64,000 bases of DNA from Neolewinella agarilytica (GTDB lineage Bacteria; Bacteroidota; Bacteroidia; Chitinophagales; Saprospiraceae), in contig NZ_FOFB01000004.1 of the NCBI RefSeq assembly GCF_900110645.1, positions 124,001 through 188,000 of the forward strand, given 5' to 3'. Numbering within the stretch: the first letter of the stretch is position 1; the number at the start of each line of letters is the position of its first letter. Position numbers and translations under genes: made by a program. The notes under the pieces are model-generated. The model was not told where the DNA came from, did no database searches, and saw nothing but the letters and a program-made list of their open reading frames with translations. Positions 1-64,000 of the stretch are shown here, piece after piece.

Positions 1-1641
1 TTGCTATCCTTTATTTTCTTTAGCTGTAATACCTTGGTCATCGCTCAGGGGGCATCTTCCGCTGTGGTAAGTACTGAGTACGAGGACTTGCTTTCCCTTT
101 TTAAGGAGTGGCGTACATTCGAGGAGCCACCACTACGTGATGGAGCGCCGGACTATACGGCCGAAACCTTCGCCCAGCGCCGCCCATCTTTCCGGAAACT
201 GCAGGCGCGCTTACTGGCCTTTGATACCAGCGGATGGAGCATCCCGCAACGGGTAGACTGGCACCTCATCAGGGCAGAAATGAATGGCTACGATTTCAAC
301 GAGCGCATCCTGCAGCCCTGGGCCCGCGACCCGGCCTTCTACAAGTCGCTCTGGATGTCGCGTAGTGATGTACCTGCCCACGAAGGCCCCACTCACCACG
401 GAGTTACGGAGTTATGGACCTATTCCTTCCCACTGAGCCCGGCAGAGAAGGAACGCCTGCTCGGAGACCTTGGAAAGATACCAGCCTTAAACGCTCAGGC
501 AAAAATTAACCTGACGGGCAACGCCCGGGAACTGTGGGTGGCCGGTATCCGGGATATTGAGGCCCAGGGCAAGAACCTTCAGTCTGTCCTTGCTCGAAAA
601 GGGGTAGCTGAAGACGCGGACCTCGTCCGGGCGATAACGCAGGCGGTGCAGTCGACGGAGGAGTTGGTCGCCTGGCTACAATCGGAGGCCGCATCTAAAA
701 CGGGACCTTCGGGCATTGGTAAGGAGAATTATACCTGGTACCTGCAAAACGTCCACCTGGTCCCTCTGAGCTGGGAGGATGAGGTGATGATCCTGAAACG
801 GGAACTGGCGCGGGCGTGGTCCTCCCTTAAGCTGGAAGAGCACCGCAACCGCTCTCTTCCTCCACTCGTAGCTGCTGATACACCGGAAGCTTATGCACAA
901 ATGGCGGATGAATCGGCCAAAAGCCTGATGAGTTTTCTGGAAGATCAGGACATCGTGACCGTGAAAGACTATTTCGACCCGGCATTGCGGGAGCACCTCG
1001 GTGGCTTCGTTCCTGCCGACACCCGGAACTTCTTCTGGATCACGGCGCATTATGACCAGCGTCCGCTCTACTCTCATTTTTACCACTGGTTTGAGCTGGC
1101 CCGGATGGATACCGAGCCGCATGCGAGCCCGGTCCGGAGAACGCCCTTACTGTATAATATCTTCGACTCCCGCAACGAAGGCGTGGCCACGGCCGTCGAG
1201 GAAATGTTTATGCAGGCAGGGCTTTACGACGATAACCCACGGGTCCGTGAGATCGTATACATCATGATCGCCCAGCGTGCTGCCCGGGGGCTGGGCTCTC
1301 TGTACGCCCACGCCAACGAGATGAGCATGGAAGAAGCCGGCGGCATTCACTCCACCTTTACCCCGCGCGGGTGGATGAAGACCGAAAAGGAATTACTCCT
1401 TTTTGAGCAGCACTTATACCTCCGGCAACCGGGTTACGGGACCAGCTACATCACCGGTAAATACCTGGTGGAAAACGCGATGGCTGACTTAGCCGTCCTG
1501 CGGGAAGCTCAGGGAAAACCCTTTTCGCTTAAAGACTTCTTTGATCAGCTCAACACCATGGGCAACATTCCCATCTCACTCGGCCACTGGGAAATGACGG
1601 GTGTAGATAGAGATTTGCGCAAGATTAGTAAGAATCAGTAG
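1..1641 (+). CDS. DUF885-like secreted protein, 5' end possibly cut by window
   Basis: The frame is open from the first base (TTG), so the true start may lie upstream. The first 20 residues are hydrophobic and end in a plausible signal-peptidase site near IAQGASS. The rest (about 520 residues) is a soluble, largely helical protein resembling the DUF885 family of predicted peptidases, including a segment [17 protein letters not shown] that resembles the family's EGWAxYxE region. The His-rich HExxPGHH-like metal motif usual in that family is not visible; the equivalent stretch reads [12 protein letters not shown]. It may therefore be a catalytically altered member or a neighbouring family. Followed by convergent genes on the minus strand. 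Function unproven. Confidence 0.55.
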
Positions 1642-1723
1642 GTGCCATTGGTTCAGGAAAGCGATTCTATCTTAAGTAATGCATCCCTCGCGGCAGCTAA
1701 TTTCTCACTGCTTGACTCCTTGA

Positions 1724-3892
1724 CTACTTGGCTGAAAAAGGCATCCGCCGTACCCGTTCTCCGGTAAGCCGGTACACAGCATTGGCGATGGCGGCACCGA
1801 TTGGGCCCATTGGTGGTTCGCCTACGCCTCCGGGGACATCGTCATTTTCCAGCAAAATAACATCGATCTCCTTTGGGGCATCTTTCATTAATGCTATTTG
1901 GTAGGCGCCGTATAGTACCGGATACAGAGCTCCGTCTTCCACCTCCATTTTTTCGTAGAGGACGGCGCTGAGGCCCATAATGATACTACCCTCACATTGA
2001 GCGCGAACCTGATCCGGATTCACAACCAGGCCAGGGTCCATCACACAGGTAACCTTATGGACTTTAATCTTTCCGTCCGTGATGGATACTTCTGCGACAT
2101 GTGCACAGGGGGTGTTAACGTCGGTGCTGCAGGCGAAGCCCATTGCCCGCCCGTCGGCAGGAGTATTGCGGTAGCTGGCAGCTTCTGCCGCTCGTTGAAT
2201 CACCTTCGCCAAACGGACGTCAGCCTTGGTCTCCGTTAAATGATCCAGCCGGAAAGAAATCGGGTCTTTGCCTGCTTTTTCAGCCAGCTCATCCATAAAG
2301 CTTTCGATCGCAAAGGTGTTGGCTAACAGACCTAAACTTCGCCACCAGCTGGTAGCAAAGGGAAGCTTCACCCGCCAACTGACTGCCCGGTAATTCGGGA
2401 TGCCGTGGTACTGGATCATTCCACCCCGCCAGGCCCCCAGGTCGGCACCAATGAGCTTTTGTAAAATACCCGGTAAGAGTGGGGAGCCGAACATAACGTC
2501 TCCGCTGCTGATATCATGCGATATTGCTTCGATCCTGCCGTCAGTGGTCAGCCGGGCTTTCAGAACATTGTGGGTGGGAGGGCGGAAAGTATCATTCTGG
2601 AACTCTTCCTTCCGGTTGAAGAAAGACTTGACGGGTTTGCCGACGGCTCTGGACATAAGGGCTGCCTGCATGGCGTTGGGCGTGTGCAGGCGGCGGCCAA
2701 AGCCGCCGCCGAGGAAGGTAGGCTGAATAATCACCTGCTCATTCTTGAAGCCCAATCGGTTCGCCACCTCCTTGCGGGTGATGGCTACTACTTGAGTGGA
2801 CATAATGATGGTGGCTTTGTCTTCTTCCACATACGCCACGGCTCCGTTAGGCTCCATTTGAGCGTGTGCACCGATGGGGCTAAAGTATTCGGAGACGATC
2901 AGGCCTTCCTCCCCTTCGGCCAGAAGCTTCTTAGCGTTTCCTTCTTTTTGAATTTCGGTAGAATTACCCTTGCCCACCAGAATTGCTTCTTCAATATTAA
3001 AAGTGTCCCACTTCTTAGCGGCTTCCCAGACAACTTTGATCTTCTGCTTCGCAGCCTCGGCTTCCACGTAGGAGTTGGCGACTACGCCAACGAAATCATC
3101 TTCTTGCACAATCTTTACTACACCGGGCATCCCTTCCGCTTCACTTACGTCGACACTGACCATTTTCGTGTCAATGCCCGACGGGCGAACGACCGAGCCG
3201 TACAGCATATCCGGCAGGCTGGCGTCCATTCCGAAAATGGGGGCTCCGAGAACTTTATCCCGAAGGTCCACCCTGGGGGTGGGCTTACCGACGTATTTAT
3301 ACTCTTTCACGTCTTTCAACGGAGGTGTGTCGGGGACTTCCCACTCGCTGACTGCCTGAACGATTTCGCCGAAGGTGATGGATTTTCCTCCACCGGAAAC
3401 GACTCCGTTTAGTGCAGAAAGGCTACTGGCTTCGAGGCCTAATTGCGCTGCGGCTGCGTTTATCAGCATCACGCGCATGGTGGCGGCCAGTTCCCGAAGC
3501 GGCATCCAGAGGCTGTTGATACTGGTGCTGCCACCAGTAGAGAACTGATCAATATTGCCCGTGCTGGTAGCTGCGTGAACCACCTGAATCTGCTCAATAC
3601 CAACCTCTAACTCATCCGCCGCAATCTGTGCCAGGCCCGTGAAGGTGCCCTGGCCCATTTCCACTTTAGGGCAGTGGAAAAGGATGGAGTTGTCAGGTTT
3701 GACCTCAAACCATATCTGCGGTTCATCAGTACTACCCAAATAGGGGGATTCGGCCGTGTTTATGGTCTCTGCGATTTTCCGCCGGATGGGAAGGCAGTAA
3801 GTGGTGCCTACTAACAAGCCGACACCGATACCCGCCCGGACAAGGAACTTGCGCCGGGAAAAGCCCTGCTTTTCTTTTTTTGCTTCAGACAT
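1724..3892 (-). CDS. Molybdopterin-binding large subunit, isoquinoline 1-oxidoreductase beta type
   Basis: 722-residue large subunit of a molybdenum hydroxylase (xanthine dehydrogenase family, IorB-like). It would bind the molybdopterin cofactor and hydroxylate an N-heterocycle or oxidise an aldehyde; the substrate cannot be told. A twin-arginine export signal (SRRKFLVRAGIG) lies at residues 12-23, so the enzyme is periplasmic. The family motif GGGFGRR is present mid-protein, and the C-terminus carries GEPPMGPIGAAIANAV, typical of the active-site Glu region. The ATG at 3892 was chosen because it puts the Tat signal at the N-terminus; an upstream in-frame start at 3973 would run into the preceding gene. 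It lies 11 bases after the 2Fe-2S subunit, clearly in one operon. Confidence 0.9.
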   Translation of the reverse strand: MSEAKKEKQGFSRRKFLVRAGIGVGLLVGTTYCLPIRRKIAETINTAESPYLGSTDEPQIWFEVKPDNSILFHCPKVEMGQGTFTGLAQIAADELEVGIEQIQVVHAATSTGNIDQFSTGGSTSINSLWMPLRELAATMRVMLINAAAAQLGLEASSLSALNGVVSGGGKSITFGEIVQAVSEWEVPDTPPLKDVKEYKYVGKPTPRVDLRDKVLGAPIFGMDASLPDMLYGSVVRPSGIDTKMVSVDVSEAEGMPGVVKIVQEDDFVGVVANSYVEAEAAKQKIKVVWEAAKKWDTFNIEEAILVGKGNSTEIQKEGNAKKLLAEGEEGLIVSEYFSPIGAHAQMEPNGAVAYVEEDKATIIMSTQVVAITRKEVANRLGFKNEQVIIQPTFLGGGFGRRLHTPNAMQAALMSRAVGKPVKSFFNRKEEFQNDTFRPPTHNVLKARLTTDGRIEAISHDISSGDVMFGSPLLPGILQKLIGADLGAWRGGMIQYHGIPNYRAVSWRVKLPFATSWWRSLGLLANTFAIESFMDELAEKAGKDPISFRLDHLTETKADVRLAKVIQRAAEAASYRNTPADGRAMGFACSTDVNTPCAHVAEVSITDGKIKVHKVTCVMDPGLVVNPDQVRAQCEGSIIMGLSAVLYEKMEVEDGALYPVLYGAYQIALMKDAPKEIDVILLENDDVPGGVGEPPMGPIGAAIANAVYRLTGERVRRMPFSAK

Positions 3893-3903
3893 GATGGGGC
3901 GAT

Positions 3904-4371
3904 TTAGGTAGTTTGACTTTTGATTTCGGCGGCACGGTGAATGGCTTTGCGCATCCGGTAGTAGGTGGCGCAACGGCAGACATTGACGATGTTGTTATCG
4001 ATGTCTTCATCGGTTGGATTAGGGATAGTTTCCAACATCGCCGCAGTAGCCATGATGAACCCGGGTTGGCAGTAGCCGCACTGCGGTACGATTTCTTCCA
4101 TCCAGGCCTGCTGGACGGGGTGGAGCTCATCTCCGGAACTGAGACCTTCAATGGTGGTAATCTCTTTGCCGGCAGCAAATTTGAGGGCGTAGGAACAGGA
4201 CCGGACGGCTTTGCCGTTAACGTGAAGCGTGCAGGCTCCGCAGGCGGCTTTGCCGCAGCCGAACTTGGTACCCTTCAGGTTTAACTCATCCCGGATGGCC
4301 CAGAGTAGGGGGCTGTTTTCGTCAGCTTGAACGGTGACGGATTTCCCGTTGAGGGTGAAAGTAGTTGGCAT
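3904..4371 (-). CDS. (2Fe-2S)-binding small subunit, isoquinoline 1-oxidoreductase alpha type
   Basis: 155-residue iron-sulfur subunit that passes electrons from the molybdenum centre. All cysteine motifs of the two 2Fe-2S clusters are present: CGKAACGAC plus C of RSCSYA (plant-ferredoxin type cluster), then CGYCQPGF and CRC in the C-terminal helical domain. Length is normal for the family. It lacks its own signal peptide and is presumably co-exported with the Tat-bearing large subunit encoded immediately downstream. The cytochrome gene lies 106 bases upstream on the same strand. Confidence 0.95.
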   Translation of the reverse strand: MPTTFTLNGKSVTVQADENSPLLWAIRDELNLKGTKFGCGKAACGACTLHVNGKAVRSCSYALKFAAGKEITTIEGLSSGDELHPVQQAWMEEIVPQCGYCQPGFIMATAAMLETIPNPTDEDIDNNIVNVCRCATYYRMRKAIHRAAEIKSQTT

Positions 4372-4477
4372 GATCTGGAGGCTGGCTTTTGTTTGGTTAA
4401 ATTGGCGGTCGGAGTATTCGGTAGATATACGCTGAAACGCCCCGGGTACATCTACAGTTATACCCGAAAATTAAGAT

Positions 4478-5077
4478 TCACTCCTCCGGAATCTCTGCCC
4501 CGGCTGCCGCCCAGGCTTTAACCGCGGAGATGAATGCTTCTTTACTTACCGGAGGGAGCTCACGGGGAATACCTTCGTTGTCAACTCCCGGCTCAAAGGC
4601 CCAGAGGACGAGCTCGTCCTCGGTCATATGCTTTACGGTCTCTTCGAGTGTCTTCCCGCCGTTATTTTCCGGATTCAGCATGGAGCGGGCAATCTCCGTC
4701 CGGCTAAGCCCTTCCCAGGCCATACTTATTGGCGCCAGGTGCCAGTGAGGGGCACCGGGCACTCCGGCAAAGTCATTGTTTTCCGACTGGTGGCAGGTGG
4801 AACACTGCAGGGCGCCAATGCCATGGCCGTCCGCTCCGCGTTGAACGTTGAAGTTGTGGAGGTGACTGTCAGCTCCCTGCCGTGGCCGGTCTCCGGCCGG
4901 GTGGCAGTTCATGCATCGCTTATGGGTGACAACTTTCATCATGATCGAAAAGGGAGTCTCCGCCAGCTCCTCGTTCTGCGGGCTGCGGACTTCGGATTTC
5001 TGGTCATCTGCAAGGGAAACTCCTACTCCCGTAAGGGTTAAAAGCAGTAAGACGGTAAAGGCAAATCGTTTTCCCAT
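4478..5077 (-). CDS. c-type cytochrome-like subunit of the isoquinoline oxidoreductase module
   Basis: 199 residues with a signal peptide (residues 1-23, ending SLADD). Two haem-c attachment motifs are visible, CMNCH (about residue 55) and CSTCH (about residue 97), so it is likely a periplasmic dihaem protein. In Bacteroidota, proteins of this type are often encoded next to IorAB-like enzymes. Being first in this minus-strand run, it is the likely electron acceptor for the molybdenum enzyme encoded next. The C-terminal half (ELVLWAFEPGVDNEG) has no recognised domain. Confidence 0.8.
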   Translation of the reverse strand: MGKRFAFTVLLLLTLTGVGVSLADDQKSEVRSPQNEELAETPFSIMMKVVTHKRCMNCHPAGDRPRQGADSHLHNFNVQRGADGHGIGALQCSTCHQSENNDFAGVPGAPHWHLAPISMAWEGLSRTEIARSMLNPENNGGKTLEETVKHMTEDELVLWAFEPGVDNEGIPRELPPVSKEAFISAVKAWAAAGAEIPEE

Positions 5078-5219
5078 AATGATCAGTGGTAAGAACTAAA
5101 TGTAGCTAACATATGCGAAAAGCATAGTGTGAAACGGCAGGTACTCCTCCTCAGCTAATTGATCAAACCCGCTCATCAAGAAAGATATCCCTACTTTAGG
5201 AAGCCTAAAATGATGCTGA

Positions 5220-6257
5220 ATGTTCATAAACAAGAATTTTACGGTCGGTCAGGTCTGGCGATTTTCCGGCCATCACCTATTCTGGATCGTTCCCTGGATG
5301 ATTATCGTTGCGGTGCTGTATGATGCAGTTGGCCTCCACTGGTTGTCTATTCCCTGGCTTCCGCTTTCGGTCATTGGCACTGCCGTTGCCTTTTACGTTG
5401 GGTTTAAAAATAACAGTGCTTATGATCGGATGTGGGAGGCCCGCAAAATATGGGGTGCCATCATTAACAGCAGCCGGTCGTGGGGAGCGAGTACCAGAGG
5501 ATTTATTGCGAATCCCCCGGCGGAATCCGGTCCTGTTCCGGAGGAACTCAATGCTATTATTAAGATTCTCCTCTACCGCCATATTGGTTGGCTTTACGCC
5601 TTGCGCAGCCAGCTTTTGATCCCCACTCCATGGGAGCACCTGAGCCAGGGAGGGTTGGTCGGTCAAAACGCCATGCGGTATCAGGAGCTTATTGGTGTTG
5701 GCTTATCCAACGATGGGGCTACACAGCGGGAACTAAAACGGTTCTTACCCGCTGATGAATATGAGCGATTAATAAACTACAAGAATACGGCGACTCAGAT
5801 CATTGATCAACAAGCTCAACACCTGAAAGAACTTTACGAAAAGGGGTTTATTGACACCTTCAGGCACGTGGAATTGCAAAAACTGCTCAATACTTTCTAC
5901 GATCATCAGGGGAAGTGTGAGCGGATCAAAAAATTCCCCCTGCCCCGGCAGTACGCTAATATGAGCTTCATCTTTATTGCCATTTTCGTCTTTTTGTTGC
6001 CCTTCGGTATGGTAGGAGAGTTCGCTAAAATCGGTGAGTTCGGTGTTTGGCTTTCTATCCCTTTTTCGGTCATCGTTGCCTGGGTGTATGTGGTGATGGA
6101 ACTGGTAGGCGATTATTCTGAGAACCCCTTCGAGGGCCTGGGCAATGATATCCCGATGCTCTCTCTCTGCCGGGTAATTGAAATAGACTTGCGTGAAATG
6201 TTGGGGGAAACGGAGCTGCCACCACCAATAGAAGCAGTTAATGGCATATTGATGTAG
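5220..6257 (+). CDS. Bestrophin-like anion channel protein
   Basis: 345-residue inner-membrane protein of the bestrophin (UPF0187) family. The N-terminus contains two hydrophobic segments (about residues 20-40 and 45-62) followed by FKNNSAYDRMWEARKIWG, the most conserved stretch of bacterial bestrophins. Two further membrane segments are near residues 240-262 and 268-290, and the C-terminus has the conserved ENPFEGLGNDIP acidic segment. Family members form pentameric ion channels. Start is ATG. A repeat-rich gap follows the stop. Single-gene unit as far as can be seen. Confidence 0.9.
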   Translation: MFINKNFTVGQVWRFSGHHLFWIVPWMIIVAVLYDAVGLHWLSIPWLPLSVIGTAVAFYVGFKNNSAYDRMWEARKIWGAIINSSRSWGASTRGFIANPPAESGPVPEELNAIIKILLYRHIGWLYALRSQLLIPTPWEHLSQGGLVGQNAMRYQELIGVGLSNDGATQRELKRFLPADEYERLINYKNTATQIIDQQAQHLKELYEKGFIDTFRHVELQKLLNTFYDHQGKCERIKKFPLPRQYANMSFIFIAIFVFLLPFGMVGEFAKIGEFGVWLSIPFSVIVAWVYVVMELVGDYSENPFEGLGNDIPMLSLCRVIEIDLREMLGETELPPPIEAVNGILM

Positions 6258-6262
6258 CATCA

Positions 6263-6462
6263 GGGCGCGGCCGCAGGTGCAGGGGAGGTTGTAGAGTTCA
6301 AGTTGCAAGTTGCAGGTAACAGGTTGCAGGTTACAGGTTGCAAGGGGGCAATCCCCAACTTGCAACTTGCAACTTGCAACCTGTAACCCCTAACCCCCGC
6401 AAATTTGTCGTCAAAGGACAATTACCCTGCTTCTCTACCGCCCCTGCACCTGCGGCCGCGCC
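6263..6462. repeat. Nested inverted-repeat cassette between bestrophin and DUF2911 genes
   Basis: Two oppositely oriented copies of the dispersed GC-rich motif (6263-6285 minus-oriented, 6441-6462 plus-oriented; core CACCTGCGGCCGCGCC) enclose a hairpin made of short GTTGCAGGTT / AACCTGCAAC repeats (6298-6390). The whole segment can fold on itself. The inner repeat type recurs at 60373-60475. No coding potential beyond repeat-derived frames. Confidence 0.8.
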
Positions 6463-6500
6463 TCTTTACGCTTCGTTAACATACGCTCTTACGATTGTAG

Positions 6501-6508
6501 TATTTTTG
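6501..6508 (+). promoter_or_regulatory. Candidate Bacteroidota -7 promoter box for the DUF2911 gene
   Basis: TATTTTTG matches the Bacteroidota -7 consensus TAnnTTTG and lies 28 bases before the ATG at 6537, giving a leader of about 20 bases. No convincing TTG box at -33 was seen, so the call rests on one element. Confidence 0.35.
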
Positions 6509-6536
6509 CGGTCCTTACATAACTAAAATCACCCAC

Positions 6537-7634
6537 GTGAAAACCAATCTCCTTCTTTTACTCTGTTTTGTCCTGCTGGGAACCTTGAACCTGGATGCCC
6601 AGGAAGTCAAGTTCGGCGGCATGGACAAAAGCCCCATGGACGCTGCGCACTACCCACGCCGCGCTGCTTTCAAAAACTACCTTGAAGCGGACGACCCCGA
6701 CCGTACCCAAAAGATCAAGGTCCTCTACAGTCGCCCGATGAAGAAAGATCGCAACATCTTCGGCGAACTTATTCCCTTCGGCGAAGACTACCGCCTCGGC
6801 GCCAACGAAGCCACTGAGGTAACCTTCTACCAAACGGTAGAGATCGGTACCACCATCGTTCCCGCCGGCACCTATACCATTTTCGGCGAGCCGGGTAAGG
6901 CTTTCTGGACGATCAAGCTCTCCGAAGAGCGTTTCATCGGCGGTTCTCAAAACCGGGATGTTTCTAAAGACATCGTCTCCATCAAAGCCGCAGTTATTCC
7001 CGTAGACAATGTCCGGGAATCCTTCACCGTCGGCTTCCAGAAAGAAACGGAAGACCGCGTTTGGATGCTCTTCGAATGGGACCAAACCCGCGTTGGTTTC
7101 CCCATCAACCTCGCTCCGCCAACCTTTGCCGGTTCTGATGCCAGCCCGATGGACCTCGTGCAGTTTCCCGACATGTCCCGTCTGCGTAACTTCGTAGAAG
7201 AAAAAGATCTCGCCGCCAACGAACCACAGGTTCGCGTAGTCTACAGCCGCCCTCAAATGAAAGGGCGTAAGATCTTCGGCGAAATGCTCAAGTACGGTGA
7301 AATGTGGCGCGTTGGTGCTAACGAAACTACCGAAGTAACTTTCTTCAAAGACGTTATGGTGGGCGGAAAAGAGCTCAAAGCCGGTCGCTATGGTCTCTTC
7401 GCCGAAGTGAATGAAGGTAATTGGGAGTTCGTTCTGCACAAATCCGTCCAAAGCTGGGGCAACGCTAACTTCGACGAAAAAGACGTCGTCGTCAAAGTAA
7501 AGGCACCCACCGAAAAGACGCCGGAAACCCTCGAAGCGCTGTCCATGACTTTCGTCGATAAGGGCAACGGCCAGCTCCACCTCGTCGTGGGTTGGGAGAA
7601 CACGATGGCTCGCTTGCCGATCTTAGTCAAATAG
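6537..7634 (+). CDS. Secreted protein with two tandem DUF2911 domains
   Basis: 365 residues with a signal peptide (LLLLLCFVLLGTLNLDAQ). Two copies of the DUF2911 domain follow one another. The first begins near residue 30 (SPMDAAHYPRR, then VLYSRPMKKDRNIFGELIPFG, LGANEATEVTF). The second begins near residue 203 (SPMDLVQFP, then VVYSRPQMKGRKIFGEML, VGANETTEVTF). Most family members have one domain, so this is an internal duplication. The domain is common in secreted Bacteroidota proteins and has no assigned function. A strong terminator follows. Confidence 0.9.
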   Translation: MKTNLLLLLCFVLLGTLNLDAQEVKFGGMDKSPMDAAHYPRRAAFKNYLEADDPDRTQKIKVLYSRPMKKDRNIFGELIPFGEDYRLGANEATEVTFYQTVEIGTTIVPAGTYTIFGEPGKAFWTIKLSEERFIGGSQNRDVSKDIVSIKAAVIPVDNVRESFTVGFQKETEDRVWMLFEWDQTRVGFPINLAPPTFAGSDASPMDLVQFPDMSRLRNFVEEKDLAANEPQVRVVYSRPQMKGRKIFGEMLKYGEMWRVGANETTEVTFFKDVMVGGKELKAGRYGLFAEVNEGNWEFVLHKSVQSWGNANFDEKDVVVKVKAPTEKTPETLEALSMTFVDKGNGQLHLVVGWENTMARLPILVK

Positions 7635-7660
7635 TCAGGCTGCCAAATAATCAAATAGTG

Positions 7661-7710
7661 CTGCCGCACGAGAATGCTTATGGCGTTCGTGCGGCAGCCT
7701 TGTTTTATGC
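7661..7710 (+). terminator. Rho-independent terminator after DUF2911 gene
   Basis: A 12-bp perfect stem (GCTGCCGCACGA / TCGTGCGGCAGC) with a loop of about 15 bases is followed by TTGTTTTATG. It lies 27 bases after the stop codon. Confidence 0.85.
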
Positions 7711-7840
7711 TTTAGGGTTGAAGGATGACTAACTATCTTTTCTTACAGCTGCTCGTCAGCTACTATTTGACTACCTGACTGTCTGACTGTTTGACTATTT
7801 TTGACCACTCTCAATAAGTAAGGCCTTCAACTCATCCTCA

Positions 7841-8995
7841 ATGTTACTTTTTGTCCGCGGTATCACGCTTCTGAATACAATGCTTAGCGTAGGTGTTTTT
7901 TTGGGGATATCGTTGACTGTTTTCTTGCTCGCCAAACAATCCCAAAAGAGTTACGCTAACATTTTTTTGGCGCTTGTGGTATTGTGTTATACTATCTTCA
8001 TCCTTCCGGGCTATTTGTACGGCGCCCGTATTCTTCAGTATGTACCCCATATATCCAATACGGGAGCACTCATTTACCCGCTGCTGGGGCCATTAATTTA
8101 TTTATATGCAAAGGCCAGTACCCAGCGTTCTTTTCGCTTGCAGCTGCGCGACTTTTTGCACGTAACTCCTTTTTTGTTTTTTCTGATCATTGATTGGGAT
8201 TTCCTGGTTATCTCAGGCCCGGAAAAATATGCTCACTACGAAAACCTGATTATACGAGGTGTTTATCCAATGCCGGTATGGGAACGACTGGCGAAAGTAT
8301 TAGTATCCTCCGTCTACTTTCTGTTGTCCATCAGGTTTATATTCCGCTACCAGAAGCATCTTTCGGCTACTTCTACTTCGATCGACCGTACTTACTCTCA
8401 GTGGCTGCTGCTTTTTAGCTCGGTTCTACTGGTGCCATTGGTTATTATTGCCCTAGTGGCCTTCACTCAATATGAGGTTGTTTCTGTCACCATTTTTGCC
8501 TTTTGCTTCGTTTTTTTCATCATCGTTGTTTACGCTGCGGCTTTACTTAAGCCGAGACTTTTTCATCGCTTCCCGAATCAAATGGAATCGGAAAGCGCGC
8601 AGGAAATTGCCCAGAAAAAGTACGAGAGTTCTAATTTACGAGAAAGCCAGAAGGAGCAAATGGTCAATAAACTGTTGACCTACGTAACCACCGAAAAGCC
8701 CTATCTGGAGCCAGAGCTAACCCTTGGTCAGCTGGCAGAGCAGGTTGATATTCCTTCCCATTATTTGTCGCAGATCATCAACGAAAAAATCCAGCAGTCC
8801 TTTGGTGATTTTATCAACAGCTACCGGGTGGAAAAGGCAAAAGCTATGCTCACGGACGATAACTACAGCCACTTCACCATCATTGCCACGGCCTACGAAG
8901 CCGGATTTAATTCTAAAACAGCTTTTTATGAAGCGTTTAAGAAGTTTACGGGGTCTACACCAAGTAAGTATCGTAAAAGCTTGATTAGTAGTTAG
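7841..8995 (+). CDS. AraC-family regulator with N-terminal membrane domain
   Basis: 384 residues. The first 240 residues form about seven hydrophobic helices, a membrane sensor module common in Bacteroidota AraC proteins. The C-terminal 110 residues are an AraC/XylS double helix-turn-helix: LTLGQLAEQVDIPSHYLSQI is the first HTH and FTIIATAYEAGFNSKTAFYEA the second, followed by TGSTPSKYRKS. It would bind DNA from the cytoplasmic face of the membrane. The start at 7841 gives 13 extra residues before the first helix; ATG 7880 is an equally good start. The next gene downstream, a TonB-C protein, is separated by a dyad-containing gap and may be a target. Confidence 0.9.
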   Translation: MLLFVRGITLLNTMLSVGVFLGISLTVFLLAKQSQKSYANIFLALVVLCYTIFILPGYLYGARILQYVPHISNTGALIYPLLGPLIYLYAKASTQRSFRLQLRDFLHVTPFLFFLIIDWDFLVISGPEKYAHYENLIIRGVYPMPVWERLAKVLVSSVYFLLSIRFIFRYQKHLSATSTSIDRTYSQWLLLFSSVLLVPLVIIALVAFTQYEVVSVTIFAFCFVFFIIVVYAAALLKPRLFHRFPNQMESESAQEIAQKKYESSNLRESQKEQMVNKLLTYVTTEKPYLEPELTLGQLAEQVDIPSHYLSQIINEKIQQSFGDFINSYRVEKAKAMLTDDNYSHFTIIATAYEAGFNSKTAFYEAFKKFTGSTPSKYRKSLISS

Positions 8996-9012
8996 ATAGA
9001 TCAATTTTATTG

Positions 9013-9048
9013 ACTGTCCAGATATCCTGATTTATAAATCCGGACAGT
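9013..9048. promoter_or_regulatory. Dyad symmetry element between AraC regulator and TonB-C gene
   Basis: ACTGTCC and GGACAGT form the arms of an inverted repeat that encloses the 12-base palindrome GATTTATAAATC. No U-tract follows, so it does not look like a terminator. It could be an operator, possibly for the adjacent AraC regulator; that is inference from position only. Confidence 0.4.
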
Positions 9049-9118
9049 GGAAATTCCGCATTTATAAGGCCGGAAGTACGCTTTTACCTATCCGAACGCA
9101 TCGGGGTGGGGGCTACTC

Positions 9119-9126
9119 TACATTTG
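9119..9126 (+). promoter_or_regulatory. Candidate -7 promoter box for the TonB-C gene
   Basis: TACATTTG fits TAnnTTTG and lies 76 bases before the ATG at 9203. No clear -33 TTG was found at the usual distance. Confidence 0.4.
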
Positions 9127-9202
9127 TAACCATATCGAGGTCACCAACACTGAGGATATCACATATACCTGTATCCAATCACCCATTCAAAAGAATTAAA
9201 TC

Positions 9203-9691
9203 ATGAATACCTTAAAGCAAACGTCTTCCACTTTTTTCCTTGCCATCGCCCTTACCTTCTCCTTCCTGTTATCCATAGACACTCAGGCACAATCGACGCT
9301 TTCAACCGCCTCCATTGCTCCAGCCATCTTGCCATTGCAGGCCGCATCTGCAGAGGCAACTCCACTGCTGCATATTCCGGAAGACCGGGATAGTTACGAG
9401 GCCAACTACCCTGGCGGAGCAATTGAGGTGGAAAGCTTCCTGAAGGCCAACGTTAAGTACCCTGAGCTGGCGCAGGAGAATAACTTCGAAGGCACCACCA
9501 TCGTCCGTTTTAAGGTGCAGCCTGACGGCAGCCTAAACGATTATATCGTAGAGCAATCCACCCACGCTATCTGTGATCGGGTAGTCATCGATGCCTTAAA
9601 GCAGATGGGGCAGTGGACTCCCGCTAAAATCGAAGGTAAAACCGTTGCCTCCTGGCGTGCAGTAGCCGTAGACTTCAAACTGGGACTCTAA
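9203..9691 (+). CDS. Secreted protein with TonB C-terminal domain
   Basis: 162 residues with a signal peptide (about residues 1-30, ending DTQAQS). The C-terminal 90 residues are a TonB-C / energy-transducer domain: VESFLKANVKYPELAQENNF, GTTIVRFKVQPDGSL and AVDFKLGL are the typical strand-helix elements. There is no N-terminal membrane anchor or proline-rich linker, so this is not a canonical TonB. Free-standing TonB-C proteins of this sort are frequent in Bacteroidota and their role is not settled. It may be controlled by the membrane AraC regulator encoded just upstream. Confidence 0.85.
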   Translation: MNTLKQTSSTFFLAIALTFSFLLSIDTQAQSTLSTASIAPAILPLQAASAEATPLLHIPEDRDSYEANYPGGAIEVESFLKANVKYPELAQENNFEGTTIVRFKVQPDGSLNDYIVEQSTHAICDRVVIDALKQMGQWTPAKIEGKTVASWRAVAVDFKLGL

Positions 9692-9812
9692 GCCCCGAAC
9701 CAAAAACGTGAATCAGTTGGCCGGATCGGGCACCCTTTTCTTTATTCCATTTAGCACACTCTATGAACAATAGCTTTGAGACTAACGCCCGTGAAGGCCA
9801 GCTGATTTTTCG

Positions 9813-9842
9813 CGCCTCTTCCCACTTGGGGAGGGGCGTTTT
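9813..9842 (+). terminator. Terminator after TonB-C gene
   Basis: Stem CGCCTCTTCCC / GGGGAGGGGCG (with G-U pairing) is followed by TTTT. It lies about 120 bases after the stop. Confidence 0.65.
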
Positions 9843-9870
9843 GGGCTCAAAAATCTAATAACCACTACCC

Positions 9871-10350
9871 AACTACCTACTCCCTTCCCTCCAGCTACGC
9901 AGCAGCGTGCCTTTCCCCTTGCGGTAGCTTCTACCACACTACCGACTACCGACTACCATACTCCCTTCCCTACAGCTGCGCAGCAGCGTGCCCTTTCCCT
10001 TGCGGTAGCTTCTACCACACTACCGACTACCGACTACCATACTCCCTTTCCTCCAGCTGCGCAGCAGCGTGCCCTTTCCCTTGCGGCAGCTACTACCACA
10101 CTACCGACTACCGACTACCATACTACCTTCCCTCCAGCTGCGCAGCAGCGTGCCCTTTCCCTTGCGGTAGCTTCTACCACACTACCGACTACCATACTAC
10201 CTTCTCTCCAGCTGCGCAGCAGCGTGCCCTTTCCCTTGCGGTAGCTACTACCACACTACCGACTACCGACTACCATACTCCCTACCCTCCAGCTGCGCAG
10301 CAGCGTGCCCTTTCCCTTGCGGTAGCTACTACCCGACTACCGACTACCAG
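9871..10350. repeat. Tandem array of six ~80-bp units
   Basis: The unit contains CCAGCTGCGCAGCAGCG, then TGCCCTTTCCCTTGCGGTAG, then several ACTACCG triplet-like blocks. Copies begin near 9890, 9969, 10051, 10132, 10205 and 10286 and differ at a few bases and in the number of CTACCGA blocks. The array abuts the stop codon of the downstream minus-strand hydrolase (10352). Units lack unique spacers, so it is not CRISPR. A related CTACC-rich block is at 57400-57511. No gene is seen here. Confidence 0.9.
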
Positions 10351-10351
10351 A

Positions 10352-11614
10352 CTACTTCTCCAACGTCAGCCCCACCGCCGTCCGCGGCTTAAAGCCTTCC
10401 CAGCCTTTCTCGGCGGCTACTTCCGGCAGGTTCAGGTATTTGCTGTATTCAGTCTTGCCCATCAGCTTGAGCCCCAGGAAGGCAGTGATGAAGTGTTGAT
10501 TGACGTTGTTCATCCGGCGGGTATCCCAAACGGAATCCGCGTAGCGCAGAAATTCATCGATGTGCAGGCCGGGGGCGAGTGCTTCGGGTGGGGCGGGGTT
10601 AGGCGCAACGTTGTGGCGGGCCCCTTCGTAAGTGAGCAGGTAGCGCTCCGTGTTGACGGCTCCCTCGTAAATGGCCTTGATACCATTTTCGTAGCCGGAG
10701 ATGTCATCCTGGCTACCGGCAATGAAGAAGGTCGGCTTTTTAAGGTTGGCCAGTCCTTCATCATTCCATACCTGAAAGGTCTTTCCCCAGGGCGCCAGCG
10801 CAACGACGGCTTTGATCCGGTCGTCCGTTCCGCCCTTATAGGCGGGGTCGCCCATGATGTGGCGGCTGATGGCGGTGTTGCCGCCGTTCTGAGCGGCGAA
10901 GAAGGCGGCGAACTGGGGGTTGTAGCCCGCTCCGCCAACGTTAAGTACGCCGTAGCCCCCCATGGAATAGCCAACGATGGCGGTATTGGAAGCGTCCGCC
11001 AGACCGGACAGAAAGCTGTCGGAACCCGCTTTACTCCGGGCGTCGATTTGATCAAGGGTGAAGACGATGTCAATGGGCCGGAAGTAGAGCGTTGCGGGGA
11101 AGGGACCGGCATCCGTAAAGGTGGACTCCTTATGCTCAATGGCGGCCACTACGTAACCTTTGGAGGCCAGGTTCTCCGTCAGGTAAGTCATCAGGTAGCG
11201 CGAGCCGGTATAGCCGTGGGAGATGATGACGAGCGGGTAGGGAGATGTCCCTTTTTTGGGTTTTGCATCCCGGGTGGCACGGCCCAAAAAGGTGAAAGGT
11301 ATGATGGGGCGGGTGGTGTCTGGGCTCTGGCCCATTACCTCAGGGTATTCGATGGTGGCATTAAGGTCAGCATCGGCGGGGTACCAGATTTCCACTTTCA
11401 GATCACGATCGTAAGAAGTGAATGTTCCTTCTTTCGCACCAGCGGCTACGTTGGGCTGATCGGGATTGGTGATGGTAATGGTACGAACACCAACGGCGTG
11501 CTCTCCGCGTGCTGACAAGGCAGGAGCGTCAGGCAGCGGGTCACCATAAATGAATTGAGCGGAGAGGGTGGTGGATAGTCCGATCAAAAGGAAGAGGGTA
11601 ATTTTTTTAAGCAT
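10352..11614 (-). CDS. Predicted dienelactone-hydrolase / PAF-acetylhydrolase-like alpha/beta hydrolase
   Basis: 420 residues with a signal peptide (MLKKITLFLLIGLSTTLSAQ). Alpha/beta-hydrolase features: oxyanion region LVIISHGYTGSR, nucleophile elbow GYSMGGYG, acid candidate in FIAGSQDDISG and catalytic His in EGARHNVAP. It resembles the predicted dienelactone hydrolase group (COG4188-like) and chlorophyllase/PAF-AH type esterases. The substrate is unknown and the enzyme is probably periplasmic. ATG 11614 was preferred over an upstream GTG (11632) because it starts the signal peptide. The C-terminus lies directly against a tandem repeat array. Confidence 0.85.
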   Translation of the reverse strand: MLKKITLFLLIGLSTTLSAQFIYGDPLPDAPALSARGEHAVGVRTITITNPDQPNVAAGAKEGTFTSYDRDLKVEIWYPADADLNATIEYPEVMGQSPDTTRPIIPFTFLGRATRDAKPKKGTSPYPLVIISHGYTGSRYLMTYLTENLASKGYVVAAIEHKESTFTDAGPFPATLYFRPIDIVFTLDQIDARSKAGSDSFLSGLADASNTAIVGYSMGGYGVLNVGGAGYNPQFAAFFAAQNGGNTAISRHIMGDPAYKGGTDDRIKAVVALAPWGKTFQVWNDEGLANLKKPTFFIAGSQDDISGYENGIKAIYEGAVNTERYLLTYEGARHNVAPNPAPPEALAPGLHIDEFLRYADSVWDTRRMNNVNQHFITAFLGLKLMGKTEYSKYLNLPEVAAEKGWEGFKPRTAVGLTLEK

Positions 11615-11698
11615 GATTCGACTTTTATACACCAGCTAAGGGCAGCCTTTGGGGCGCCGGAGCGCAGGTGCTAGTTTGGTTTAGGAGGAGCAAGGAAC

Positions 11699-11736
11699 AA
11701 AAAAAGACGGCTCCTCCGCAATGGAGAAGCCGTCTT
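11699..11736 (-). terminator. Rho-independent terminator after DUF937-like gene
   Basis: On the minus strand AAGACGGCTTCTCC pairs with GGAGGAGCCGTCTT and runs into a T-tract (TTTTTTTG). It lies about 40 bases downstream of the stop at 11776. Confidence 0.85.
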
Positions 11737-11775
11737 CGGTACTTTTTGTTGCGGCTTTAGGCCACAGCAGGCAGT

Positions 11776-12405
11776 TTATTTTTTGAACATACCGCCGAGC
11801 TTACCGAGCAGTCCGCCACCGGCGTCCTTACCTGCATCGGTTGCGTCGCCGAGCATATCGGCAGCTTTGCCGAGTAGTCCTTCACCAGCGCCTTTACCAG
11901 CGTCAGCAGCACCACCGAGCATGCCGGCGGCTTTGCCAAGCAGGTCACCGGCAGCTCCGCCACCAGCCAGACCACTGAGGAGGCTGCCGGCATCAAGGCC
12001 AAGAGCACTCATAACGGAATCCTGATCGATGCCGTCCGTGTCACCAGCCGCTTGCGTAGCGCCACCGATTTTTTCCATAATCATGGGCAGTGCAACGCCG
12101 GAGAGCGTGCTGGCCATACCTTCGCCAACGCCGAGGGTAGAAGTGATTTTGCTGATGAAGTTGCCAGCAATGCCTTTATATACCATGTTCTCCACGAGAC
12201 CACCGCCGCCACCGCCAACAGCGCTGGTGAGCATACCCAGAATACCGTCTACGTTACCACCGCTGATGGCACCCGTGATGCCTTCGGTGATGGATTCCTG
12301 AGCCAGCGGAAGCGCCTGCTCCGCCTGACCCATGTCGAGGCCGGTCTTTTCGGTGATGGTGGAAAGGAGTTGGCCCTTGGCCATGTCCATGATAGAATCT
12401 AACAT
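11776..12405 (-). CDS. DUF937/YidB-like Gly-Ala-rich protein with C-terminal repeats
   Basis: 209 residues, cytoplasmic by appearance (no signal peptide). The N-terminal 130 residues look like a DUF937/YidB-like helical domain (MLDSIMDMAKGQLLSTITEK). From residue 140 onwards a 22-residue unit is repeated: LLGKAAGMLGGAADAGKGAG, LLGKAADMLGDATDAGKDAG and a final LLGKLGGMFKK. The repeats are low-complexity Gly/Ala/Asp/Lys and may be amphipathic. Function unknown. Single-gene transcription unit with its own strong terminator. Confidence 0.7.
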   Translation of the reverse strand: MLDSIMDMAKGQLLSTITEKTGLDMGQAEQALPLAQESITEGITGAISGGNVDGILGMLTSAVGGGGGGLVENMVYKGIAGNFISKITSTLGVGEGMASTLSGVALPMIMEKIGGATQAAGDTDGIDQDSVMSALGLDAGSLLSGLAGGGAAGDLLGKAAGMLGGAADAGKGAGEGLLGKAADMLGDATDAGKDAGGGLLGKLGGMFKK

Positions 12406-12574
12406 AAGAGTTGCTTTTTTGAAAGTTTAAATTGGGTGGCTAACGGACCATAATGAGAGTTTAGAAGTCTTAATGGTAGGACTGGCTAAAACTCCACTCG
12501 GACGTTGCATCCATTCTTCTGACGTTAGAACAGTAAAATTGTCACGAATTATTCTCTAACTATTCGCTGCTTTT

Positions 12575-14155
12575 TTATTCGGTCCCTTTTGGGGCAGGAG
12601 CGGCGGCAGCTTTAGCCGCCCGAAGGTCATAGATGCCAACGATGAGATCTCCGGCCGGCCGGACTTCCACCACCGGAAAGGCAAAGTGTTCCTTCCGGTC
12701 CCGAACGTCGTAGCGGGTGTTGGGCCAGATGAAGTTCGTCGCCAGGTAATCCGCCTTATGCCAGGCGGTGGCAATGGTCAGTTTGGCCTTCGCTTCCGGA
12801 GGAAGGGATTTGTAGTTGTCTTTACAGGGCCAAACCTCACACTTGATGGCACGGGTTTCTCCTTCAGGAATCTGGTCAGCCAACTGAAGGAAAGCATCCC
12901 GGAAGCCAACACCCCAGTAATCCATGTCAAAGCGGACGTTAAGTGGCTCACCCTGAATGGCGGCATTGAAGTAAACGTACTGATGCGGGTGGTAACGCGC
13001 CATCTGTACGGCGGTTAAGACCAGCCCTGCTCCTAAAATCCAGCTTTGCACCTGCGGCCGCGCCCAATTCCGCTGACCGTAATCATACCCCACCATCAAC
13101 AGAAAGACGAAGGAAGGGAAAACAAAATGCAGATGCCTCCAACCATTGTAGAGCGTTGAACCCAGCAGAATGACCACTAATATCGGTCCCACGGCCAGCC
13201 CCAGCTGTGAGAAGTCGAGCAATTCCTCTTTGCTGCTCCACCAGCGGAAGTCGCGGAGGCTGGACAGCATATGCTTCCCCGTCGCAAAGACCCCCGAAAA
13301 AATGAAGAGCAGAAAAATGATGGGTGTCGTGATGATAATCCAGGCGGGGATGTAATACCAGGGCACATCCAGCGCGCTGATGCGGTTTCCGAATAACCAT
13401 ACGGTACTGTCCCAGTCAAAAGCAGACATTTCGCTGAAGGCGCCGATCAAACGGCTAAAAGTATCCTCCCATAAATAAGGGAAGAAGGGCACCATAAAGG
13501 CAACGGAAAGGGGCAGGTAAACCGCGATCCATTTCAGGTTTGCACGGATTTCCGAACGATCCCGCAACATCTCCCAACCCAGAATCAGACAAGTCGTCAG
13601 TGGCACGATTAAGGCCGGAAGCCGGGTGTTGAGCGCCAGCCCCGTGGCAAAGGCGTGAAAGATCAGGTTGCGCCAGCTGCGTTCTTTCAGGAACCGTAGC
13701 ATGGTGAAAGTGCTGATGACGTAAAACACCAGCAGAATATGATCTTTAGGGTTATAAAAGCCATTGGCGAATATGCGTGGACTGAGTACCAGGGCCAGCG
13801 TACCGATCAGGGGGTACCAGGCCTTATCCGGAAATCGTAGCCGCAGCGTTCGGTAAAAATAGAGGCAGGCCAGCCAGAAAAGACCAAAGGCGAGGTAGTG
13901 CCTTAGCTTGTAATAATGGTAAGGGTCGTCTTCATAGCCGAGTTTTTGCTCCAGTAAGTTGGCCGTGATCTGGTAAATCATGCCGTAGTTAGACCACTGG
14001 TAGTCTTCCAGATCCCACTCGGGCTCCAGCTTCTCATAGTCATCAATGCCGAGCTTTTCCGCCGCGTAATCAATCGACACACGGCCGTGTCTGCGCTGGA
14101 TGGACTCATCCCAACTGATGCCGTAATCGTCAAGAACCCCTAACCCTAAGGCCAT
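12575..14155 (-). CDS. Multi-pass membrane glycosyltransferase-like protein (GT39/GT-C type)
   Basis: 526 residues with about ten hydrophobic helices. The acidic motif DYGISWDES right after the first helix resembles the catalytic-loop Asp/Glu of GT-C (family 39-like) transferases, which use polyprenyl-linked sugars. The C-terminal 120 residues are soluble (DMDYWGVGFRDAFLQLADQI). The ATG at 14155 cuts the first membrane helix in half. The frame stays open upstream and encodes FFLALMALGLG, but no ATG is available there, so the real start may be non-canonical. A dispersed GC-rich motif lies in-frame at 13046-13065, encoding ARPQVQ. Confidence 0.7.
   Translation of the reverse strand: MALGLGVLDDYGISWDESIQRRHGRVSIDYAAEKLGIDDYEKLEPEWDLEDYQWSNYGMIYQITANLLEQKLGYEDDPYHYYKLRHYLAFGLFWLACLYFYRTLRLRFPDKAWYPLIGTLALVLSPRIFANGFYNPKDHILLVFYVISTFTMLRFLKERSWRNLIFHAFATGLALNTRLPALIVPLTTCLILGWEMLRDRSEIRANLKWIAVYLPLSVAFMVPFFPYLWEDTFSRLIGAFSEMSAFDWDSTVWLFGNRISALDVPWYYIPAWIIITTPIIFLLFIFSGVFATGKHMLSSLRDFRWWSSKEELLDFSQLGLAVGPILVVILLGSTLYNGWRHLHFVFPSFVFLLMVGYDYGQRNWARPQVQSWILGAGLVLTAVQMARYHPHQYVYFNAAIQGEPLNVRFDMDYWGVGFRDAFLQLADQIPEGETRAIKCEVWPCKDNYKSLPPEAKAKLTIATAWHKADYLATNFIWPNTRYDVRDRKEHFAFPVVEVRPAGDLIVGIYDLRAAKAAAAPAPKGTE
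13046..13065 (-). repeat. Copy of the dispersed GC-rich motif inside a coding region
   Basis: GGGCGCGGCCGCAGGTGCAA on the minus strand, a perfect match to the intergenic copies at 6263 and 6441. It lies in frame within the membrane glycosyltransferase-like gene between two hydrophobic segments. Confidence 0.75.
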
Positions 14156-14322
14156 AAGCGCCAGGAAAAAAACGATGGGGTAGAGGGGGGAGAATTGAAG
14201 CTTGATAAGTGGAGTAAAGTTGAAAGGAAGAAAGGAGTAAGGGGTTGGCGTTCCTAACGAACCACGAAGGTATTCATCACGGAGCGTAGCGGAGAAATGA
14301 AGTCCATTGGGTGATCGGGTTG

Positions 14323-14826
14323 TTAAGGCAACAAGCCCAACGCCTCTACCAGCATTTCCCGGCTATCCCCCGCTGCAATATCGCCATTCTCCGTGAAGGA
14401 TACGTCGTTTTGGTAAAGCGCTGCCTCGGCCACTACTCTTGTGTTCAGGGCTTCCAATGACCAGAGAAGGGATTGCCGCGCCCGCTCGCCTCTTGGTGAA
14501 GATGGTGTGAAGGTGAACACCAGCGCAGGTTTCTGGTCCAGCTCGCCAGAGGAAGCCAACCAGTCCAGCGCGTTTTTCAAAACGCCGGGCAGGTTGTGGA
14601 GGTAGGCGGGGGTGCTGAAGATGACGGCCTCGGCCGCCGCCAGTTCCTTCCGCCAGCGAAGGACGGTTGGCGGCCAGGGAGCTTTATCTCTGCCCGGCTG
14701 GAAGACGGGAAGGTCGGCCAGGTAGTCCGCTGCGCAAATAGTCCGCCCGGACATCTGGCCGATGGCACGCAGAAAGCGGGAGTTAGCGCTTTCGGCAGAC
14801 GGGGAGCCGGAGATGAGTAGAAGCAT
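14323..14826 (-). CDS. NADPH-dependent FMN reductase family protein
   Basis: 167-residue flavodoxin-like protein. The N-terminal phosphate-binding loop of the FMN site reads LISGSPSAESANSRFL, and the conserved STPAYLHNLPGVLKNALDWL segment follows at about residues 90-110. This is the usual pattern of NADPH-dependent FMN/quinone reductases. Its start codon overlaps the stop of the preceding Asp-rich gene by one base (TAATG), suggesting coupled translation. The electron acceptor cannot be inferred. Confidence 0.88.
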   Translation of the reverse strand: MLLLISGSPSAESANSRFLRAIGQMSGRTICAADYLADLPVFQPGRDKAPWPPTVLRWRKELAAAEAVIFSTPAYLHNLPGVLKNALDWLASSGELDQKPALVFTFTPSSPRGERARQSLLWSLEALNTRVVAEAALYQNDVSFTENGDIAAGDSREMLVEALGLLP

Positions 14827-15176
14827 TAGTCGTCGTCATCGTCCGCCAGCTCGTCAGGGTCAATGTCGGCAGCTTCAATATCGTCGTCGTCATCGTCGTA
14901 CTTGTCCGCATATTCATCCCGGACGTCGTCCAGCAAGTTACCATCATCATCGTAGTCGTCGTCTTCATCGATGATTTGTATGGCTTCGGTCTTGGTCATC
15001 CGGATGAGGTAATATTTTTCCTCGGTCTCGAAGGGCAGGGCACTGGTTAGCCGCCCGTCAACATCGGTAAATCGAATGAGGTTGCCAGAGAAACCTTCGG
15101 GGTAGCTGAGTTTGATCTGCTCCAGAACTGCTTCATCGAGCTTCTCGTAGTTCTTAATAACGCGTGGCTTGGACAT
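14826..15176 (-). CDS. Conserved small acidic protein with poly-Asp tail
   Basis: 116 residues starting MSKPRVIKNYEKLDEAVLEQ; an upstream in-frame start (15251) was rejected because the added residues look non-conserved. The first 80 residues form a compact domain (IKLSYPEGFSGNLIRF, ALPFETEEKYYLIRMTKTEA). The C-terminal 45 residues are almost entirely Asp/Glu and end in a run of Asp. Proteins of this pattern are widespread in Bacteroidota and usually left as hypothetical. The tail could bind cations or basic proteins; that is a guess. Translationally coupled to the FMN reductase. Confidence 0.7.
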   Translation of the reverse strand: MSKPRVIKNYEKLDEAVLEQIKLSYPEGFSGNLIRFTDVDGRLTSALPFETEEKYYLIRMTKTEAIQIIDEDDDYDDDGNLLDDVRDEYADKYDDDDDDIEAADIDPDELADDDDD

Positions 15177-15335
15177 GGGAAAGGGAGAGGGTGCCTGCTG
15201 GCACGGTTGGTGGAAAAAATTATAGGGGGTAATGGTGAGTATGTCATCCAATACTACCGTACAATATTAGGGTAGTTTTGGGGAAATGGGAAGTTTTTTT
15301 TTCATCCGTTTCCACTTACGGTTATTCTCTTCCTC

Positions 15336-15435
15336 AGAACCCGTTTAAACTTTTTGCTGCGCAGTACTTCGTGCTCTGAACTGGCCGCTCTGAAGTCCTG
15401 ATTTTTCCTGGCAAGGCGCGGAAATTGGAGAATAA
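15336..15435. repeat. MITE-like dispersed element, copy 1
   Basis: Begins AGAACCCGTTTAAACTTTTT and continues with GCTGCGCAGTACTTCGTGCT and a following CTGGCCGCTC block, matching the reverse complement of 39120-39234 over its first ~57 bases with few mismatches. The terminal inverted repeat is eroded at the right end. Flanking TTATTCTC (15322-15329) and GAGAATAA (15428-15435) form an outer inverted repeat. No transposase is nearby. Confidence 0.75.
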
Positions 15436-15464
15436 GAAAAGCTACAGGACAATTTTTGGTTCTT

Positions 15465-15532
15465 AAATGAAAAAGCGATCAGCAGATAACACCTGCTGCC
15501 ATATGGCGCAGATATTGTCCGCTGATCGCTGT
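15465..15532 (-). terminator. Strong hairpin terminator on minus strand
   Basis: Read on the minus strand, GCGATCAGC pairs with GCTGATCGC and the inner bases (GGACAATATCTGCGCCATAT and its partner) extend the stem almost to the loop. TTTTTC follows. It faces transcripts coming from the transaldolase gene 220 bases upstream. Confidence 0.75.
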
Positions 15533-15578
15533 TGAACCACTGGGTCGTGGTATTAAATAGCTTTTATAAGTAGGGTGT

Positions 15579-15586
15579 TATGTTTG
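15579..15586 (+). promoter_or_regulatory. -7 promoter box for a candidate small RNA
   Basis: TATGTTTG fits TAnnTTTG exactly. Transcription would start near 15590, which is where the structured segment begins. No clear -33 element. Confidence 0.35.
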
Positions 15587-15587
15587 T

Positions 15588-15722
15588 AAGGCTGGAGGCG
15601 CAACGCTTTTTAGCGGGCCAGCTCCCAGAGCTTTGTAGCACAGGCCTGGATTTCGCTTCGTGGCTACCTGCGGCGGTTAACCCAGATTAAGACCATCAAA
15701 AATGAGCGCGGCCTAAGCCCTT
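15588..15722 (+). ncRNA. Candidate structured small RNA (6S-like?)
   Basis: GGCT at 15590 pairs with AGCC at 15716-15719, and AGGC at 15596 pairs with GCCT at 15711-15714, closing a segment of about 130 bases. Inside are further stems (GGCTGG/CCAGCT, CGCT/AGCG, GTAGC/GCTAC). A good -7 box sits directly upstream and no reading frame is convincing. The size and long imperfect closing stem are reminiscent of a 6S-type RNA, but no family signature was recognised. Low confidence. Confidence 0.3.
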
Positions 15723-15754
15723 AAATACGGGACACACTACTTTTAAACACTTAC

Positions 15755-16414
15755 TTATCCTTGTGCTGCCTTAGCGTGATCGGCCAGGAATTTAGCCAGT
15801 CCGTTGTCCGTCAGCGGGTGATTAAACAAGCTGTCGAAAGCTTTGAGGCCACAGGTAACTACATCTGCACCTGCTTTAGCTGCCTGGATGATGTGCTTAC
15901 CTGAACGGATGGAGGCGGCGAGAATTTCAGTGTCGAAATCCTGAATCGCGTAGATCTCAGCAATGTCCTCAATGAGGGTCATGCCTTCCCAGCCAATATC
16001 ATCAATGCGACCAATGAAGGGGCTAACGTAGGTAGCACCGGCTTTGGCGGCCAGGATGGCCTGTCCGGCACTGAATACGAGCGTACAGTTGGTCTTGATT
16101 CCCTGCGAACGGGCCCAGGCGAGTGCTTTTACACCATCACGGATCATTGGGATCTTAACGACGATATTGTCTGCAATCTTGACCAACTCACTGGCTTCCC
16201 GCTTCATTCCCTCAAAGTCGGTGCTGATTACTTCGGCGCTTACGTCACCATCCGTGATGTCACAGATTTTCTTGTAGTGGGCTAGTACAGCTTTATCTCC
16301 GCTGATTTTTTCCTTAGCCATCAGGCTAGGGTTCGTGGTTACGCCGTCAAGAATGCCAAGAGCTTCCGCTTCGGCGATGTCGTTTAGGTTGGCGGTATCG
16401 ATGAAAAACTTCAT
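15755..16414 (-). CDS. fsa: Transaldolase / fructose-6-phosphate aldolase
   Basis: 219 residues, the length of the short Fsa/TalC-type transaldolases. It transfers dihydroxyacetone units between sugar phosphates (pentose phosphate pathway) or cleaves fructose 6-phosphate. Conserved features: MKFFIDTANLNDI at the N-terminus, GVTTNPSL, the Schiff-base Lys in NIVVKIPM (about residue 86), KTNCTLVFSAGQA, and YVSPFIGRIDDIG. Cytoplasmic. Start ATG at 16414, with a TATGTTTG promoter box about 50 bases upstream. A strong terminator lies downstream, so it appears to be a single-gene unit. Confidence 0.95.
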   Translation of the reverse strand: MKFFIDTANLNDIAEAEALGILDGVTTNPSLMAKEKISGDKAVLAHYKKICDITDGDVSAEVISTDFEGMKREASELVKIADNIVVKIPMIRDGVKALAWARSQGIKTNCTLVFSAGQAILAAKAGATYVSPFIGRIDDIGWEGMTLIEDIAEIYAIQDFDTEILAASIRSGKHIIQAAKAGADVVTCGLKAFDSLFNHPLTDNGLAKFLADHAKAAQG

Positions 16415-16467
16415 GCTGGGTGGTTTTTTGTGATTGGAGGAAGTCGGTACTGACTTTCCTTACTTTG

Positions 16468-16475
16468 CAAACATA
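16468..16475 (-). promoter_or_regulatory. Candidate -7 promoter box for transaldolase
   Basis: TATGTTTG on the minus strand, an exact TAnnTTTG match 53 bases upstream of the start codon. The nearest TTG is about 26 bases further upstream, a little far for a standard -33 box. Confidence 0.4.
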
Positions 16476-16537
16476 CTAATTTACGGCTTGTTCGATGAAG
16501 ACAATTCTTCTGCTAATTCCACTCCCGCACCAACTAC

Positions 16538-17572
16538 TTAGACCCTTTTCAGTCGCACCGGATAGGTCCGTCCACTATACCACTGTGGCACGAAGAGGTT
16601 TCCATCCTCATCGGGGCACACGTCGTGTGGGTTAAGGAAGGTCTGGTTATCGTACACTACATCCTTAAAATTGCTTTGGTCCGTCGGGGCGGAGCCCCCG
16701 GGAAGAGAGACAACGTTAAAGTCTTTGTCCAACACGGCTACCATGCCATCATAATTCCACCAGCTTTTGGTAACGATGACCGCAAAATAGGTATAGAACC
16801 CGGAAATGACGGGACGGCAGATTTCCAGACCGGGCAGTTTTCGGGTAGACAAATGCTTGCCGTTCATTGACCAGCGTTGGAATTCTGCTGCGGAGCGGTT
16901 AGTGATCAACAACTCCGGCGTTCCCCGCCGGTCATCCACCACAATACCGTGGCAACAACCAAAGTGATCTTTACCGCCGAAGACATTCTTTAGCTGACCC
17001 TTGACGTCAAAATGGAAAATTTTATTGGTGCCATATCCGTCTGCTACATAAATGTCTCCATTAGACGCAACGGTCGTTTCCGTTGGCTTAAAGACCGAAC
17101 CTTTCGGAATTTGATCAGCCGGAACACTGAGTTCCCGGATGAGCCTGCCGTCCAGATCAATGTTGACAACGCGACCGTCGGCGCTGTCCGTCAGCCAAAA
17201 GGTCTGGTCTTCTCCCTGGCCAGCTTTCGTGAATCCGTGCGGCTCGGTCAGGCCAAGCTTGAACGAGTCCAGCATTTTGCCGTCTTTGCTGTACACAATG
17301 ACGTCGAATTTGTCACTTACCGTTGAGCAAACCAGCCGGCCTCTACTGTCCATAACCATCTCGTGACAATGCTGTACGGGCTGAGTGCGAGGGTCTAAAT
17401 TGCCCCAGTTTTTGTCCACTTTATAACGAAAGTCTCCGTGCCCAACTATGTTTCTATCGTCAATGAGCTGTGTCTTTTTTGCACAGGCTGACAGAGCCGT
17501 TAGCGGGACTGAAGCAGTGGCCAGGCCCGCAAGACCGGCTTTTTTTAAAAATTGACGACGGTTGTCCGGCAT
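16538..17572 (-). CDS. Exported NHL/six-bladed beta-propeller-like protein
   Basis: 344 residues with a twin-arginine signal (NRRQFLKKAGLAG) that also ends in a possible lipobox (ALSAC). The mature part consists of repeated beta-propeller blades: VVNIDLDGRLIRELSV, GDIYVADGYGTNKIFHFD, ELLITNRSAAEFQRWSMNG and PHDVCPDEDGNLFVPQ are NHL-type strands. No catalytic residues were recognised. It starts two bases after the stop of the cytochrome-LRR gene, so the two are co-transcribed and probably act together in the periplasm. The partner's haem hints at a redox role for the pair. Confidence 0.75.
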   Translation of the reverse strand: MPDNRRQFLKKAGLAGLATASVPLTALSACAKKTQLIDDRNIVGHGDFRYKVDKNWGNLDPRTQPVQHCHEMVMDSRGRLVCSTVSDKFDVIVYSKDGKMLDSFKLGLTEPHGFTKAGQGEDQTFWLTDSADGRVVNIDLDGRLIRELSVPADQIPKGSVFKPTETTVASNGDIYVADGYGTNKIFHFDVKGQLKNVFGGKDHFGCCHGIVVDDRRGTPELLITNRSAAEFQRWSMNGKHLSTRKLPGLEICRPVISGFYTYFAVIVTKSWWNYDGMVAVLDKDFNVVSLPGGSAPTDQSNFKDVVYDNQTFLNPHDVCPDEDGNLFVPQWYSGRTYPVRLKRV

Positions 17573-17574
17573 GG

Positions 17575-18972
17575 TTATTTAGTATTTGTTTCGTTATCTC
17601 CTTTGGTAAAGGTGAAGCCAGTATCGATGGAAACGTCAGGGTGAGCCTCAGAAAATGCCCTGACGGCATCCGGGCTGACTTTTGTTTGCCACAGATAAAG
17701 GCGCTTGAGTGCCGGATAGCTGGCCAGGTGCTCGAAAATACGATCATCTACCTCCGTACCGTACAAATTGAGCGATTCCAGATGCCGAAGTCCCTTAAGG
17801 CGCTCTACCGTCTTAGGGCTTACAGCGGTGCCGTTGAGGCGAAGGCGGTTCAGGTTGGGGAAGCGGGCCAGTGGCTCCAGCTGAGCGTCGTCAAAGGGTA
17901 AGCGGTCCAGACTGAGATAGCTGATCTGTTCGGGGGCTATCTCCGCTAATTTCATCAGGGCTGAAGGTTCGAGTTGCTTGCCGGGCGTTGGCTTTGCCTC
18001 GAGGGCAGGGCCAGCAGGGTTAAGCGGGCTAACGGACCAGTGAAGTTCTCGCAGTTTGTCCAGGTTTTGGGCGCTCACCGCAGGTGCATGGAGGGTCTCT
18101 ACGAAGAGCCGTGGACGCAAGTCGAGGCCGTAATCACGCAGTAATAGCTCTTTAATTTCTTCCGGTGTGTCTCTTGGGTCCAGTACAGCAAGTGTATCTG
18201 CTCCCTGCTCAATCCAGTATCGTAGTAGTGCTATCGTTGCATAATCAAAGCCATCTCCCTGCGGAGGCATGCTCTTCACGTTCTCTTTGGGCAGGGTTAT
18301 TCGTTTCATCCAGCTACTGGCCATCGGACTTCCCGCTTTCACCGCCGGGCCACCGTCTCCGCCCCGAAAAATGAAGTGGGGCTCGTCCATCCGAAGATCA
18401 CCGTTTTGCTTGCCAGCGTTGTGGCAGCGAACACAGGATTTATTGAGCGCTGGCTGAAGGAAACTGGCGTAAAGGTTTATGCTGTCAGTGTTAACCCGAG
18501 TCCAGTCTTTTACGGCAGAACTGTCCGGCGCATGACCGGCAATTTTTTGAATGGCCACCGGAGCATGCTCAAACAGGTAGGTCTCCCCGTGCGTAAGGTT
18601 CCCGCCCTGATGGCCGGCTAAGCCCAGAAGCCCTGCCACCAAAACGCCAAAATATTTGGCGGTCTTCCCTCCTTTCCGGGTCAGGAAAACACCACTCACC
18701 GCTAAGATGGCTACGCTGATACCCAGCCAACGGTGCCACCAGAGCGTGTCTCCGCCACCACTCTCATTAGCTAACAACCAGCCGCATCCGGCAGCCGCTA
18801 CGGCTGCTGCTGCGCCTGCCACCCAGCTGATCCGGATGGCGGGCCGCAACTTATCTCCCGGCCAGAATTCCATTAAAACCGCTAACAGCAGAAAGCCAAT
18901 GGGTAAGTGAACCAGAATGGGGTGGAAGCGACCAACAAAAAGGCCGAAATCAGATAGTAGAATGGTTGGCAT
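17575..18972 (-). CDS. Membrane protein fusing DUF2231-like helices, planctomycete-type cytochrome c and LRRs
   Basis: 465 residues. Residues 10-120 contain four hydrophobic helices resembling the DUF2231 membrane domain (FHPILVHLPIGFLLLAVLM). A haem-c motif CVRCH at 180-184, followed by GDLRMDEPHFIFRGG and PPQGDGFDYATIALLRYWI, is the PSCyt1 / planctomycete cytochrome C domain. Residues about 300-450 hold leucine-rich repeats (NLNRLRLNGTAVSPKTVERL, HLESLNLYGTEVDDRIFEHL, ALKRLYLWQTKVSPDAVRAF). ATG 18972 starts right before the first helix; an upstream start at 19098 was rejected. First gene of a two-gene operon with the beta-propeller protein. Confidence 0.85.
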   Translation of the reverse strand: MPTILLSDFGLFVGRFHPILVHLPIGFLLLAVLMEFWPGDKLRPAIRISWVAGAAAAVAAAGCGWLLANESGGGDTLWWHRWLGISVAILAVSGVFLTRKGGKTAKYFGVLVAGLLGLAGHQGGNLTHGETYLFEHAPVAIQKIAGHAPDSSAVKDWTRVNTDSINLYASFLQPALNKSCVRCHNAGKQNGDLRMDEPHFIFRGGDGGPAVKAGSPMASSWMKRITLPKENVKSMPPQGDGFDYATIALLRYWIEQGADTLAVLDPRDTPEEIKELLLRDYGLDLRPRLFVETLHAPAVSAQNLDKLRELHWSVSPLNPAGPALEAKPTPGKQLEPSALMKLAEIAPEQISYLSLDRLPFDDAQLEPLARFPNLNRLRLNGTAVSPKTVERLKGLRHLESLNLYGTEVDDRIFEHLASYPALKRLYLWQTKVSPDAVRAFSEAHPDVSIDTGFTFTKGDNETNTK

Positions 18973-19280
18973 GTCTAGGATATGGAAGGCAAAATAGTAA
19001 AAAAGAAGAAGAGTATCTGTCTTTTGATCTGAATGAAAGTAGCCAATCAAAACCGTCTTCGAGCAAAGAAACCGGCAAGGATATACTGATTTGACCAATA
19101 GTGGTATAAACTAGGTTATTCCCGTAGCCCGACCAATCAATAAGCCGCAAAACTGACCCCGTAGTGCCTGAAAGTGAGTTGTTGTTGCTGATGCTTTGGC
19201 CTGGATTAATTTTAAACAAATAGTAATTAGTTTGTCCTTTTTAACCATATTTGCGGCAACAGCAGTTGATACAAACTTTT

Positions 19281-21080
19281 ATGACCCAGGAACTGGCAAA
19301 GTCTGCCCTGAAGAAATATTTTGGCTACGACGACTTCCGTCCGTTGCAGCTCAAGATCATCGAGGGAGTGTTTCGCGGGGAAGACGGCATCGTTCTGATG
19401 CCTACCGGTGGCGGCAAATCGATGTGCTTCCAGATTCCTGCCGTAACGATGACCGGAACGGTAGTGGTTGTCAGCCCCCTCATCTCTCTGATGAAAGATC
19501 AGGTAGACGGACTCCGGGCCGTTGGTATCCGGGCGGCCTACCTCAACTCCAGTCAGACAGGTACCGAAAGTCTTGCCGTGGAAACGGCCTATGAAAGCGG
19601 AGAGCTGCACCTGCTCTACGTTTCTCCCGAAAAACTGCTTTCTCAAGGCTTTTTTACCTTCCTGAAACGCCGGAAGATCTGCCTCTTCGCCATCGACGAA
19701 GCTCACTGTATCTCTGCCTGGGGCCATGACTTCCGTCCGGAATATACCCGCCTGAAGGGCCTGAAGACGGCCTTCCCCGAAACGCCCGTGCTGGCGCTTA
19801 CGGCTACTGCTGACCGCCTCACGCGCAAGGATATGGCCGAACAATTAGGCATCCCTTCTGCTGAGCAGCACATCTCTTCCTTCAACCGGCCAAACCTCAG
19901 CCTCGCCGTCCGTCCCGGCCTGAAGCGCCGCGAGCAGATCATCAACTTCCTCCGTGAGCGCCCCAATGAAGCAGGCATCGTTTACTGCCTGAGCCGCAAA
20001 CAGACCGAAAAAATGGCCGATAACCTGCGGGCAGCTGGTTACAATGCCGAAGCCTATCACGCTGGGCTGCCAGCAGCTCGCCGGGCGGAAGTGCAGTCAG
20101 ATTTTATCAACGACAAGACCCTCATCGTCTGCGCTACCATCGCCTTTGGCATGGGTATCGATAAAAGCAACGTCCGCTGGGTCATCCACTACACTTTGCC
20201 TAAAAACCTGGAAAACTACTACCAGGAAATTGGTCGGGCCGGTCGCGATGGCGCCAAAGCCGATACGCTGCTCTTCTACTCCTACAATGATTACCTGACG
20301 CTGAAGGACATGATCAGTGGTAACCCCAACTCCGAGTTGCAGGTCGCCAAGCTCGACCGCATGAAGGAATACGCCGAAAGCATGGCCTGCCGCCGGCGGA
20401 TTTTACTTAACTACTTCAGCGAAGACCACGCCGAAGACTGCGGGAACTGCGATGTATGTGCTAACCCTCCTGAACGATTTGACGGAACCATCCTGGCGCA
20501 AAAGGCGCTCAGCGCCGTTGCCCGCCTGAAGGAAAGTGTTGGTGCCGGTATGGCCATTGATGTGCTGCGCGGCTCCGCCCGCGCCGACCTCCGCAGTCGT
20601 GGCTACGATCAGGTGAAAACCTACGGCGCCGGACGAGACATCTCCGCCTTCGACTGGAACCAATACTTCAACCAACTCATCAGCCTGGGCTATCTCTACG
20701 TCGCTCACGAAGACTATAATAAGGTGAAGCTGACCCCCGCCGCCCGCCGGGTCCTCTTCGAGAAAGAAACCGTGGAGTTGGTGAAGATGACCACCATTAA
20801 AAAACGCCGCGAAGCGGCGGGCGCGAAGACCCGAAAGTTTGCCGAAACCAAACGGGAGAATATGAGCCTCTTCGATAAACTACGACAGGTCCGCAAAGAT
20901 CTTGCCCGGGAGTTCGGCATCCCACCTTACCTCGTTTTCAATGATGCCACCCTCCACGAAATGGTGGATCAACGCCCGGTCACCGACGCTGAAATGGGCC
21001 GCATCAGCGGAGTAGGGGAGCGGAAGCTCCACCGCTTTGGGGATCGGTTTATAGCGGTGATTAAAGCAGAAGGTGCATGA
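19281..21080 (+). CDS. recQ: ATP-dependent DNA helicase RecQ
   Basis: 599 residues, the usual length for bacterial RecQ. It unwinds DNA 3'-5' in recombination and fork repair. Walker A is MPTGGGKSM at residues 40-48, the DEAH box is AIDEAHCISAWGHDFRP, and motif VI is QEIGRAGRDG. The zinc-binding RQC region has CRRRILLNYF and CGNCDVC. An HRDC domain occupies the C-terminal 80 residues (LFDKLRQVRKDLAREFGIPP). ATG 19281 was chosen over 19251 because it gives the standard N-terminus MTQELAKSALKKYFGYDDFR. Flanked by unrelated genes. Confidence 0.96.
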   Translation: MTQELAKSALKKYFGYDDFRPLQLKIIEGVFRGEDGIVLMPTGGGKSMCFQIPAVTMTGTVVVVSPLISLMKDQVDGLRAVGIRAAYLNSSQTGTESLAVETAYESGELHLLYVSPEKLLSQGFFTFLKRRKICLFAIDEAHCISAWGHDFRPEYTRLKGLKTAFPETPVLALTATADRLTRKDMAEQLGIPSAEQHISSFNRPNLSLAVRPGLKRREQIINFLRERPNEAGIVYCLSRKQTEKMADNLRAAGYNAEAYHAGLPAARRAEVQSDFINDKTLIVCATIAFGMGIDKSNVRWVIHYTLPKNLENYYQEIGRAGRDGAKADTLLFYSYNDYLTLKDMISGNPNSELQVAKLDRMKEYAESMACRRRILLNYFSEDHAEDCGNCDVCANPPERFDGTILAQKALSAVARLKESVGAGMAIDVLRGSARADLRSRGYDQVKTYGAGRDISAFDWNQYFNQLISLGYLYVAHEDYNKVKLTPAARRVLFEKETVELVKMTTIKKRREAAGAKTRKFAETKRENMSLFDKLRQVRKDLAREFGIPPYLVFNDATLHEMVDQRPVTDAEMGRISGVGERKLHRFGDRFIAVIKAEGA

Positions 21081-21243
21081 CCGGATAGGAGAGGAAAAAC
21101 GTTGAGCAGGTTGGGCATTATCAAATATTGTCAGAGGCTGCACTCCCCAATTAGTGGACTTATTTCAGTGTTTTTCAGCTCTGATTATTTACTCCATTAG
21201 GTGATGTCAAAGAGTGAGACCGATACTTCTACCATGTTTTGGT

Positions 21244-21251
21244 TAAGTTTG
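21244..21251 (+). promoter_or_regulatory. Candidate -7 promoter box for the seven-gene exported-protein cluster
   Basis: TAAGTTTG fits TAnnTTTG and lies 22 bases before the first ATG (21273). No -33 TTG at the expected place. It is the only such box seen ahead of the cluster. Confidence 0.35.
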
Positions 21252-21272
21252 CAACCCTGTTAACTTAAAGAT

Positions 21273-21734
21273 ATGAAATTGTTTAGATCCCTGATTTTCG
21301 TTACCTGCTTGTGTTTTGGGGCAATTGTTTGCGCTCAATCCTCTACTGGAGAGGTTCGATATGTTTCAAGTCCGGAAAAAGGAATTATCGTTCTTGAAGC
21401 TAATGGATACGGTAAAAAAAAGGCTGTCGCCTTTGAGGACGCTACCGTCAAATCTTTCAAAGTATTACTGAAGTCCGGAATTCCGGGATCAAGTCAATAT
21501 TTGCCACTACTTGGTGCAAACGCTCATCAGGTTTACGCGGGAAAAACGGATTTTTTCGAGCAGTTTTTTGCTGACAAAACCTACCTCGAATTTTTAGTGG
21601 ATCAACGTAGAGGAAATTTTAGCCGCCGGGCGAGAAAAACCGACCCTAACGTAAAGGTAAGGCTGGCCATCAACGTTCCCTCACTGCGGCGGTACCTGGA
21701 AGGTGCAGGAGCACTAAGAAAATTTGGCCTTTAA
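21273..21734 (+). CDS. Exported LPP20/FlgT-N-like small protein, first gene of envelope cluster
   Basis: 153 residues with a signal peptide (residues 1-22, ending IVCAQ). The mature part has the pattern IIVLEANGYGKKKAVAFEDA followed by SFKVLLKSGIPGS and ends LRRYLEGAGALRKFGL. The 'glycine-rich strand, then helix of an alanine/aspartate pattern' resembles LPP20 / FlgT N-terminal domains and similar small proteins of Bacteroidota. No catalytic residues. First of seven closely packed genes, all with signal peptides. Function unknown; a structural or chaperone role in an outer-membrane complex is an inference. Confidence 0.65.
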   Translation: MKLFRSLIFVTCLCFGAIVCAQSSTGEVRYVSSPEKGIIVLEANGYGKKKAVAFEDATVKSFKVLLKSGIPGSSQYLPLLGANAHQVYAGKTDFFEQFFADKTYLEFLVDQRRGNFSRRARKTDPNVKVRLAINVPSLRRYLEGAGALRKFGL

Positions 21735-21744
21735 AATATTGATT

Positions 21745-22611
21745 ATGAGATTGTTTTCTATCTTCCTGATAATGCTGTGGGGAGTAAGCCTTGCAGCACA
21801 GGAAAATACTCAAACGGTTCAGCCGACCATTATGGTAATACCGTTTGCTAAAGAAGATGAGCAGTTACGCACTGCTTTAGAAAAGAATGAAGCACTACGC
21901 ATTGCTGTGTCTAAAGTAAAAGAGGGCTTTGACGACCGGGGGTATAGCACTATTGACTTTCGGTCAAAACTCAATCAATTGGGCAACGATCAGGTTATGG
22001 AATCTGACAACGTCACTTCTCTTAAGCAAATGGTGATCGAGCTTTCAGGTGCCGACATTTTCGTGGAAGTGGAAGTACAGAAAAACCGGAGCAGCTCCGG
22101 TAACTCTGTCGCAGTGGTCTTATCCGCTTATGACGCGTATTCCAGCGAATCACTGGCTAACAAAGTTGGTACATCTCCCAAGTTCTATTCGGAAGACTAT
22201 GCAAAACTAACTACCCGAGCTCTCGGGGATAACGTCGAGGAACTGCTGAATACGATCCAACTCAAGTTTGACGATATTGTCGCTAATGGCCGTACGATAA
22301 CGATGAATATCGGCTTCTCTCAAGCCTCCGAATACGATATGGATTCCGAGGTTGGGGTTGACGAAGACTTGCTTTCCGACGTCATCGAAGACTGGCTTTA
22401 TGATAATTCTTTCGGCAACTACTATCACCTTCAGGGTATTACCGCTACCAAAATGATTGTAGATGCTTTTAAAGTCCCGCTCCGGGACGACAAAGGCCGC
22501 AATTTTCGGGTGTCACGGCTAGCCAGCCAGTTTCGTAAGGATTTCAGCGAATTAGGACTGGAGATAACCCGGGATGTTCAGGGTAATCGCATTTTTCTCA
22601 CCATTAATTAA
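21745..22611 (+). CDS. DUF6175-like exported protein
   Basis: 288 residues with signal peptide MRLFSIFLIMLWGVSLAAQ; ATG 21745 replaces an upstream TTG (21724) that would overlap the previous gene. The mature N-terminus (TIMVIPFAKEDEQL, then VKEGFDDRGYSTIDFRSKLN, then LKQMVIELSGADIFVEVEV) has the layout of CsgG-like domains: a strand, a helix and a 'which regulator am I' loop, then a second strand. The protein looks like the Bacteroidota DUF6175 family. The C-terminal 100 residues (NIGFSQASEYDMDSEVGVD) form a separate domain. Ten bases after the previous stop, so clearly co-transcribed. Confidence 0.7.
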   Translation: MRLFSIFLIMLWGVSLAAQENTQTVQPTIMVIPFAKEDEQLRTALEKNEALRIAVSKVKEGFDDRGYSTIDFRSKLNQLGNDQVMESDNVTSLKQMVIELSGADIFVEVEVQKNRSSSGNSVAVVLSAYDAYSSESLANKVGTSPKFYSEDYAKLTTRALGDNVEELLNTIQLKFDDIVANGRTITMNIGFSQASEYDMDSEVGVDEDLLSDVIEDWLYDNSFGNYYHLQGITATKMIVDAFKVPLRDDKGRNFRVSRLASQFRKDFSELGLEITRDVQGNRIFLTIN

Positions 22612-22616
22612 GACTC

Positions 22617-23489
22617 ATGCGTTTTTTTTTACTATTGGGTTGCTTTATGCTGGGAGGCATTAGCCTGTTGGCACAATCTACCTCGGTAGTCGTGCTTAGC
22701 GCTACTAAGGATGCAACCGGCCTGGTCAACGATCTAAGGTTACGTAGCGAGTTGCAAGCGCAGATAGACCAGGTGCTTGCGGCAAATACGTATGGCTCTC
22801 TCGGTTGTCGGTTACAATTGTTTCCCGCGTCCAGCCAACGGATTAGCGGCATGGCTAAAGTGTCCATTACTAAGTATGAATTTTCATTGTCCTTTACAGA
22901 TTATGTGCTCGACTTACCGGTTGGGGAATTAATTACGGGTACAGTGAGTGGCAATGGGGGAAATGATCAGGAAGCGACCACCAATGCACTGAAAAAAATC
23001 TGCAAGACCTATCTCTCCCGGGAAAAACTTCAGAGCGTAATCCGTAAGCATCAAGCGCTATTACCTGCGTGTGATGACTTAGTGTCTCGTCTAAAGAAAC
23101 TCAATGATACAGGGCATCAAACGGAGGTACTGGCGGTGTATACCCAGCTTTCTGACGGTGATAAATGCTCCGTTGAAATGGAGAGCCTGGTGAGCAGCAT
23201 ATATACCCAGCAGCAGGCGGCTGATTGTCGCCAGATGATCATCCGCGCGAAAGCGGAGGTGGTGGCTGGGAACATGCGGCGCGCTGCACAACTGCTGGCA
23301 AGGGTAGATCCTACTTTAGAATGTGCTGATCAGGCCGAGGCTCTTTTGGACGAACTCATGACGAAGGAGGGCCCCCGCAGTAGCTTGGAATGGTATAATA
23401 CTGCCCATCGAAGTCGTAACATTTCCCCGGCCGTACGCCGCAGGATCATTTCCAATTTAGTGCTTGAATATGCTTACAACAATTATTAG
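22617..23489 (+). CDS. Exported protein of unknown function with C-terminal helical repeats
   Basis: 290 residues, signal peptide MRFFLLLGCFMLGGISLLAQ. Residues 20-130 contain strands and a helix (VVVLSATKDATGLVNDLRL, ELITGTVSGNGGNDQEATTN) again reminiscent of LPP20/CsgG-type folds. Residues 150-290 are helical and TPR-like, with cysteines in LLPACDDL, DKCSVEME, ADCRQM and LECADQ that may pair as disulfides in the periplasm. Not recognised as a named family. It starts five bases after the DUF6175-like gene and its 3' end overlaps the next gene by 20 bases. Confidence 0.6.
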   Translation: MRFFLLLGCFMLGGISLLAQSTSVVVLSATKDATGLVNDLRLRSELQAQIDQVLAANTYGSLGCRLQLFPASSQRISGMAKVSITKYEFSLSFTDYVLDLPVGELITGTVSGNGGNDQEATTNALKKICKTYLSREKLQSVIRKHQALLPACDDLVSRLKKLNDTGHQTEVLAVYTQLSDGDKCSVEMESLVSSIYTQQQAADCRQMIIRAKAEVVAGNMRRAAQLLARVDPTLECADQAEALLDELMTKEGPRSSLEWYNTAHRSRNISPAVRRRIISNLVLEYAYNNY

Positions 23490-24255
23490 ACTGGGGGGCG
23501 CACTATTGTGCCTGTTCTTCACTCAAACGCTCCATGCCCAACGTGTAAATGTTTCGGTGGAGCCCATTGAACATTTTGATCCTTATTTCGAAGATTTAGC
23601 CGAAGAGATTGAAGACTTTGTCTCTCGTCAGCTAACGAAAAACAAAGCGCTTCGCCTCGTGGAGCGGGCGAATTTTGCGGGTATTATAGATGAACAGGAG
23701 CGGCAAAAAAACGAAGGCTTTATTGATGGTGAGGTCGTTGAACAAGGCAAGATGGCAGGCGCAAGCCTGTTGGTACGTTTTAAGTATAATGAGTTAGACG
23801 CTGATCTTCGGTTACAGGTTGTTGATATCACTAATGGTGAAATTCTGTGTACGAGTAATTACCCGACGAAAACCAACTCCGATAACGATCTGCCTTTAGT
23901 AGTATGGGGAGAGCTTACCGCTAACCTGGAAAGCTGCTTTAAACAATACAAGGCACCTGCGTCCGCGCCGCTTCAAGTGATTGAGTTGCTACCATCAGAT
24001 GGAAGAAAGGCTCACTTGCTGGTGTATTCAAAAGACACCCGTAGCGTTAAGCCAGGAACCCGGCTTTCCATTTATACCATTACGAAAAAACGGGTTGGGG
24101 ATCAGGAGGTCGACTACCCAACGGTAATTGGAGAACTGGTGGTAAAAGAAATCGAGAATAAAAATTTTCTCAATGGCGAAGTGTTGAAAGGCAGCGATGC
24201 CATTCGATTGCAGTTAAAGGAAGAAAGTGAAATATATGCAAAGCTCTTTGAATAG
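23470..24255 (+). CDS. CsgG-like outer-membrane assembly protein
   Basis: 261 residues, signal peptide MLTTIIRLGGALLCLFFTQT to HAQ. CsgG features: EIEDFVSRQLTKNKALRLVE, then RANFAGIIDEQERQKNEGFI, then EQGKMAGASLLVRFKYNE, the typical 'regulator-binding / membership of oligomer' order. The C-terminal 90 residues (KPGTRLSIYTITKKRVGDQE, TVIGELVVKEI) look like the FlgT C-terminal domain. CsgG proteins form nonameric secretion pores in curli systems, but this one lacks an obvious lipobox Cys and no curlin repeats are nearby. ATG 23470 lies within the end of the upstream gene. A dispersed GC-rich motif copy (23952-23970) lies in frame, encoding APASAP. Confidence 0.75.
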   Translation: MLTTIIRLGGALLCLFFTQTLHAQRVNVSVEPIEHFDPYFEDLAEEIEDFVSRQLTKNKALRLVERANFAGIIDEQERQKNEGFIDGEVVEQGKMAGASLLVRFKYNELDADLRLQVVDITNGEILCTSNYPTKTNSDNDLPLVVWGELTANLESCFKQYKAPASAPLQVIELLPSDGRKAHLLVYSKDTRSVKPGTRLSIYTITKKRVGDQEVDYPTVIGELVVKEIENKNFLNGEVLKGSDAIRLQLKEESEIYAKLFE

Positions 24256-25126
24256 ATTTGGGGTGATTATATTCCTGGTAACGGGAGTTGCCTTTTCCTG
24301 CTTAGCTCAAAACCTGAATCTTGAGTTGGACATTCGGGGGCGACCATTTCAGGCTAATGTTGCCGTGATGCCATCAACGGGGGCTGAATCGGTGCCGTGG
24401 GAATTCGAAGAACAATTTAATGCTTTTATCAGTAACACAGTACGCGAAACACCTGGAGTAGGTAAAGTATTTACTCCAATGGAGATTGCCCGGTACAAAT
24501 TTGGAGCAAGATCAACTCCGTGGATGCGCCGCTACCTTGAAAGCCGGCATTATATGATACGGAGTTACGTTGAAGGTGGCGTAATTGTCAAAAATTCACG
24601 TGGTAATGAAGTCCTGCGCTTCCTGAGTTTTCAAGTCTCCATTATAAATATTGCTACTTCGCAGGTGGAAAAAGTTATACGAATCCAGTGTGATTCTAAA
24701 CGCTTTTTTGAGCATTCTAAAAAGCTTAAAGCGAGCAAATACCCGGGAATGGACCTCTACAAGTTTTCGATGGTGGAACACGGAAGGGAACTCCTGAAAA
24801 AGCAACTTGCGCGGTTTTTTTATAATATCGAACCGGTAGAAGAGTGGAGCCTGGAAGGAAAAGATAAAGGCTTCATTACGAAGTGGCGGGGAGCGGCAAA
24901 CAAGGATTTGCAAAAACTTGTCGATGTAGTTGCCTTGCGCGGTACTATCAATACTCCAATTGGTCCGGTTTACGATTTCATCAATCTTGGAAGCGCGAGG
25001 TATTTCCCAGAGAAGGCAGCTTTGGGCAAACCCTACTATCGATTTATTTCCGGGCGTGCCCGAGCTGAAAAAGCCTTGGGTTTGGGGATGAAAATTTATA
25101 TTTTTCCCGACCACACCTTATTGTGA
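24236..25126 (+). CDS. Exported protein with divergent CsgG-like N-terminal domain
   Basis: 296 residues; ATG 24236 gives a signal peptide (NRFGVIIFLVTGVAFSCLAQ), and a GTG nine bases upstream is possible. The mature N-terminus (ANVAVMPSTGAESVPWEFEE, then FNAFISNTVRETPGVGKVFT, then SYVEGGVIVKNSRGNEVLRF) follows the CsgG-domain layout but with little sequence conservation. The C-terminal half (LQKLVDVVALRGTINTPIGP) is unassigned. It overlaps the previous gene by 20 bases and ends in a GTGA overlap with the next possible start, so translation is probably coupled. Confidence 0.6.
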   Translation: MQSSLNRFGVIIFLVTGVAFSCLAQNLNLELDIRGRPFQANVAVMPSTGAESVPWEFEEQFNAFISNTVRETPGVGKVFTPMEIARYKFGARSTPWMRRYLESRHYMIRSYVEGGVIVKNSRGNEVLRFLSFQVSIINIATSQVEKVIRIQCDSKRFFEHSKKLKASKYPGMDLYKFSMVEHGRELLKKQLARFFYNIEPVEEWSLEGKDKGFITKWRGAANKDLQKLVDVVALRGTINTPIGPVYDFINLGSARYFPEKAALGKPYYRFISGRARAEKALGLGMKIYIFPDHTLL

Positions 25127-25155
25127 TTGCTATCTCACCATTTTTCCTCCAACGG

Positions 25156-26094
25156 ATGAAATTCCCCCTCTGTATGTCAATTATGAGACCAGCCAATCTG
25201 CTGTTTATTGCTTTTCTGACATTATTCAACAGTTGTTTAGCTGCTCAGACTCTCGCACCAGTTAACGTCGTACTTGTACCGGATACCCGCGAGACCTACG
25301 GAGAGCGGGTCATTTTTGCTTCCATCCTTGCTACTATCAGTAATAGTAGTGCGCTTTATCATCAGGTAGAACGGGAAGAATATGATGCGATTCAGAAGGA
25401 AAGACAAGAAGCCTCCAGGCTAAAGGATGACCCATACATAGCTACGGTACTGAAAGGAGCTGCCGTAGCGGTGGAGTTTACCTTGATCGAGTACACAGAA
25501 ATATGGGACTCTATTGCCGTTCCCGAAGTCGTATACAGCAGACCGTGGGATTATTCCCTGACCATTCAGACCGCCTTCGAACTAAAGGTGGTTGACATTG
25601 CTTCCTCAGAAATACTGGATAGTAAGCGCTTTATCGTAAAGGGAACCCCCTCCAAGATAAAAAAGCCATTTGTCGAGATGCAGAAACACTTCATGCGGAT
25701 AAACTGCCTGGGGTATGTGCGGAGAGGCGTGAATAATGCAACAAAGCGATTTTTATTAAAAACGATTTCTCCCGCGATTCCTATGCTCCGGTTTTATAAC
25801 AGTAAGGGAGCTAATCATGTCTGGATTGCCGGGGGCAAAGGAGCTGCTTACCCTGGGGGAACCAAATTGCGCCTTATCCGTGAATCGAACATTATGGTTA
25901 ACGGAGAAGCTGTATTACGGCAGGAAACCGTAGGTGAAGCGGTGGTAAAGAAAAACAATTCTCAATATTCGTATTGCTTGGTGACAAAACTGAAAGCTGG
26001 TATAGATGAATCAGTACTCGCACCTTATGTAATCCCTTCTCCTCAAAATGAGGTTCCACTCGTTTGGCTTGAAAAGCCTGCCGTTCCTAAATAA
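25156..26094 (+). CDS. Exported CsgG-like protein with FlgT-C-like tail
   Basis: 312 residues from ATG 25156. Alternative starts are GTG 25123 (overlapping the previous stop) and ATG 25183, which would leave the cleanest signal peptide (RPANLLFIAFLTLFNSCLAA). Mature N-terminus: VNVVLVPDTRETYGERVIFA, YHQVEREEYDAIQKERQEAS and VLKGAAVAVEFTLIEYTE match the order of CsgG elements. Near the C-terminus GGKGAAYPGGTKLRLIRES and ETVGEAVVKKNNSQYSYCLV resemble the FlgT-C barrel seen in the gene at 23470. It is thus a second two-domain protein of the same design in the cluster. Function unknown. Confidence 0.6.
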   Translation: MKFPLCMSIMRPANLLFIAFLTLFNSCLAAQTLAPVNVVLVPDTRETYGERVIFASILATISNSSALYHQVEREEYDAIQKERQEASRLKDDPYIATVLKGAAVAVEFTLIEYTEIWDSIAVPEVVYSRPWDYSLTIQTAFELKVVDIASSEILDSKRFIVKGTPSKIKKPFVEMQKHFMRINCLGYVRRGVNNATKRFLLKTISPAIPMLRFYNSKGANHVWIAGGKGAAYPGGTKLRLIRESNIMVNGEAVLRQETVGEAVVKKNNSQYSYCLVTKLKAGIDESVLAPYVIPSPQNEVPLVWLEKPAVPK

Positions 26095-26099
26095 CGTTT

Positions 26100-27992
26100 A
26101 TGCGTATTCTATTTTTATTTGTGCTCACGGCTATTTGCGTGCCTACCTCCGGTCAGGATGCTAGAACAACATCACTAATGGCGGATTACCTGGCACCAGA
26201 CCTGAGAGCAGCACAATCTGTTGCTCACGATTCGATTGTACATTACCGACGCCTGGAAGAGGAAAGCATGGCAGCAGGACAGCAATTACTTGGTGGGGAC
26301 GGGTTTTCCCGGTTTGCCTTAGGGTATAGTGTACCGGCAGTCTATGAGGCACAGTATGGTAGTGAGATGACGGCAAAGCTCGTGAGGCTTATGAAAAAAT
26401 GGGAGTTATCCCGAAAGCGACATATGCGCTGGGAGAATCTATACGCTCGGATCAGGGAACTGTCGATTAAAATCGGGCAAAAAGAAATCTATTCGACCTA
26501 CGGAAGCAAAACATTGAGCCTTCTCGAAAATGAAAAAAAACGGTCAGAATTAATTCACCGGGAACTTATACGAGGGGCTCTTTTCTTTCATATGTGGCAG
26601 GAAGGGGTTAGTGAGTACAGCCTGTCGCGCAGTGGTGGTGGCAGAATTTATAAATCCATAAACAAAGTTGAAGAAGCTATCCGGGATTTTAGTTTTCGGG
26701 GCCCAATGCCTGTTTATCAGGAATCCGTAACGGCGGGAGGGGCAATTCCGGCAAAGAACTTACTCTTCTCTTATCCCCAGAACCAACAAGCAAACTTTTA
26801 TCCCGACGAAAATATCCGGGTCATGGGCGCTGTGGTGCTGCGCAACTACTATAACTCCGGACTTAGTGAGGCCTCCCGTACCGGTATGCTCTGGGCTCGA
26901 TGGAAGAGCGCAGCGGGCAAGGTTCTGTATACCCGCGCCGTGTTCAGTGGCAAACAAATCAATTATCGTATTCCCCGCGACTTTCTCAACGCCCGTGAAG
27001 TTTACCAATTGGCCATCGTGAAGTCAAAGAACGATATTTATGATGAAGTACTGGATTTCTATGCGAAAAAAGAGATCAGCCAGTTAATTAACCAGGGGAT
27101 ATATCATCGGGAGAAAAAGGAGGTGGTTCCCGAAGAGACTTATTTCAAGGCTTACTTCAGAGTAAGTAGTTATGGTAGGTTTTTAGGCAAAACGATGCGG
27201 CAGAAGTTTACACCACTTGAAGGCCCGGGGATGGCCTACCGGTTCCGGGCAGAAGAACCTTTTGGCCCTGAGGAAGTAGCGGGCCTCCACGGAATGCCCA
27301 CTCAGGCATATTTTTCTTATTACGGATGCCCAGAGCCAGAAAGTATTCTGGATAAAATTTATGGAGCAGCAGCCCGTACTTTTTATGCTCACCCGACTCA
27401 GGAATACGTAGACTACCTGAAGCGAAATAAAGAACAGTTAAATCTCGACAGCCTTATCGCCATCGAGTTTTTACCCTATAAGGAGCGGGTAAGTAAATAT
27501 CGCCGGCTCACTTATACCGACGTAGATGGTAAAAGGCTCCGCGTAACCTCTAAAAAACTACCTCTGCCCGCAAAACCAAATCACAGGAGCCACATTTACG
27601 CCTCGGCGGAGGTCCAACCCATTACGGAGACCATCTTTAAAAACCCGACGCTGTACAAAATGACTGCCGGAGAATTGATTCTCAGAGATACTTTTCCGGA
27701 AGCCGTTCAGCGAATCGCACTGGATATTGCTCCGGTCTTTGAAGAACGCGCCGAAGAATACGCTGATCTGTTACGCGAGCTTAATGCTCTCTCGCCGCAA
27801 GTACCGGCAGGAACGGATTTCTCAACTCTTGTAAAGGAAATAAACGCTTCATACGTTACAGATCCTTACAACGAAAACATGGTGGGGCTGAAAACGTGCT
27901 TCCCTGAAAAAATCAACATTGGTTATAGTTTGCCCATGCGTGCCATGGCGACAACTTCAGGAACTATGGAACTTGAAAAGAAGAAGGAATAA
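26100..27992 (+). CDS. Large exported protein of unknown function, last gene of envelope cluster
   Basis: 630 residues with signal peptide MRILFLFVLTAICVPTSGQ. Residues 30-210 are strongly helical with many charged residues (KLVRLMKKWELSRKRHMRWE, KRSELIHRELIRGALFFHMW) and could form a coiled bundle. Residues 240-400 have mixed strands, including a Tyr-rich part (AYFSYYGCPEPESILDKIYG). No enzyme motif, lipobox or sorting domain was recognised. It starts five bases after the previous stop and is the last gene of the run; the next gene downstream is unrelated and 155 bases away. It may be the structural or effector component; that is inference. Confidence 0.55.
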   Translation: MRILFLFVLTAICVPTSGQDARTTSLMADYLAPDLRAAQSVAHDSIVHYRRLEEESMAAGQQLLGGDGFSRFALGYSVPAVYEAQYGSEMTAKLVRLMKKWELSRKRHMRWENLYARIRELSIKIGQKEIYSTYGSKTLSLLENEKKRSELIHRELIRGALFFHMWQEGVSEYSLSRSGGGRIYKSINKVEEAIRDFSFRGPMPVYQESVTAGGAIPAKNLLFSYPQNQQANFYPDENIRVMGAVVLRNYYNSGLSEASRTGMLWARWKSAAGKVLYTRAVFSGKQINYRIPRDFLNAREVYQLAIVKSKNDIYDEVLDFYAKKEISQLINQGIYHREKKEVVPEETYFKAYFRVSSYGRFLGKTMRQKFTPLEGPGMAYRFRAEEPFGPEEVAGLHGMPTQAYFSYYGCPEPESILDKIYGAAARTFYAHPTQEYVDYLKRNKEQLNLDSLIAIEFLPYKERVSKYRRLTYTDVDGKRLRVTSKKLPLPAKPNHRSHIYASAEVQPITETIFKNPTLYKMTAGELILRDTFPEAVQRIALDIAPVFEERAEEYADLLRELNALSPQVPAGTDFSTLVKEINASYVTDPYNENMVGLKTCFPEKINIGYSLPMRAMATTSGTMELEKKKE

Positions 27993-28147
27993 AAAGAGAA
28001 AGGTCAAATAATGGTATAGTTCTTAGCTTGGGCGATTGAGGTCGCTTCTGGCCGCTCGCTGCTTCCGGATAAGGGTTGGTTGAAGTAAAGTAAGCCCAAA
28101 CACTTCTGCGGCGAAGTCAATTCTTTTCCTGAAAAATTTCTCTTCCC

Positions 28148-28648
28148 ATGCCCCCCTCCCGAATCATCCATCTCCCACCCAAAAAACTCCTAGGTCATTC
28201 CCGCCGGATGTCCTTGTCTGCCAACGAAACGATAGCTATGTTTCGGGGTTTTATGTCGAAGGTGAAAACAATCGAAAACCGAACCAACGAAAGCGTAATC
28301 GATCTCAGGATTTATGATGCCGGAACGGACCTGGCAACTTTCAGCCCCATGACTCCCTTCACGAAATGGGTCGCCGTTGAGGTAAACGAGTTCCCGGCTG
28401 ACGGAAGAGACCTTGCCCGCTACAACTTTTCTGGCGGACTTTACGCCATGTTTCTCCATCGGGGTCCCGCATCCGCCTTCGGGAAGGTAATCGGTCAAAT
28501 CTTCGGTCAGTGGCTTCCAGGCTCGGGCTATTTGCTCGATGATCGGCCTCACTTTGAAGTCTTACCCAAAGGCTACCGGATGGATGATCCTGACGCTGAA
28601 GAAGAAATCTGGATTCCCATAAAGCCAACCGAAAGGCCAGCGGAGTAG
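28148..28648 (+). CDS. GyrI-like small-molecule-binding domain protein
   Basis: 166 residues without signal peptide. The C-terminal part reads GGLYAMFLHRGPASAFGKVI, WLPGSGYLLDDRPHFEVLP, and ends AEEEIWIPIKP, which is the signature of the GyrI-like / AraC effector-binding fold. Such stand-alone domains bind hydrophobic ligands or hydrolyse xenobiotics. No DNA-binding domain is attached. A low-complexity CATTCTCCC repeat follows the gene. Confidence 0.8.
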   Translation: MPPSRIIHLPPKKLLGHSRRMSLSANETIAMFRGFMSKVKTIENRTNESVIDLRIYDAGTDLATFSPMTPFTKWVAVEVNEFPADGRDLARYNFSGGLYAMFLHRGPASAFGKVIGQIFGQWLPGSGYLLDDRPHFEVLPKGYRMDDPDAEEEIWIPIKPTERPAE

Positions 28649-28650
28649 TT

Positions 28651-28728
28651 TCATTCATTCCCACCATTCCCTCATTCTCCCATTCCCTCATTCTCCCATT
28701 CCTTCATTCTCCCATTCCTTCATTCATT
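28651..28728. repeat. Short tandem repeat CATTCYCTCATTCTCC
   Basis: About five imperfect copies of a 14-16 base unit (CATTCTCCCATTCC) fill the gap between two genes up to the start codon at 28729. A similar low-complexity block lies at 51915-51978. Confidence 0.85.
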
Positions 28729-29154
28729 ATGTATCTATTCGTCTACGGCACTTTGATGAGCAATATTCCCTCTTCTATGAGCAAGTTTTTGCGGCGAAGG
28801 GGCACCTTAATTGGAAAAGGAACGGTAGTCGGAACATTGTATGATCTGGGACAATACCCTGGCTTTGTCGCTGGTGGCGAAGGCAAAGTGAAAGGAGAAT
28901 TGTATCGCCTGGAAGAAGCCCGGGCTGAACAAACGATGGAAATGCTGGACGCCTACGAATCCGTCACTGGTGCTCCGGAGGATGAATACCGCAAAATTGA
29001 GCTGAAGGTCACCGTCGGAGACGGAGGGACCTTTACGGCTGTTACCTACGAGTTCACGAAGTCAGTAGTGGATAAAAAGACTATTCCGCTAGGGAACTAC
29101 TCCGCTTTTTACCCGACAAACACCGAGCACCAGCGCTTCGTGAATGGCGGCTGA
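28729..29154 (+). CDS. Gamma-glutamylcyclotransferase family protein
   Basis: 141 residues of the GGCT/AIG2-like fold. The N-terminus MYLFVYGTLMSN contains the YGTL substrate-binding loop, and the acid/base Glu is in LDAYESV. The conserved DLGQYPGFVAG and VKGELYRLE segments are present. Family members cyclise gamma-glutamyl groups to 5-oxoproline. Cytosolic. Starts inside a short repeat block. The next gene (sbcD) follows 88 bases later. Confidence 0.9.
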   Translation: MYLFVYGTLMSNIPSSMSKFLRRRGTLIGKGTVVGTLYDLGQYPGFVAGGEGKVKGELYRLEEARAEQTMEMLDAYESVTGAPEDEYRKIELKVTVGDGGTFTAVTYEFTKSVVDKKTIPLGNYSAFYPTNTEHQRFVNGG

Positions 29155-29242
29155 GTGCATTTGCTAACAACAAGCGTACCTTTCCGCCTCCAAAATGCAG
29201 TAGCCCAAAGAACTAAAATACCAAAGAACCAAAATACCCCCC

Positions 29243-30514
29243 TTGCGCATCCTCCATACAGCAGACTGGCACCTTGGCCACCGCCTCTACGAGCGGGACC
29301 GCACCGAAGAACACCGGGCGGCGCTGGCGTGGTTACTCCAGACCATTGAGGAGGAAAGAGTAGACTTGCTGGTCATTGCCGGTGATATTTTTGACGTCAC
29401 TAATCCGGCAAATCAGGCGAGGGAGCTATACTACGATTTTCTGGGTAAGCTGATCAAAACGCGCTGCGAAGCGGCGGTCATTATTGGAGGGAACCACGAC
29501 TCTGCGACGATGCTGGATGCGCCCCGGGGACTGCTGCAATCGCTTCAGTTGCATGTGGTGGGGGCGGCGCGGGCGCAGGTGCAAAGCGAAGTTCTCCGAA
29601 TAGCCATGCCCGGCAAAGACAGCCCCTCCGTGCTGGTGGCTGCGGTTCCTTACCTGCGGGAACGGGACTTGCGCAAGGGACAGTTCGGTGAAAAATCCGA
29701 AGACCGCCTGACGGCCATGCGCGCCGGCATTCGCCAGCACTACGAGGAAGTAGCTGCCGCCGCCGAGGCTATGCGCCAGGCCGGCGAACCCATCATAGCC
29801 ACCGGCCACCTCTTCGCCAGCGGAGCAACGGACGCCGAGGATAAGAAGTCCCACATCTATCAGGCAGACGAGCATAACATCGACGCCGGTCACTTCCCGG
29901 ACTGCTTCGACTACGTGGCCCTGGGCCACGTGCACCGGGCGCAGAGCGTGGGAGAGAAAGATCACGTTCGTTATTCCGGTAGCCTCATCCCCCTCACTTT
30001 CGTGGAAGGGCAGCGGCCCCGCTCGGTCCGAATCGTAGACCTGGGTAAGGCCGGAGAGAAAGTCAGCAGCCATAAGCTCGAGGTTCCCTACGCCCGCAAC
30101 CTTCACCGGGTAAACGGCCCGCTGGAAAGCATCCTGCTGGAGCTGCAAACCCTGGCCACCCGCTACCTCGCCGAAAAGCCAGCGCTGCAACCCTGGGTCG
30201 AGGTGAAAATCCAAACCGATACGCGTATCCCGAATCTTCGCCGGACCCTGCTGGACGCCGTCCGCGCCGTGAGCGATGCTGAAGGGGACCGACTCCCACT
30301 AGAGATCGTCCGGATCTCTACGGAAAGGCAAAGCCCCGTCCCGCAGGATTGCGGGACGCCCCAAGACACCCGCCAGCTCAACGAGCTTGACCCCGAAGAC
30401 GTCTTCACCCGCCTCCTCGCCACCGAAGGCGGCGATGCTGAAACCACCACCGCCCTGCTATCCGATTTCCGCACCCTGCGTAACTGGATGAACGATGAAA
30501 TGACTGCCGAATGA
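29243..30514 (+). CDS. sbcD: Exonuclease SbcD subunit
   Basis: 423-residue metallophosphoesterase subunit of the SbcCD nuclease, which cleaves hairpin and cruciform DNA and processes protein-blocked ends. Phosphoesterase motifs: HTADWHLG (I), VIAGDIFD (II), IIGGNHDS (III), TGHLFASG and LGHVHRAQ (IV, V). The start is TTG at 29243, giving the canonical N-terminus RILHTADWHLG; no ATG is available nearby. It overlaps sbcC by four bases (ATGA). A copy of the dispersed GC-rich motif (29566-29584) is in frame, encoding ARAQVQ. Confidence 0.95.
   Translation: MRILHTADWHLGHRLYERDRTEEHRAALAWLLQTIEEERVDLLVIAGDIFDVTNPANQARELYYDFLGKLIKTRCEAAVIIGGNHDSATMLDAPRGLLQSLQLHVVGAARAQVQSEVLRIAMPGKDSPSVLVAAVPYLRERDLRKGQFGEKSEDRLTAMRAGIRQHYEEVAAAAEAMRQAGEPIIATGHLFASGATDAEDKKSHIYQADEHNIDAGHFPDCFDYVALGHVHRAQSVGEKDHVRYSGSLIPLTFVEGQRPRSVRIVDLGKAGEKVSSHKLEVPYARNLHRVNGPLESILLELQTLATRYLAEKPALQPWVEVKIQTDTRIPNLRRTLLDAVRAVSDAEGDRLPLEIVRISTERQSPVPQDCGTPQDTRQLNELDPEDVFTRLLATEGGDAETTTALLSDFRTLRNWMNDEMTAE
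29566..29584 (+). repeat. Dispersed GC-rich motif inside sbcD
   Basis: GGCGCGGGCGCAGGTGCAA differs by one base from the intergenic motif. It uses the same reading frame as the copy in the membrane protein at 13046 (AR-x-QVQ). Confidence 0.55.
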
Positions 30515-33500
30515 GGATACTGCGCATCGGCATCACCAACCTCAATTCGCTGCGGGGAACGCAGACGATCGACTTCACCACGGACCCACTGGCGAGTAAC
30601 CAACTCTATGCCATCGTGGGGCCCACCGGCGCTGGTAAGACGACCATCCTGGATGCCATCACCCTGGCGCTCTACGGCCAAACCGAGCGGAACAAAGATG
30701 AAAAAGACCGCAAAGACGGTAGCGGTAGCATCATGAGTTATGGCGAAGGTGAATGCCGTGCGGAGCTGGAATACGAAACCTCCGCTGGCCGCTTCCGCAA
30801 CGTCTGGCACCGGCAGCGCGCCCACAAGAAACCCGAAAAAGACCTGACCGCCAGCCGCCGGGAAATCAATAAATGGAACCCTAAAACGGAAGAGTGGGAC
30901 CTGCTGGCCACCAAGAAAAAAGAGGTTGATGAGCAGACGGTGAAAACTGTGGGCCTTGATTACGAACGCTTCGTCCGGAGCGTAATGCTTACGCAGGGTG
31001 ACTTTGCCCGATTCCTGAAAAGTAAGCCGGGGGACAAGGCCGCCATCCTGGAAAAAATCACCGGAACGGAGATTTACAAGGACCTCAGCATCGCTGCCTT
31101 TGCCCGCGCCAAACTGGCCCGCGAAGCCCACGACCGGGCGACCCAGGAACTGGAATCCTCTCCGCCCCTGAATACGGAAGACCGGCAGCGGCTCAATGAA
31201 CAGGCGATCCGGCAAAAAGCCGAGCTGGACAATTTGAAAAAAACAGTCGCTAAAGTAGTTGGTCAGCTGGCTTTGTACGAGCAGTTGGGAACGCTGCAAG
31301 CAAAAGAGACAACGGCCAAAACTGAGGTCGAGCGACTGGAAAAAGCCTGGTCCTCGGCCTCCGTGGATCGTGACCGGCTGGCTAAAAGCGATGCCCTGCA
31401 AGCCCTGCGCTCCGATCTGGAAGCCGAACTGCGTTTGGCTCAATCGTTGGCTAAACTAACGGAAGATCTGAGCGCCATTGCACTGGAGCATACCACACTG
31501 GACGGCGGGCTTAAGGTAGCAACGGAGGCCATTGCCTCCGCCCAGGAAAAACTCAATGACTACTATGAGAAGCTGCCCGCCCGGGAAAAAAAGTTTGCCA
31601 AAGTAGCCGAACTGGAGCGAGAAATTACCTCTCTGCAGAAGGACATGGAACTGGACCAGAAACGGCAAAAAAGCCTGGAGCAAAGTCTTGGCGAGCAGCG
31701 GGCCAAGGGAGCCGAACTGGAGCAATCCATCGTTGCCATCCGCAGGGAGTTGGCCGGGCTGGAACCAGAAAAAATCCGGGAGCGCCTGGAAGCTTTAGAG
31801 GGCTCCATTCCTCTTGCAGGTAAGGAGCGGGAGGCTTTGGAACTACGCCTGAATCGCCGCCGGACGGCGGATCGCCTGGCGGCAGAGGAGGCGCTGGCCA
31901 TTAAGGCCAACGCTTCGTTAAAGGCGTCCATGTCGGCTTTGACCACTGCCGAGAAGGCCGTGGCGGAGGCGGAGCTTGCCCTCAAAGATCGCCAGCTGGT
32001 TGTTAATAACCTGCGCCTGAGTGCTTCCCTCAGCGAACACAAACACAACCTGAAGCCGGGCGAAGAATGTCCGGTTTGTGGTGCCATTGAACACCCGGGC
32101 CTTAAAAACTTTGAGCCGGTCACCGACTCCGCCCTTGAGCGGACGCAGGCCGACGAAAAACGTGCGCAGGCAGAATTGGCATCCCGCCGGGAGGCGCTGG
32201 ACAAGGCTCGCCGGTCGGAGACGGACCTACGCCGGCAGGTGGATGGCCACCAGGCATTGATCAGTGAACTGAGCACCCAGCTTGGCACGGTAGAGACGGA
32301 AGCCGCATCGGTAGCCTCCTTAGCGGAGCAGCTCAAAACCCTGAACGAGCGAATACAGGCCGAGAGCGAAGAGCAAAGTAAGCTGCGGAGTCTGCAGGTA
32401 AAACTGCCTAAACTGCTTACACTGGAAACGGAATCAGCCTCAGTAAAAGCCAGGGTAGGGGAGCTGGAGACAGAGCTTAAGGCGGTAACCGGTACCCTGG
32501 AAGCAGCCCGAAAAGCGGCTGCCGGAAAACGGGAGAAAATCAGGGCGGAAGTAGGCGACCGCACCGCCGAAGAATGCCGGGAACTTACCCGGAAGAAAAA
32601 GGAGGAGTTGATGGCTGCACTGGCTTCCGCAGAAAAGCAGGCCAGTGAGCGGAAAACGGAATTGGCGGCTCTGGTATCCCGTCAGGCGGTCATCCGGGAA
32701 CAGAGCGATAAGCAAACGGCCGAGCTGAAAGTGGTGCGCGAGCGGCTTGCAGCCGGACTCGCCGAAAAGGGCCTGTCCTCCGATCAGGCCCGTCAAACCC
32801 TGCTTCCCGAAAACGAAACCCTGCACCTGCGTGCGCGCCTGAACGAATTGACGACCGAACGGGCGACGGCCAAAAGTGCCTATGCTCTTCTCATTGCTGA
32901 ACTGGCCGAGGCTGCCAAGCTAACCCATGATCTCCCTGACCGGGAGACACTGGATAAAGAAAAAGCGCAGCAGGAATTCGCCGTTAGTGAAGCCGACCGA
33001 ATGATCGGTGCCATTGAGCTGCAAATCAAGCAGGATGATGCTCGTATTGCGGCGGTAGCCGAACAGCAGGCTCGTCTGGAGGGCATTCGTAAAGAGGCCG
33101 ATCGGTGGGCGCGCCTGAACGACCTCATCGGCTCCGCCGACGGGAAAAAGTTTCGCAGCTACGCCCAGGCCATTACCCTGCAGCAACTCATTGAAGTAGG
33201 CAACGACCACCTGAGGCGCATCAACCCGCGCTATCGCATGGCTTACGAGCCGCCGGAAGCCGGCGGCCCCGAAAAGCTCGAAATGGTCATCATCGATCAG
33301 TACCAAAACGATAACCGGCGGACGATCTACACCCTCTCCGGCGGAGAATCTTTCCTTATCAGTCTGGCCCTCGCTCTGGGACTGTCTGATTTGGCCGGCG
33401 GCAGCTCCATGATGCAATCCCTGTTCATTGATGAAGGCTTCGGTACTCTCGACGGCAAAACCCTCGATCAGGCCATGACCACCCTGGAACAACTCCAGGC

Positions 33501-33621
33501 TCAGGGCAAAACCATCGGGCTCATCTCCCACGTTCCCCAACTCCGCGAACGCATCCACTGCCAGATTCGTCTGGAGCCGGTGGGCGACGGCTTTAGCCGC
33601 TTAGAGGTGGTGGATGGTTGA
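30511..33621 (+). CDS. sbcC: Exonuclease SbcC subunit (SMC-like ATPase)
   Basis: 1036 residues, ATPase partner of SbcD. Walker A GPTGAGKTTILDAI lies at residues 34-47, and the Q-loop region is VMLTQGDFARFLKS. Two long coiled-coil arms flank the zinc hook CPVCGAIEHP near residue 520. The C-terminal lobe has signature YTLSGGESFLISLALALGLS and Walker B LFIDEGFGTLD. Start ATG overlaps the sbcD stop. Followed by a 1.2-kb repeat region, with no further genes in the operon. Confidence 0.96.
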   Translation: MRILRIGITNLNSLRGTQTIDFTTDPLASNQLYAIVGPTGAGKTTILDAITLALYGQTERNKDEKDRKDGSGSIMSYGEGECRAELEYETSAGRFRNVWHRQRAHKKPEKDLTASRREINKWNPKTEEWDLLATKKKEVDEQTVKTVGLDYERFVRSVMLTQGDFARFLKSKPGDKAAILEKITGTEIYKDLSIAAFARAKLAREAHDRATQELESSPPLNTEDRQRLNEQAIRQKAELDNLKKTVAKVVGQLALYEQLGTLQAKETTAKTEVERLEKAWSSASVDRDRLAKSDALQALRSDLEAELRLAQSLAKLTEDLSAIALEHTTLDGGLKVATEAIASAQEKLNDYYEKLPAREKKFAKVAELEREITSLQKDMELDQKRQKSLEQSLGEQRAKGAELEQSIVAIRRELAGLEPEKIRERLEALEGSIPLAGKEREALELRLNRRRTADRLAAEEALAIKANASLKASMSALTTAEKAVAEAELALKDRQLVVNNLRLSASLSEHKHNLKPGEECPVCGAIEHPGLKNFEPVTDSALERTQADEKRAQAELASRREALDKARRSETDLRRQVDGHQALISELSTQLGTVETEAASVASLAEQLKTLNERIQAESEEQSKLRSLQVKLPKLLTLETESASVKARVGELETELKAVTGTLEAARKAAAGKREKIRAEVGDRTAEECRELTRKKKEELMAALASAEKQASERKTELAALVSRQAVIREQSDKQTAELKVVRERLAAGLAEKGLSSDQARQTLLPENETLHLRARLNELTTERATAKSAYALLIAELAEAAKLTHDLPDRETLDKEKAQQEFAVSEADRMIGAIELQIKQDDARIAAVAEQQARLEGIRKEADRWARLNDLIGSADGKKFRSYAQAITLQQLIEVGNDHLRRINPRYRMAYEPPEAGGPEKLEMVIIDQYQNDNRRTIYTLSGGESFLISLALALGLSDLAGGSSMMQSLFIDEGFGTLDGKTLDQAMTTLEQLQAQGKTIGLISHVPQLRERIHCQIRLEPVGDGFSRLEVVDG

Positions 33622-33686
33622 GCCGTCAGCTATGGGATAATCTTTTCTACCGGGGATTAGAATGATAGGGTGTAAGAATTATAGAA

Positions 33687-34560
33687 TTACCTCCCTTTTC
33701 TGTGTACCTCTGTGAAAACCTCCGTGTCCCTCGGTGGTTAAAAACGGCCACACGAGCCTACTTTGATCTGAACTCCCCGTCGCGCAGTGACCAAAATCTG
33801 TGCAAATCCGTGCTAATCTGTGGTTAAAACTACGAAGCAGCCCCCTCCTTTGTGTACCTCTGTGAAAACCTCCGTGCCCCTCTGTGGTTAAAAACGGCCA
33901 CACGAGCCTACTTTGATCTAATCTCCCCGTCGCGCAGCGATTAAAATCTGTGCTTCAAACCTGTGTAAATCCGTGCTAATCTGTGGTTAAAACTACGAAG
34001 CACCTCCCTCCTCTGTGTACCTCTGTGAAAACCTCCGTGTCCCTCGGTGGTTAAAAACGGCCACACGAGCCTACTTTGATCTAATCTCCCCGTCGCGCAG
34101 CGACCAAAATCTGTGCTTCAAATCTGTGTAAATCCGTGCTAATCTGTGGTCAAACCTGCGAAGCAGCCCTCTCCTCTGTGTACCTCTGTGAAAACCTCCG
34201 TGCCCCTCTGTGGTTAAAAATGGCCACACGAGCCTACTTTGATCTAAACACTCCGTCGCGCAGCGACCAAAATCTGTGCTTCAAATCTGTGTAAATCCGT
34301 GCTAATCTGTGGTCAAACCTGCGAAGCAGCCCTCTCCTCTGTGTACCTCTGTGAAAACCTCCGTGTCCCTCGGTGGTTAAAAACGGCCACACGAGCCTAC
34401 TTTGATCTAATCTCCCCGTCGCGCAGCGATTAAAATCTGTGCTTCAAACCTGTGTAAATCCGTGCTAATCTGTGGTTAAAACTACGAAGCAGCCCCCTCC
34501 TCTGTGTACCTCTGTGAAAACCTCCGTGTACCTCCGTGGTTAGAAAACAGCCACACGAGA
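33687..34560. repeat. Tandem array of ~163-bp units, about five copies plus part
   Basis: Each unit contains CTCTGTGTACCTCTGTGAAA, then CCTCCGTGTCCCTCGGTGG, GCCACACGAGCCTACTTTGA, CCCGTCGCGCAGCGACCAAA and TGTGTAAATCCGTGCTAATC. The GCCACACGAG anchor recurs at about 33748, 33898, 34060, 34222, 34386 and 34550. The first interval is shorter (150) because one sub-block is missing. No unique spacers, so not CRISPR. The 33622-34812 gap holds no gene; short frames here come from the repeat. Confidence 0.9.
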
Positions 34561-34812
34561 CTCCCCCAATCAATTGGTTATCAGCCCCTCCGGAAATCCC
34601 GAACTTCAACGTTTGCATTTCCAATCCATAAACCCTAGCTTACCAGTACTCCCGGAGATTTCTTATCCATTGGTCGATGGTTTCCGGACTGCCGACGATG
34701 ATATTTATCAACGGGCGAACGAATAGCCCCTCCACGGGGTTTTCATTTAAAATAAACCTGGAGCGCCATCAGTTATCTGAGCTCTGATTTCTTAACCAAA
34801 ACCTGACATTAT

Positions 34813-35184
34813 ATGCAGATTACCATTCACAAGTCCGGAGAACTCCTGGACAGTACTAAGCAGGTCATCAATGATAAAGTAACCAAGCTGGAGACCTTCT
34901 ACGACCGGATCGAGCGTGCCGACGTCTACATCAAAGACGACGACGGCACGGCCGCCAACGGTCATAAAGTGGAAGTTCGCCTGGCCATCCCGGGTAACGA
35001 TCTCTTCGCCGAGTATACTGACCCCAGTATCAAGCGCGCCATTGCTGACGTTACGGAAGCACTGCGCCGCCAAATCAAAAAACATAAGGAAAAGGAACAA
35101 GCCCGGAATTCTGCCGGACCTTCCGTTATGCCCGTCCAGGATGAATTGGATGAGGATATTGCTGTCTCTGAGGAGCAGCTCTAA
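34813..35184 (+). CDS. hpf: Ribosome hibernation-promoting factor (HPF/YfiA family)
   Basis: 123 residues, short HPF type. It binds the 30S subunit and silences ribosomes in stationary phase. The family fold is seen in MQITIHKSGELLDSTKQVIN, KVTKLETFYDRIERADVYIK, the KVEVRLAIPGNDLFAE strand and DVTEALRRQIKKHKEKEQ helix. The last 25 residues are an unconserved acidic tail. A terminator follows. Confidence 0.92.
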   Translation: MQITIHKSGELLDSTKQVINDKVTKLETFYDRIERADVYIKDDDGTAANGHKVEVRLAIPGNDLFAEYTDPSIKRAIADVTEALRRQIKKHKEKEQARNSAGPSVMPVQDELDEDIAVSEEQL

Positions 35185-35229
35185 GAGATTCTCGATTAGC
35201 TTCGCTGAGCCCTTTGGGGTTCTCGATTT

Positions 35230-35267
35230 ACGGCCTCTATTGCTAAGCAGTAGGGGCCGTATTCTTT
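35230..35267 (+). terminator. Terminator after hpf
   Basis: ACGGCCTCTATTGC pairs with GCAGTAGGGGCCGT, followed by ATTCTTT. It lies 45 bases after the hpf stop. Confidence 0.6.
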
Positions 35268-35344
35268 GGAGGTAAATCAAAAATCATGAATCGGGAATCG
35301 GGAATAGAGAATCGTCTGCATATCTTTGGCCCAAACTTTTCCCC

Positions 35345-36310
35345 ATGTCTCAGGCACTCCGCGAAACCAACCTCAAATTTGATCCTCCCGCTGAATTTTA
35401 TCGCGGTAAAGTGCGGGACGTTTACCGCCGGGGAGACCAACTGTTGATGGTGGCCAGCGACCGGATTTCCAGCTTTGATCACGTGTTGCCCAAGGCCATC
35501 CCGCATAAGGGGCAAATACTGAACCAGACAGCGATTCATTTCCTGGAAGCCACGCGGGATATCTGCCCGAACTGGCTGGAGCTGTCGCCCGATCCTAACG
35601 TAGCCATTGGCAAAGCCTGTGAGGCGATTCCGATCGAGATGGTCATCCGGGGCTACGCCGTGGGGCATGCCTGGCGGACCTACAAAAAAGCAAAGGACGA
35701 GGCGCGGACGCCGGTGCTGTGTGGGGTTGAAATGCCGGGTGGGATGCGCGAAGCGGATGCCTTTCCAGAACCCATCATTACCCCGGCGACGAAAGCTGAG
35801 GAAGGCCACGATGAAGACATCAGCCGGGAGGATATCCTGGCCCGCGGCATCGTCTCCGAAGCCATCTACACCAAGCTCGAAGACTATACCCGTCGCCTCT
35901 TCAGCCGGGGCACCGCCATGGCCGCCGAGCGCGGCCTCATCCTGGTGGACACGAAGTATGAGTTCGGTCTCCTTGATGGAGAGATCTACCTCATCGACGA
36001 GATCCACACCCCCGACTCCAGCCGCTACTTCTACGCCGAGGGCTACGCCGAGCGGCAGGCGAAGGGTGAGCGCCAGAGACAACTCTCCAAGGAGTTCGTC
36101 CGCGAATGGCTCATGGACAATGGCTTCCAGGGCCTCGACGGACAGACCATGCCCGATATGCCGGACTCTTTCGTCGAGCTCGTCACTAAGCGCTACACCG
36201 AACTCTACGAAACCATCACCGGTAAAACCTTCGTTCCCGCGGAGACTTCGGATATTGAGGGGCGTATCGGGACGAACCTTGCCGCGACGGATTGGCGGGT
36301 AGCTTTGTAG
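35345..36310 (+). CDS. purC: Phosphoribosylaminoimidazole-succinocarboxamide synthase
   Basis: 321 residues, the longer (yeast Ade1-like) SAICAR synthase type. It ligates aspartate to CAIR in purine synthesis with ATP. Conserved segments: GKVRDVYRRGDQLLMVASDR, SSFDHVLPKAIPHKGQILNQ, PIEMVIRGYAVGHAW, ILVDTKYEFGLLDGEIYLID and DEIHTPDSSRY. A TATCTTTG box lies at 35321-35328, 17 bases before the ATG, so the leader would be very short. An imperfect palindromic repeat separates it from the next gene. Confidence 0.96.
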   Translation: MSQALRETNLKFDPPAEFYRGKVRDVYRRGDQLLMVASDRISSFDHVLPKAIPHKGQILNQTAIHFLEATRDICPNWLELSPDPNVAIGKACEAIPIEMVIRGYAVGHAWRTYKKAKDEARTPVLCGVEMPGGMREADAFPEPIITPATKAEEGHDEDISREDILARGIVSEAIYTKLEDYTRRLFSRGTAMAAERGLILVDTKYEFGLLDGEIYLIDEIHTPDSSRYFYAEGYAERQAKGERQRQLSKEFVREWLMDNGFQGLDGQTMPDMPDSFVELVTKRYTELYETITGKTFVPAETSDIEGRIGTNLAATDWRVAL

Positions 36311-36361
36311 CGCCGACTTCAGTCGGCGTAAGCCAGAACCTCCGCCGACTAAAGTCGGCGG
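36311..36361. repeat. Paired CGCCGACTWWAGTCGGCG palindromes
   Basis: Two palindromes, CGCCGACTTCAGTCGGCG and CCGCCGACTAAAGTCGGCGG, are separated by 15 bases directly after the purC stop. This kind of element is known from many bacterial genomes; here it forms the whole intergenic gap. Confidence 0.85.
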
Positions 36362-36376
36362 TACAAAAAATAACGA

Positions 36377-37003
36377 ATGAAAATCTTCTGCATCGGCCGC
36401 AACTACGCCGCCCACGCCGCCGAACTCGGCAACAAAGCTCCCGGAAAACCGATGGTTTTCATGAAGCCGCCCACGGCTATTCTACCGAACAATAAGCCGT
36501 TCTACTACCCGGATTACTCCGAGAACATTCACTTCGAGACGGAGCTGGTGATCAAGATCGCCAAGAACGGCCGCCACGTGCAGCCGCAGTTTGCGATGGA
36601 CTATGTCGGTGCCATCGGGCTGGGCCTCGACCTTACCGCCCGGGATCTGCAAAACGAGCTCAAGGCTAAGGGCCACCCCTGGGAAATCGCCAAGGGCTTC
36701 GACAACTCAGCGCCGCTGGGCAAGGAATTCTTCGCCCCGGAGCAGTTCGCCGACCTCAACGACATTGAATTCCGGATGGAGAAAAACGGCGAAGAAGTTC
36801 AGCACGGCCACAGCCGGAACATGATCTTTGACCTGACGGCGCTGATCTGCTACGTAAGCCAGTACTTCCGCCTGCAGAAGGGGGACCTGCTCTTTACCGG
36901 TACGCCCGAAGGGGTTGGACCAATTGCTAAAGGGGATGAGCTGGTCGGTTTCCTCAGCCTCAAGGACGGAGAGCGGGAGATGTTCCGGACGCGGGTGAAG
37001 TAG
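36377..37003 (+). CDS. Fumarylacetoacetate hydrolase family protein
   Basis: 208 residues, FAH-fold hydrolase. The N-terminus MKIFCIGRNYAAHAAELGN and the metal-binding Glu pair in ENIHFETELVIKI are typical. Further marks are GAIGLGLDLTARDLQ, KGFDNSAPLG and GDLLFTGTPEGVGPI. Members act as acylpyruvate hydrolases or oxaloacetate decarboxylases; the specific substrate is unknown. Start ATG, 66 bases after purC, likely read from the same promoter. Confidence 0.93.
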   Translation: MKIFCIGRNYAAHAAELGNKAPGKPMVFMKPPTAILPNNKPFYYPDYSENIHFETELVIKIAKNGRHVQPQFAMDYVGAIGLGLDLTARDLQNELKAKGHPWEIAKGFDNSAPLGKEFFAPEQFADLNDIEFRMEKNGEEVQHGHSRNMIFDLTALICYVSQYFRLQKGDLLFTGTPEGVGPIAKGDELVGFLSLKDGEREMFRTRVK

Positions 37004-37013
37004 TCAAGGAATC

Positions 37014-37075
37014 AGAGAGTCAAGCAGTCAAACAGTGCTCCCTGATTGTTGGACTATTTGACTGCTTGACTCTCT
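37014..37075 (+). terminator. Long inverted repeat after the FAH-family gene
   Basis: AGAGAGTCAAGCAGTCAAAC and its near-complement (37053-37075) form a stem of about 22 bp just after the stop codon. The GACT-rich repeat resembles blocks at 7635 and 7770-7800. It probably stops transcripts, although no clean T-tract follows. Confidence 0.5.
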
Positions 37076-37081
37076 GACCCT

Positions 37082-37106
37082 CCCCTTGCACCTGCGTCCG
37101 CGCCCC
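37082..37106 (+). repeat. Dispersed GC-rich motif, intergenic copy
   Basis: CCCTTGCACCTGCGTCCGCG followed by CCCC. It matches the family core CACCTGCGnnCGCGCC and lies 80 bases after the FAH-family gene. Confidence 0.75.
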
Positions 37107-37172
37107 AAAAGCCGACGGCCCGATCCTTTTCAGGAGCAGACCGCCGGACACCTTTCCGATTCGTACTATAAT

Positions 37173-38831
37173 TTAATAGGAGCATTCCATCGTAGCGTAT
37201 TCTGTGTCGAGAAAGGAACCCCAGATTTTGTAGCAGGCCTGGATGGAGTTGGAGTTAAAGGTCTTGTCGAAATTCAGTGGGTCGGTTACCAGAATGCCAT
37301 CTACCTTCAAGCGCACGTTTCTAGCCTGCTTTGGTAACTGGTGCTCAAAGCTGAAGAAAGCACTGATTTTCTTTTCAAACTTCTTTGCTTGTCCGTTAAG
37401 CGTATAGGTCAGCGTGACATTGGCTACATACAATGCTTCGCTATAAACGGTGACGTAATTGGGCTCGGTGATCTCGAAGCCGTCCAGTCGGTCAGCATAA
37501 ACAACGTAAGCTTCGAAGACTGCATTCTTGACGTGGTCGTAGCCGATCCATCCGTAGCCATCATCACCCCAGTTGGTGCCCCAGGAGTTTTGCAGTTTGA
37601 AGGCACGCTTACTGTCGTCGTAGCCCATAATGACCATGGCGTGGGCGGCGTGCGTGCCATTGACTCCTCCTACTCCTGTATCCCAAACGTATCCGCGACG
37701 TCCCTGCTTGAAAGCAGTTGTCAGGTTGGCTCCCACCAGAATGGGATAGCCGTCGTTGAGCAATGATTTGAGATTGCGCTCCGTAAGCTGGTCGTTTTCA
37801 ATGAGCGCATACTGGTCGATCTTGTTCATGGCTGCCAGTGGGTTCTCAGGTTCTTTGTAGTTGTCGACCGTTCCACAACCATTCCGGTCAGAATAGGGGG
37901 CTGCGGCCAGGGGGGCGATGCCAGCGTATTTCAGATGGTCCAGTGCGCCACGGCGTTCAGGGGTGCCGACGAAATAACTACCGTTGCTACAATCCTTATT
38001 GTTGAGGTTAACCCGGTTGAAGAGGTACTCCGGGCTGCCGATTTGCATGGTGTTGAGGTTTTTAGTGCCGAGGTAGTAGTAGTCAAGACCACTTCTCTTT
38101 CTCATCTCATAGCTCATAATGCCATAGCCCAGGGCCCAGGCTACGCAACTGCCTTCACTCCCCTGGTTGCCGATGGGAGGCATATCGAGGTTGAAAACCC
38201 CTGTCTTAGGCGCGGTGTTGCTACCCCCAACGGCTACTTTTTTCACGTAGGCTTTAATGGCCGGTGGGGTAGGTGTAGCGCCGTAGGAAAGGTTCGAAAT
38301 ATCATGGGCAGGGCCCAGTTTGGGCTGGGGCTGGGGTTTGGGGTCTGGGTTCGGACCTGGCTGCGGAGCAACGGCTCCCTTATATCCTTTCAATACCCAC
38401 TGTGCGCCCCACTGTCCGGGCTCCATCGGACCACATTCCAGGCCTGCATTGTGGATGTGCAGGTAGGTGCCTCTCCAGCGGTTTTTAATGCGGACAAAGT
38501 TGCCGCCGGCAGGTTCAATCGTCCACTGCGCAGACCACCAGCCGGGCTTAATGGCGCCAGCTTCCGTTGGCCCTACGTCTACATTTTGCAGCAGATAGGT
38601 ACCCCGCCAGCGGTTTTTGAAGCGGACGTACCCGCCACCGGCGTCTTCGACGATCCAGTCTTTAGACCACCAGCCGGCTTCCGTCAGCCCAAAAGCAGGG
38701 CTGGGCTCCTGAAGGTGAACCTGAGGGTTAGCCCCGAAATTTTTCTGCCAGCGACTCTCAATTTGTACGAAGTTCTGTGCGGCCAGGAAGCCGGAAGCAA
38801 GCAGTAGGAATAGAAAAAGTGTAGCTCTCAT
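37173..38831 (-). CDS. Secreted papain-family (C1) cysteine protease with N-terminal repeat domain
   Basis: 552 residues, signal peptide MRATLFLFLLLASGFLAAQ. Residues 20-150 hold three imperfect ~47-residue repeats of the form W(S/G)xxWxxxxxGxxYVRxKNRWRGTYL, beta-trefoil-like and perhaps sugar-binding. A proline-rich linker (PQPGPNPDPKPQPQPK) leads to a papain-like peptidase: Gln and Cys in GNQGSEGSCVAW, His in NGTHAAHAM and Asn in LQNSWGTNWGDDGYGWI. A C-terminal beta domain of about 110 residues follows. No T9SS sorting signal is evident. Likely periplasmic or surface-exposed. Confidence 0.9.
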   Translation of the reverse strand: MRATLFLFLLLASGFLAAQNFVQIESRWQKNFGANPQVHLQEPSPAFGLTEAGWWSKDWIVEDAGGGYVRFKNRWRGTYLLQNVDVGPTEAGAIKPGWWSAQWTIEPAGGNFVRIKNRWRGTYLHIHNAGLECGPMEPGQWGAQWVLKGYKGAVAPQPGPNPDPKPQPQPKLGPAHDISNLSYGATPTPPAIKAYVKKVAVGGSNTAPKTGVFNLDMPPIGNQGSEGSCVAWALGYGIMSYEMRKRSGLDYYYLGTKNLNTMQIGSPEYLFNRVNLNNKDCSNGSYFVGTPERRGALDHLKYAGIAPLAAAPYSDRNGCGTVDNYKEPENPLAAMNKIDQYALIENDQLTERNLKSLLNDGYPILVGANLTTAFKQGRRGYVWDTGVGGVNGTHAAHAMVIMGYDDSKRAFKLQNSWGTNWGDDGYGWIGYDHVKNAVFEAYVVYADRLDGFEITEPNYVTVYSEALYVANVTLTYTLNGQAKKFEKKISAFFSFEHQLPKQARNVRLKVDGILVTDPLNFDKTFNSNSIQACYKIWGSFLDTEYATMECSY

Positions 38832-39003
38832 AATTACTTGATTTTTACTTGTTTTGAAGTTAAAGGGATGCTATTCGTTCCTTTTGTCTGACACAAAGAT
38901 TGGAGCGAAAAGAGAGCTACATCAGGCTTTGGTCATGAACGGGAGCCTTATGGGTATGAGCGGGCGGAATTTGCGCTTTGGCAGTTGGGCCCGGAACGCT
39001 TGT

Positions 39004-39074
39004 AGGTCGTTTCAATGTTCCTGCAGGAAGTCTGAGCTGACCTTCACGCGTCCCTGAAAGGACCTTGAAACGTC
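39004..39074. repeat. GGACCTTSRARCGTC element, locus 1
   Basis: Contains AGGACCTTGAAACGTC and a diverged inverted partner near GTAGGTCGTTTCAATG. The same hairpin-forming unit recurs at 45833-45930 and 52900-52993. Confidence 0.55.
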
Positions 39075-39119
39075 AGCGATCCCCGCCCTCAATTATTTGC
39101 AAACCGTACCTTTACGCTA

Positions 39120-39234
39120 AGAACCCGTTTAAACTTTTCGTTCGCGACCTTATCCGGGCCCTGATTTCCCCTGGCTTCGGAGCGGCCAGCTCAGAGTACG
39201 AAGTACTGCGCAGCAAAAAGTTTATACGGGTTCT
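39120..39234. repeat. MITE-like dispersed element, copy 2 with terminal inverted repeats
   Basis: 115 bases bounded by AGAACCCGTTTAAACTTTT and its complement AAAAAGTTTATACGGGTTCT. The interior contains GAAGTACTGCGCAGC. The reverse complement matches 15336 onward. No open reading frame and no transposase in the window. It ends 15 bases before the ATG of the LytTR regulator and so forms most of that gene's leader. Confidence 0.8.
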
Positions 39235-39249
39235 AACCTGCTTTACCAT

Positions 39250-39975
39250 ATGACCATACTTATCGTTGAAGATGAGCCCCTTTACGCCACTCATTTAGAA
39301 ATGCTGGCAGAGGACCTGGGACATGAAGTCCTGGGATGCGCAGTGGATGCTGACAGTGCGCTGGAAATGGTAAAAGACAGTTTTCCCGATTTACTCCTGA
39401 TGGATATCAATATCCCCGGAGCCTATGATGGCGTAGAGACTGCTGAGCGTATACAGCAATTAGGGCCCTGTTCTGTCATTTTTATTACCGCAGAGAAAGA
39501 CGACCGGACTTTTCAACGGGCCAGTAGAACTGGCCCCGTTAACTTCCTGCTCAAGCCTTTTGATGACTTGCAGGTTAGCCGGGCCATTCAACTGGCCTCC
39601 GGCTCCCCGACGACAGCCGCGAACGCGTCTGTTCCGAAAAAAACAACGGAAGAGGAAGAGAACCTTTACGTGAAAACGGGAAAAAACCTCCGCAAAATCC
39701 CCCTGTCGGAAATCACTTCCGTCAATGCTGACGGACGATACTGTGAAATTCACACAACCACTAACCGATACCTGATCCGGATGCCGCTCCAGGAACTGGA
39801 AGGGCGCCTGCCCGCTGACCGCTTTATGCGCACCCACCGAAGTCATCTGGTGAATGAACAGTTTGTTGAGTCTGTAGACTTGCAGGACAGCGAGATAGTG
39901 CTCATTGGCGGCCGGCGGGTGCCCCTGGCTAAACGAGAGCGGGAAGAATTCCTGCGCAGAATCGGAAAGCTGTAA
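39250..39975 (+). CDS. LytTR-type response regulator
   Basis: 241 residues. The receiver domain (1-120) has the acidic pocket IVEDEP, phospho-acceptor Asp in LLLMDINIPG (about residue 54), and Lys in NFLLKPFDD. The LytTR DNA-binding domain is in the last 100 residues (YVKTGKNLRKIPLSEITSVN, MRTHRSHLVNEQFVESVD). The gene is convergent, nine bases apart, with the TPR histidine kinase and may be its partner. A TIR-bearing repeat forms its upstream leader. Confidence 0.93.
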   Translation: MTILIVEDEPLYATHLEMLAEDLGHEVLGCAVDADSALEMVKDSFPDLLLMDINIPGAYDGVETAERIQQLGPCSVIFITAEKDDRTFQRASRTGPVNFLLKPFDDLQVSRAIQLASGSPTTAANASVPKKTTEEEENLYVKTGKNLRKIPLSEITSVNADGRYCEIHTTTNRYLIRMPLQELEGRLPADRFMRTHRSHLVNEQFVESVDLQDSEIVLIGGRRVPLAKREREEFLRRIGKL

Positions 39976-39984
39976 TCGGCTGAT

Positions 39985-42117
39985 TTAGCCACGAGGCAAC
40001 AAAACAGAAACCCGTGCCCCTTCGCCGGCTTTGCTGTCCAGTTCAATACGGCCCCCGTGTAGCTCAGCCAGATCCCGGCAAAGGATTAGCCCCAGCCCGG
40101 TTCCCGATTTTCTTCTTCCACTACCACTTCTGCCGCGGTGAAGACTAAACAGCTGCTGCTGATCTTCTTCAGAAACTCCTTTGCCCTGGTCACTCACCGT
40201 AATGATGTCCATTTTCCCTTCCTGGCGATGGCTTAGGGTGACAACACTTTGTTGCCCGGCCGGCGTAAACTTGACTGCATTGCCGAGCAGGTTTCGAAGT
40301 ATGGTTTGCAGGGCATTATGATCGGCGTTGACGTAGGTGCCTTCGGGAACCTCATTGCGAAGATCAATGTCTTTTTCCCTGGCGGCCGGAGCGTATAAAG
40401 CCAGGTTGTTCTCCATTATTTTGGTTAAAGAAAGGCGTTCCTTTTTCAGGGTGATGGCGCCAGATTGGCTCAGGGCCCATTGCAGCAAATTGTCTAATAG
40501 CCCGTTTAACCGATCGGCCGTTCCGCTAATGTTGCCAACCACCCGCTTCACTGCATCGGTTTTGCCCCGGTCGAAGAGCCTGTTGACCTGATTTCCCGCA
40601 GTACTCAGTGCTACAATAGGGTTGCGCAGGTCATGGGCAATGATGCCGAAAAAGCGGTCTTTAGTGGCATTCAGCTCGTTGAGCTCATCATTTTGAGCCG
40701 CCAGCTTCTGGCGGGCTTTCCGGAGCCTGAGGAAGAAGAACAAACCCATAAGTAATAACAGGCCCAGAAGCCCGGCGGCGGTTTGAAACAAACGCCGGCT
40801 TGCGGTGGCTTGCTGCCGTTCAGCATCTAACCGAAGAATTTCGTTCTCTTTCTCTTTAGTCTCAAACTGATTGTAGTAAAGCAGCAAGGCGTTGTTTCGG
40901 TTAGCTCCCTGGATGCTATCCTTCAGCGTCATTAACGCTCGGGTATATTGCTCAGCGGCGCGGTAGTTACCTTGCTTTTTATATAAATCGGACAAGAACT
41001 CAGTATACATCAACTGCTCCGCCGGATCGTTCTTTTCGATGGCTTCCTGATAGAGTGCTTCCCCGGTGGCCTGCGCTTCGTTTAAGCGGTTGTTGGTAAG
41101 TTGGTACAGAAAAGTAGACTGACGGTAAAGAAAGCCGTTAGCTTCCCGGAGCTCAGGGTTTTCTTCTAACAAGCTCGTGTATTGCTGGTAATAGAGATTG
41201 AGAGAATCCTGATTCTTCATCCGGTAAAAGGCTTCTACCAGGCCATTGTAGGCATAGGTCAGGCTTATTCCTTGCGCACTCGGAGGAAGGTCGTAGGTGA
41301 GTACCTTCAGGTAGCGATCTCTTGCGGCAGGGTAGTTATTCGTCAGAAGCAGATTACGTCCGATATTGGTTTGTGTCCCTGCAATACCAATAACGGATTT
41401 TGAAGTGGCCGTCGTTTTATCAAGGTATTCCACAGCCTGATCATACAAACCTATCTGGCTGTAGACAATGCCCAGTTCCGTATACATCTCGTTCAAGACG
41501 TTCGGCGGGGTGGTTCTTGCCCGAATCAGATCGATCCCCTTAGTCAGCACCAGGGCTGCAGGCACAAACTGTCCACTCGCATTATAGGATTTGCCCAGAA
41601 AGTTATAGAGCTCCGCAGCCATCGAATCCCGAAAAGCCGGCGGACGGAGGCCTGAGACCAACTCTAAGGCAAGCGTATCGTAATGAATACCCTGATCGTA
41701 GATCTGGTTAAAGAAAGCAGACTTGGCTGCTTCATGATAGAGGTAAATCTTGTTGCGTAAACTTTCTACATCTTCTACGCGGGTAACGTAATGCAGCGAA
41801 AGAGAATCTGCAAGCGCAAATTGAGCGACGAAATTGGCTGATGTGATTAAATCAAGAGCATAAATTACTTCATCCTGAAAGGAGTTTAACTTCTTAGCCA
41901 AAGCAAGTTGTTCTTTGACCAACATAACCGGATCATCAAAATCCCTGAAGTTATTCGGAGCGACAACGTCGTCAAGAAAGTCCCTGCGATCCCCGTCCTC
42001 CTCAATAGTTTCAGCAATTGCTAAAACCGAGTCTACGTTTATCTGTCCGTAAGCGAGGGAGGACAGACCCGCAAAAATGAAGGAAAAGCAGAAGAGTCGA
42101 GCAATTGAAACAGTCAT
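39985..42117 (-). CDS. Sensor histidine kinase with periplasmic TPR domain
   Basis: 710 residues. Signal/anchor MTVSIARLFCFSFIFAGLSS, then about 400 residues of TPR repeats (ATTPPNVLNEMYTELG, YDQAVEYLDKTTATSKS), a membrane helix near residue 470 (LFQTAAGLLGLLLLMGLFFF), and a cytoplasmic kinase. The phospho-acceptor His is in FFGIIAHDLRNPIVALST. ATPase boxes: N NLLGNAVKFTPAG, G1 VSDQGKGVSE, G2 GTGLGLILC. ATG 42117 was chosen because it starts the signal anchor; an upstream start at 42180 is possible. Converges on the LytTR regulator gene. Confidence 0.92.
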   Translation of the reverse strand: MTVSIARLFCFSFIFAGLSSLAYGQINVDSVLAIAETIEEDGDRRDFLDDVVAPNNFRDFDDPVMLVKEQLALAKKLNSFQDEVIYALDLITSANFVAQFALADSLSLHYVTRVEDVESLRNKIYLYHEAAKSAFFNQIYDQGIHYDTLALELVSGLRPPAFRDSMAAELYNFLGKSYNASGQFVPAALVLTKGIDLIRARTTPPNVLNEMYTELGIVYSQIGLYDQAVEYLDKTTATSKSVIGIAGTQTNIGRNLLLTNNYPAARDRYLKVLTYDLPPSAQGISLTYAYNGLVEAFYRMKNQDSLNLYYQQYTSLLEENPELREANGFLYRQSTFLYQLTNNRLNEAQATGEALYQEAIEKNDPAEQLMYTEFLSDLYKKQGNYRAAEQYTRALMTLKDSIQGANRNNALLLYYNQFETKEKENEILRLDAERQQATASRRLFQTAAGLLGLLLLMGLFFFLRLRKARQKLAAQNDELNELNATKDRFFGIIAHDLRNPIVALSTAGNQVNRLFDRGKTDAVKRVVGNISGTADRLNGLLDNLLQWALSQSGAITLKKERLSLTKIMENNLALYAPAAREKDIDLRNEVPEGTYVNADHNALQTILRNLLGNAVKFTPAGQQSVVTLSHRQEGKMDIITVSDQGKGVSEEDQQQLFSLHRGRSGSGRRKSGTGLGLILCRDLAELHGGRIELDSKAGEGARVSVLLPRG

Positions 42118-42231
42118 AGCAGGTACAATATCAGCAAAAGGTAGTGGAAAAAGTACAAGTAAGGCAACCTTGCGCTCCATTGGTATGTTTTACTCTACGA
42201 AGGTCCGCAATACCCACCGCGGAGCCCTAAC

Positions 42232-42603
42232 GGGGGCGTACCGGAATCGACAGGGAAGTAAGCTTTGTAGTAAGCACGCCGGAGCATGATTGGTTACTCC
42301 GTAAAAAATAACGATTATACTTCTAGTTGGCACTCCCAGCTACGCTATGGCAGCCTAATCTCTGATTAGAACCATAGTATATAGGCCGCATGGTTGAGGT
42401 ACCATACACATCACGCCGCCTTCACCCTCTTGGTACTAGTCGCCCATCCTGATCTGAGTGGGAGGCGAAATTAAAGGATCTACGGTTTGGGATTAGAGGG
42501 CAACCAATCTTCCCCCGGACCCGACAATCTAACTGGTTCGCTAAGCGTGTAGAAAGCTGCCTTGCGCTTTCGCTGGACGGGAGTTCAAATCTCCCCGCCT
42601 CCA
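42232..42603 (+). ncRNA. ssrA: tmRNA (transfer-messenger RNA)
   Basis: 372 bases. The acceptor stem is GGGGGCG (42232-42238) with CGCCTCC (42596-42602) and discriminator A at 42603. The T-arm reads GGACGGGAGTTCAAATCTCC and the 5' half has TACCGGAATCGACAGGGAAG, the tRNA-like domain of tmRNA. The tag frame begins at 42329: GGC ACT CCC AGC TAC, then GCT ATG GCA GCC TAA, giving GTPSYAMAA. The hydrophobic Ala-Ala end is normal for proteolysis tags. CCA is not encoded. An upstream TATGTTTT box (42183) may be its promoter. A terminator hairpin follows at once. Confidence 0.95.
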
Positions 42604-42611
42604 CTTCACAT

Positions 42612-42652
42612 CCGCCGCGGCTCCTCTCGAGGGGCTGCGGCGGTCCTGTTTG
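42612..42652 (+). terminator. Terminator after ssrA
   Basis: CCGCCGCGGCTCCTC pairs with GAGGGGCTGCGGCGG, followed by TCCTGTTTG. It starts nine bases after the mature tmRNA 3' end. Confidence 0.7.
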
Positions 42653-42709
42653 TGGTCTGGTCATCGGTGAACGATCTCGGGCTCCCTACGTTCAACGAAA
42701 AAAACAAGT

Positions 42710-43495
42710 ATGAAAAACCTCCTCTTTTTTACGGCGCTTTTCCTATTCGTCGGCTGTGGTCCAAAGAATAATACGAAAAACGATGTCTACGATATTCCCG
42801 CGCCTCCTGAAGAGAATAAGGTGATGGAAGTGACCATTCATCCGGTCTTTCACGGATCCCTTGCCCTGACGCACGAAGATAAAACGGTGTTGATTGACCC
42901 CTACAACGGAGCAGAACGATACACCAGATTTGGCGCTCCGGACCTACTGATGATTACCCACACGCACGGTGACCATATGGACATGGAAACCCTGAAAGGA
43001 CTTGACCTGAGCAAAGCGACCCTGCTGGCTCCACAAGCCGTTGCCGATGCGCTGGCCGATCTGACCTTTGCCGGCGTACAAGTGCTCAGGAACGGAGAAA
43101 CCGCCAGCGAGCATGGTATCAAGGTGGAGGCAGTACCTGCCTACAACCTGCCTTCGGCACCGAAAATGTTCCACCCCAAAGGTGATTTTAATGGCTATGT
43201 GCTCACCATCGGCAACGAGACCTACTACTTTTCCGGTGACACCCAGGACGTGCCGGAAATTCGTGCGCTGAAAGGCATCGACTACGCCTTCGTTTGCATG
43301 AACCAACCCTATACCATGACCGTGGAGGCTGCAGCGGATATGGTTGCGGAGATGCAGCCTACCGTCGTTTACCCTTACCACTACCGTAATGGAGATGGTA
43401 CTTTTAGTGATCTGGACCAATTCGAATTACTGGTGAAAGAGTCCGCTCCAGAGGTGGAAGTACGGAAAATGGATTGGTACAAAGAGGCGAAATAG
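42710..43495 (+). CDS. MBL-fold metallohydrolase lipoprotein
   Basis: 261 residues with a lipoprotein signal (LFFTALFLFVGC, lipobox LFVGC). The mature part is a metallo-beta-lactamase-fold hydrolase of the UPF0173-like type: metal site THTHGDHMDM, a second His region in YFSGDTQDVPE, and PYHYRNGDG near the end. The substrate is unknown; membrane anchoring suggests a periplasmic role. The gene stop (43495) lies at the beginning of a diverged dispersed GC-rich motif. Confidence 0.88.
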   Translation: MKNLLFFTALFLFVGCGPKNNTKNDVYDIPAPPEENKVMEVTIHPVFHGSLALTHEDKTVLIDPYNGAERYTRFGAPDLLMITHTHGDHMDMETLKGLDLSKATLLAPQAVADALADLTFAGVQVLRNGETASEHGIKVEAVPAYNLPSAPKMFHPKGDFNGYVLTIGNETYYFSGDTQDVPEIRALKGIDYAFVCMNQPYTMTVEAAADMVAEMQPTVVYPYHYRNGDGTFSDLDQFELLVKESAPEVEVRKMDWYKEAK

Positions 43496-43520
43496 GGGGC
43501 GCTCCCCGCAGGTGCAGAGG
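43495..43520. repeat. Dispersed GC-rich motif, diverged copy at a stop codon
   Basis: GGGCGCTCCCCGCAGGTGCAG, minus-oriented with three or four mismatches to the core. It begins directly at the stop of the MBL gene. Confidence 0.5.
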
Positions 43521-43551
43521 GCGTTTTAATAAAGCAAAGTACCTTCACGCC

Positions 43552-44688
43552 ATGGCACATCCTGGTACGGTTAAGGTTTCTTTTGGCGGTAGGGATTTTC
43601 TCCTGAATCCGCTCGCCACCGGCGGCTCCGCCGCCGAACCCAAACTCAAACCCCTCGACGAGCTCCTCCTCAACTGGGCCTACGGAGAAGAAGGCCCCCG
43701 ACAGCTACCCACCGCTACGCTCCTGCACGATGAGTTTGGTGTTCTTACCACTTGTCTGAAAGCCCAAAACCACTGCTTCGTCTCCGATAACATCCTGCAT
43801 CACGATCGAATGCACGAGTGCTTTCGGCTCAATCATGGAGCAGCGGCCACTCTGCCCGAACGGGAAGCCCCCACTGACCCTGGCACGGCTCACCTCATTA
43901 ACCTGATGCGACTGCCCAAATCGCTTGACCTCTTCGAAGTGTACTTGCAGCGGGTGGCGACTTCCGCTACCCCTGAGACCCGCCTGGCCGTAGGCTTCAT
44001 GACCCGCCACTTCAGCCCAAGACTTCTGGAAATTGCCGAAAAATATGCCGCTACGGTAAGCCAAAGCCGTGCCTTCAAAAAAGCGCGCCTGCTTGTGCTG
44101 GAAGACTTTCTCCCACAACAAACGTCAAAACTGCCACTACGGGAAATGTCGTATCGGGAGAAGATCTACCGCCAATACTATGGCGTCTTTTCCGCCAGCC
44201 ACATCGACTACGCTACGCAGTTTCTGCTGGAGGAATGGAAGACAAACCCCTTTCTGCAAAAGATAACTGCTCCGGCTAATCTCCTGGACGTTGGCTGCGG
44301 CAACGGCGTCATTGGCGACCAGTTGAAAAGGCAACATTACCCCGGTACCCGGCTGGCAGGAACGGACGTCTCCTCCCTGGCTATCGCCTCGGCCGGGATC
44401 AACCTCGATGCAGAAGCGGATCTTCAGTGGCGTGCCGACCTTCACCACTGGCCACCCGCGTATTTTGATCTGATCGTCACTAATCCACCCTTTCACGACG
44501 GGCATCGGAATACCATCGACACCAGCCTGGAACTATTTGCCCAGGCGAAAGAAAAGCTCAAGCCACAAGGGAATTTCGTGGTGGTGGCCAACCGCCACCT
44601 GAACTATGCTACCCATCTTCGGAAACTGTTCGGGGAGGTGCTCTCGGTGGCGGAAAACAAGAAATTTGTGATTTACCGCTGCCGATAG
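43552..44688 (+). CDS. RlmG/RsmC-like class I methyltransferase
   Basis: 378 residues, the same length as E. coli RlmG. Rossmann-type SAM site LLDVGCGNGVIGDQL (about residue 240) and the base-methyltransferase motif VTNPPFHDGHRNTI near residue 300 are diagnostic of the RlmG/RsmC group, which methylates guanine N2 in rRNA. The N-terminal half is the degenerate methyltransferase-like domain typical of that group. ATG 43552 gives a short N-terminus before TVKVSFGGRDFLLNP; an upstream in-frame start overlapping the previous gene was rejected. Target base is inferred from family only. Confidence 0.85.
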   Translation: MAHPGTVKVSFGGRDFLLNPLATGGSAAEPKLKPLDELLLNWAYGEEGPRQLPTATLLHDEFGVLTTCLKAQNHCFVSDNILHHDRMHECFRLNHGAAATLPEREAPTDPGTAHLINLMRLPKSLDLFEVYLQRVATSATPETRLAVGFMTRHFSPRLLEIAEKYAATVSQSRAFKKARLLVLEDFLPQQTSKLPLREMSYREKIYRQYYGVFSASHIDYATQFLLEEWKTNPFLQKITAPANLLDVGCGNGVIGDQLKRQHYPGTRLAGTDVSSLAIASAGINLDAEADLQWRADLHHWPPAYFDLIVTNPPFHDGHRNTIDTSLELFAQAKEKLKPQGNFVVVANRHLNYATHLRKLFGEVLSVAENKKFVIYRCR

Positions 44689-44707
44689 GGGGAGTCTGTT
44701 CGCTGCT

Positions 44708-44844
44708 GGTCGAAACGCTATGCGTTGAGCGCGAGCGGGGCTGAAGGCTCCCGGAGCGTGTATGCGTGGCAGCCATCTGTTAAGGTGTTACACGGCCAAA
44801 GTCGCTTCGCTCCCTTGCCCGGCCCGACGCATAGCGTCTCGACC
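44708..44844. repeat. REP-like inverted repeat, GGTCGAnACGCTATGCGT type
   Basis: GGTCGAAACGCTATGCGT at 44708 is answered by GACGCATAGCGTCTCGACC at 44826. The 100 bases between include further short palindromes. It fills the gap between the converging methyltransferase and hydrolase genes. Confidence 0.7.
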
Positions 44845-44855
44845 AACCCCTGCTT

Positions 44856-45794
44856 CTAAAGACTTTCCCCTGCACCTGCGGCTGCGCCCACTATCCTTTC
44901 GTTCGTCACGTCGTTCAGCAATTTATGCAGGTAGCGCTTCAGTAGCTTTGGCGTCCGGAAGATCAGGTCATGCTGTCCTTTATCGACCATATGGTGGACG
45001 AGTTCTTCCGCATTAATGAGCTGGTCGCAAGCGAAGTAGGCGTTGGGTGGGTAGATGAGCCAGTCGTCCGTGCCGTGTAAAATGACGGTACTGGCGTCGA
45101 TATTGTCCCATTCGTCTACCATCTCTTCCAGTTGTTCTTCATGACTGAGTTTTTCATTGTTAGCCGTTGACAAAGAAGAGGGAATCAACTTACTCAAAGG
45201 CCAGTAACTCGTCGGGTGGGTAATCCAGTAAGTGTATTCTTCGCGGGGAGCCATACTGGCGGACTGCAGCAATAATCCATCGACTATTTCCGGGTAGTCC
45301 ATTGCAATGCGTGCACTCACGGTTCCGCCATAGCTGCTGCCATGGACCACAACGGGCTGCTCGTCAGACATCCGTCGGGCGGCAATAACGGCCGCCACGT
45401 TTTCTGCTTGCTCCCGAACGGAGATCATCGGGATGCCCAGCCCACTACCGCCATAACCCGGCCGGTCGATGGCCAGTAAGTTAGCACGGGACCGCAGGCT
45501 ACTGTCACGCATCATCGTCACCCAGAAGGAACTGCTGGAAGGCGAGCCATGGATGAAAACCAGTAAGGGTTTGCTGGAATCCTGACCAAGCTGTAAAAAC
45601 CGAAGTTTACGACTACTGCCCCGTAAATAGCCAAGTTCGACCTGGCCGTATGCGCCGCTGGAAAAGGCGGCAGTCAGCTGTTGATCACTCCATTGGTTAT
45701 CACTAAAGGGTTTTACGCGGTACACCACGTAAGCGATGAACAGCAGTAGCGGGATTAGCAGCAGAAAAAGGTAGTTTCGTTTTTTGGAGAACAT
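44856..45794 (-). CDS. Membrane-anchored alpha/beta hydrolase
   Basis: 312 residues from ATG 45794, with an N-terminal hydrophobic helix (YLFLLLIPLLLFIAYVVY). Hydrolase motifs: oxyanion loop VFIHGSPSSSS, nucleophile VVHGSSYGGTV, acid in ILHGTDDWLI, and His in VDKGQHDLIF. An in-frame extension upstream to 46001 was rejected as it reads through a repeat. The last residues GAAAGAGESL are encoded by a copy of the dispersed GC-rich motif (44867-44890), so the C-terminus has been taken from a repeat. Substrate unknown. Confidence 0.82.
   Translation of the reverse strand: MFSKKRNYLFLLLIPLLLFIAYVVYRVKPFSDNQWSDQQLTAAFSSGAYGQVELGYLRGSSRKLRFLQLGQDSSKPLLVFIHGSPSSSSFWVTMMRDSSLRSRANLLAIDRPGYGGSGLGIPMISVREQAENVAAVIAARRMSDEQPVVVHGSSYGGTVSARIAMDYPEIVDGLLLQSASMAPREEYTYWITHPTSYWPLSKLIPSSLSTANNEKLSHEEQLEEMVDEWDNIDASTVILHGTDDWLIYPPNAYFACDQLINAEELVHHMVDKGQHDLIFRTPKLLKRYLHKLLNDVTNERIVGAAAGAGESL
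44867..44890 (+). repeat. Dispersed GC-rich motif overlapping the end of a gene
   Basis: CCCCTGCACCTGCGGCTGCG followed by CCCA. One mismatch to the consensus core CACCTGCGGCCGCGCC. It encodes the C-terminal residues of the hydrolase at 44856-45794 on the other strand. Confidence 0.7.
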
Positions 45795-45832
45795 ATTGTT
45801 AATGTAACCCCGATGGAAGGCGAATCGTTCAG

Positions 45833-45930
45833 GGGACCTTGAAGCGTCCGGCAGGACCTTCAAGCGTCCCGGCAAGAGCCTTCCAGGCCGCCCGAAGGCC
45901 CTGTCGGACGCTTCGAGGACCTTGTCCCGA
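45833..45930. repeat. GGACCTTSRARCGTCC element, locus 2
   Basis: Three direct or inverted copies: GGACCTTGAAGCGTCC, AGGACCTTCAAGCGTCCC and GGACGCTTCGAGGACCTT. It lies upstream of the divergent hydrolase and symporter genes, so it sits in their shared promoter region. Confidence 0.65.
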
Positions 45931-46010
45931 AGGAGAGCAACCAAAATTCCTCGTAGCTTTAGCCGCCAGGTTCCTTGACGCCCCAAAGACCAACGAACCA
46001 AAAGATCATC

Positions 46011-47561
46011 ATGCCAGACCTCCTCATTGTCCTTACCTATTTCGCCGTCATCATGTTTGTGGCTCTTAGTGGGCGAAACCGGGAAGAAGAGACCAGTGCA
46101 GAGAGTTACTTTCTCAGTAACCGAAACCTCCGCTGGCCGTCGGTGGCGATGTCGACGATTGCGACAAACATTCAGGGCTACCAGTTTTTGGGGATGATGG
46201 GCTCGGCCTACCTGTACGGACTGGCACAGGCGAACCTGGAAATCAACGCCGTGCAGGGTATCCTGCTTGCGGCCTTCCTCTTCGTGCCGATGTACCTGAG
46301 CGAGAAGATCATTACCATTACGCAGTTCATCGAGCGGAAAGTAGGACCTAAAGTAGCCCTGGCTTACAGTCTGGCCAACCTGGCCTTATTTGCCACCATC
46401 ACCCTGGGCGGCGCGTTGTTTTGGGGGGCGTATGCCGCTGAGTTGGTGTTCGGGGAGTACTTTGCTTTTATCAGTGAAAATCGCCTTGTCAGATTGAGTG
46501 TGCTAATCATCGCACTGGGTGTTTTTTCCGCGATCTATACTTACCTGGGGGGCTTGGCAGCAGTGGTGAAAACGGACATTATACAGTTTGTCATCCTGCT
46601 CACTGGTGGCATAGTAGTGACTTTAGTCGCCGTTCATCACTTGGGGGGCTGGGGCCAGCTCTACGAAAAGACACCTCAGCTGATGCATCTCCACCTGCCG
46701 GCGGATCACCCCAAGTTACCCTGGACGCTGCTGTTCGGCCTCTTCTTCCTCAACATCAATTATTGGTGTGCCAACCAGGCCGTCGTGCAAAGAAGCCTTG
46801 CCGCCAGGAGTCTGCGCGAGGCGCAGATCGGCCTCATGGTTGGTGGTGTCACCAAATATCTCATGGCGGTCATCATCATTGTTCCGGGCATCGCGCTGTT
46901 CGGCATCCTCGGAGAGCAGGGACTCGGAGACCCGGATGCAGCCTTCCCTTACCTCGTGGATACTTACATTCCTACCGGACTGAAGGGTATCATTCTTTGT
47001 GCTCTCTTCGCAAGCCTGATGTCTACCGTAGATTCCACCTTCAACAGCCTGGCTACGCTCTGGAGCGTAGATGTCTATAAACGCTACCTCAAACCGGAGG
47101 CGACGGAAACTCAAATGGTTACTGCAGGTCGACAAACCATCCTTGTCACTTTGCTTACGGGCATTGCCATGGGACTCACCCTGATGTACCTCAAGTTCAA
47201 TAACCCTGAGGCTGCCTTCACCCACACCCTGAATGAACTCCGCTACTATGTAAACTGTGGCATCGTAGTGGTTATCTTATCTGCTGCTCTTTTGATCGCT
47301 CCAGCACCACGGATCACGCTCTGGGCCTTCCTGGCTTCTGCTCCGCTCAATCTGGCGATTCAATATTTCTTCCCCGACATGAATTATTTCGTTCGGGCAG
47401 GGGTGGTCATTGTCAGTTTGTTCCTGGTGTTTCAGCTAGTCGCCGGGCGTGGCAAACTCCGCCCCTGGCGGGAGCTCTTCGTCGCGGATTCCCGGGATAC
47501 GGCCTGGGTGGGGGCGGGGCTGGCCTTGTCGTTGGTAGCCCTGCATTTTGTGTTTCACTGA
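46011..47561 (+). CDS. Sodium:solute symporter family protein
   Basis: 516 residues with about 13 hydrophobic helices, sodium:solute symporter (SSS) family. Marks: the N-terminal helix DLLIVLTYFAVIMFVALSGR, TIATNIQGYQFLGMMGSAYL, IYTYLGGLAAVVKTDIIQFV and ASLMSTVDSTFNSLATLW, the last being the conserved region around helix 8 that includes Na+-site residues. SSS members import sugars, organic acids or amino acids with Na+; the substrate is not clear. ATG 46011 follows the family N-terminus. The gene is followed immediately by a 132-bp tandem array. Confidence 0.9.
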   Translation: MPDLLIVLTYFAVIMFVALSGRNREEETSAESYFLSNRNLRWPSVAMSTIATNIQGYQFLGMMGSAYLYGLAQANLEINAVQGILLAAFLFVPMYLSEKIITITQFIERKVGPKVALAYSLANLALFATITLGGALFWGAYAAELVFGEYFAFISENRLVRLSVLIIALGVFSAIYTYLGGLAAVVKTDIIQFVILLTGGIVVTLVAVHHLGGWGQLYEKTPQLMHLHLPADHPKLPWTLLFGLFFLNINYWCANQAVVQRSLAARSLREAQIGLMVGGVTKYLMAVIIIVPGIALFGILGEQGLGDPDAAFPYLVDTYIPTGLKGIILCALFASLMSTVDSTFNSLATLWSVDVYKRYLKPEATETQMVTAGRQTILVTLLTGIAMGLTLMYLKFNNPEAAFTHTLNELRYYVNCGIVVVILSAALLIAPAPRITLWAFLASAPLNLAIQYFFPDMNYFVRAGVVIVSLFLVFQLVAGRGKLRPWRELFVADSRDTAWVGAGLALSLVALHFVFH

Positions 47562-47564
47562 TTT

Positions 47565-48165
47565 CCCCGGATTACGTCGTTGACTGCGTCAACGTCTTCA
47601 TCCGGGGCTAAGGAGGTTCGACTCCTACGGAGTCTTGAATTGCTAGAGACCATGTAGTAGTGACTATCCTTAGCGTAGAGTGATATTATTTCTTCTCCCC
47701 GGATTACGTCGTTGACTGCGTCAACGTCTTCATCCGGGGCTAAGGAGGTTCGACTCCTACGGAGTCTTGAATTGCTAGAGACCATGTAGTAGTGACTATC
47801 CTTAGCGTAGAGTGACATTATTTCTTCTCCCCGGATTACGTCGTTGACTGCGTCAACGTCTTCATCCGGGGCTAAGGAGGTTCGACTCCTACGGAGTCTT
47901 GAATTGCTAGAGACCATGTAGTGGTGACTATCCTTAGCGTAGAGTGACATTATTTCTTCTCCCCGGATTACGTCGTTGACTGCGTCAACGTCTTCATCCG
48001 GGGCTAAGTATGTTTGACTCCTGCGGAGTCTTGAATTCTAGAGACCATGTAGTGGTGACTATCCTTAGCGTAGAGTGATATTATTTCTTCTCCCCGGATT
48101 ACGTCGTTGACTGCGTCAACGTCTTCATCCGGGGCTAAGGAGGTTCGACTCCTACGGAGTCTGCT
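47565..48165. repeat. Tandem array of five 132-bp units
   Basis: Units start at CCCCGGATTACGTCGTTGAC (47565, 47697, 47829, 47961, 48092), each containing the hairpin CCCCGGAT...ATCCGGGG, then GACTCCTACGGAGTC, then a CCATGTAGTAGTGACTATCC block. The period is divisible by three, so a long artificial frame arises on the minus strand. A single related copy is at 55394-55464 in the other orientation. The 47562-48332 gap holds no gene; after the array further GC-rich hairpins occur (48215-48256). Confidence 0.92.
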
Positions 48166-48310
48166 CTGAAATAGTGTGTTCTGCTAAAGACCACGCAGTG
48201 GTCGAACGTCCTTAGCGTGGGGTTAAAGTTCGCGAAGCGAGCTTTAAGCCCACGCAAGGATGTGTACCTAAAGGTAGCGGCGCGGAGCGCCACCTACCAG
48301 GACCTTCTTA

Positions 48311-48328
48311 GCACCTGCGTACGCGCCC
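48311..48328 (+). repeat. Dispersed GC-rich motif near a gene end
   Basis: GCACCTGCGTACGCGCCC, five bases beyond the stop codon of the M14 gene on the minus strand. Confidence 0.7.
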
Positions 48329-48332
48329 AAGA

Positions 48333-50921
48333 CTAATCCGTCGTCCCCGATCCAATGGTATCTCCGAAAAAGATTGCGTTCAGGAACAGTCGGTTAGTAC
48401 CGTACCAGAAAGCCCGGAAGTTCATGTTGTCGGCAAAGCTGATGGTGCGTCCGCCCCGGGAGCCAGATACAATTACCCCGGCAGATTCTGCTGCCGCCTG
48501 CTCGAACCCTCGTGGACTGTAGCCGCTCAACAGCGGCTTACTTGAGTAGCGTAAGGGCGTTGCGTAAACGTTATTGGCGGGTTCAAAGAGCAGGGTGCCC
48601 CGGCGGAATACCGGGATTTCGCTCCGCTTCAGGCCGAACATCAGCGGGTGCGTCAGGTCGCCCTCCATCTGATAAATGGCCCCGCCAAGGACCCGACCAC
48701 TACGGTCTCGGTAAGCCTTAGCGTAGGGGCGTTGTTTTACGCCTTTGTCGGGGTTGTCCATCCGACGGGTTTTGACGCTGGCCAGTCCGTTAGCCGCCGC
48801 CCAGGTGCCCGCTCGCTTGGAGGTAATCAGTACATTACCCGGCCCCATCCATTCCTGCAGGGCTTTCGTTCCTCTTTCTCCCAGGTCACCGTAGTACCCA
48901 TCAGACATAATGATCGTGTTGTAGCGGCTCAGGTCTGCGCGGCCGACGCGGTCCAACGGAAGCTTAGTCACGGGAATTCCGAAGCGCTGATCGAGCAGGT
49001 GCCAGGTCTCTCCGGCATCGAGGCTGCTGACGCCGCCTTCCACCAGCAGGGCGATTTCGGGCTTACGCAGCGTCTGGTAGGCGGAGCGGCTACCAAACAT
49101 GAGCCCATCGAGGGGCGTACCGGTCTCCGTTGGAATGAAGTCGAGCAGCAGCTCTTCTTCCAGTTCTGTAATCAGGGCATAAAGCTCGTCGTCGCTCATT
49201 TCCTGCATGTTGCCGACGGGGATCATCAACGTTCCGGCTGAGAGTTGCTCACCTCCGGGTGCCGTAAATGGCTGGTCGGACACCTTCACCCGTACACCGG
49301 CGTCCTGCAGGCGGTACAATGCCTTGGCGGCGTAGTAGTCATCCCAGGGCAGGAGGTAGGCGTAGCTTGCCCGGCCGGCCTTTGGGCTGGGAAAAGCATT
49401 ACCCGCGGGCTGCCAGCTGCCACCTTTCGGAAGACCGGTGGTCGACTTGGTATACTTCAGGTTGAAGGCCATGGGCAAAGAGAAGGTGGAAACGTCGTAG
49501 AAGAGGCTGTCTTCAAATTCCAGGATGGGCTCAAAGGCGGCTTTGCTGAAGGGGGTTTCGTAAATGAAGACCTGAGTAGCAACGCCATTTACCTCGTTTT
49601 CCTTCATGGGGACGCCGTGCCGCTGCATCATTTCCATGAACTCACGACCACGACCAAAGTCGCCCTCAAAATCAACGACGTAGCCATTGCTGCCGGCATA
49701 GGCCTTGTGCCAGTGAGCCCGCTGGTAACGAAGCAATTCATCCCGCAACTCGCCAAAGGCTTTGAAGGTGGAAAGGGCCGTCGCTACCTGATTTCTGATC
49801 GTGAAGGGGAAAGTCAGCAGGCCATTATCCGTGTCCTGCAGGTGCCCGCGCGAGCTGGCTTGTTCAAAGAGAATACCCACGCAGCCGTTAATGTCCGGGT
49901 AGGTGGAGCCTTTGCCATAGTAGAAGTCGTCATAACCCTCGCCGGAGTAGTAAAGGGAGCCAATTTCGTCCAGGGCTTCGGCGTGGAATTTGCCGATCTT
50001 GGCGGTCAGTTCCTGGTTAACTTTTGGCGTCATGGGGTGGATGCGCGTTGGGGCACCGGGCATGAAGAAGAAAGTAGCGTCTTTGCCCATTTCGTGATGA
50101 TCGGTCAGCACGTTCGGTTTCCATTTGTGGAAGCTGGCGATACGGGCACGGCTTTCGGGGTGTTGCACGGGCAGCCAGTCTCGGTTCAGGTCAAACCAGT
50201 AGTGGTTGGACCGGCCACGGGGATAAGCCTCATTGTATTCACGGTCCTGGCCATCAGAGGTCCTGGCCTTGTTCTTGTGAGTGTTGGCCCAGCTGGCGAA
50301 GCGGTTGAAGCCGTCGGGGTTGTAGCAGGGGTCAAAGACGATGATGTTGTCGTCCAGCGTAGCTTCCAGTGCTGACCAGGGCGCTGCTGCGTAGTAGTAA
50401 GCCACCATGGGGGCGGCATTACCGCCACTGGGCTCATTGCCGTGGATGCTGAAACCCTGGTAAAGGACCGCTGGCACCTCGTTGAGCATATTTTCCTTCA
50501 CGTCGCTGTTGCGTACGTTCCAGTATTCGTGCAGCCGCTGTAGTTCGGCCATATTCTTATGGTTGTCCGGGCTGGTGATGATCAGGTTCAGCAGCGGACG
50601 ATCTTCGTAGGTGCGACCAATCTGTTCCAGCGTGATCCGGTCACTGGCGCCGGCCAGGTAGCGCATGTAGGCCTGCTGAAGATCGTGACTGATGTGCCAG
50701 TCACCGATCTGCCAGCCGAGGAATTGCTCGGGCGTCATAATGTCCTCGTTGTAGTCGAGGTCAGGCAGATAGTAGGTTACGCTGCGGTCTTGTTCTGAAT
50801 TGGCTGTCTGGGCCAGCAGTTGGGCGCTGACGCAGGTGCATAAAAGTGTAAAAAGAGCAATGATGGAATATGGGCGCACGGGTAGCTTTTTGGTTAGGGG
50901 TGGTAAGATAGTTGATCTCAT
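48333..50921 (-). CDS. Secreted M14-family zinc carboxypeptidase
   Basis: 862 residues, signal peptide ending SAQLLAQT. M14 features: zinc ligands in FSIHGNEPSGG (His and Glu), DLNRDWLPVQHPESRA (substrate Arg/Asn area), the third zinc His in LTDHHEMG, and catalytic Glu in GILFEQASSRGH. The C-terminal 350 residues form a separate domain with IIMSDGYYGDLGERG, similar to glutamine-amidotransferase-like folds often fused in Bacteroidota M14 proteins. It probably digests extracellular peptides. A dispersed motif variant lies in frame in the signal peptide (50822-50840, TCVSAQ). Confidence 0.92.
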   Translation of the reverse strand: MRSTILPPLTKKLPVRPYSIIALFTLLCTCVSAQLLAQTANSEQDRSVTYYLPDLDYNEDIMTPEQFLGWQIGDWHISHDLQQAYMRYLAGASDRITLEQIGRTYEDRPLLNLIITSPDNHKNMAELQRLHEYWNVRNSDVKENMLNEVPAVLYQGFSIHGNEPSGGNAAPMVAYYYAAAPWSALEATLDDNIIVFDPCYNPDGFNRFASWANTHKNKARTSDGQDREYNEAYPRGRSNHYWFDLNRDWLPVQHPESRARIASFHKWKPNVLTDHHEMGKDATFFFMPGAPTRIHPMTPKVNQELTAKIGKFHAEALDEIGSLYYSGEGYDDFYYGKGSTYPDINGCVGILFEQASSRGHLQDTDNGLLTFPFTIRNQVATALSTFKAFGELRDELLRYQRAHWHKAYAGSNGYVVDFEGDFGRGREFMEMMQRHGVPMKENEVNGVATQVFIYETPFSKAAFEPILEFEDSLFYDVSTFSLPMAFNLKYTKSTTGLPKGGSWQPAGNAFPSPKAGRASYAYLLPWDDYYAAKALYRLQDAGVRVKVSDQPFTAPGGEQLSAGTLMIPVGNMQEMSDDELYALITELEEELLLDFIPTETGTPLDGLMFGSRSAYQTLRKPEIALLVEGGVSSLDAGETWHLLDQRFGIPVTKLPLDRVGRADLSRYNTIIMSDGYYGDLGERGTKALQEWMGPGNVLITSKRAGTWAAANGLASVKTRRMDNPDKGVKQRPYAKAYRDRSGRVLGGAIYQMEGDLTHPLMFGLKRSEIPVFRRGTLLFEPANNVYATPLRYSSKPLLSGYSPRGFEQAAAESAGVIVSGSRGGRTISFADNMNFRAFWYGTNRLFLNAIFFGDTIGSGTTD

Positions 50922-51009
50922 TGAAACGATGATCTAACGGGAAGATGTAGTGTGAGTCGAAAGTTCCCTAAATAGTTTAGGAATAGCCTCCCGACTTCGC
51001 CCTACACAC

Positions 51010-51091
51010 CCATTCGACTACGCTCAGGGACCGATCCTCAAAGTTATATCGTCCCTGAGCGGACATCGAGCGACCGCAGGGAGTCGAAGGG
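51010..51091. repeat. Inverted repeat of the TTCGACTACGCTCAGGGAC type
   Basis: CATTCGACTACGCTCAGGGA and its partner (GTCCCTGAGCG ... GAGTCGAAGGG) form a large hairpin with an inserted segment in one arm. This class of repeat is known from many bacteria. It lies between the M14 and DUF1684 genes. Confidence 0.75.
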
Positions 51092-51147
51092 CAATTTCTT
51101 ATCCATAGACAGAAGAAATCCAAACGATAACAGGGCCGGGAGACTCT

Positions 51148-51777
51148 TTAATGTCCGCCCAAATCCACCATCTTAATCCCGGCCTCCACGCGCGTCTCCA
51201 GGTAATTTTCTGCTGGTGGAACCGGGCAGGAGTAGCCCAGGGTGTAAGCACAGTAGGGGTGGTAGGTTTTGTTAAAGTCGATCACGATTTTATCGCCTTC
51301 GGGGATCTCGATGTCCAGGTAGCGTCCGCCGCCGTAGGTCTCGTCGCCCGAGGTTTGATCCCGCATGGGCAGGAAGAGAGAATTCCGATATTCCAGCGGG
51401 AGGTTGGCGGCCGTACTGCGGTAGAGCGTCAGGGAATGTGTGGCGCCGTTGAGCTCAAAAGTAGCCAGGCCGAAGGCTGCGTAGTCCACCAGTCGGGTGG
51501 TACTGGTTTTGAATTCGATAATTTCGGGCTGGGAGTAGCGCTTGAAGTCAGCCGTTACCCGGTAAGCATCATTTATCGGGTAGAAGGGTAGGCCTCCTTT
51601 TTCTTTCAGCGTTGCCAGGTCTTCGGCGGAGAGAATGGTCCTGGCCGGGTCCAGGTATTTCGCGTTGAGATCCGCCTGGTAAGCCGCAGCACTCTGAGCT
51701 GTTTTTTTAGTAGCGGATTTAGTAACAGCACAGGAAACGAAAAACAGGCTGATGGCCAGGAATAAGAGAGGACGCAT
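51148..51777 (-). CDS. DUF1684 domain lipoprotein-like secreted protein
   Basis: 209 residues. N-terminus MRPLLFLAISLFFVSCAVTK has a lipobox (FVSC), so it is probably a lipoprotein. The family signature is at the C-terminal end: GRYLDIEIPEGDKIVIDFNK, YHPYCAYTLGYSCPVPPAEN. DUF1684 proteins occur widely in Bacteroidota and Actinobacteria and have no known function. Confidence 0.9.
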   Translation of the reverse strand: MRPLLFLAISLFFVSCAVTKSATKKTAQSAAAYQADLNAKYLDPARTILSAEDLATLKEKGGLPFYPINDAYRVTADFKRYSQPEIIEFKTSTTRLVDYAAFGLATFELNGATHSLTLYRSTAANLPLEYRNSLFLPMRDQTSGDETYGGGRYLDIEIPEGDKIVIDFNKTYHPYCAYTLGYSCPVPPAENYLETRVEAGIKMVDLGGH

Positions 51778-51885
51778 GGAACAGGATGTTTGTAGGGGTG
51801 AAGATAAAGCCTCACCGCTGATTGTCTCTCCAGGATGAGGGTAAGGTAGCTGGCTGAGTTATCCACTGCTCTGTTAACTTTTCTC

Positions 51886-51905
51886 TGGACCTGCGTACGC
51901 GCCCC
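51886..51905 (+). repeat. Dispersed GC-rich motif, intergenic copy
   Basis: CTGGACCTGCGTACGCGCCCC. The core is preserved apart from GA for CA at its start. Directly beyond it lies a CACTCCCTCACTCATT low-complexity block (51915-51978). Confidence 0.6.
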
Positions 51906-51914
51906 AAAATCTTA

Positions 51915-51978
51915 TGGCAAACGTAATGCACTCCCTCACTCATTCTCTCATTCACTCCCTCACTCATTCCCTCCCTCC
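51915..51978. repeat. Low-complexity CTCAYTC repeat overlapping a gene end
   Basis: Short CACTCCCTCACTCATTC units. The block overlaps the 3' end of the hydrolase gene on the minus strand, whose last residues (MVEGGNE) come from it. Confidence 0.75.
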
Positions 51979-52865
51979 ACCATCCGCCGAAAAAAGCCAA
52001 ATAAGGCTTCCTGATAAGGTTCCTTGCCGACGGCCCAGAGATCTGCATGATCACCTCCTTCCACGATATAAAAGTCTTTATCCTCTGAGGCCAGTGACTC
52101 AAACAAGGCGTGAGCGTTGCTGATGTTTATGTTGCGGTCCGCATTGCCATGAATCAATTGGATGGGTTGCGTAATCTCCTTCGCGGCATCAATCGGGCGA
52201 ACGGTGAAGGGCTCGAAGTCTGCGATTTCGCCGGCCCGCCGGACGACGTAGTTCGTCAGCCACCACGGCAGCGGGATGCCACCAATGCGTTGGCCGTAGG
52301 CGTTGGAGACGGAGGCCAGATCCGTAAACGTACTTTCGATCAGGCCAAATTCTAGCCGGTCATCATGGGCCAAACTCTGCAGGGCTACCGCCCCGCCCAT
52401 CGAGTTGCCGTAAATGCCCGTGGGAAGCCCAGGATTTCTGGCTTCCAGCCAGTCGATGGCCTTACTCACGTCGTGTTTTTCAAAGTAGCCATAGGTGAGG
52501 AATTTTCCACCCGATTTTCCGTGCGCCCGCTGGTCCCAGAGCATCACGTTGTAGCCCATTTTGACGAGCACCGCCACGGAACCAAGATAGACTTCTTTGC
52601 AGCTCCCGACACCATGAAGCATTATCAGGTTAGCCCTGGGTACTTCTGTGGTCGCCGGAACGTATAAGGCGTCCAGCTCAATACTGTCCGTTACCTGAAA
52701 CTGAAAATGCTCGTAGGGAAGGCCAAAAGCTGCCGGTGTCTGATCACTCGTCTTGTGTCCTGGCTGCAGAATGGCGTAGGGCAGCACGTGGGTGGCGATC
52801 AGGTAGGTTGCAATAGCAATAACCACAAGAATGACCAAGGCGGAGATCAGCAGGGTCTTTAGCAT
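51960..52865 (-). CDS. Membrane-anchored alpha/beta hydrolase (YqiA/BAAT-like serine esterase)
   Basis: 301 residues from ATG 52865, with an N-terminal helix (LLISALVILVVIAIATYLIA). Motifs: MLHGVGSCKE (oxyanion), GIYGNSMGGAVALQ (nucleophile Ser), IHGNADRNINIS (Asp) and VEGGDHADLW (His). The fold and length resemble the peptidase S9/DAP2-like and 'alpha/beta hydrolase with membrane anchor' groups. The C-terminus ends in a low-complexity repeat. An upstream start at 52952 was rejected because it reads through a repeat element. Confidence 0.82.
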   Translation of the reverse strand: MLKTLLISALVILVVIAIATYLIATHVLPYAILQPGHKTSDQTPAAFGLPYEHFQFQVTDSIELDALYVPATTEVPRANLIMLHGVGSCKEVYLGSVAVLVKMGYNVMLWDQRAHGKSGGKFLTYGYFEKHDVSKAIDWLEARNPGLPTGIYGNSMGGAVALQSLAHDDRLEFGLIESTFTDLASVSNAYGQRIGGIPLPWWLTNYVVRRAGEIADFEPFTVRPIDAAKEITQPIQLIHGNADRNINISNAHALFESLASEDKDFYIVEGGDHADLWAVGKEPYQEALFGFFRRMVEGGNE

Positions 52866-52899
52866 GGGGTAAAGGTAGTGAGTAGTTTTAAGGTTGAGC

Positions 52900-52993
52900 C
52901 AGGACGCTCGAAGGTCGCTGCCGCGACGCTTCGAGGTCCAATAAGCGGGCAAAGCAGATCTCGAAGCGTCCTGGAAGGACCTTCGAGCGTCTG
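52900..52993. repeat. GGACCTTSRARCGTCC element, locus 3
   Basis: Contains AGGACGCTCGAAGGTC, GACGCTTCGAGGTCC and AAGGACCTTCGAGCGTC arranged as inverted pairs. It separates the hydrolase from the GldM-C-like genes. Confidence 0.65.
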
Positions 52994-52996
52994 CGC

Positions 52997-53683
52997 TTAT
53001 TTAATATGAAACGCCAACGAGTTCAACAACCGGTTAGCCTGATCACCGGGGCAACGAACCCTCACTTCCGTAAAGGTGTAGATGTCTCCAGGGGAGGCTT
53101 GCAGAATGAGTGCACTTCCAGAGGTCCCAAAGCGGGCACCATGGTTTATGTTCGATTGCCGCTCCCCATTTTTTCCGATTCGGGTAATCATGTAGCCCGC
53201 CACCATGCATTTAGCGTCAAAGTCAAAGTCGTTGAGGAATGCGGAAAGCCCCCTTTGCGCTTTAAATTCTCCTGAGCCCATCCTCCCCCCGGCCGAATTA
53301 CCCAGTTTTACCACGGGGTCAGGAATCCGTTTAGCCCGGAAGCTACGTGCCGCCACCAGCTCATCCTTTATAAAAGCTTCCATTCTCACCTCCCCAATCG
53401 CGTAGGGCTTAAGGATGTATTTACCACGGCTTCCCCGGATGTCCGCCCCGGTAGCCGTGGCCCGTAAATCAGCCTCATTGGCGTGCCGCAGGTCGATACT
53501 GATCGGATTGTCAACGCCGAGGTAGAGAACATTCATTTTATCGGCCAGAATAATGGCCTCCGGCGGGCAGGGGCGGATTTGTGCCGGCAGTTCCGGTGGC
53601 TCGGGCAGCTCACGTGTGTCCCTGAATGTATTGTCACAGGCCAACAGGCTAAAGGCAAGCGTAAGAAGTAGAAAAAACCTCAT
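52997..53683 (-). CDS. GldM C-terminal-domain-like lipoprotein, paralogue 1
   Basis: 228 residues with lipoprotein signal MRFFLLLTLAFSLLAC. After RELPEPP the sequence shows MNVLYLGVDNPISIDL, GSRGKYILKPYAIGEVRMEA and FRAKRIPDPVVKLGN, then LSAFLNDFDFDAKCMVAGYM, the layout of the C-terminal beta domains of GldM (type IX secretion / gliding motor). The GldM N-terminal membrane helix and central rod are absent; here a lipid anchor replaces them. It is 12 bases downstream of its paralogue, clearly an operon. It might dock onto T9SS-related partners; that is inference. Confidence 0.8.
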   Translation of the reverse strand: MRFFLLLTLAFSLLACDNTFRDTRELPEPPELPAQIRPCPPEAIILADKMNVLYLGVDNPISIDLRHANEADLRATATGADIRGSRGKYILKPYAIGEVRMEAFIKDELVAARSFRAKRIPDPVVKLGNSAGGRMGSGEFKAQRGLSAFLNDFDFDAKCMVAGYMITRIGKNGERQSNINHGARFGTSGSALILQASPGDIYTFTEVRVRCPGDQANRLLNSLAFHIK

Positions 53684-53695
53684 GGGGCTAACTGT

Positions 53696-54400
53696 TTATT
53701 TTATGGTAAATACCATCGGGTTCAATAACCTTACCCTCACATCCCCCTTACACCGGGCGCGGATGCCATCAAAGAGGAGTAAGTCGTTGGCCTCCAGACT
53801 CTTGATTTTTTCGACCAGTCTGTTTTTTGGGGTGCTACTGTTAAACCCTGATATCTCTCGCAGGCCAATCCGGGAAATTCTCTCCATGGAAAAACTCAGG
53901 ATTTCGCAGTGGTCTTTTTCCAGGCCAGGGACCGGTTGTAGGCTTACCCAAAGGGGGAGCGTTATGTTTTCCCGCTTCAAGATACCCTGGTTTCCCCATT
54001 CGCCCAGCACGGCAATCGGAGCGGGAACCGGATGAACCATCACGGGGTAGTTAATGGTGTTGATGCTGTCGTAGTCCAGCTGAATGTACCCCAGGCCTAC
54101 TATCTGGCTGCTTACTTCATATATCCCCGGAGAAGATTGAACGACGGAAATACCATCGCCTCCGGAAACTTGAAGCCCCAATGGTTTTTTGATGCCACTG
54201 GAAACGGAAAATTCTTTAGTTACGCCAACGTAAATGCTAAAGCCCTTATGAGGTTTTAAGCTCACCCATTCTTCATCTACCGTCGCTTTAATCATCACCG
54301 GCACCTCCAGCGTTGGTGGCTCCGGTAGCTCACGTATTTCAGCCATGGGCATTTCGCAGCCCAGCAAGAGAAGCACTGACAAAAGGGTAAGAAGTCTCAA
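53696..54400 (-). CDS. GldM C-terminal-domain-like lipoprotein, paralogue 2
   Basis: 234 residues from TTG 54400. With this start the N-terminus is MRLLTLLSVLLLLGC followed by REIRELPEPP-type residues, matching the architecture of the adjacent paralogue (MRFFLLLTLAFSLLAC ... RELPEPP). An ATG start at 54481 would extend into the upstream terminator. Mature features: GFSIYVGVTKEFSVSS, LGYIQLDYDSINTINYPVMV, and ending GDVRVRLLNPMVFTIK, which mirrors NRLLNSLAFHIK of the paralogue. It lacks the clear IPDP motif of GldM, so it is the more diverged copy. First gene of the pair. Confidence 0.72.
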   Translation of the reverse strand: MRLLTLLSVLLLLGCEMPMAEIRELPEPPTLEVPVMIKATVDEEWVSLKPHKGFSIYVGVTKEFSVSSGIKKPLGLQVSGGDGISVVQSSPGIYEVSSQIVGLGYIQLDYDSINTINYPVMVHPVPAPIAVLGEWGNQGILKRENITLPLWVSLQPVPGLEKDHCEILSFSMERISRIGLREISGFNSSTPKNRLVEKIKSLEANDLLLFDGIRARCKGDVRVRLLNPMVFTIK

Positions 54401-54478
54401 GGGTGTCGGGTTTTCCTCAAAATAAGGTAGGGCGTAAGAAGGATCGTATCCGGTAGACAAAACAAGGCCAGAACCCGA

Positions 54479-54518
54479 CAAAAAAAAGCGGGACCCGCCA
54501 AATAAGACGGGTCCCGAA
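54479..54518 (-). terminator. Rho-independent terminator after the cyclase gene
   Basis: On the minus strand CGGGACCCGTC pairs with GGCGGGTCCCG, followed by CTTTTTTT. It separates the cyclase from the GldM-like pair and supports the shorter start (54400) of the next gene. Confidence 0.85.
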
Positions 54519-54597
54519 AATTGAGTAGGTTGAATCTACTCATTTGGACGGTAATCGCCGAAAAAAGTAACGGCAACGAATAATTTTAGGGGAAGAT

Positions 54598-55272
54598 TTA
54601 TTTTTCGGCAGGGCTTTTCTTGAGCAGGATGCGGATGGGAGAGCCATCGCTGCCAGCCAGTTTGAGGGGCAGGCAGATCATTTCGTAGTCTCCTTCATCG
54701 ATCCGTCGCAGGTCAACGCCTTCGATAATCCAGACACCGGCGCTCATCAGGGCCCGGTGAGTCTGAGGATTACCCTGGTGGAAGGGGCCGACGGATAGAT
54801 AGTCTACACCGATGAGGGCGAGTTTCCGGCGGCCGATCCACTTGGCGGCATCGGGGCCGATGCCTCGGTATTCGGTGTCGAAGGGGTCTTGCAGCCAGAA
54901 AGCCTTATCGCTGTTTGGGGTGCGGAGGATGAGTCGTTCGCCGGCCTCGAGTGGCCGGGTGCGGGCTTCGTAAGCGTCGAGGTGCTCGGGTTTTACTTGG
55001 GCGGGGCAGTCGATGGCCGCAATCCGAACCGGGCCAAGCCCGACGTGAATGGGGGCACGACTGATGTCGATGCCTTCGGCCATAAAGTGGTTCGGGGCAT
55101 CCATGTGGGTGCCGGAGTGGGCGCTGAAATGCAGCATCGTGACCTTGGCCTGGTCACCGCAATGAATGCAGCTGAGGGTGTCAAAAGCTGTTTCGGGCTG
55201 GCCGGGCCAGCCGGTCATGCCGGGGAAAATGGGGTAGGTGACGTCGGTCCAGTCTTCGTACCAATTGCTCAT
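54598..55272 (-). CDS. Cyclase family protein (kynurenine formamidase-like)
   Basis: 224 residues of the metal-dependent cyclase/KynB-like fold. The metal motif is HSGTHMDAPNHF (about residue 50). Further marks are ERLILRTPNS, ALIGVDYLSVGP, THRALMSAGVWIIEG and LPLKLAGSDGSPIRIL. Cytosolic. ATG 55272 gives MSNWYEDWTDVTYPIFPG; an in-frame extension upstream runs through a dispersed motif (55290-55310) and was rejected. Likely hydrolyses N-formyl or cyclic amide substrates; the true substrate is unknown. Confidence 0.88.
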   Translation of the reverse strand: MSNWYEDWTDVTYPIFPGMTGWPGQPETAFDTLSCIHCGDQAKVTMLHFSAHSGTHMDAPNHFMAEGIDISRAPIHVGLGPVRIAAIDCPAQVKPEHLDAYEARTRPLEAGERLILRTPNSDKAFWLQDPFDTEYRGIGPDAAKWIGRRKLALIGVDYLSVGPFHQGNPQTHRALMSAGVWIIEGVDLRRIDEGDYEMICLPLKLAGSDGSPIRILLKKSPAEK

Positions 55273-55289
55273 GGAGTAGGGGATTTTGT

Positions 55290-55310
55290 GGCGCGCACGC
55301 AGGTGCAAAG
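55290..55310 (-). repeat. Dispersed GC-rich motif upstream of the cyclase gene
   Basis: GGCGCGCACGCAGGTGCAAAG, minus-oriented copy 18 bases upstream of the cyclase start. Confidence 0.65.
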
Positions 55311-55393
55311 AAAAGTTTTTTGAACAGCAATGTGCTGGCGTACCTGAGGACAAAGGTTCTCCCGAAACAATTGTTCACCACCACACCATAGAA

Positions 55394-55464
55394 AGACTCC
55401 GTAGGAGTCAAACCTCCTTAGCCCCGGATGAAGCCGTTGACGGAGTCAGCGGCGTAATCCGGGG
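55394..55464. repeat. Single copy of the 132-bp-array hairpin element
   Basis: The reverse complement carries CCCCGGATTACGCCGCTGAC, GTCAACGGCTTCATCCGGGG and CTAAGGAGGTTTGACTCC, the same sequence as the first half of each unit in the 47565-48165 array. Confidence 0.85.
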
Positions 55465-55513
55465 AGCCCGAGCGCAAAGCGCGAGCCCCTCCCCCCATTG
55501 CCCCCCCATTTCG

Positions 55514-55521
55514 TACCTTTG
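55514..55521 (+). promoter_or_regulatory. Candidate -7 box for the protease gene
   Basis: TACCTTTG fits TAnnTTTG and is 31 bases before the ATG at 55552. No -33 TTG at the normal distance. Confidence 0.4.
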
Positions 55522-55551
55522 CCTCAGAGCTTTTCAGATTACTACCTACCG

Positions 55552-57399
55552 ATGTATCCCAAGAACAAACTTTATCTAACGCTACTTTCGTGGCTGGCTG
55601 TTGCTGTCTTGTGCGGCCAGCCCCAGGGGCTTAGCCTGCCGGCTCCGGACCTTGACCTACTTGCCCGTCAGGACGAGAATTTCAACAATCCACGTTTCTC
55701 TGCTCCAATACCCCTGGACATTGCACCCGTCCCGACAGGTGTCGGGACGCCCGGAAATTTCACCAACACGGAAGGCAATATCTACCAGTGGTCACAGACT
55801 TTTACGGTGCCTAAAGCCCACGGCCTGGGTCTTTTTATTGATGAGCTTGACCTTCCCGAAGGCGGCAGCCTCAGCCTGAGCAACCGCCTGGAGGCCAAGA
55901 CGTTCACCCAGTCGGATGCCAGCAGCAAAAATCGCCTCTTTACCGGTTTTTTGTCTGGCAACGAAGTCACCCTGACTTACCGGGGGCCACTACCTGAAAG
56001 CACCCCTTTCCATGTTTGGCGTATCGATCACGTCTACCGCCCTGATCTCTGGGCCGATGACAGCACCAAGGAATTCGGTGAGTCCAATGCCTGCCAGGTC
56101 AATGCAAACTGCTCTGCCGGCGATGGCTGGGAAAACGAAAAGTCCGGCGCAGCCCGCATCAACGTCATCGTCGCCGAAGGTGTAGGTACGTGCTCCGGGA
56201 ATCTGATCAATAATACAGCCCAGGACGGACGGCCCTACCTGCTAACCGGCTTCCATTGTATGGACGGCTTCACACCTCTTTATGACTTATGGAGTGCAGA
56301 CTTTGAATATATCTCCACCGACTGTGATAACCCAGCAACGGAACCTGAACCCGTCAGCTATCTCGGGATGGAATTCCGGGCGGGACTGCAAGCCACTGAC
56401 TTCATGCTGCTCGAAATTGTAGACGTGGATTTTGCTACTGAAGACCACTACTTTGCGGGCTGGGACCGCGCCGAGGGCCGCGTTGATGGAACCATTCGTC
56501 ATTTTCATCACCCCCGGGGAGACATTCAGAAAATCGGGGTCTCCGGCCCCGGCGGCATGGATATTCTCACCACCCGAATTAACTGGAACAGCGGGGTGGT
56601 CACCCCGCCAAGTCATCACTTTCGGATGGACTACGAGATCGGAAGCTTTCAGGTGGGTTCCTCCGGAAGTGCTTTCTTTGACGATAATCGTCGGATCAGA
56701 GGCCACCTCAACGGCGGCAATGCTTCCTGTACATCCGGTACCGAAGCTTTTGTTGGTCGCTTTAACCTCAGCTGGGACACCGGCCTGGGCGATACCGCCC
56801 AGCTGGCACCCTGGCTCGATCCCTTAGGGACCAACCCAATGACTATGGACGGTGCAAGCCTGGTGAGCAAACGATTCGTTAGCGGCCAGGTGGTTAATGG
56901 CCTTAACGGACAACCGGTCAGCGGCGCAAGGATCACCTACGCCTGGCCGGGTGGCTCCGAAACGTATACAACGGGTGCTGACGGGCGCTACCGGGGGGAA
57001 CGGCCTGCAACTGAACCTGCCTTTGCTATTTCCGGCGTTTTTCGCGAAGATGGTCCGCTGGACGAAGCAGTCGATGTCGGTGATCTGATCACCATCCGGC
57101 GCGCTATCCTCGGCCTTGGCGACCTGAGCATTGAAGGAAGTGTTGCCGCTGATGCCAATAACTCTGGTACCATTCGGGTCTCGGACATTACCCTGATCAC
57201 CCGCGTCATTCTGGGAGTCTCCGATTGGAACGACCGCCCCAACTGGCTGGTCATACCGGTAGGCTTCCCGCTCGATCCCATTCCGCGAGACATTGGCTCC
57301 GCCGTAGGGATCGCGCTTGAAAACGCCGGCGTATATGATCTGCCGGTTGATTTTTATGTCCTCAAAACGGGGGATGCTAACGGAAGTGGGGGAGGGTAG
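55552..57399 (+). CDS. Secreted lysyl-endopeptidase-like serine protease with dockerin domain
   Basis: 615 residues, signal peptide in the first 24 (YLTLLSWLAVAVLCGQ). After a beta-rich prodomain comes a chymotrypsin-fold protease like lysyl endopeptidases: Cys-rich start ACQVNANCSAG, His in LLTGFHCMDGF, Asp in ATDFMLLEI, Ser in VGSSGSAFF. Then a carboxypeptidase-regulatory-like segment (GQVVNGLNGQPVSGARITYA) and a dockerin repeat pair (DEAVDVGDLITIRRAILG, SGTIRVSDITLITRVILG). The last residues KTGDANGSGGG stop right at a CTTGTAG-rich repeat, and no T9SS C-terminal domain is seen, so the C-terminus may be truncated. ATG 55552 begins the signal peptide. Confidence 0.85.
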   Translation: MYPKNKLYLTLLSWLAVAVLCGQPQGLSLPAPDLDLLARQDENFNNPRFSAPIPLDIAPVPTGVGTPGNFTNTEGNIYQWSQTFTVPKAHGLGLFIDELDLPEGGSLSLSNRLEAKTFTQSDASSKNRLFTGFLSGNEVTLTYRGPLPESTPFHVWRIDHVYRPDLWADDSTKEFGESNACQVNANCSAGDGWENEKSGAARINVIVAEGVGTCSGNLINNTAQDGRPYLLTGFHCMDGFTPLYDLWSADFEYISTDCDNPATEPEPVSYLGMEFRAGLQATDFMLLEIVDVDFATEDHYFAGWDRAEGRVDGTIRHFHHPRGDIQKIGVSGPGGMDILTTRINWNSGVVTPPSHHFRMDYEIGSFQVGSSGSAFFDDNRRIRGHLNGGNASCTSGTEAFVGRFNLSWDTGLGDTAQLAPWLDPLGTNPMTMDGASLVSKRFVSGQVVNGLNGQPVSGARITYAWPGGSETYTTGADGRYRGERPATEPAFAISGVFREDGPLDEAVDVGDLITIRRAILGLGDLSIEGSVAADANNSGTIRVSDITLITRVILGVSDWNDRPNWLVIPVGFPLDPIPRDIGSAVGIALENAGVYDLPVDFYVLKTGDANGSGGG

Positions 57400-57511
57400 T
57401 CTTGTAGACTCGTGGTCTTGTAGGCTACCGCATTTTAAAGGCGGCAATGTGCGACATTGTGGGAAAGGCCCTACAACACGCGGTAGCCTACCAGACTACC
57501 GAACTACCAGA
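57400..57511. repeat. Hairpin-forming CTACC/GTAGG repeat
   Basis: GTCTTGTAGGCTACCGC (from about 57413) and GCGGTAGCCTACCAGAC (to about 57495) form an inverted repeat with an inner AATGTGCGACATT palindrome. Related to the CTACCGA blocks of the 9871-10350 array. It occupies the whole gap between the convergent genes. Confidence 0.75.
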
Positions 57512-58921
57512 CTATATCTTCATCTCTTCTCTGCCTGCATCCAGAATTTTACGGACTTCAGCCGGGTCTGCTCCCTGAGCATAAACACGGAGTACGGGCT
57601 CGGTACCGGAAGGGCGGACCATCAGCCAGCGATCTTCGCCGTCGAGGTAGAACTTACTTCCGTCTACATGAGCTACGCGGGTGACGGTATAAGGTCCGAT
57701 CTTGCTGAAGGGGGCTTCTTTGGCCTGCTTCACGATTTCCCACTTACGGTCATTCTCTACGTGCACGTCATCGCGGTCGCAGTTAAAAGAGCCCACCTTG
57801 GCGTAGAGGTCAGCGACTAATTCCTTGAGGGACTTACCGGATTTGGCCATGTATTCGGCGATCATCAGGCCGATCCAAATACCATCTCTTTCGGGGATAT
57901 GGCCCGATACGGCCAGTCCGCCGGATTCTTCGCCACCAACGATGACTTCCCGCTCGGCCATAATTTCTGCGATGTACTTGAAGCCAATCTTGGTGACTTC
58001 ATATTCCAGGCCATACATCTCGGCCAATTGCTTTAGCTTATCCGTAACGGAGAAGGTAAGGATTACTTCGCCCGTCTTGATGCCTTTATACTCGTATTGG
58101 TACATCAGCAGCAGGAGCAGGATGTGATGACTGTCAACAAATTCACCGTCGCCATCGAACAGGCCGATGCGGTCGGCATCTCCGTCATTGGCAATGCCGA
58201 GGGCAAGGTTGGGGTCATTTTTTATGGTGGCGGCCATTTCCTTCAGGTTCCGCCCGATGGGTTCCGGAGCCTGCCCGTCAAAGCCGGGGTTTACTTCGCA
58301 GTGCAGGTGAGTGGCATTGGGGAGCAGCTTCTTCATCGCACTCTGGCCGGCGCCATACATAGCGTCGTAGGCAATACCGATGCCACTGTTACGGATGAGG
58401 TCTATGTCGAAGCCCTGGTGTACGTGGTCGAGGTAGATTTGCTCGAAGTCGTGCTCCTCGACCAGCCCCTTTTCCTTTAGTTCAGCGTAAGAGGGAAGAT
58501 CCGTTGGAACAGCATCGGGAATAAGATCCTCGACGGCCGATACATCAGCGGGTACGGAAGGACCACCTAGTTTCGACTTCAGTTTATAGCCGTTGTAACT
58601 CGGTGGGTTGTGGCTGGCAGTGATGACGACGCCCAGGTCAGCACCGGTTTTTACCACACCAAGGCTTACCATAGGGGTGGAGATGAAGCCCGGAGCGACC
58701 AGACTCGTAATACCATGTTTACCCAAGACCCTGGCCGTAGTTTCGGAGAAGAGCTTTCCGGCAAAGCGGCAGTCATAGCCAATGACAACCCGGGTACCTC
58801 CTTGTTGTTTAAGCCACAACGCAGTGCCTTCGGCGACGCGTTTTACGTTGTCAACAGTATATTCCTGGGCGATGATGGCACGCCATCCGTCGGTGCCGAA
58901 TTTGATTTTTACCGGGCTCAT
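57512..58921 (-). CDS. Phosphoglucomutase/phosphomannomutase family protein
   Basis: 469 residues of the alpha-D-phosphohexomutase superfamily. It interconverts hexose 1- and 6-phosphates via a phosphoserine: active-site Ser in GVVITASHNPPSYNGYK, metal loop GIANDGDADRIG, sugar-binding GGEESGGLAV and phosphate-binding RPSGTEPVLRVY. The N-terminus IKFGTDGWRAII is normal for the family. Which hexose it prefers (glucose, mannose or glucosamine) cannot be told. Start ATG. A TATCTTTC box about 38 bases upstream (58956-58963) may be the promoter. Confidence 0.94.
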   Translation of the reverse strand: MSPVKIKFGTDGWRAIIAQEYTVDNVKRVAEGTALWLKQQGGTRVVIGYDCRFAGKLFSETTARVLGKHGITSLVAPGFISTPMVSLGVVKTGADLGVVITASHNPPSYNGYKLKSKLGGPSVPADVSAVEDLIPDAVPTDLPSYAELKEKGLVEEHDFEQIYLDHVHQGFDIDLIRNSGIGIAYDAMYGAGQSAMKKLLPNATHLHCEVNPGFDGQAPEPIGRNLKEMAATIKNDPNLALGIANDGDADRIGLFDGDGEFVDSHHILLLLLMYQYEYKGIKTGEVILTFSVTDKLKQLAEMYGLEYEVTKIGFKYIAEIMAEREVIVGGEESGGLAVSGHIPERDGIWIGLMIAEYMAKSGKSLKELVADLYAKVGSFNCDRDDVHVENDRKWEIVKQAKEAPFSKIGPYTVTRVAHVDGSKFYLDGEDRWLMVRPSGTEPVLRVYAQGADPAEVRKILDAGREEMKI

Positions 58922-59080
58922 GTTCTCAGTTGTTTTATAGTTGGGGATAGGTTCTGAAAGATACCTTTAATTCGCTAAAGGTTCGCAATGTAATGCGACG
59001 GATTGAGTTCTGACGGCAAATTTCGGGTCTTTAGTCGAATCTATCGCTTGGCTGCGTCGGAAACAAGGCATTATTTCGCG

Positions 59081-59728
59081 ATGGCCTTTTACCTTTGTGT
59101 CGTGGAAATACTTAATGGATTTCTTGCTGGCCTGGCAACGGGTGTTTTCATCACCTGGTTTCCCGGTATGCTGAATATGCAGGCTGTGGCTACCTCAGTA
59201 CGCGTAGGTACCCGTAAAGCTTATCAGTTTTCTGCTGGCTTAGCTATTGTAATTGCTGCACAGACAGCACTGGCCGTTTTATTTGCCAACTTGTTGACGG
59301 ATAATCCATCGATCCTCCCGAATATCAGGGAAACGGCTATTCCACTATTCTTACTACTCGCAGCCGGCTTCACCTGGAAAGGCTTTCGGGCCCGGGCCGC
59401 CCGTAAAGCTGAAAAAGAGGTTCCTTATAAGGGAGGCCCCTTCTGGCGGGGAATGATGATGAGTATGATGAACATATTGAATGTTCCCTTCGTCTTCGCG
59501 CTTGCAGGATGGCTAATGGCTGATGGTTACCTATCGAGAGCATTCCTTCCCAGACTGTTTTACGTGCCGGGGACGTCCCTTGGTGCTTTTCTTGTTTTTC
59601 TGATGTACTCCCGGCTGGGAGACTGGATCAACCGGAATGCGGCTCTCTTTACCCGTAATATCAATTTCTTTATCGGGGGACTCTTCGGCTTACTGGCCCT
59701 GCTGCAGGGTATAAGGCTCTACTCCTGA
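59081..59728 (+). CDS. LysE-family-like membrane transporter
   Basis: 215 residues from ATG 59081 with five to six hydrophobic helices. The N-terminal segment NGFLAGLATGVFITWFPGML NM followed by TSVRVGTRKAYQFSAGLAIV looks like the LysE/RhtB layout, where the first helices contain a conserved Gly/Pro-rich turn. Amino-acid export is the usual role; here it is only a family-level guess. An upstream in-frame start (59003) was rejected as a non-hydrophobic extension. The 3' end overlaps the convergent phosphatase-like gene by ten bases. Confidence 0.6.
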   Translation: MAFYLCVVEILNGFLAGLATGVFITWFPGMLNMQAVATSVRVGTRKAYQFSAGLAIVIAAQTALAVLFANLLTDNPSILPNIRETAIPLFLLLAAGFTWKGFRARAARKAEKEVPYKGGPFWRGMMMSMMNILNVPFVFALAGWLMADGYLSRAFLPRLFYVPGTSLGAFLVFLMYSRLGDWINRNAALFTRNINFFIGGLFGLLALLQGIRLYS

Positions 59729-60348
59729 AAAAAGGAAAATATCTCCGCCCCGATTTCCAGGGCCGTTCTTACATAAGTGGCGGATTCGTCTGGCGTGCCA
59801 TCAGTGTATTTTGGGTCTTTATACCGCAGGGGAATTCTCTTTCGGGCTGAGGGAATAAACGGGCACCCCACATCTGCCTCTGCACACACCATAACGGCAA
59901 TGAAACTGTCAGTTAGGTTGGCAGGATCATCATATACTTTAGACCAGCAAATAAGCGGTGGATACTGCTCACTGAAGTAAATGGAGTATTTGGGGTTGTG
60001 ATCTCCATCCTGCTCTACGCGAAAGCCAATTTCTTGCAGTGCGTGAACTACGTTAGGGTGAAGGGCCGTCGCTTCGGTACCGCCGGAATAGGCGGTCAAT
60101 TCGTCTTTGCCATAGCAGGCGGCCGCTACGGTCGCCCAAATCTGAGCAATCTGGCTACGGCGGGAGTTATGTGTACAGATGAAGTTCAGCTTCAGCGGTT
60201 TGTCCTTTTCAGCAGGATGCAAAATGGCTGACCGGAGCGTCTTTACGGACTGCTCCCTCATTATGTTTGGTTGGTAAATAGTTGGCGATAGCTCAGGGAA
60301 CTTCTGAATCGCTTGCTGAAGCTCAGGAAATAAAAGGGATAGATTCAA
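59719..60348 (-). CDS. ArsC / low-molecular-weight phosphatase-like protein
   Basis: 209 residues of the LMW phosphatase / thioredoxin-coupled arsenate reductase fold. The P-loop is CTHNSRRSQIAQ (about residue 52). Two further cysteines in CAEADVGCPF resemble the redox pair of ArsC. Unlike canonical LMW-PTP (about 150 residues) it has a 40-residue N-terminal helical extension. No arsR or arsenite exporter gene is close, so a phosphatase role is as likely as arsenate reduction. The gene converges on and overlaps the LysE-like gene. Confidence 0.82.
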   Translation of the reverse strand: MNLSLLFPELQQAIQKFPELSPTIYQPNIMREQSVKTLRSAILHPAEKDKPLKLNFICTHNSRRSQIAQIWATVAAACYGKDELTAYSGGTEATALHPNVVHALQEIGFRVEQDGDHNPKYSIYFSEQYPPLICWSKVYDDPANLTDSFIAVMVCAEADVGCPFIPSARKRIPLRYKDPKYTDGTPDESATYVRTALEIGAEIFSFFQE

Positions 60349-60372
60349 GGGTGGATGGATTATTGGGGGAAG

Positions 60373-60475
60373 TAGCAGGTTGCAGGTTTCAGGTTGCAGG
60401 TTGCAAGGTGCAGGTTACCCGTCGCTTATGAGGAACTTGTCAACCTGCAACTTGCAACCTAGAACCTGCAACTTG
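60373..60475. repeat. GTTGCAGGTT / AACCTGCAAC repeat hairpin, second locus
   Basis: Tandem GGTTGCAGGTTTCAGGTTGC units facing CAACCTGCAACTTGCAACC. Same type as 6298-6390. Confidence 0.85.
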
Positions 60476-60513
60476 TTAAAACACAAAGATCTCTCCGGAA
60501 TGTTAAGTACAGA

Positions 60514-61572
60514 TTACCCCTTCCACCCAATAAGCTGAACTTCCCGTTCCAGCTCGACGTCAAACTTTTGACGGACGGTTTGCTGTACCTTTTTACTGAA
60601 GTTGATAATGTCTTGCCCGCTTGCGCCTCCGTGATTGACCATCACGAGGGCCTGCAGAGCATAGGTGCCTGCCTGGCCATCGCGTGCTCCCTTCATGCCA
60701 GCGCGGTCGATTAACCATCCGGCGGGGAGCTTAACGTGATTCTCATCGATGGGGTAGGAGGGGAGGTCCTCGTACCTGGCTTTAAGGCGATTGTAGGTTT
60801 CTTTGGGGACAACGGGGTTTTTGAAAAAACTTCCGCTGTTGCCAAGGAAAAACCAGTCAGGAAGCTTGCTGCGACGGATATTGGTTACGGCCAGGGCTAC
60901 GTCCGCAGGTGAGGGCTCGCTGATGGCCAGGCGTGCTAACTCTGCCTGAATGGCGCCATAGCTTGTCTTTAGTTCGTGGTCTCCGTTCAGGCGAAGGTCG
61001 ACGGCCGTAATCAGGAACCGGCCGGGTTCATGCTTGAAGCGACTGTCACGGTAGCCAAAGGCGCATTCTTCCGGAGAGAGTACTCTGGCCCCAACGCCAT
61101 ATTCCCAGACGTGGACGGCGGTGATGCGCTCGGCCACCTCGGCGCCGTAGGCGCCGATATTCTGTACTGGTGCTGCGCCAACGGTGCCGGGTATAAGAAT
61201 CAGATTCTCCAGCCCGTACCACCCCCGATCGAGGGTGTAGCGGACCAGCTGGTTCCAATCCACCCCCGCGCCCACCCGTAAGTGTACAGAGGGGAGATGA
61301 TAGCCGGTGGAGCCATTGCGTTTTTCAACTTCCTTTGCACCCTGCGCTCCGTCGCCCAGAATTTCAACTCCGCCCAACAAAACGTGTACCGTCAGCCCCT
61401 TGATCTGCTCCAGCAAAACCATGTTGCTGCCACCACCCAGGACGAGTTGCGGAGCGACGTTGAATACGGGATCTGACAGCTGCTCCACCTTGGTTAATGG
61501 CAGGTATTGCTCCGCTACGGAAGGCAGGTTGAAGGTGTTAAAGCGAGTTAAGGAGACGTTGTGCTGGATCAT
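60514..61572 (-). CDS. murB: UDP-N-acetylmuramate dehydrogenase
   Basis: 352 residues, the longer (type I, E. coli-like) MurB. It reduces UDP-GlcNAc-enolpyruvate to UDP-MurNAc for peptidoglycan. Marks: SLTRFNTFNLPSVAEQYLPL at the N-terminus, FAD-binding LVLGGGSNMVLL, LENLILIPGTVGAAPVQNIG, FGYRDSRFK and catalytic Ser in GNSGSFFKNP. Overlaps the upstream ABC transporter gene by four bases (ATGA), so both are co-translated. Confidence 0.96.
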   Translation of the reverse strand: MIQHNVSLTRFNTFNLPSVAEQYLPLTKVEQLSDPVFNVAPQLVLGGGSNMVLLEQIKGLTVHVLLGGVEILGDGAQGAKEVEKRNGSTGYHLPSVHLRVGAGVDWNQLVRYTLDRGWYGLENLILIPGTVGAAPVQNIGAYGAEVAERITAVHVWEYGVGARVLSPEECAFGYRDSRFKHEPGRFLITAVDLRLNGDHELKTSYGAIQAELARLAISEPSPADVALAVTNIRRSKLPDWFFLGNSGSFFKNPVVPKETYNRLKARYEDLPSYPIDENHVKLPAGWLIDRAGMKGARDGQAGTYALQALVMVNHGGASGQDIINFSKKVQQTVRQKFDVELEREVQLIGWKG

Positions 61573-63404
61573 TCCGGAATGGGCTCAAATTGTAGCCGCG
61601 CCAGGGCCGAATACGCACCGCCCACCCGGTCGCTGAGTTCATCGTGTGTGCCGGACTCGACAATCTGGCCATTCTCAATGACGTAAATACGATCCACTTC
61701 CCGGATAGTGGCCAGGCGGTGTGCAATGATGATACTCGTCCGGCCTTCCATCAGGCGATTAAGTGCGTCCTGTACTACCCGTTCACTTTCGGCGTCCAGG
61801 CTACTGGTAGCTTCGTCGAGCAAAAGAATAGCCGGGTTTTTAAGTATAGCCCGGGCGATAGCAACGCGCTGGCGCTGGCCTCCGCTAAGCTGAATGCCCC
61901 GATCGCCCACGATGGTGTCCATCCCTTCGGGGAAGTTTTCAATAAAATCCAGCGCATTAGCCTTCTTAGCTGCCGCCCGGATGGACTCCTCGCTGGCGTT
62001 CAGCGCGCCGTAAGCGATGTTCTCCCGGATGGTGCCACCAAAGAGTAAGACCTCCTGGGGTACCAAGGCAAGATCCTGGCGGAATTCGTGGAGGTCGTAG
62101 TCTTTGATGTCGCGCCCGTCCACCGTAACCCTGCCGGAGTTGATGGGGTAAAAGCGCAGCAGCAATTTCATAATGGTGGACTTCCCGCTGCCACTGGCCC
62201 CTACGAGGGCAACTTTTTGCCCCGGTTCGATATCCAGACTGATGTTCTTTAGTACCTGGACGTCGGGTCGGGTCGGGTAATTAAAGCGCACGTTCTCGTA
62301 GCTGATTTTTCCGCGAAGCTTTTGAGCATTTTGCGGCGCGATCGCAGGTTCAGCGATGGTTGAAGAAGCAGAGGAGATAACTCCTTCGATCTCTTCGCTT
62401 TCGAGAATGTCGACAATCCGGTCAGAAGCCCCCAGTGCGGCGACGATCTGGGTGTAAAAATTACCCAGGCTGGCAATGGACCCGCCGATGAGTGCGGTGA
62501 AGATGACAAAGTTGAACAGGGTGCCGTTTTCCATGGTGCCATCCTGAACGGCCAGTACCGCTTTATAGATGATGAAGAACAGCGAGCCAAACATCACCGT
62601 AACGATAAAGGAGGAGAACAGCCCCCGGGCGGAAGCTGTTTTGAGGGAGATGCGGATGGTCTCATCAATACTGCGGGCGTAGCGGTTGAGTTCAAACTTC
62701 TCGTTGGTGTAAGCTTTAACCGTATTGATGCTCTGTAAGCTTTCTTCTACGATGATGTTGGACTGGGCCAGCTGCTCCTGCCTGGCCTTAGTCATTTTTC
62801 GGACGTACCGGCCAAAAAACATAGCCGCCAGAACAACCACCGGGAAAATCAGGAAGCTAACGAGGGCCAACTGGGGCGAGGTCCATAAAATGATCGTTAT
62901 GGCACCAACGAGAATGATCATCTGCCGGAGAAACTCCGCCAGGGTAAGGGAGAAAACACCTTGGATTTGGGTAATGTCATTAGTAATCCGACTGGTCAGT
63001 TCACCCACCCGGGTACGCTCGAAGAAGGGAATCTTGAGGTGTAAGATCTTATCATAGAGGTCTTTTCTCAGTGCGCCCATCGCTCTTTCACTCACTTCCG
63101 CCTGCAGGCGAACCCGCAGAAAGCTGAGTGGTGCCTGGACAACCAGCAGAATGGCCAGCAGTGCAAAAATCTCGGTGACGGTAAGACCGTATTTACCCTT
63201 ACCATCGATTACGTTAAGCGCTTCGCCCGGTAGCTGCAGCAGCACCAGAAAAACGAGACTGCTCACCCCCAGGATGATGAAGCTTACCGCAAATTTCCAG
63301 CGGTATAACCAGACGTAATCGAAGATGCGTAAAGAGCGGTTAAACTTCTCCCTTTGCGATCTTCCGGAATCCGGACGATCCTCTTTTGTAATAGATTTTG
63401 CCAT
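61569..63404 (-). CDS. MsbA-type ABC exporter (fused permease and ATPase)
   Basis: 611 residues from ATG 63404. Six membrane helices lie in the first 320 residues, followed by an ABC domain: Walker A ALVGASGSGKSTIMKLLL, Q-loop LVPQEVLLFGG, signature LSGGQRQRVAIARAI, Walker B AILLLDEATSSLD and His-loop IIIAHRLATI. The arrangement is that of MsbA/LmrA-like half-transporters, which export lipids or drugs. Coupled to murB, which suggests an envelope-related substrate; that is inference. A TTG 12 bases upstream is a less likely start. Confidence 0.92.
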   Translation of the reverse strand: MAKSITKEDRPDSGRSQREKFNRSLRIFDYVWLYRWKFAVSFIILGVSSLVFLVLLQLPGEALNVIDGKGKYGLTVTEIFALLAILLVVQAPLSFLRVRLQAEVSERAMGALRKDLYDKILHLKIPFFERTRVGELTSRITNDITQIQGVFSLTLAEFLRQMIILVGAITIILWTSPQLALVSFLIFPVVVLAAMFFGRYVRKMTKARQEQLAQSNIIVEESLQSINTVKAYTNEKFELNRYARSIDETIRISLKTASARGLFSSFIVTVMFGSLFFIIYKAVLAVQDGTMENGTLFNFVIFTALIGGSIASLGNFYTQIVAALGASDRIVDILESEEIEGVISSASSTIAEPAIAPQNAQKLRGKISYENVRFNYPTRPDVQVLKNISLDIEPGQKVALVGASGSGKSTIMKLLLRFYPINSGRVTVDGRDIKDYDLHEFRQDLALVPQEVLLFGGTIRENIAYGALNASEESIRAAAKKANALDFIENFPEGMDTIVGDRGIQLSGGQRQRVAIARAILKNPAILLLDEATSSLDAESERVVQDALNRLMEGRTSIIIAHRLATIREVDRIYVIENGQIVESGTHDELSDRVGGAYSALARLQFEPIPE

Positions 63405-63465
63405 AATGAAGTGCAAAGGAAACGTATGAGACAGGAAATTGTGGGTTTTAGGGCAATTTTTGGTG

Positions 63466-63473
63466 TAACTTTG
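63466..63473 (+). promoter_or_regulatory. Candidate -7 box for the outer-membrane barrel gene
   Basis: TAACTTTG fits TAnnTTTG and is about 100 bases upstream of the ATG at 63577, which would give a long leader. A TTG at 63439 is 24 bases upstream, somewhat far for a -33 box. Confidence 0.35.
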
Positions 63474-63576
63474 ATATTTCTAAGACAGTGAACCCTAAAG
63501 CAGGCATATTAACTGGTTATAATGGGGTTTAAGACTAGTACTTCTAAATCCCAATCATTAAAACAGAAACCTCGTT

Positions 63577-64000
63577 ATGCGCACGCGCTTATATTGTTTT
63601 CTTGCTCTGGCTCTGTCCATTTCGCTGAGCGCTCCCCAATTGTCCGCCCAAAATCTGGAGATCGGTATCAAAGCAGGGGGAGCCTTGTACAGTGGTGACC
63701 TTAGCCCCGGAGAATTTGGTCTCTATTTCGAAGACCTCAACTTTGCCGGAGGAGCTTACCTCCGTTACCGCCCCACCACCCGTTTTGGTATCCGGGTAAA
63801 TGGAAACTTTGGTCGCCTGAGCGCTGAAGACAATGCTGTTGTCCCCGATGAGACAGGCGAGCGAGTAACCGTCAGTCGGAATTTCCGGACTAAACTTTCG
63901 GAGTTCAACGCCGTACTAGAATACGATCTCTTCTATCTGGGAGACCGGGACCGAAATTTTTTCGCTCCTTATGCCTATGCAGGCATCGGCGTACTCAGCT
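63577..64000 (+). CDS. DUF6089-like outer-membrane beta-barrel protein, 3' end outside window
   Basis: The ATG at 63577 opens a frame that runs off the window end (141 codons seen). Signal peptide TRLYCFLALALSISLSAPQL to SAQ. The mature N-terminus LEIGIKAGGALYSGDLSPGE followed by AYLRYRPTTRFGIRVNGNFG and SEFNAVLEYDLFYL matches DUF6089/OmpA-like barrels of Bacteroidota, in which amphipathic strands alternate with short turns. Its full length and any C-terminal domain cannot be judged here. Confidence 0.75.
   Translation, partial: MRTRLYCFLALALSISLSAPQLSAQNLEIGIKAGGALYSGDLSPGEFGLYFEDLNFAGGAYLRYRPTTRFGIRVNGNFGRLSAEDNAVVPDETGERVTVSRNFRTKLSEFNAVLEYDLFYLGDRDRNFFAPYAYAGIGVLS

Follow-up and report, generated by a model that had tools for sequence, protein, structure and literature searches.

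A seven-gene block of exported proteins in Neolewinella agarilytica is the local version of a DUF6175 and CsgG-like gene module of Bacteroidota

The window analysed here, a 64,000-nucleotide stretch of the Neolewinella agarilytica genome, holds seven co-directional open reading frames that together fill positions 21273-27992 (Table 1). All seven products, termed g1 to g7, have a signal-peptide-like start as judged by eye and hydropathy (7/7), in keeping with a preliminary description that had considered every one of them exported. With the starts used, the intergenic gaps from g1 to g7 measure 10, 5, -20, -20, 29 and 5 bp. The tight packing reported earlier, with gaps of 5-10 bases or overlaps, holds at all junctions except the one before g6, where the 29 bp are counted from an ATG at 25156; an alternative GTG at 25123 would create a 4 bp overlap with g5. 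The block is preceded by a candidate promoter element, which may resemble the Bacteroidota -7 element TANNTTTG.

Table 1. Genes and candidate promoter of the block, in window coordinates.
Feature	Position	Strand	Length (aa)	Description
Candidate promoter element TAAGTTTG	21244..21251	+		21 bases upstream of g1; read from the sequence
g1	21273..21734	+	153	Exported; partner of g2; mostly a predicted lipoprotein in relatives; without Pfam family
g2	21745..22611	+	288	Exported; DUF6175 (PF19672); best-conserved gene of the block
g3	22617..23489	+	290	Exported; N-terminal domain, then helical repeats in the C-terminal part; cysteines 152, 184, 204 and 236 conserved
g4	23470..24255	+	261	Exported; CsgG-like; hairpin insert of CsgG absent
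g5	24236..25126	+	296	Exported; found in this genome and N. persica only; marginal CsgG-like similarity
g6	25156..26094	+	312	Exported; CsgG-like; longer insert at the hairpin position
g7	26100..27992	+	630	Exported; no known family; full-length homologues all adjoin the module

The block is indeed richer in AT than its surroundings (GC 0.461 versus 0.535 for the remainder of the window). The suggestion that this composition hints at horizontal transfer was dropped, because the module lies below its flanks in GC in 30 of the 36 loci compared. The block is missing from the corresponding site in relatives. Neolewinella persica carries homologues of all seven genes in identical order at a different locus (L017/L029), with 30 to 68 % identity by local BLASTP, which argues that the block is not mere chance.

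The core of the block is a conserved module with the order (CsgG-like)-g1-g2-g3, and the seven genes are the local version of a set whose members are neighbours in many different Bacteroidota. Across named loci, which include close relatives (L039/L041 and L087/L089) so that the counts are not independent events, g3 follows g2 in 57/57 with enough sequence, g1 immediately precedes g2 in 46/59, and a same-strand CsgG-like gene lies within 6 kb in 48/48 that could be tested. In the other 13 of the 59, no g1 was recognised immediately upstream of g2. The median gap is 8 bp. The conservation of gene order anticipated for related genomes was thus found at two levels, for all seven genes in N. persica and for the core across the named loci. 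Profiles of g1 and g2, searched separately, found 20 and 19 of 395 phylum genomes, and the two co-occur in 18 of these 395 against 0.96 expected. A module this rare and patchy (19/395) is not a housekeeping scaffold. Five unnamed loci that duplicate named ones (L017=L029, L019=L052, L020=L051, L021=L042 and L022=L054) were kept in locus labelling and in the CsgG-like profile comparison; the five named copies were removed from the locus map.

Within the core, g2 is a full-length DUF6175 protein (PF19672; 270.2 bits against a cut-off of 23, 2.5e-80, profile positions 2-292 of 293). The literature searched yielded nothing on the function or partners of this family, and the module was not named in that searched on CsgG-like and outer-membrane proteins of Bacteroidetes. 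An earlier assignment of g2 itself as CsgG-like is weak; what stands is a remote similarity to the CsgG-like family. This kinship is one-sided: g2 is found with the CsgG-like profile, but a search in the other direction, with the g2 profile, recovers hardly any of the others. A profile match of ~94 % came from aligned signal peptides and was rejected; without them, hhalign gives 8.9 %, or 22.7 % for the domain alone.

The small g1 had been described as LPP20/FlgT-N-like, an identity that was abandoned: LPP20 (PF02169) matches 0/47 members of the g1 family at E<=0.1, and a profile search found none in the N. agarilytica genome. Collecting LPP20 across the phylum by profile search (39/296 genomes) led to a different finding, the fusion of g1 to g2. 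The fusion is present in 8/8 distant genomes fetched for it, which were picked because their DUF6175 and LPP20 matches stood close together, and in two more. Elsewhere in the phylum, as in G205 and G413, the two remain separate genes, and near the fused pair of several distant genomes no CsgG-like gene was seen. Judged from these fusions, g1 and g2 form a unit, and contact between the two proteins is predicted.

By a relaxed rule, a lipoprotein-type cysteine is present in 37/47 g1 proteins, compared with 2/59 g2, 3/53 g3, 2/61 short CsgG-like and 0/24 long CsgG-like proteins. The g1 protein is thus usually a predicted lipoprotein, and g2, g3 and the CsgG-like proteins are predicted to be exported mostly without such a cysteine. 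These denominators are the alignment rows kept (47/48 g1, 59/65 g2, 53/62 g3, 61/76 short and 24/26 long CsgG-like); three CsgG-like ORFs were excluded for their unusual length. One ORF (L063:9129-9989) is listed under g3 as well as under the CsgG-like proteins, and the iterated family labels may hold other slips.

The g3 protein is marked by its four cysteines, which are retained in 51/53 homologues; the remaining two lack the first pair, both cysteines being lost together. Within each pair the cysteines are ~32 residues apart, and 20 residues separate the pairs. Neither these cysteines nor the g1-g2-g3 core had been picked up in the preliminary description. In distant relatives the N-terminal domain of g3 is joined to LPP20. 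A ~94 % profile match between g3 and the CsgG-like family was rejected as evidence of kinship, since signal peptides had been aligned and 19.3 % is left without them; the N-terminus alone gives 73.7 % by hhalign, a value not used as proof.

Taken singly, g4 (17.6 bits) and g6 (15.9 bits) fall below the CsgG threshold (PF03783, cut-off 20.8). Their earlier designation as CsgG-like was borne out at the level of the family, in which CsgG matches 39/61 members at E<=0.1 (best 3e-18), and on profile evidence both belong to a CsgG/LpoB-like family. For g5 the same designation is marginal, with 62.6 % by hhalign from a two-sequence profile and no CsgG match in Pfam. The FlgT-C-like barrel proposed at the end of g4 and g6 is weak: FlgT_C matches 4/61 family members (best 0.0017) and FlgT_M 7/61, and FlgT_N gave no match for CsgG-like members among the 25 families listed. 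Searched against the whole N. agarilytica genome at E<=0.1, the CsgG-like profile finds only g4, g6 and g2, plus two matches about as long as a signal peptide. In a quick tree of 100 CsgG-like domains, g4 and g6 each pair with their own N. persica homologue (support 97 and 99, respectively), and deeper forks are mostly weak. The last gene, g7, was correctly described as lacking known domains, and profile comparison linked it to none of the CsgG-like, g1, g2 and g3 families.

The module probably specifies a structure, so far unstudied, at the outer membrane. By analogy with known systems, we give roughly even chances to the block being one lineage's version of a dedicated, conserved Bacteroidota envelope complex, the DUF6175 module, that forms a scaffold or disk beneath the outer membrane. 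In such a complex, g1 would anchor g2 at the inner face of the outer membrane. This role may not apply in Neolewinella, because the lipoprotein site of the window's own g1 is doubtful and N. persica g1 has none. The g3 protein would serve as an adaptor made of helical repeats, with two disulphides (152-184 and 204-236) holding it together. The CsgG-like proteins may be periplasmic subunits that oligomerise, perhaps into a ring, like relatives of the CsgG fold. The whole would then be an outer-membrane-anchored periplasmic scaffold or disk that works like the PelC ring and the ring of FlgO/FlgP/FlgT. The long CsgG-like protein found in many other genomes may be replaced in Neolewinella by g5, g6 and g7. 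A fuller and more tentative version, to which we give somewhat less than even odds, is that of an undescribed Bacteroidota periplasmic machine in which a lipoprotein-anchored g1-DUF6175 core is combined with a disulphide-stapled adaptor and lineage-specific CsgG-fold subunits, moved between genome sites as a block, and whose function differs from those of curli, Pel export and the flagellar H ring.

Alternatively, g6 or the CsgG-like proteins jointly could form the pore of a CsgG-type outer-membrane secretion channel, perhaps with g7 or a protein encoded elsewhere as cargo. Such a channel would accord with the CsgG matches in the family, with an exported g7 whose full-length homologues adjoin the module, and with the at least 46 residues found at CsgG's first hairpin position in g6, in its counterpart from N. 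persica and in 12 further members of the 61. It is nonetheless unlikely. Counted from the alignment, the stretch between the hairpin landmarks is 33 residues or shorter in g4 and 38/61 members, against ~50 in CsgG, and most inserts at this position look polar. CsgG is lipidated, in contrast to these proteins, and the genome has no CsgF match at E<=1.

Less probable still is a peptidoglycan-synthase activating complex, in which the LpoB-like domains of g4 and g6 would span the cell wall and turn on a penicillin-binding protein. LpoB (PF13036) does match 39/61 CsgG-like family members (best 1.5e-11). However, the LpoB and CsgG profiles match identical members, which points to similarity of fold and not to membership, the proteins mostly lack the lipidation of LpoB, and no cell-wall gene recurs among the clustered neighbours.

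Clustering of the neighbours (491 ORFs) returned no recurrent client gene. It is marginally less probable again that the module is an envelope sensing or stress device that signals the state of the envelope to regulators in the cytoplasm or exported ones, such as the TPR-CHAT proteins, sigma/anti-sigma pairs and response regulators near some copies. An exported TPR-CHAT protein cluster lies upstream in 7 loci (CHAT 1.7e-57 for the L030 member), 5 of them with sigma-like genes, and 8 loci have response-regulator-like neighbours; yet no such neighbour recurs in more than 8 loci, regulators are common genes, and within its operon the window's block has none of them as a neighbour. Finally, a chance run of unrelated exported genes is highly improbable: although g5 is known from no more than two genomes and all but one of the seven genes diverge rapidly, sharing 30 to 47 % identity with their N. 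persica homologues, the shared order at different loci of two species, the core synteny across the phylum and the co-occurrence and fusion of g1 and g2 refute it for g1-g2-g3 and the CsgG-like genes, leaving g5 alone.

In the envelope-complex reading, DUF6175 and a number of so far unnamed exported proteins become parts of a single system that can be tested and whose gene core is defined. Carriers of the module exist in culture (Neolewinella, Pedobacter and Myroides), Pedobacter or Myroides offering a compact form of four genes. Comparison with known systems sets it apart from curli, as the preliminary description had held: the genome has neither a CsgG match over the cut-off nor CsgF. The CsgG-like domain of g4 and g6 is shared with curli by family, with a weak match to solved CsgG (E 0.043). 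The differences lie in the largely unlipidated family, in the other partners of the block and in g4, which lacks the membrane hairpin insert; the g6 insert is of similar length to that of CsgG. LpoB, an outer-membrane lipoprotein that activates the penicillin-binding protein PBP1b, shares its profile matches with the CsgG-like members and differs in its lipidation and in the multi-gene core with DUF6175 seen here. PelC is likewise related to the CsgG fold, and PelB/PelC resemble the module in having exported subunits beneath the outer membrane. Here, however, the lipoprotein is the small g1 and not the CsgG-like subunit, and the block has no Pel genes. PelC has been described as twelve lipoproteins arranged in a periplasmic ring (PMC12141448), and the Vibrio flagellar H ring as composed of FlgO, FlgP and FlgT (PMC6504787). 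With the H ring the module shares an exported set with CsgG/FlgT_M-type and lipoprotein/LPP20-type parts, and it differs in that g1 has no LPP20 match and LPP20 is confined to the distant version with the fusion. Among Pfam families, the closest is DUF6175 itself, to which g2 belongs over its full length. Should the ring reading prove true, Bacteroidota would have made another envelope machine from the fold of curli and flagellar motors.

The core of the seven-gene block (g1 to g7), a CsgG-like gene with g1, g2 and g3, recurs well outside the genus. A scan of named genomes with the alignment of g2, the DUF6175 (PF19672) protein, gave 62 loci in taxa that include Saprospiraceae, Chitinophagaceae, Cytophagales, Flavobacteriales, Pedobacter, Prevotellaceae and Bacteroidaceae. 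A frequent order is a short CsgG-like gene (∼270 aa), often a long one (∼540 aa), then g1, g2 and g3; Myroides and Pedobacter have compact four-gene loci. Synteny was counted in 61 named loci with g2, using gene labels from iterated profiles. g3 lay downstream of g2, with at most one intervening ORF, in all 57 loci with enough sequence, g1 immediately upstream of g2 in 46 of 59, and a CsgG-like gene no more than 6 kb away on the same strand in 48 of 48. Gaps within the module had a median of 8 bp, and 81 of 104 were ≤30 bp. Neolewinella persica carries homologues of all seven genes (locus L017) in an order identical to the window's. The expectation that gene order is kept in relatives was thus borne out, for the whole block in N. 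persica and for its core across the phylum.

Co-occurrence and gene fusion also link the core genes. Among 395 sampled phylum genomes, DUF6175 was present in 19 and g1, in a separate profile search, in 20; the two occurred together in 18 versus 0.96 expected, an expectation that ignores relatedness. Eight distant genomes were chosen for closely spaced DUF6175 and LPP20 matches, and all eight have a single ORF consisting of g1 followed by g2 (E = 3.5e-10 to 0.0074 for the g1 part and 1e-15 to 2.8e-12 for the g2 part; profile comparison 96.9% and 98.4%). Genomes G485 and G375 carry the same fusion. The gene directly after the fusion matched LPP20 in 8/8 (confirmed by Pfam in the four scanned) and ended in the N-terminal domain of g3, again in 8/8 (E = 7.7e-12 to 0.0075; profile comparison 96.7%). 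LPP20 had no match in the N. agarilytica genome. g1, g2 and g3 are three unfused genes in G205 and G413, and in further genomes an exported protein of ∼400 to 800 aa is encoded immediately upstream of g1.

By a relaxed rule, 37 of 47 g1 proteins carry a lipoprotein-type cysteine; a stricter rule accepts 21, and 42 have a cysteine at that column. Under the relaxed rule such a cysteine occurs in 2/61 short CsgG-like, 0/24 long CsgG-like, 2/59 g2 and 3/53 g3 proteins. The window's g1 has a valine before this cysteine, an unusual lipoprotein site, and the N. persica g1 lacks it. Of 53 g3 members, 26 match a TPR-type Pfam model; four cysteines are kept in 51, and the remaining two, close relatives, miss the first pair jointly. 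Full-length homologues of g7 exist in 3 of 229 family genomes (N. agarilytica, N. persica and G651), always beside the module, and an iterated search found others, likewise next to it, at L032 and L046, two of the named loci. In 15 further family genomes, ORFs of 1575 to 4884 aa gave weak matches to the central part of g7.

Each of the seven ORFs that fill the block begins with a signal-peptide-like stretch, judged by eye and hydropathy, as the preliminary description had proposed. Its gaps of 5–10 bases or overlaps apply to five of the six junctions (10, 5, −20, −20, 29 and 5 bp from g1 to g7, with the starts used), but not to the 29 bp before g6. GC content is 0.461 in the block versus 0.535 in the remaining window. 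DUF6175 is present in 3 of 21 genus genomes: N. agarilytica, N. persica and G010, the last with a divergent copy. Local identity between N. agarilytica and N. persica is 68% for g2 versus 47, 32, 40, 30, 37 and 31% for g1, g3, g4, g5, g6 and g7, which implies much stronger constraint on g2.

The block lies between a gene that we take to encode a RecQ-type helicase and, on the other side, genes for 166-aa and 141-aa proteins followed by presumed sbcD-sbcC. Close RecQ and SbcC homologues share a contig in 14 of 20 other genus genomes, with 2.07 to 4.41 kb between matches versus 9.43 kb in N. agarilytica. The other six were left out of this distance count (G005 and G010, different contigs; G002 and G007, distant RecQ match; G009 and G018, partial or missing matches). 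Seven RecQ-SbcC intervals of relatives were fetched (L142–L148), and none showed DNA similarity to the block; two of them (G014 and N. persica) keep the 166-aa gene. In N. persica the block adjoins genes that by eye resemble those for cytochrome c oxidase. The relatives may have lost the block from this site, but its insertion there in N. agarilytica is the simpler reading.

Coordinates of the block and of associated features
Location	Source	Feature
21273-27992 (+)	window	seven-gene block
28656-28725	window	8-base-period repeat upstream of the 141-aa gene
42232-42604	window	tmRNA gene; tag peptide GTPSYAMAA
L142:1701-2663; L143:1211-2176	G014; N. persica (G004)	similar ∼320-aa exported proteins, presumably ThuA-like, near the RecQ-SbcD interval; the window has none there
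L027:8668-13248	G010, same genus	divergent DUF6175 gene with two CsgG-like genes; neighbour protein with phosphorylase-superfamily domain and effector-associated domain 11
L225:7423-9450	G651	675-aa long CsgG-like protein, two CsgG-like domains in tandem
L018:4625-9466; L227:3611-9895	family genomes	ORFs with weak match to g7 central part (examples; also in 13 other family genomes)
L030:4232-6520		TPR and CHAT protein, ∼755 aa (CHAT 1.7e-57); clustered ORFs in L022, L033, L053, L059, L061, L079

The proposal that the block contains CsgG-like proteins is supported for g4 and g6 at the level of their family. Pfam matches among its 61 members (E ≤ 0.1) were to CsgG (39), LpoB (39), FlgT_M (7), TolB_N (5), FlgT_C (4) and FlgO (4). 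Individually, g4 and g6 score below the Pfam CsgG cut-off; nothing in the 6.2-Mb genome of N. agarilytica exceeds it, g4 being the sole match at E ≤ 1, and CsgF has no match there at E ≤ 1. The family profile has five matches in this genome at E ≤ 0.1; three are g4, g6 and g2 (0.040), and the other two have the size of a signal peptide. The case for g2 is weaker: its hhalign comparison with the family is weak. Among 76 g2 proteins, a signal-peptide-free family profile matched 50 with E ≤ 1, 25 of them with E ≤ 0.1 (shuffled copies, 3 and 0), and the CsgG domain alone matched 37 and 20 (shuffled copies, 2 and 1). g5 reached 62.6% by hhalign against the family, with a two-sequence profile.

The family profile aligns with solved CsgG at E = 0.043 but has no counterpart of CsgG residues 137–157, which we take to be part of the first membrane hairpin of CsgG. 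The landmarks flanking the hairpin are ∼50 residues apart in CsgG (counted by hand) versus 26 in g4, and ≤33 in 38 of the 61 members. In 14 members, among them g6 and its N. persica homologue, the distance is at least 46 residues; from this length, g6 may hold a CsgG-type membrane hairpin.

Clustering of module neighbours gave no recurrent client gene, with no cluster present in more than eight loci. The most suggestive neighbour is an exported TPR-CHAT protein at seven loci, scanned in one of them; sigma-like and anti-sigma-like genes accompany it at several. The literature searched, which covers only a minority of subscription journals and no bioRxiv preprints, contained no mention of DUF6175/PF19672 and nothing on the g1–g7 gene set. 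The component folds are already known, and it is their assembly that is not described in that literature. By likeness to fold relatives, the CsgG-like subunits of the module would form a ring. PelC is a ring of twelve (PMC12141448), the H ring consists of FlgT and FlgO, with FlgP (PMC6504787), and the CsgG-CsgF complex is nonameric (PMC7304575).
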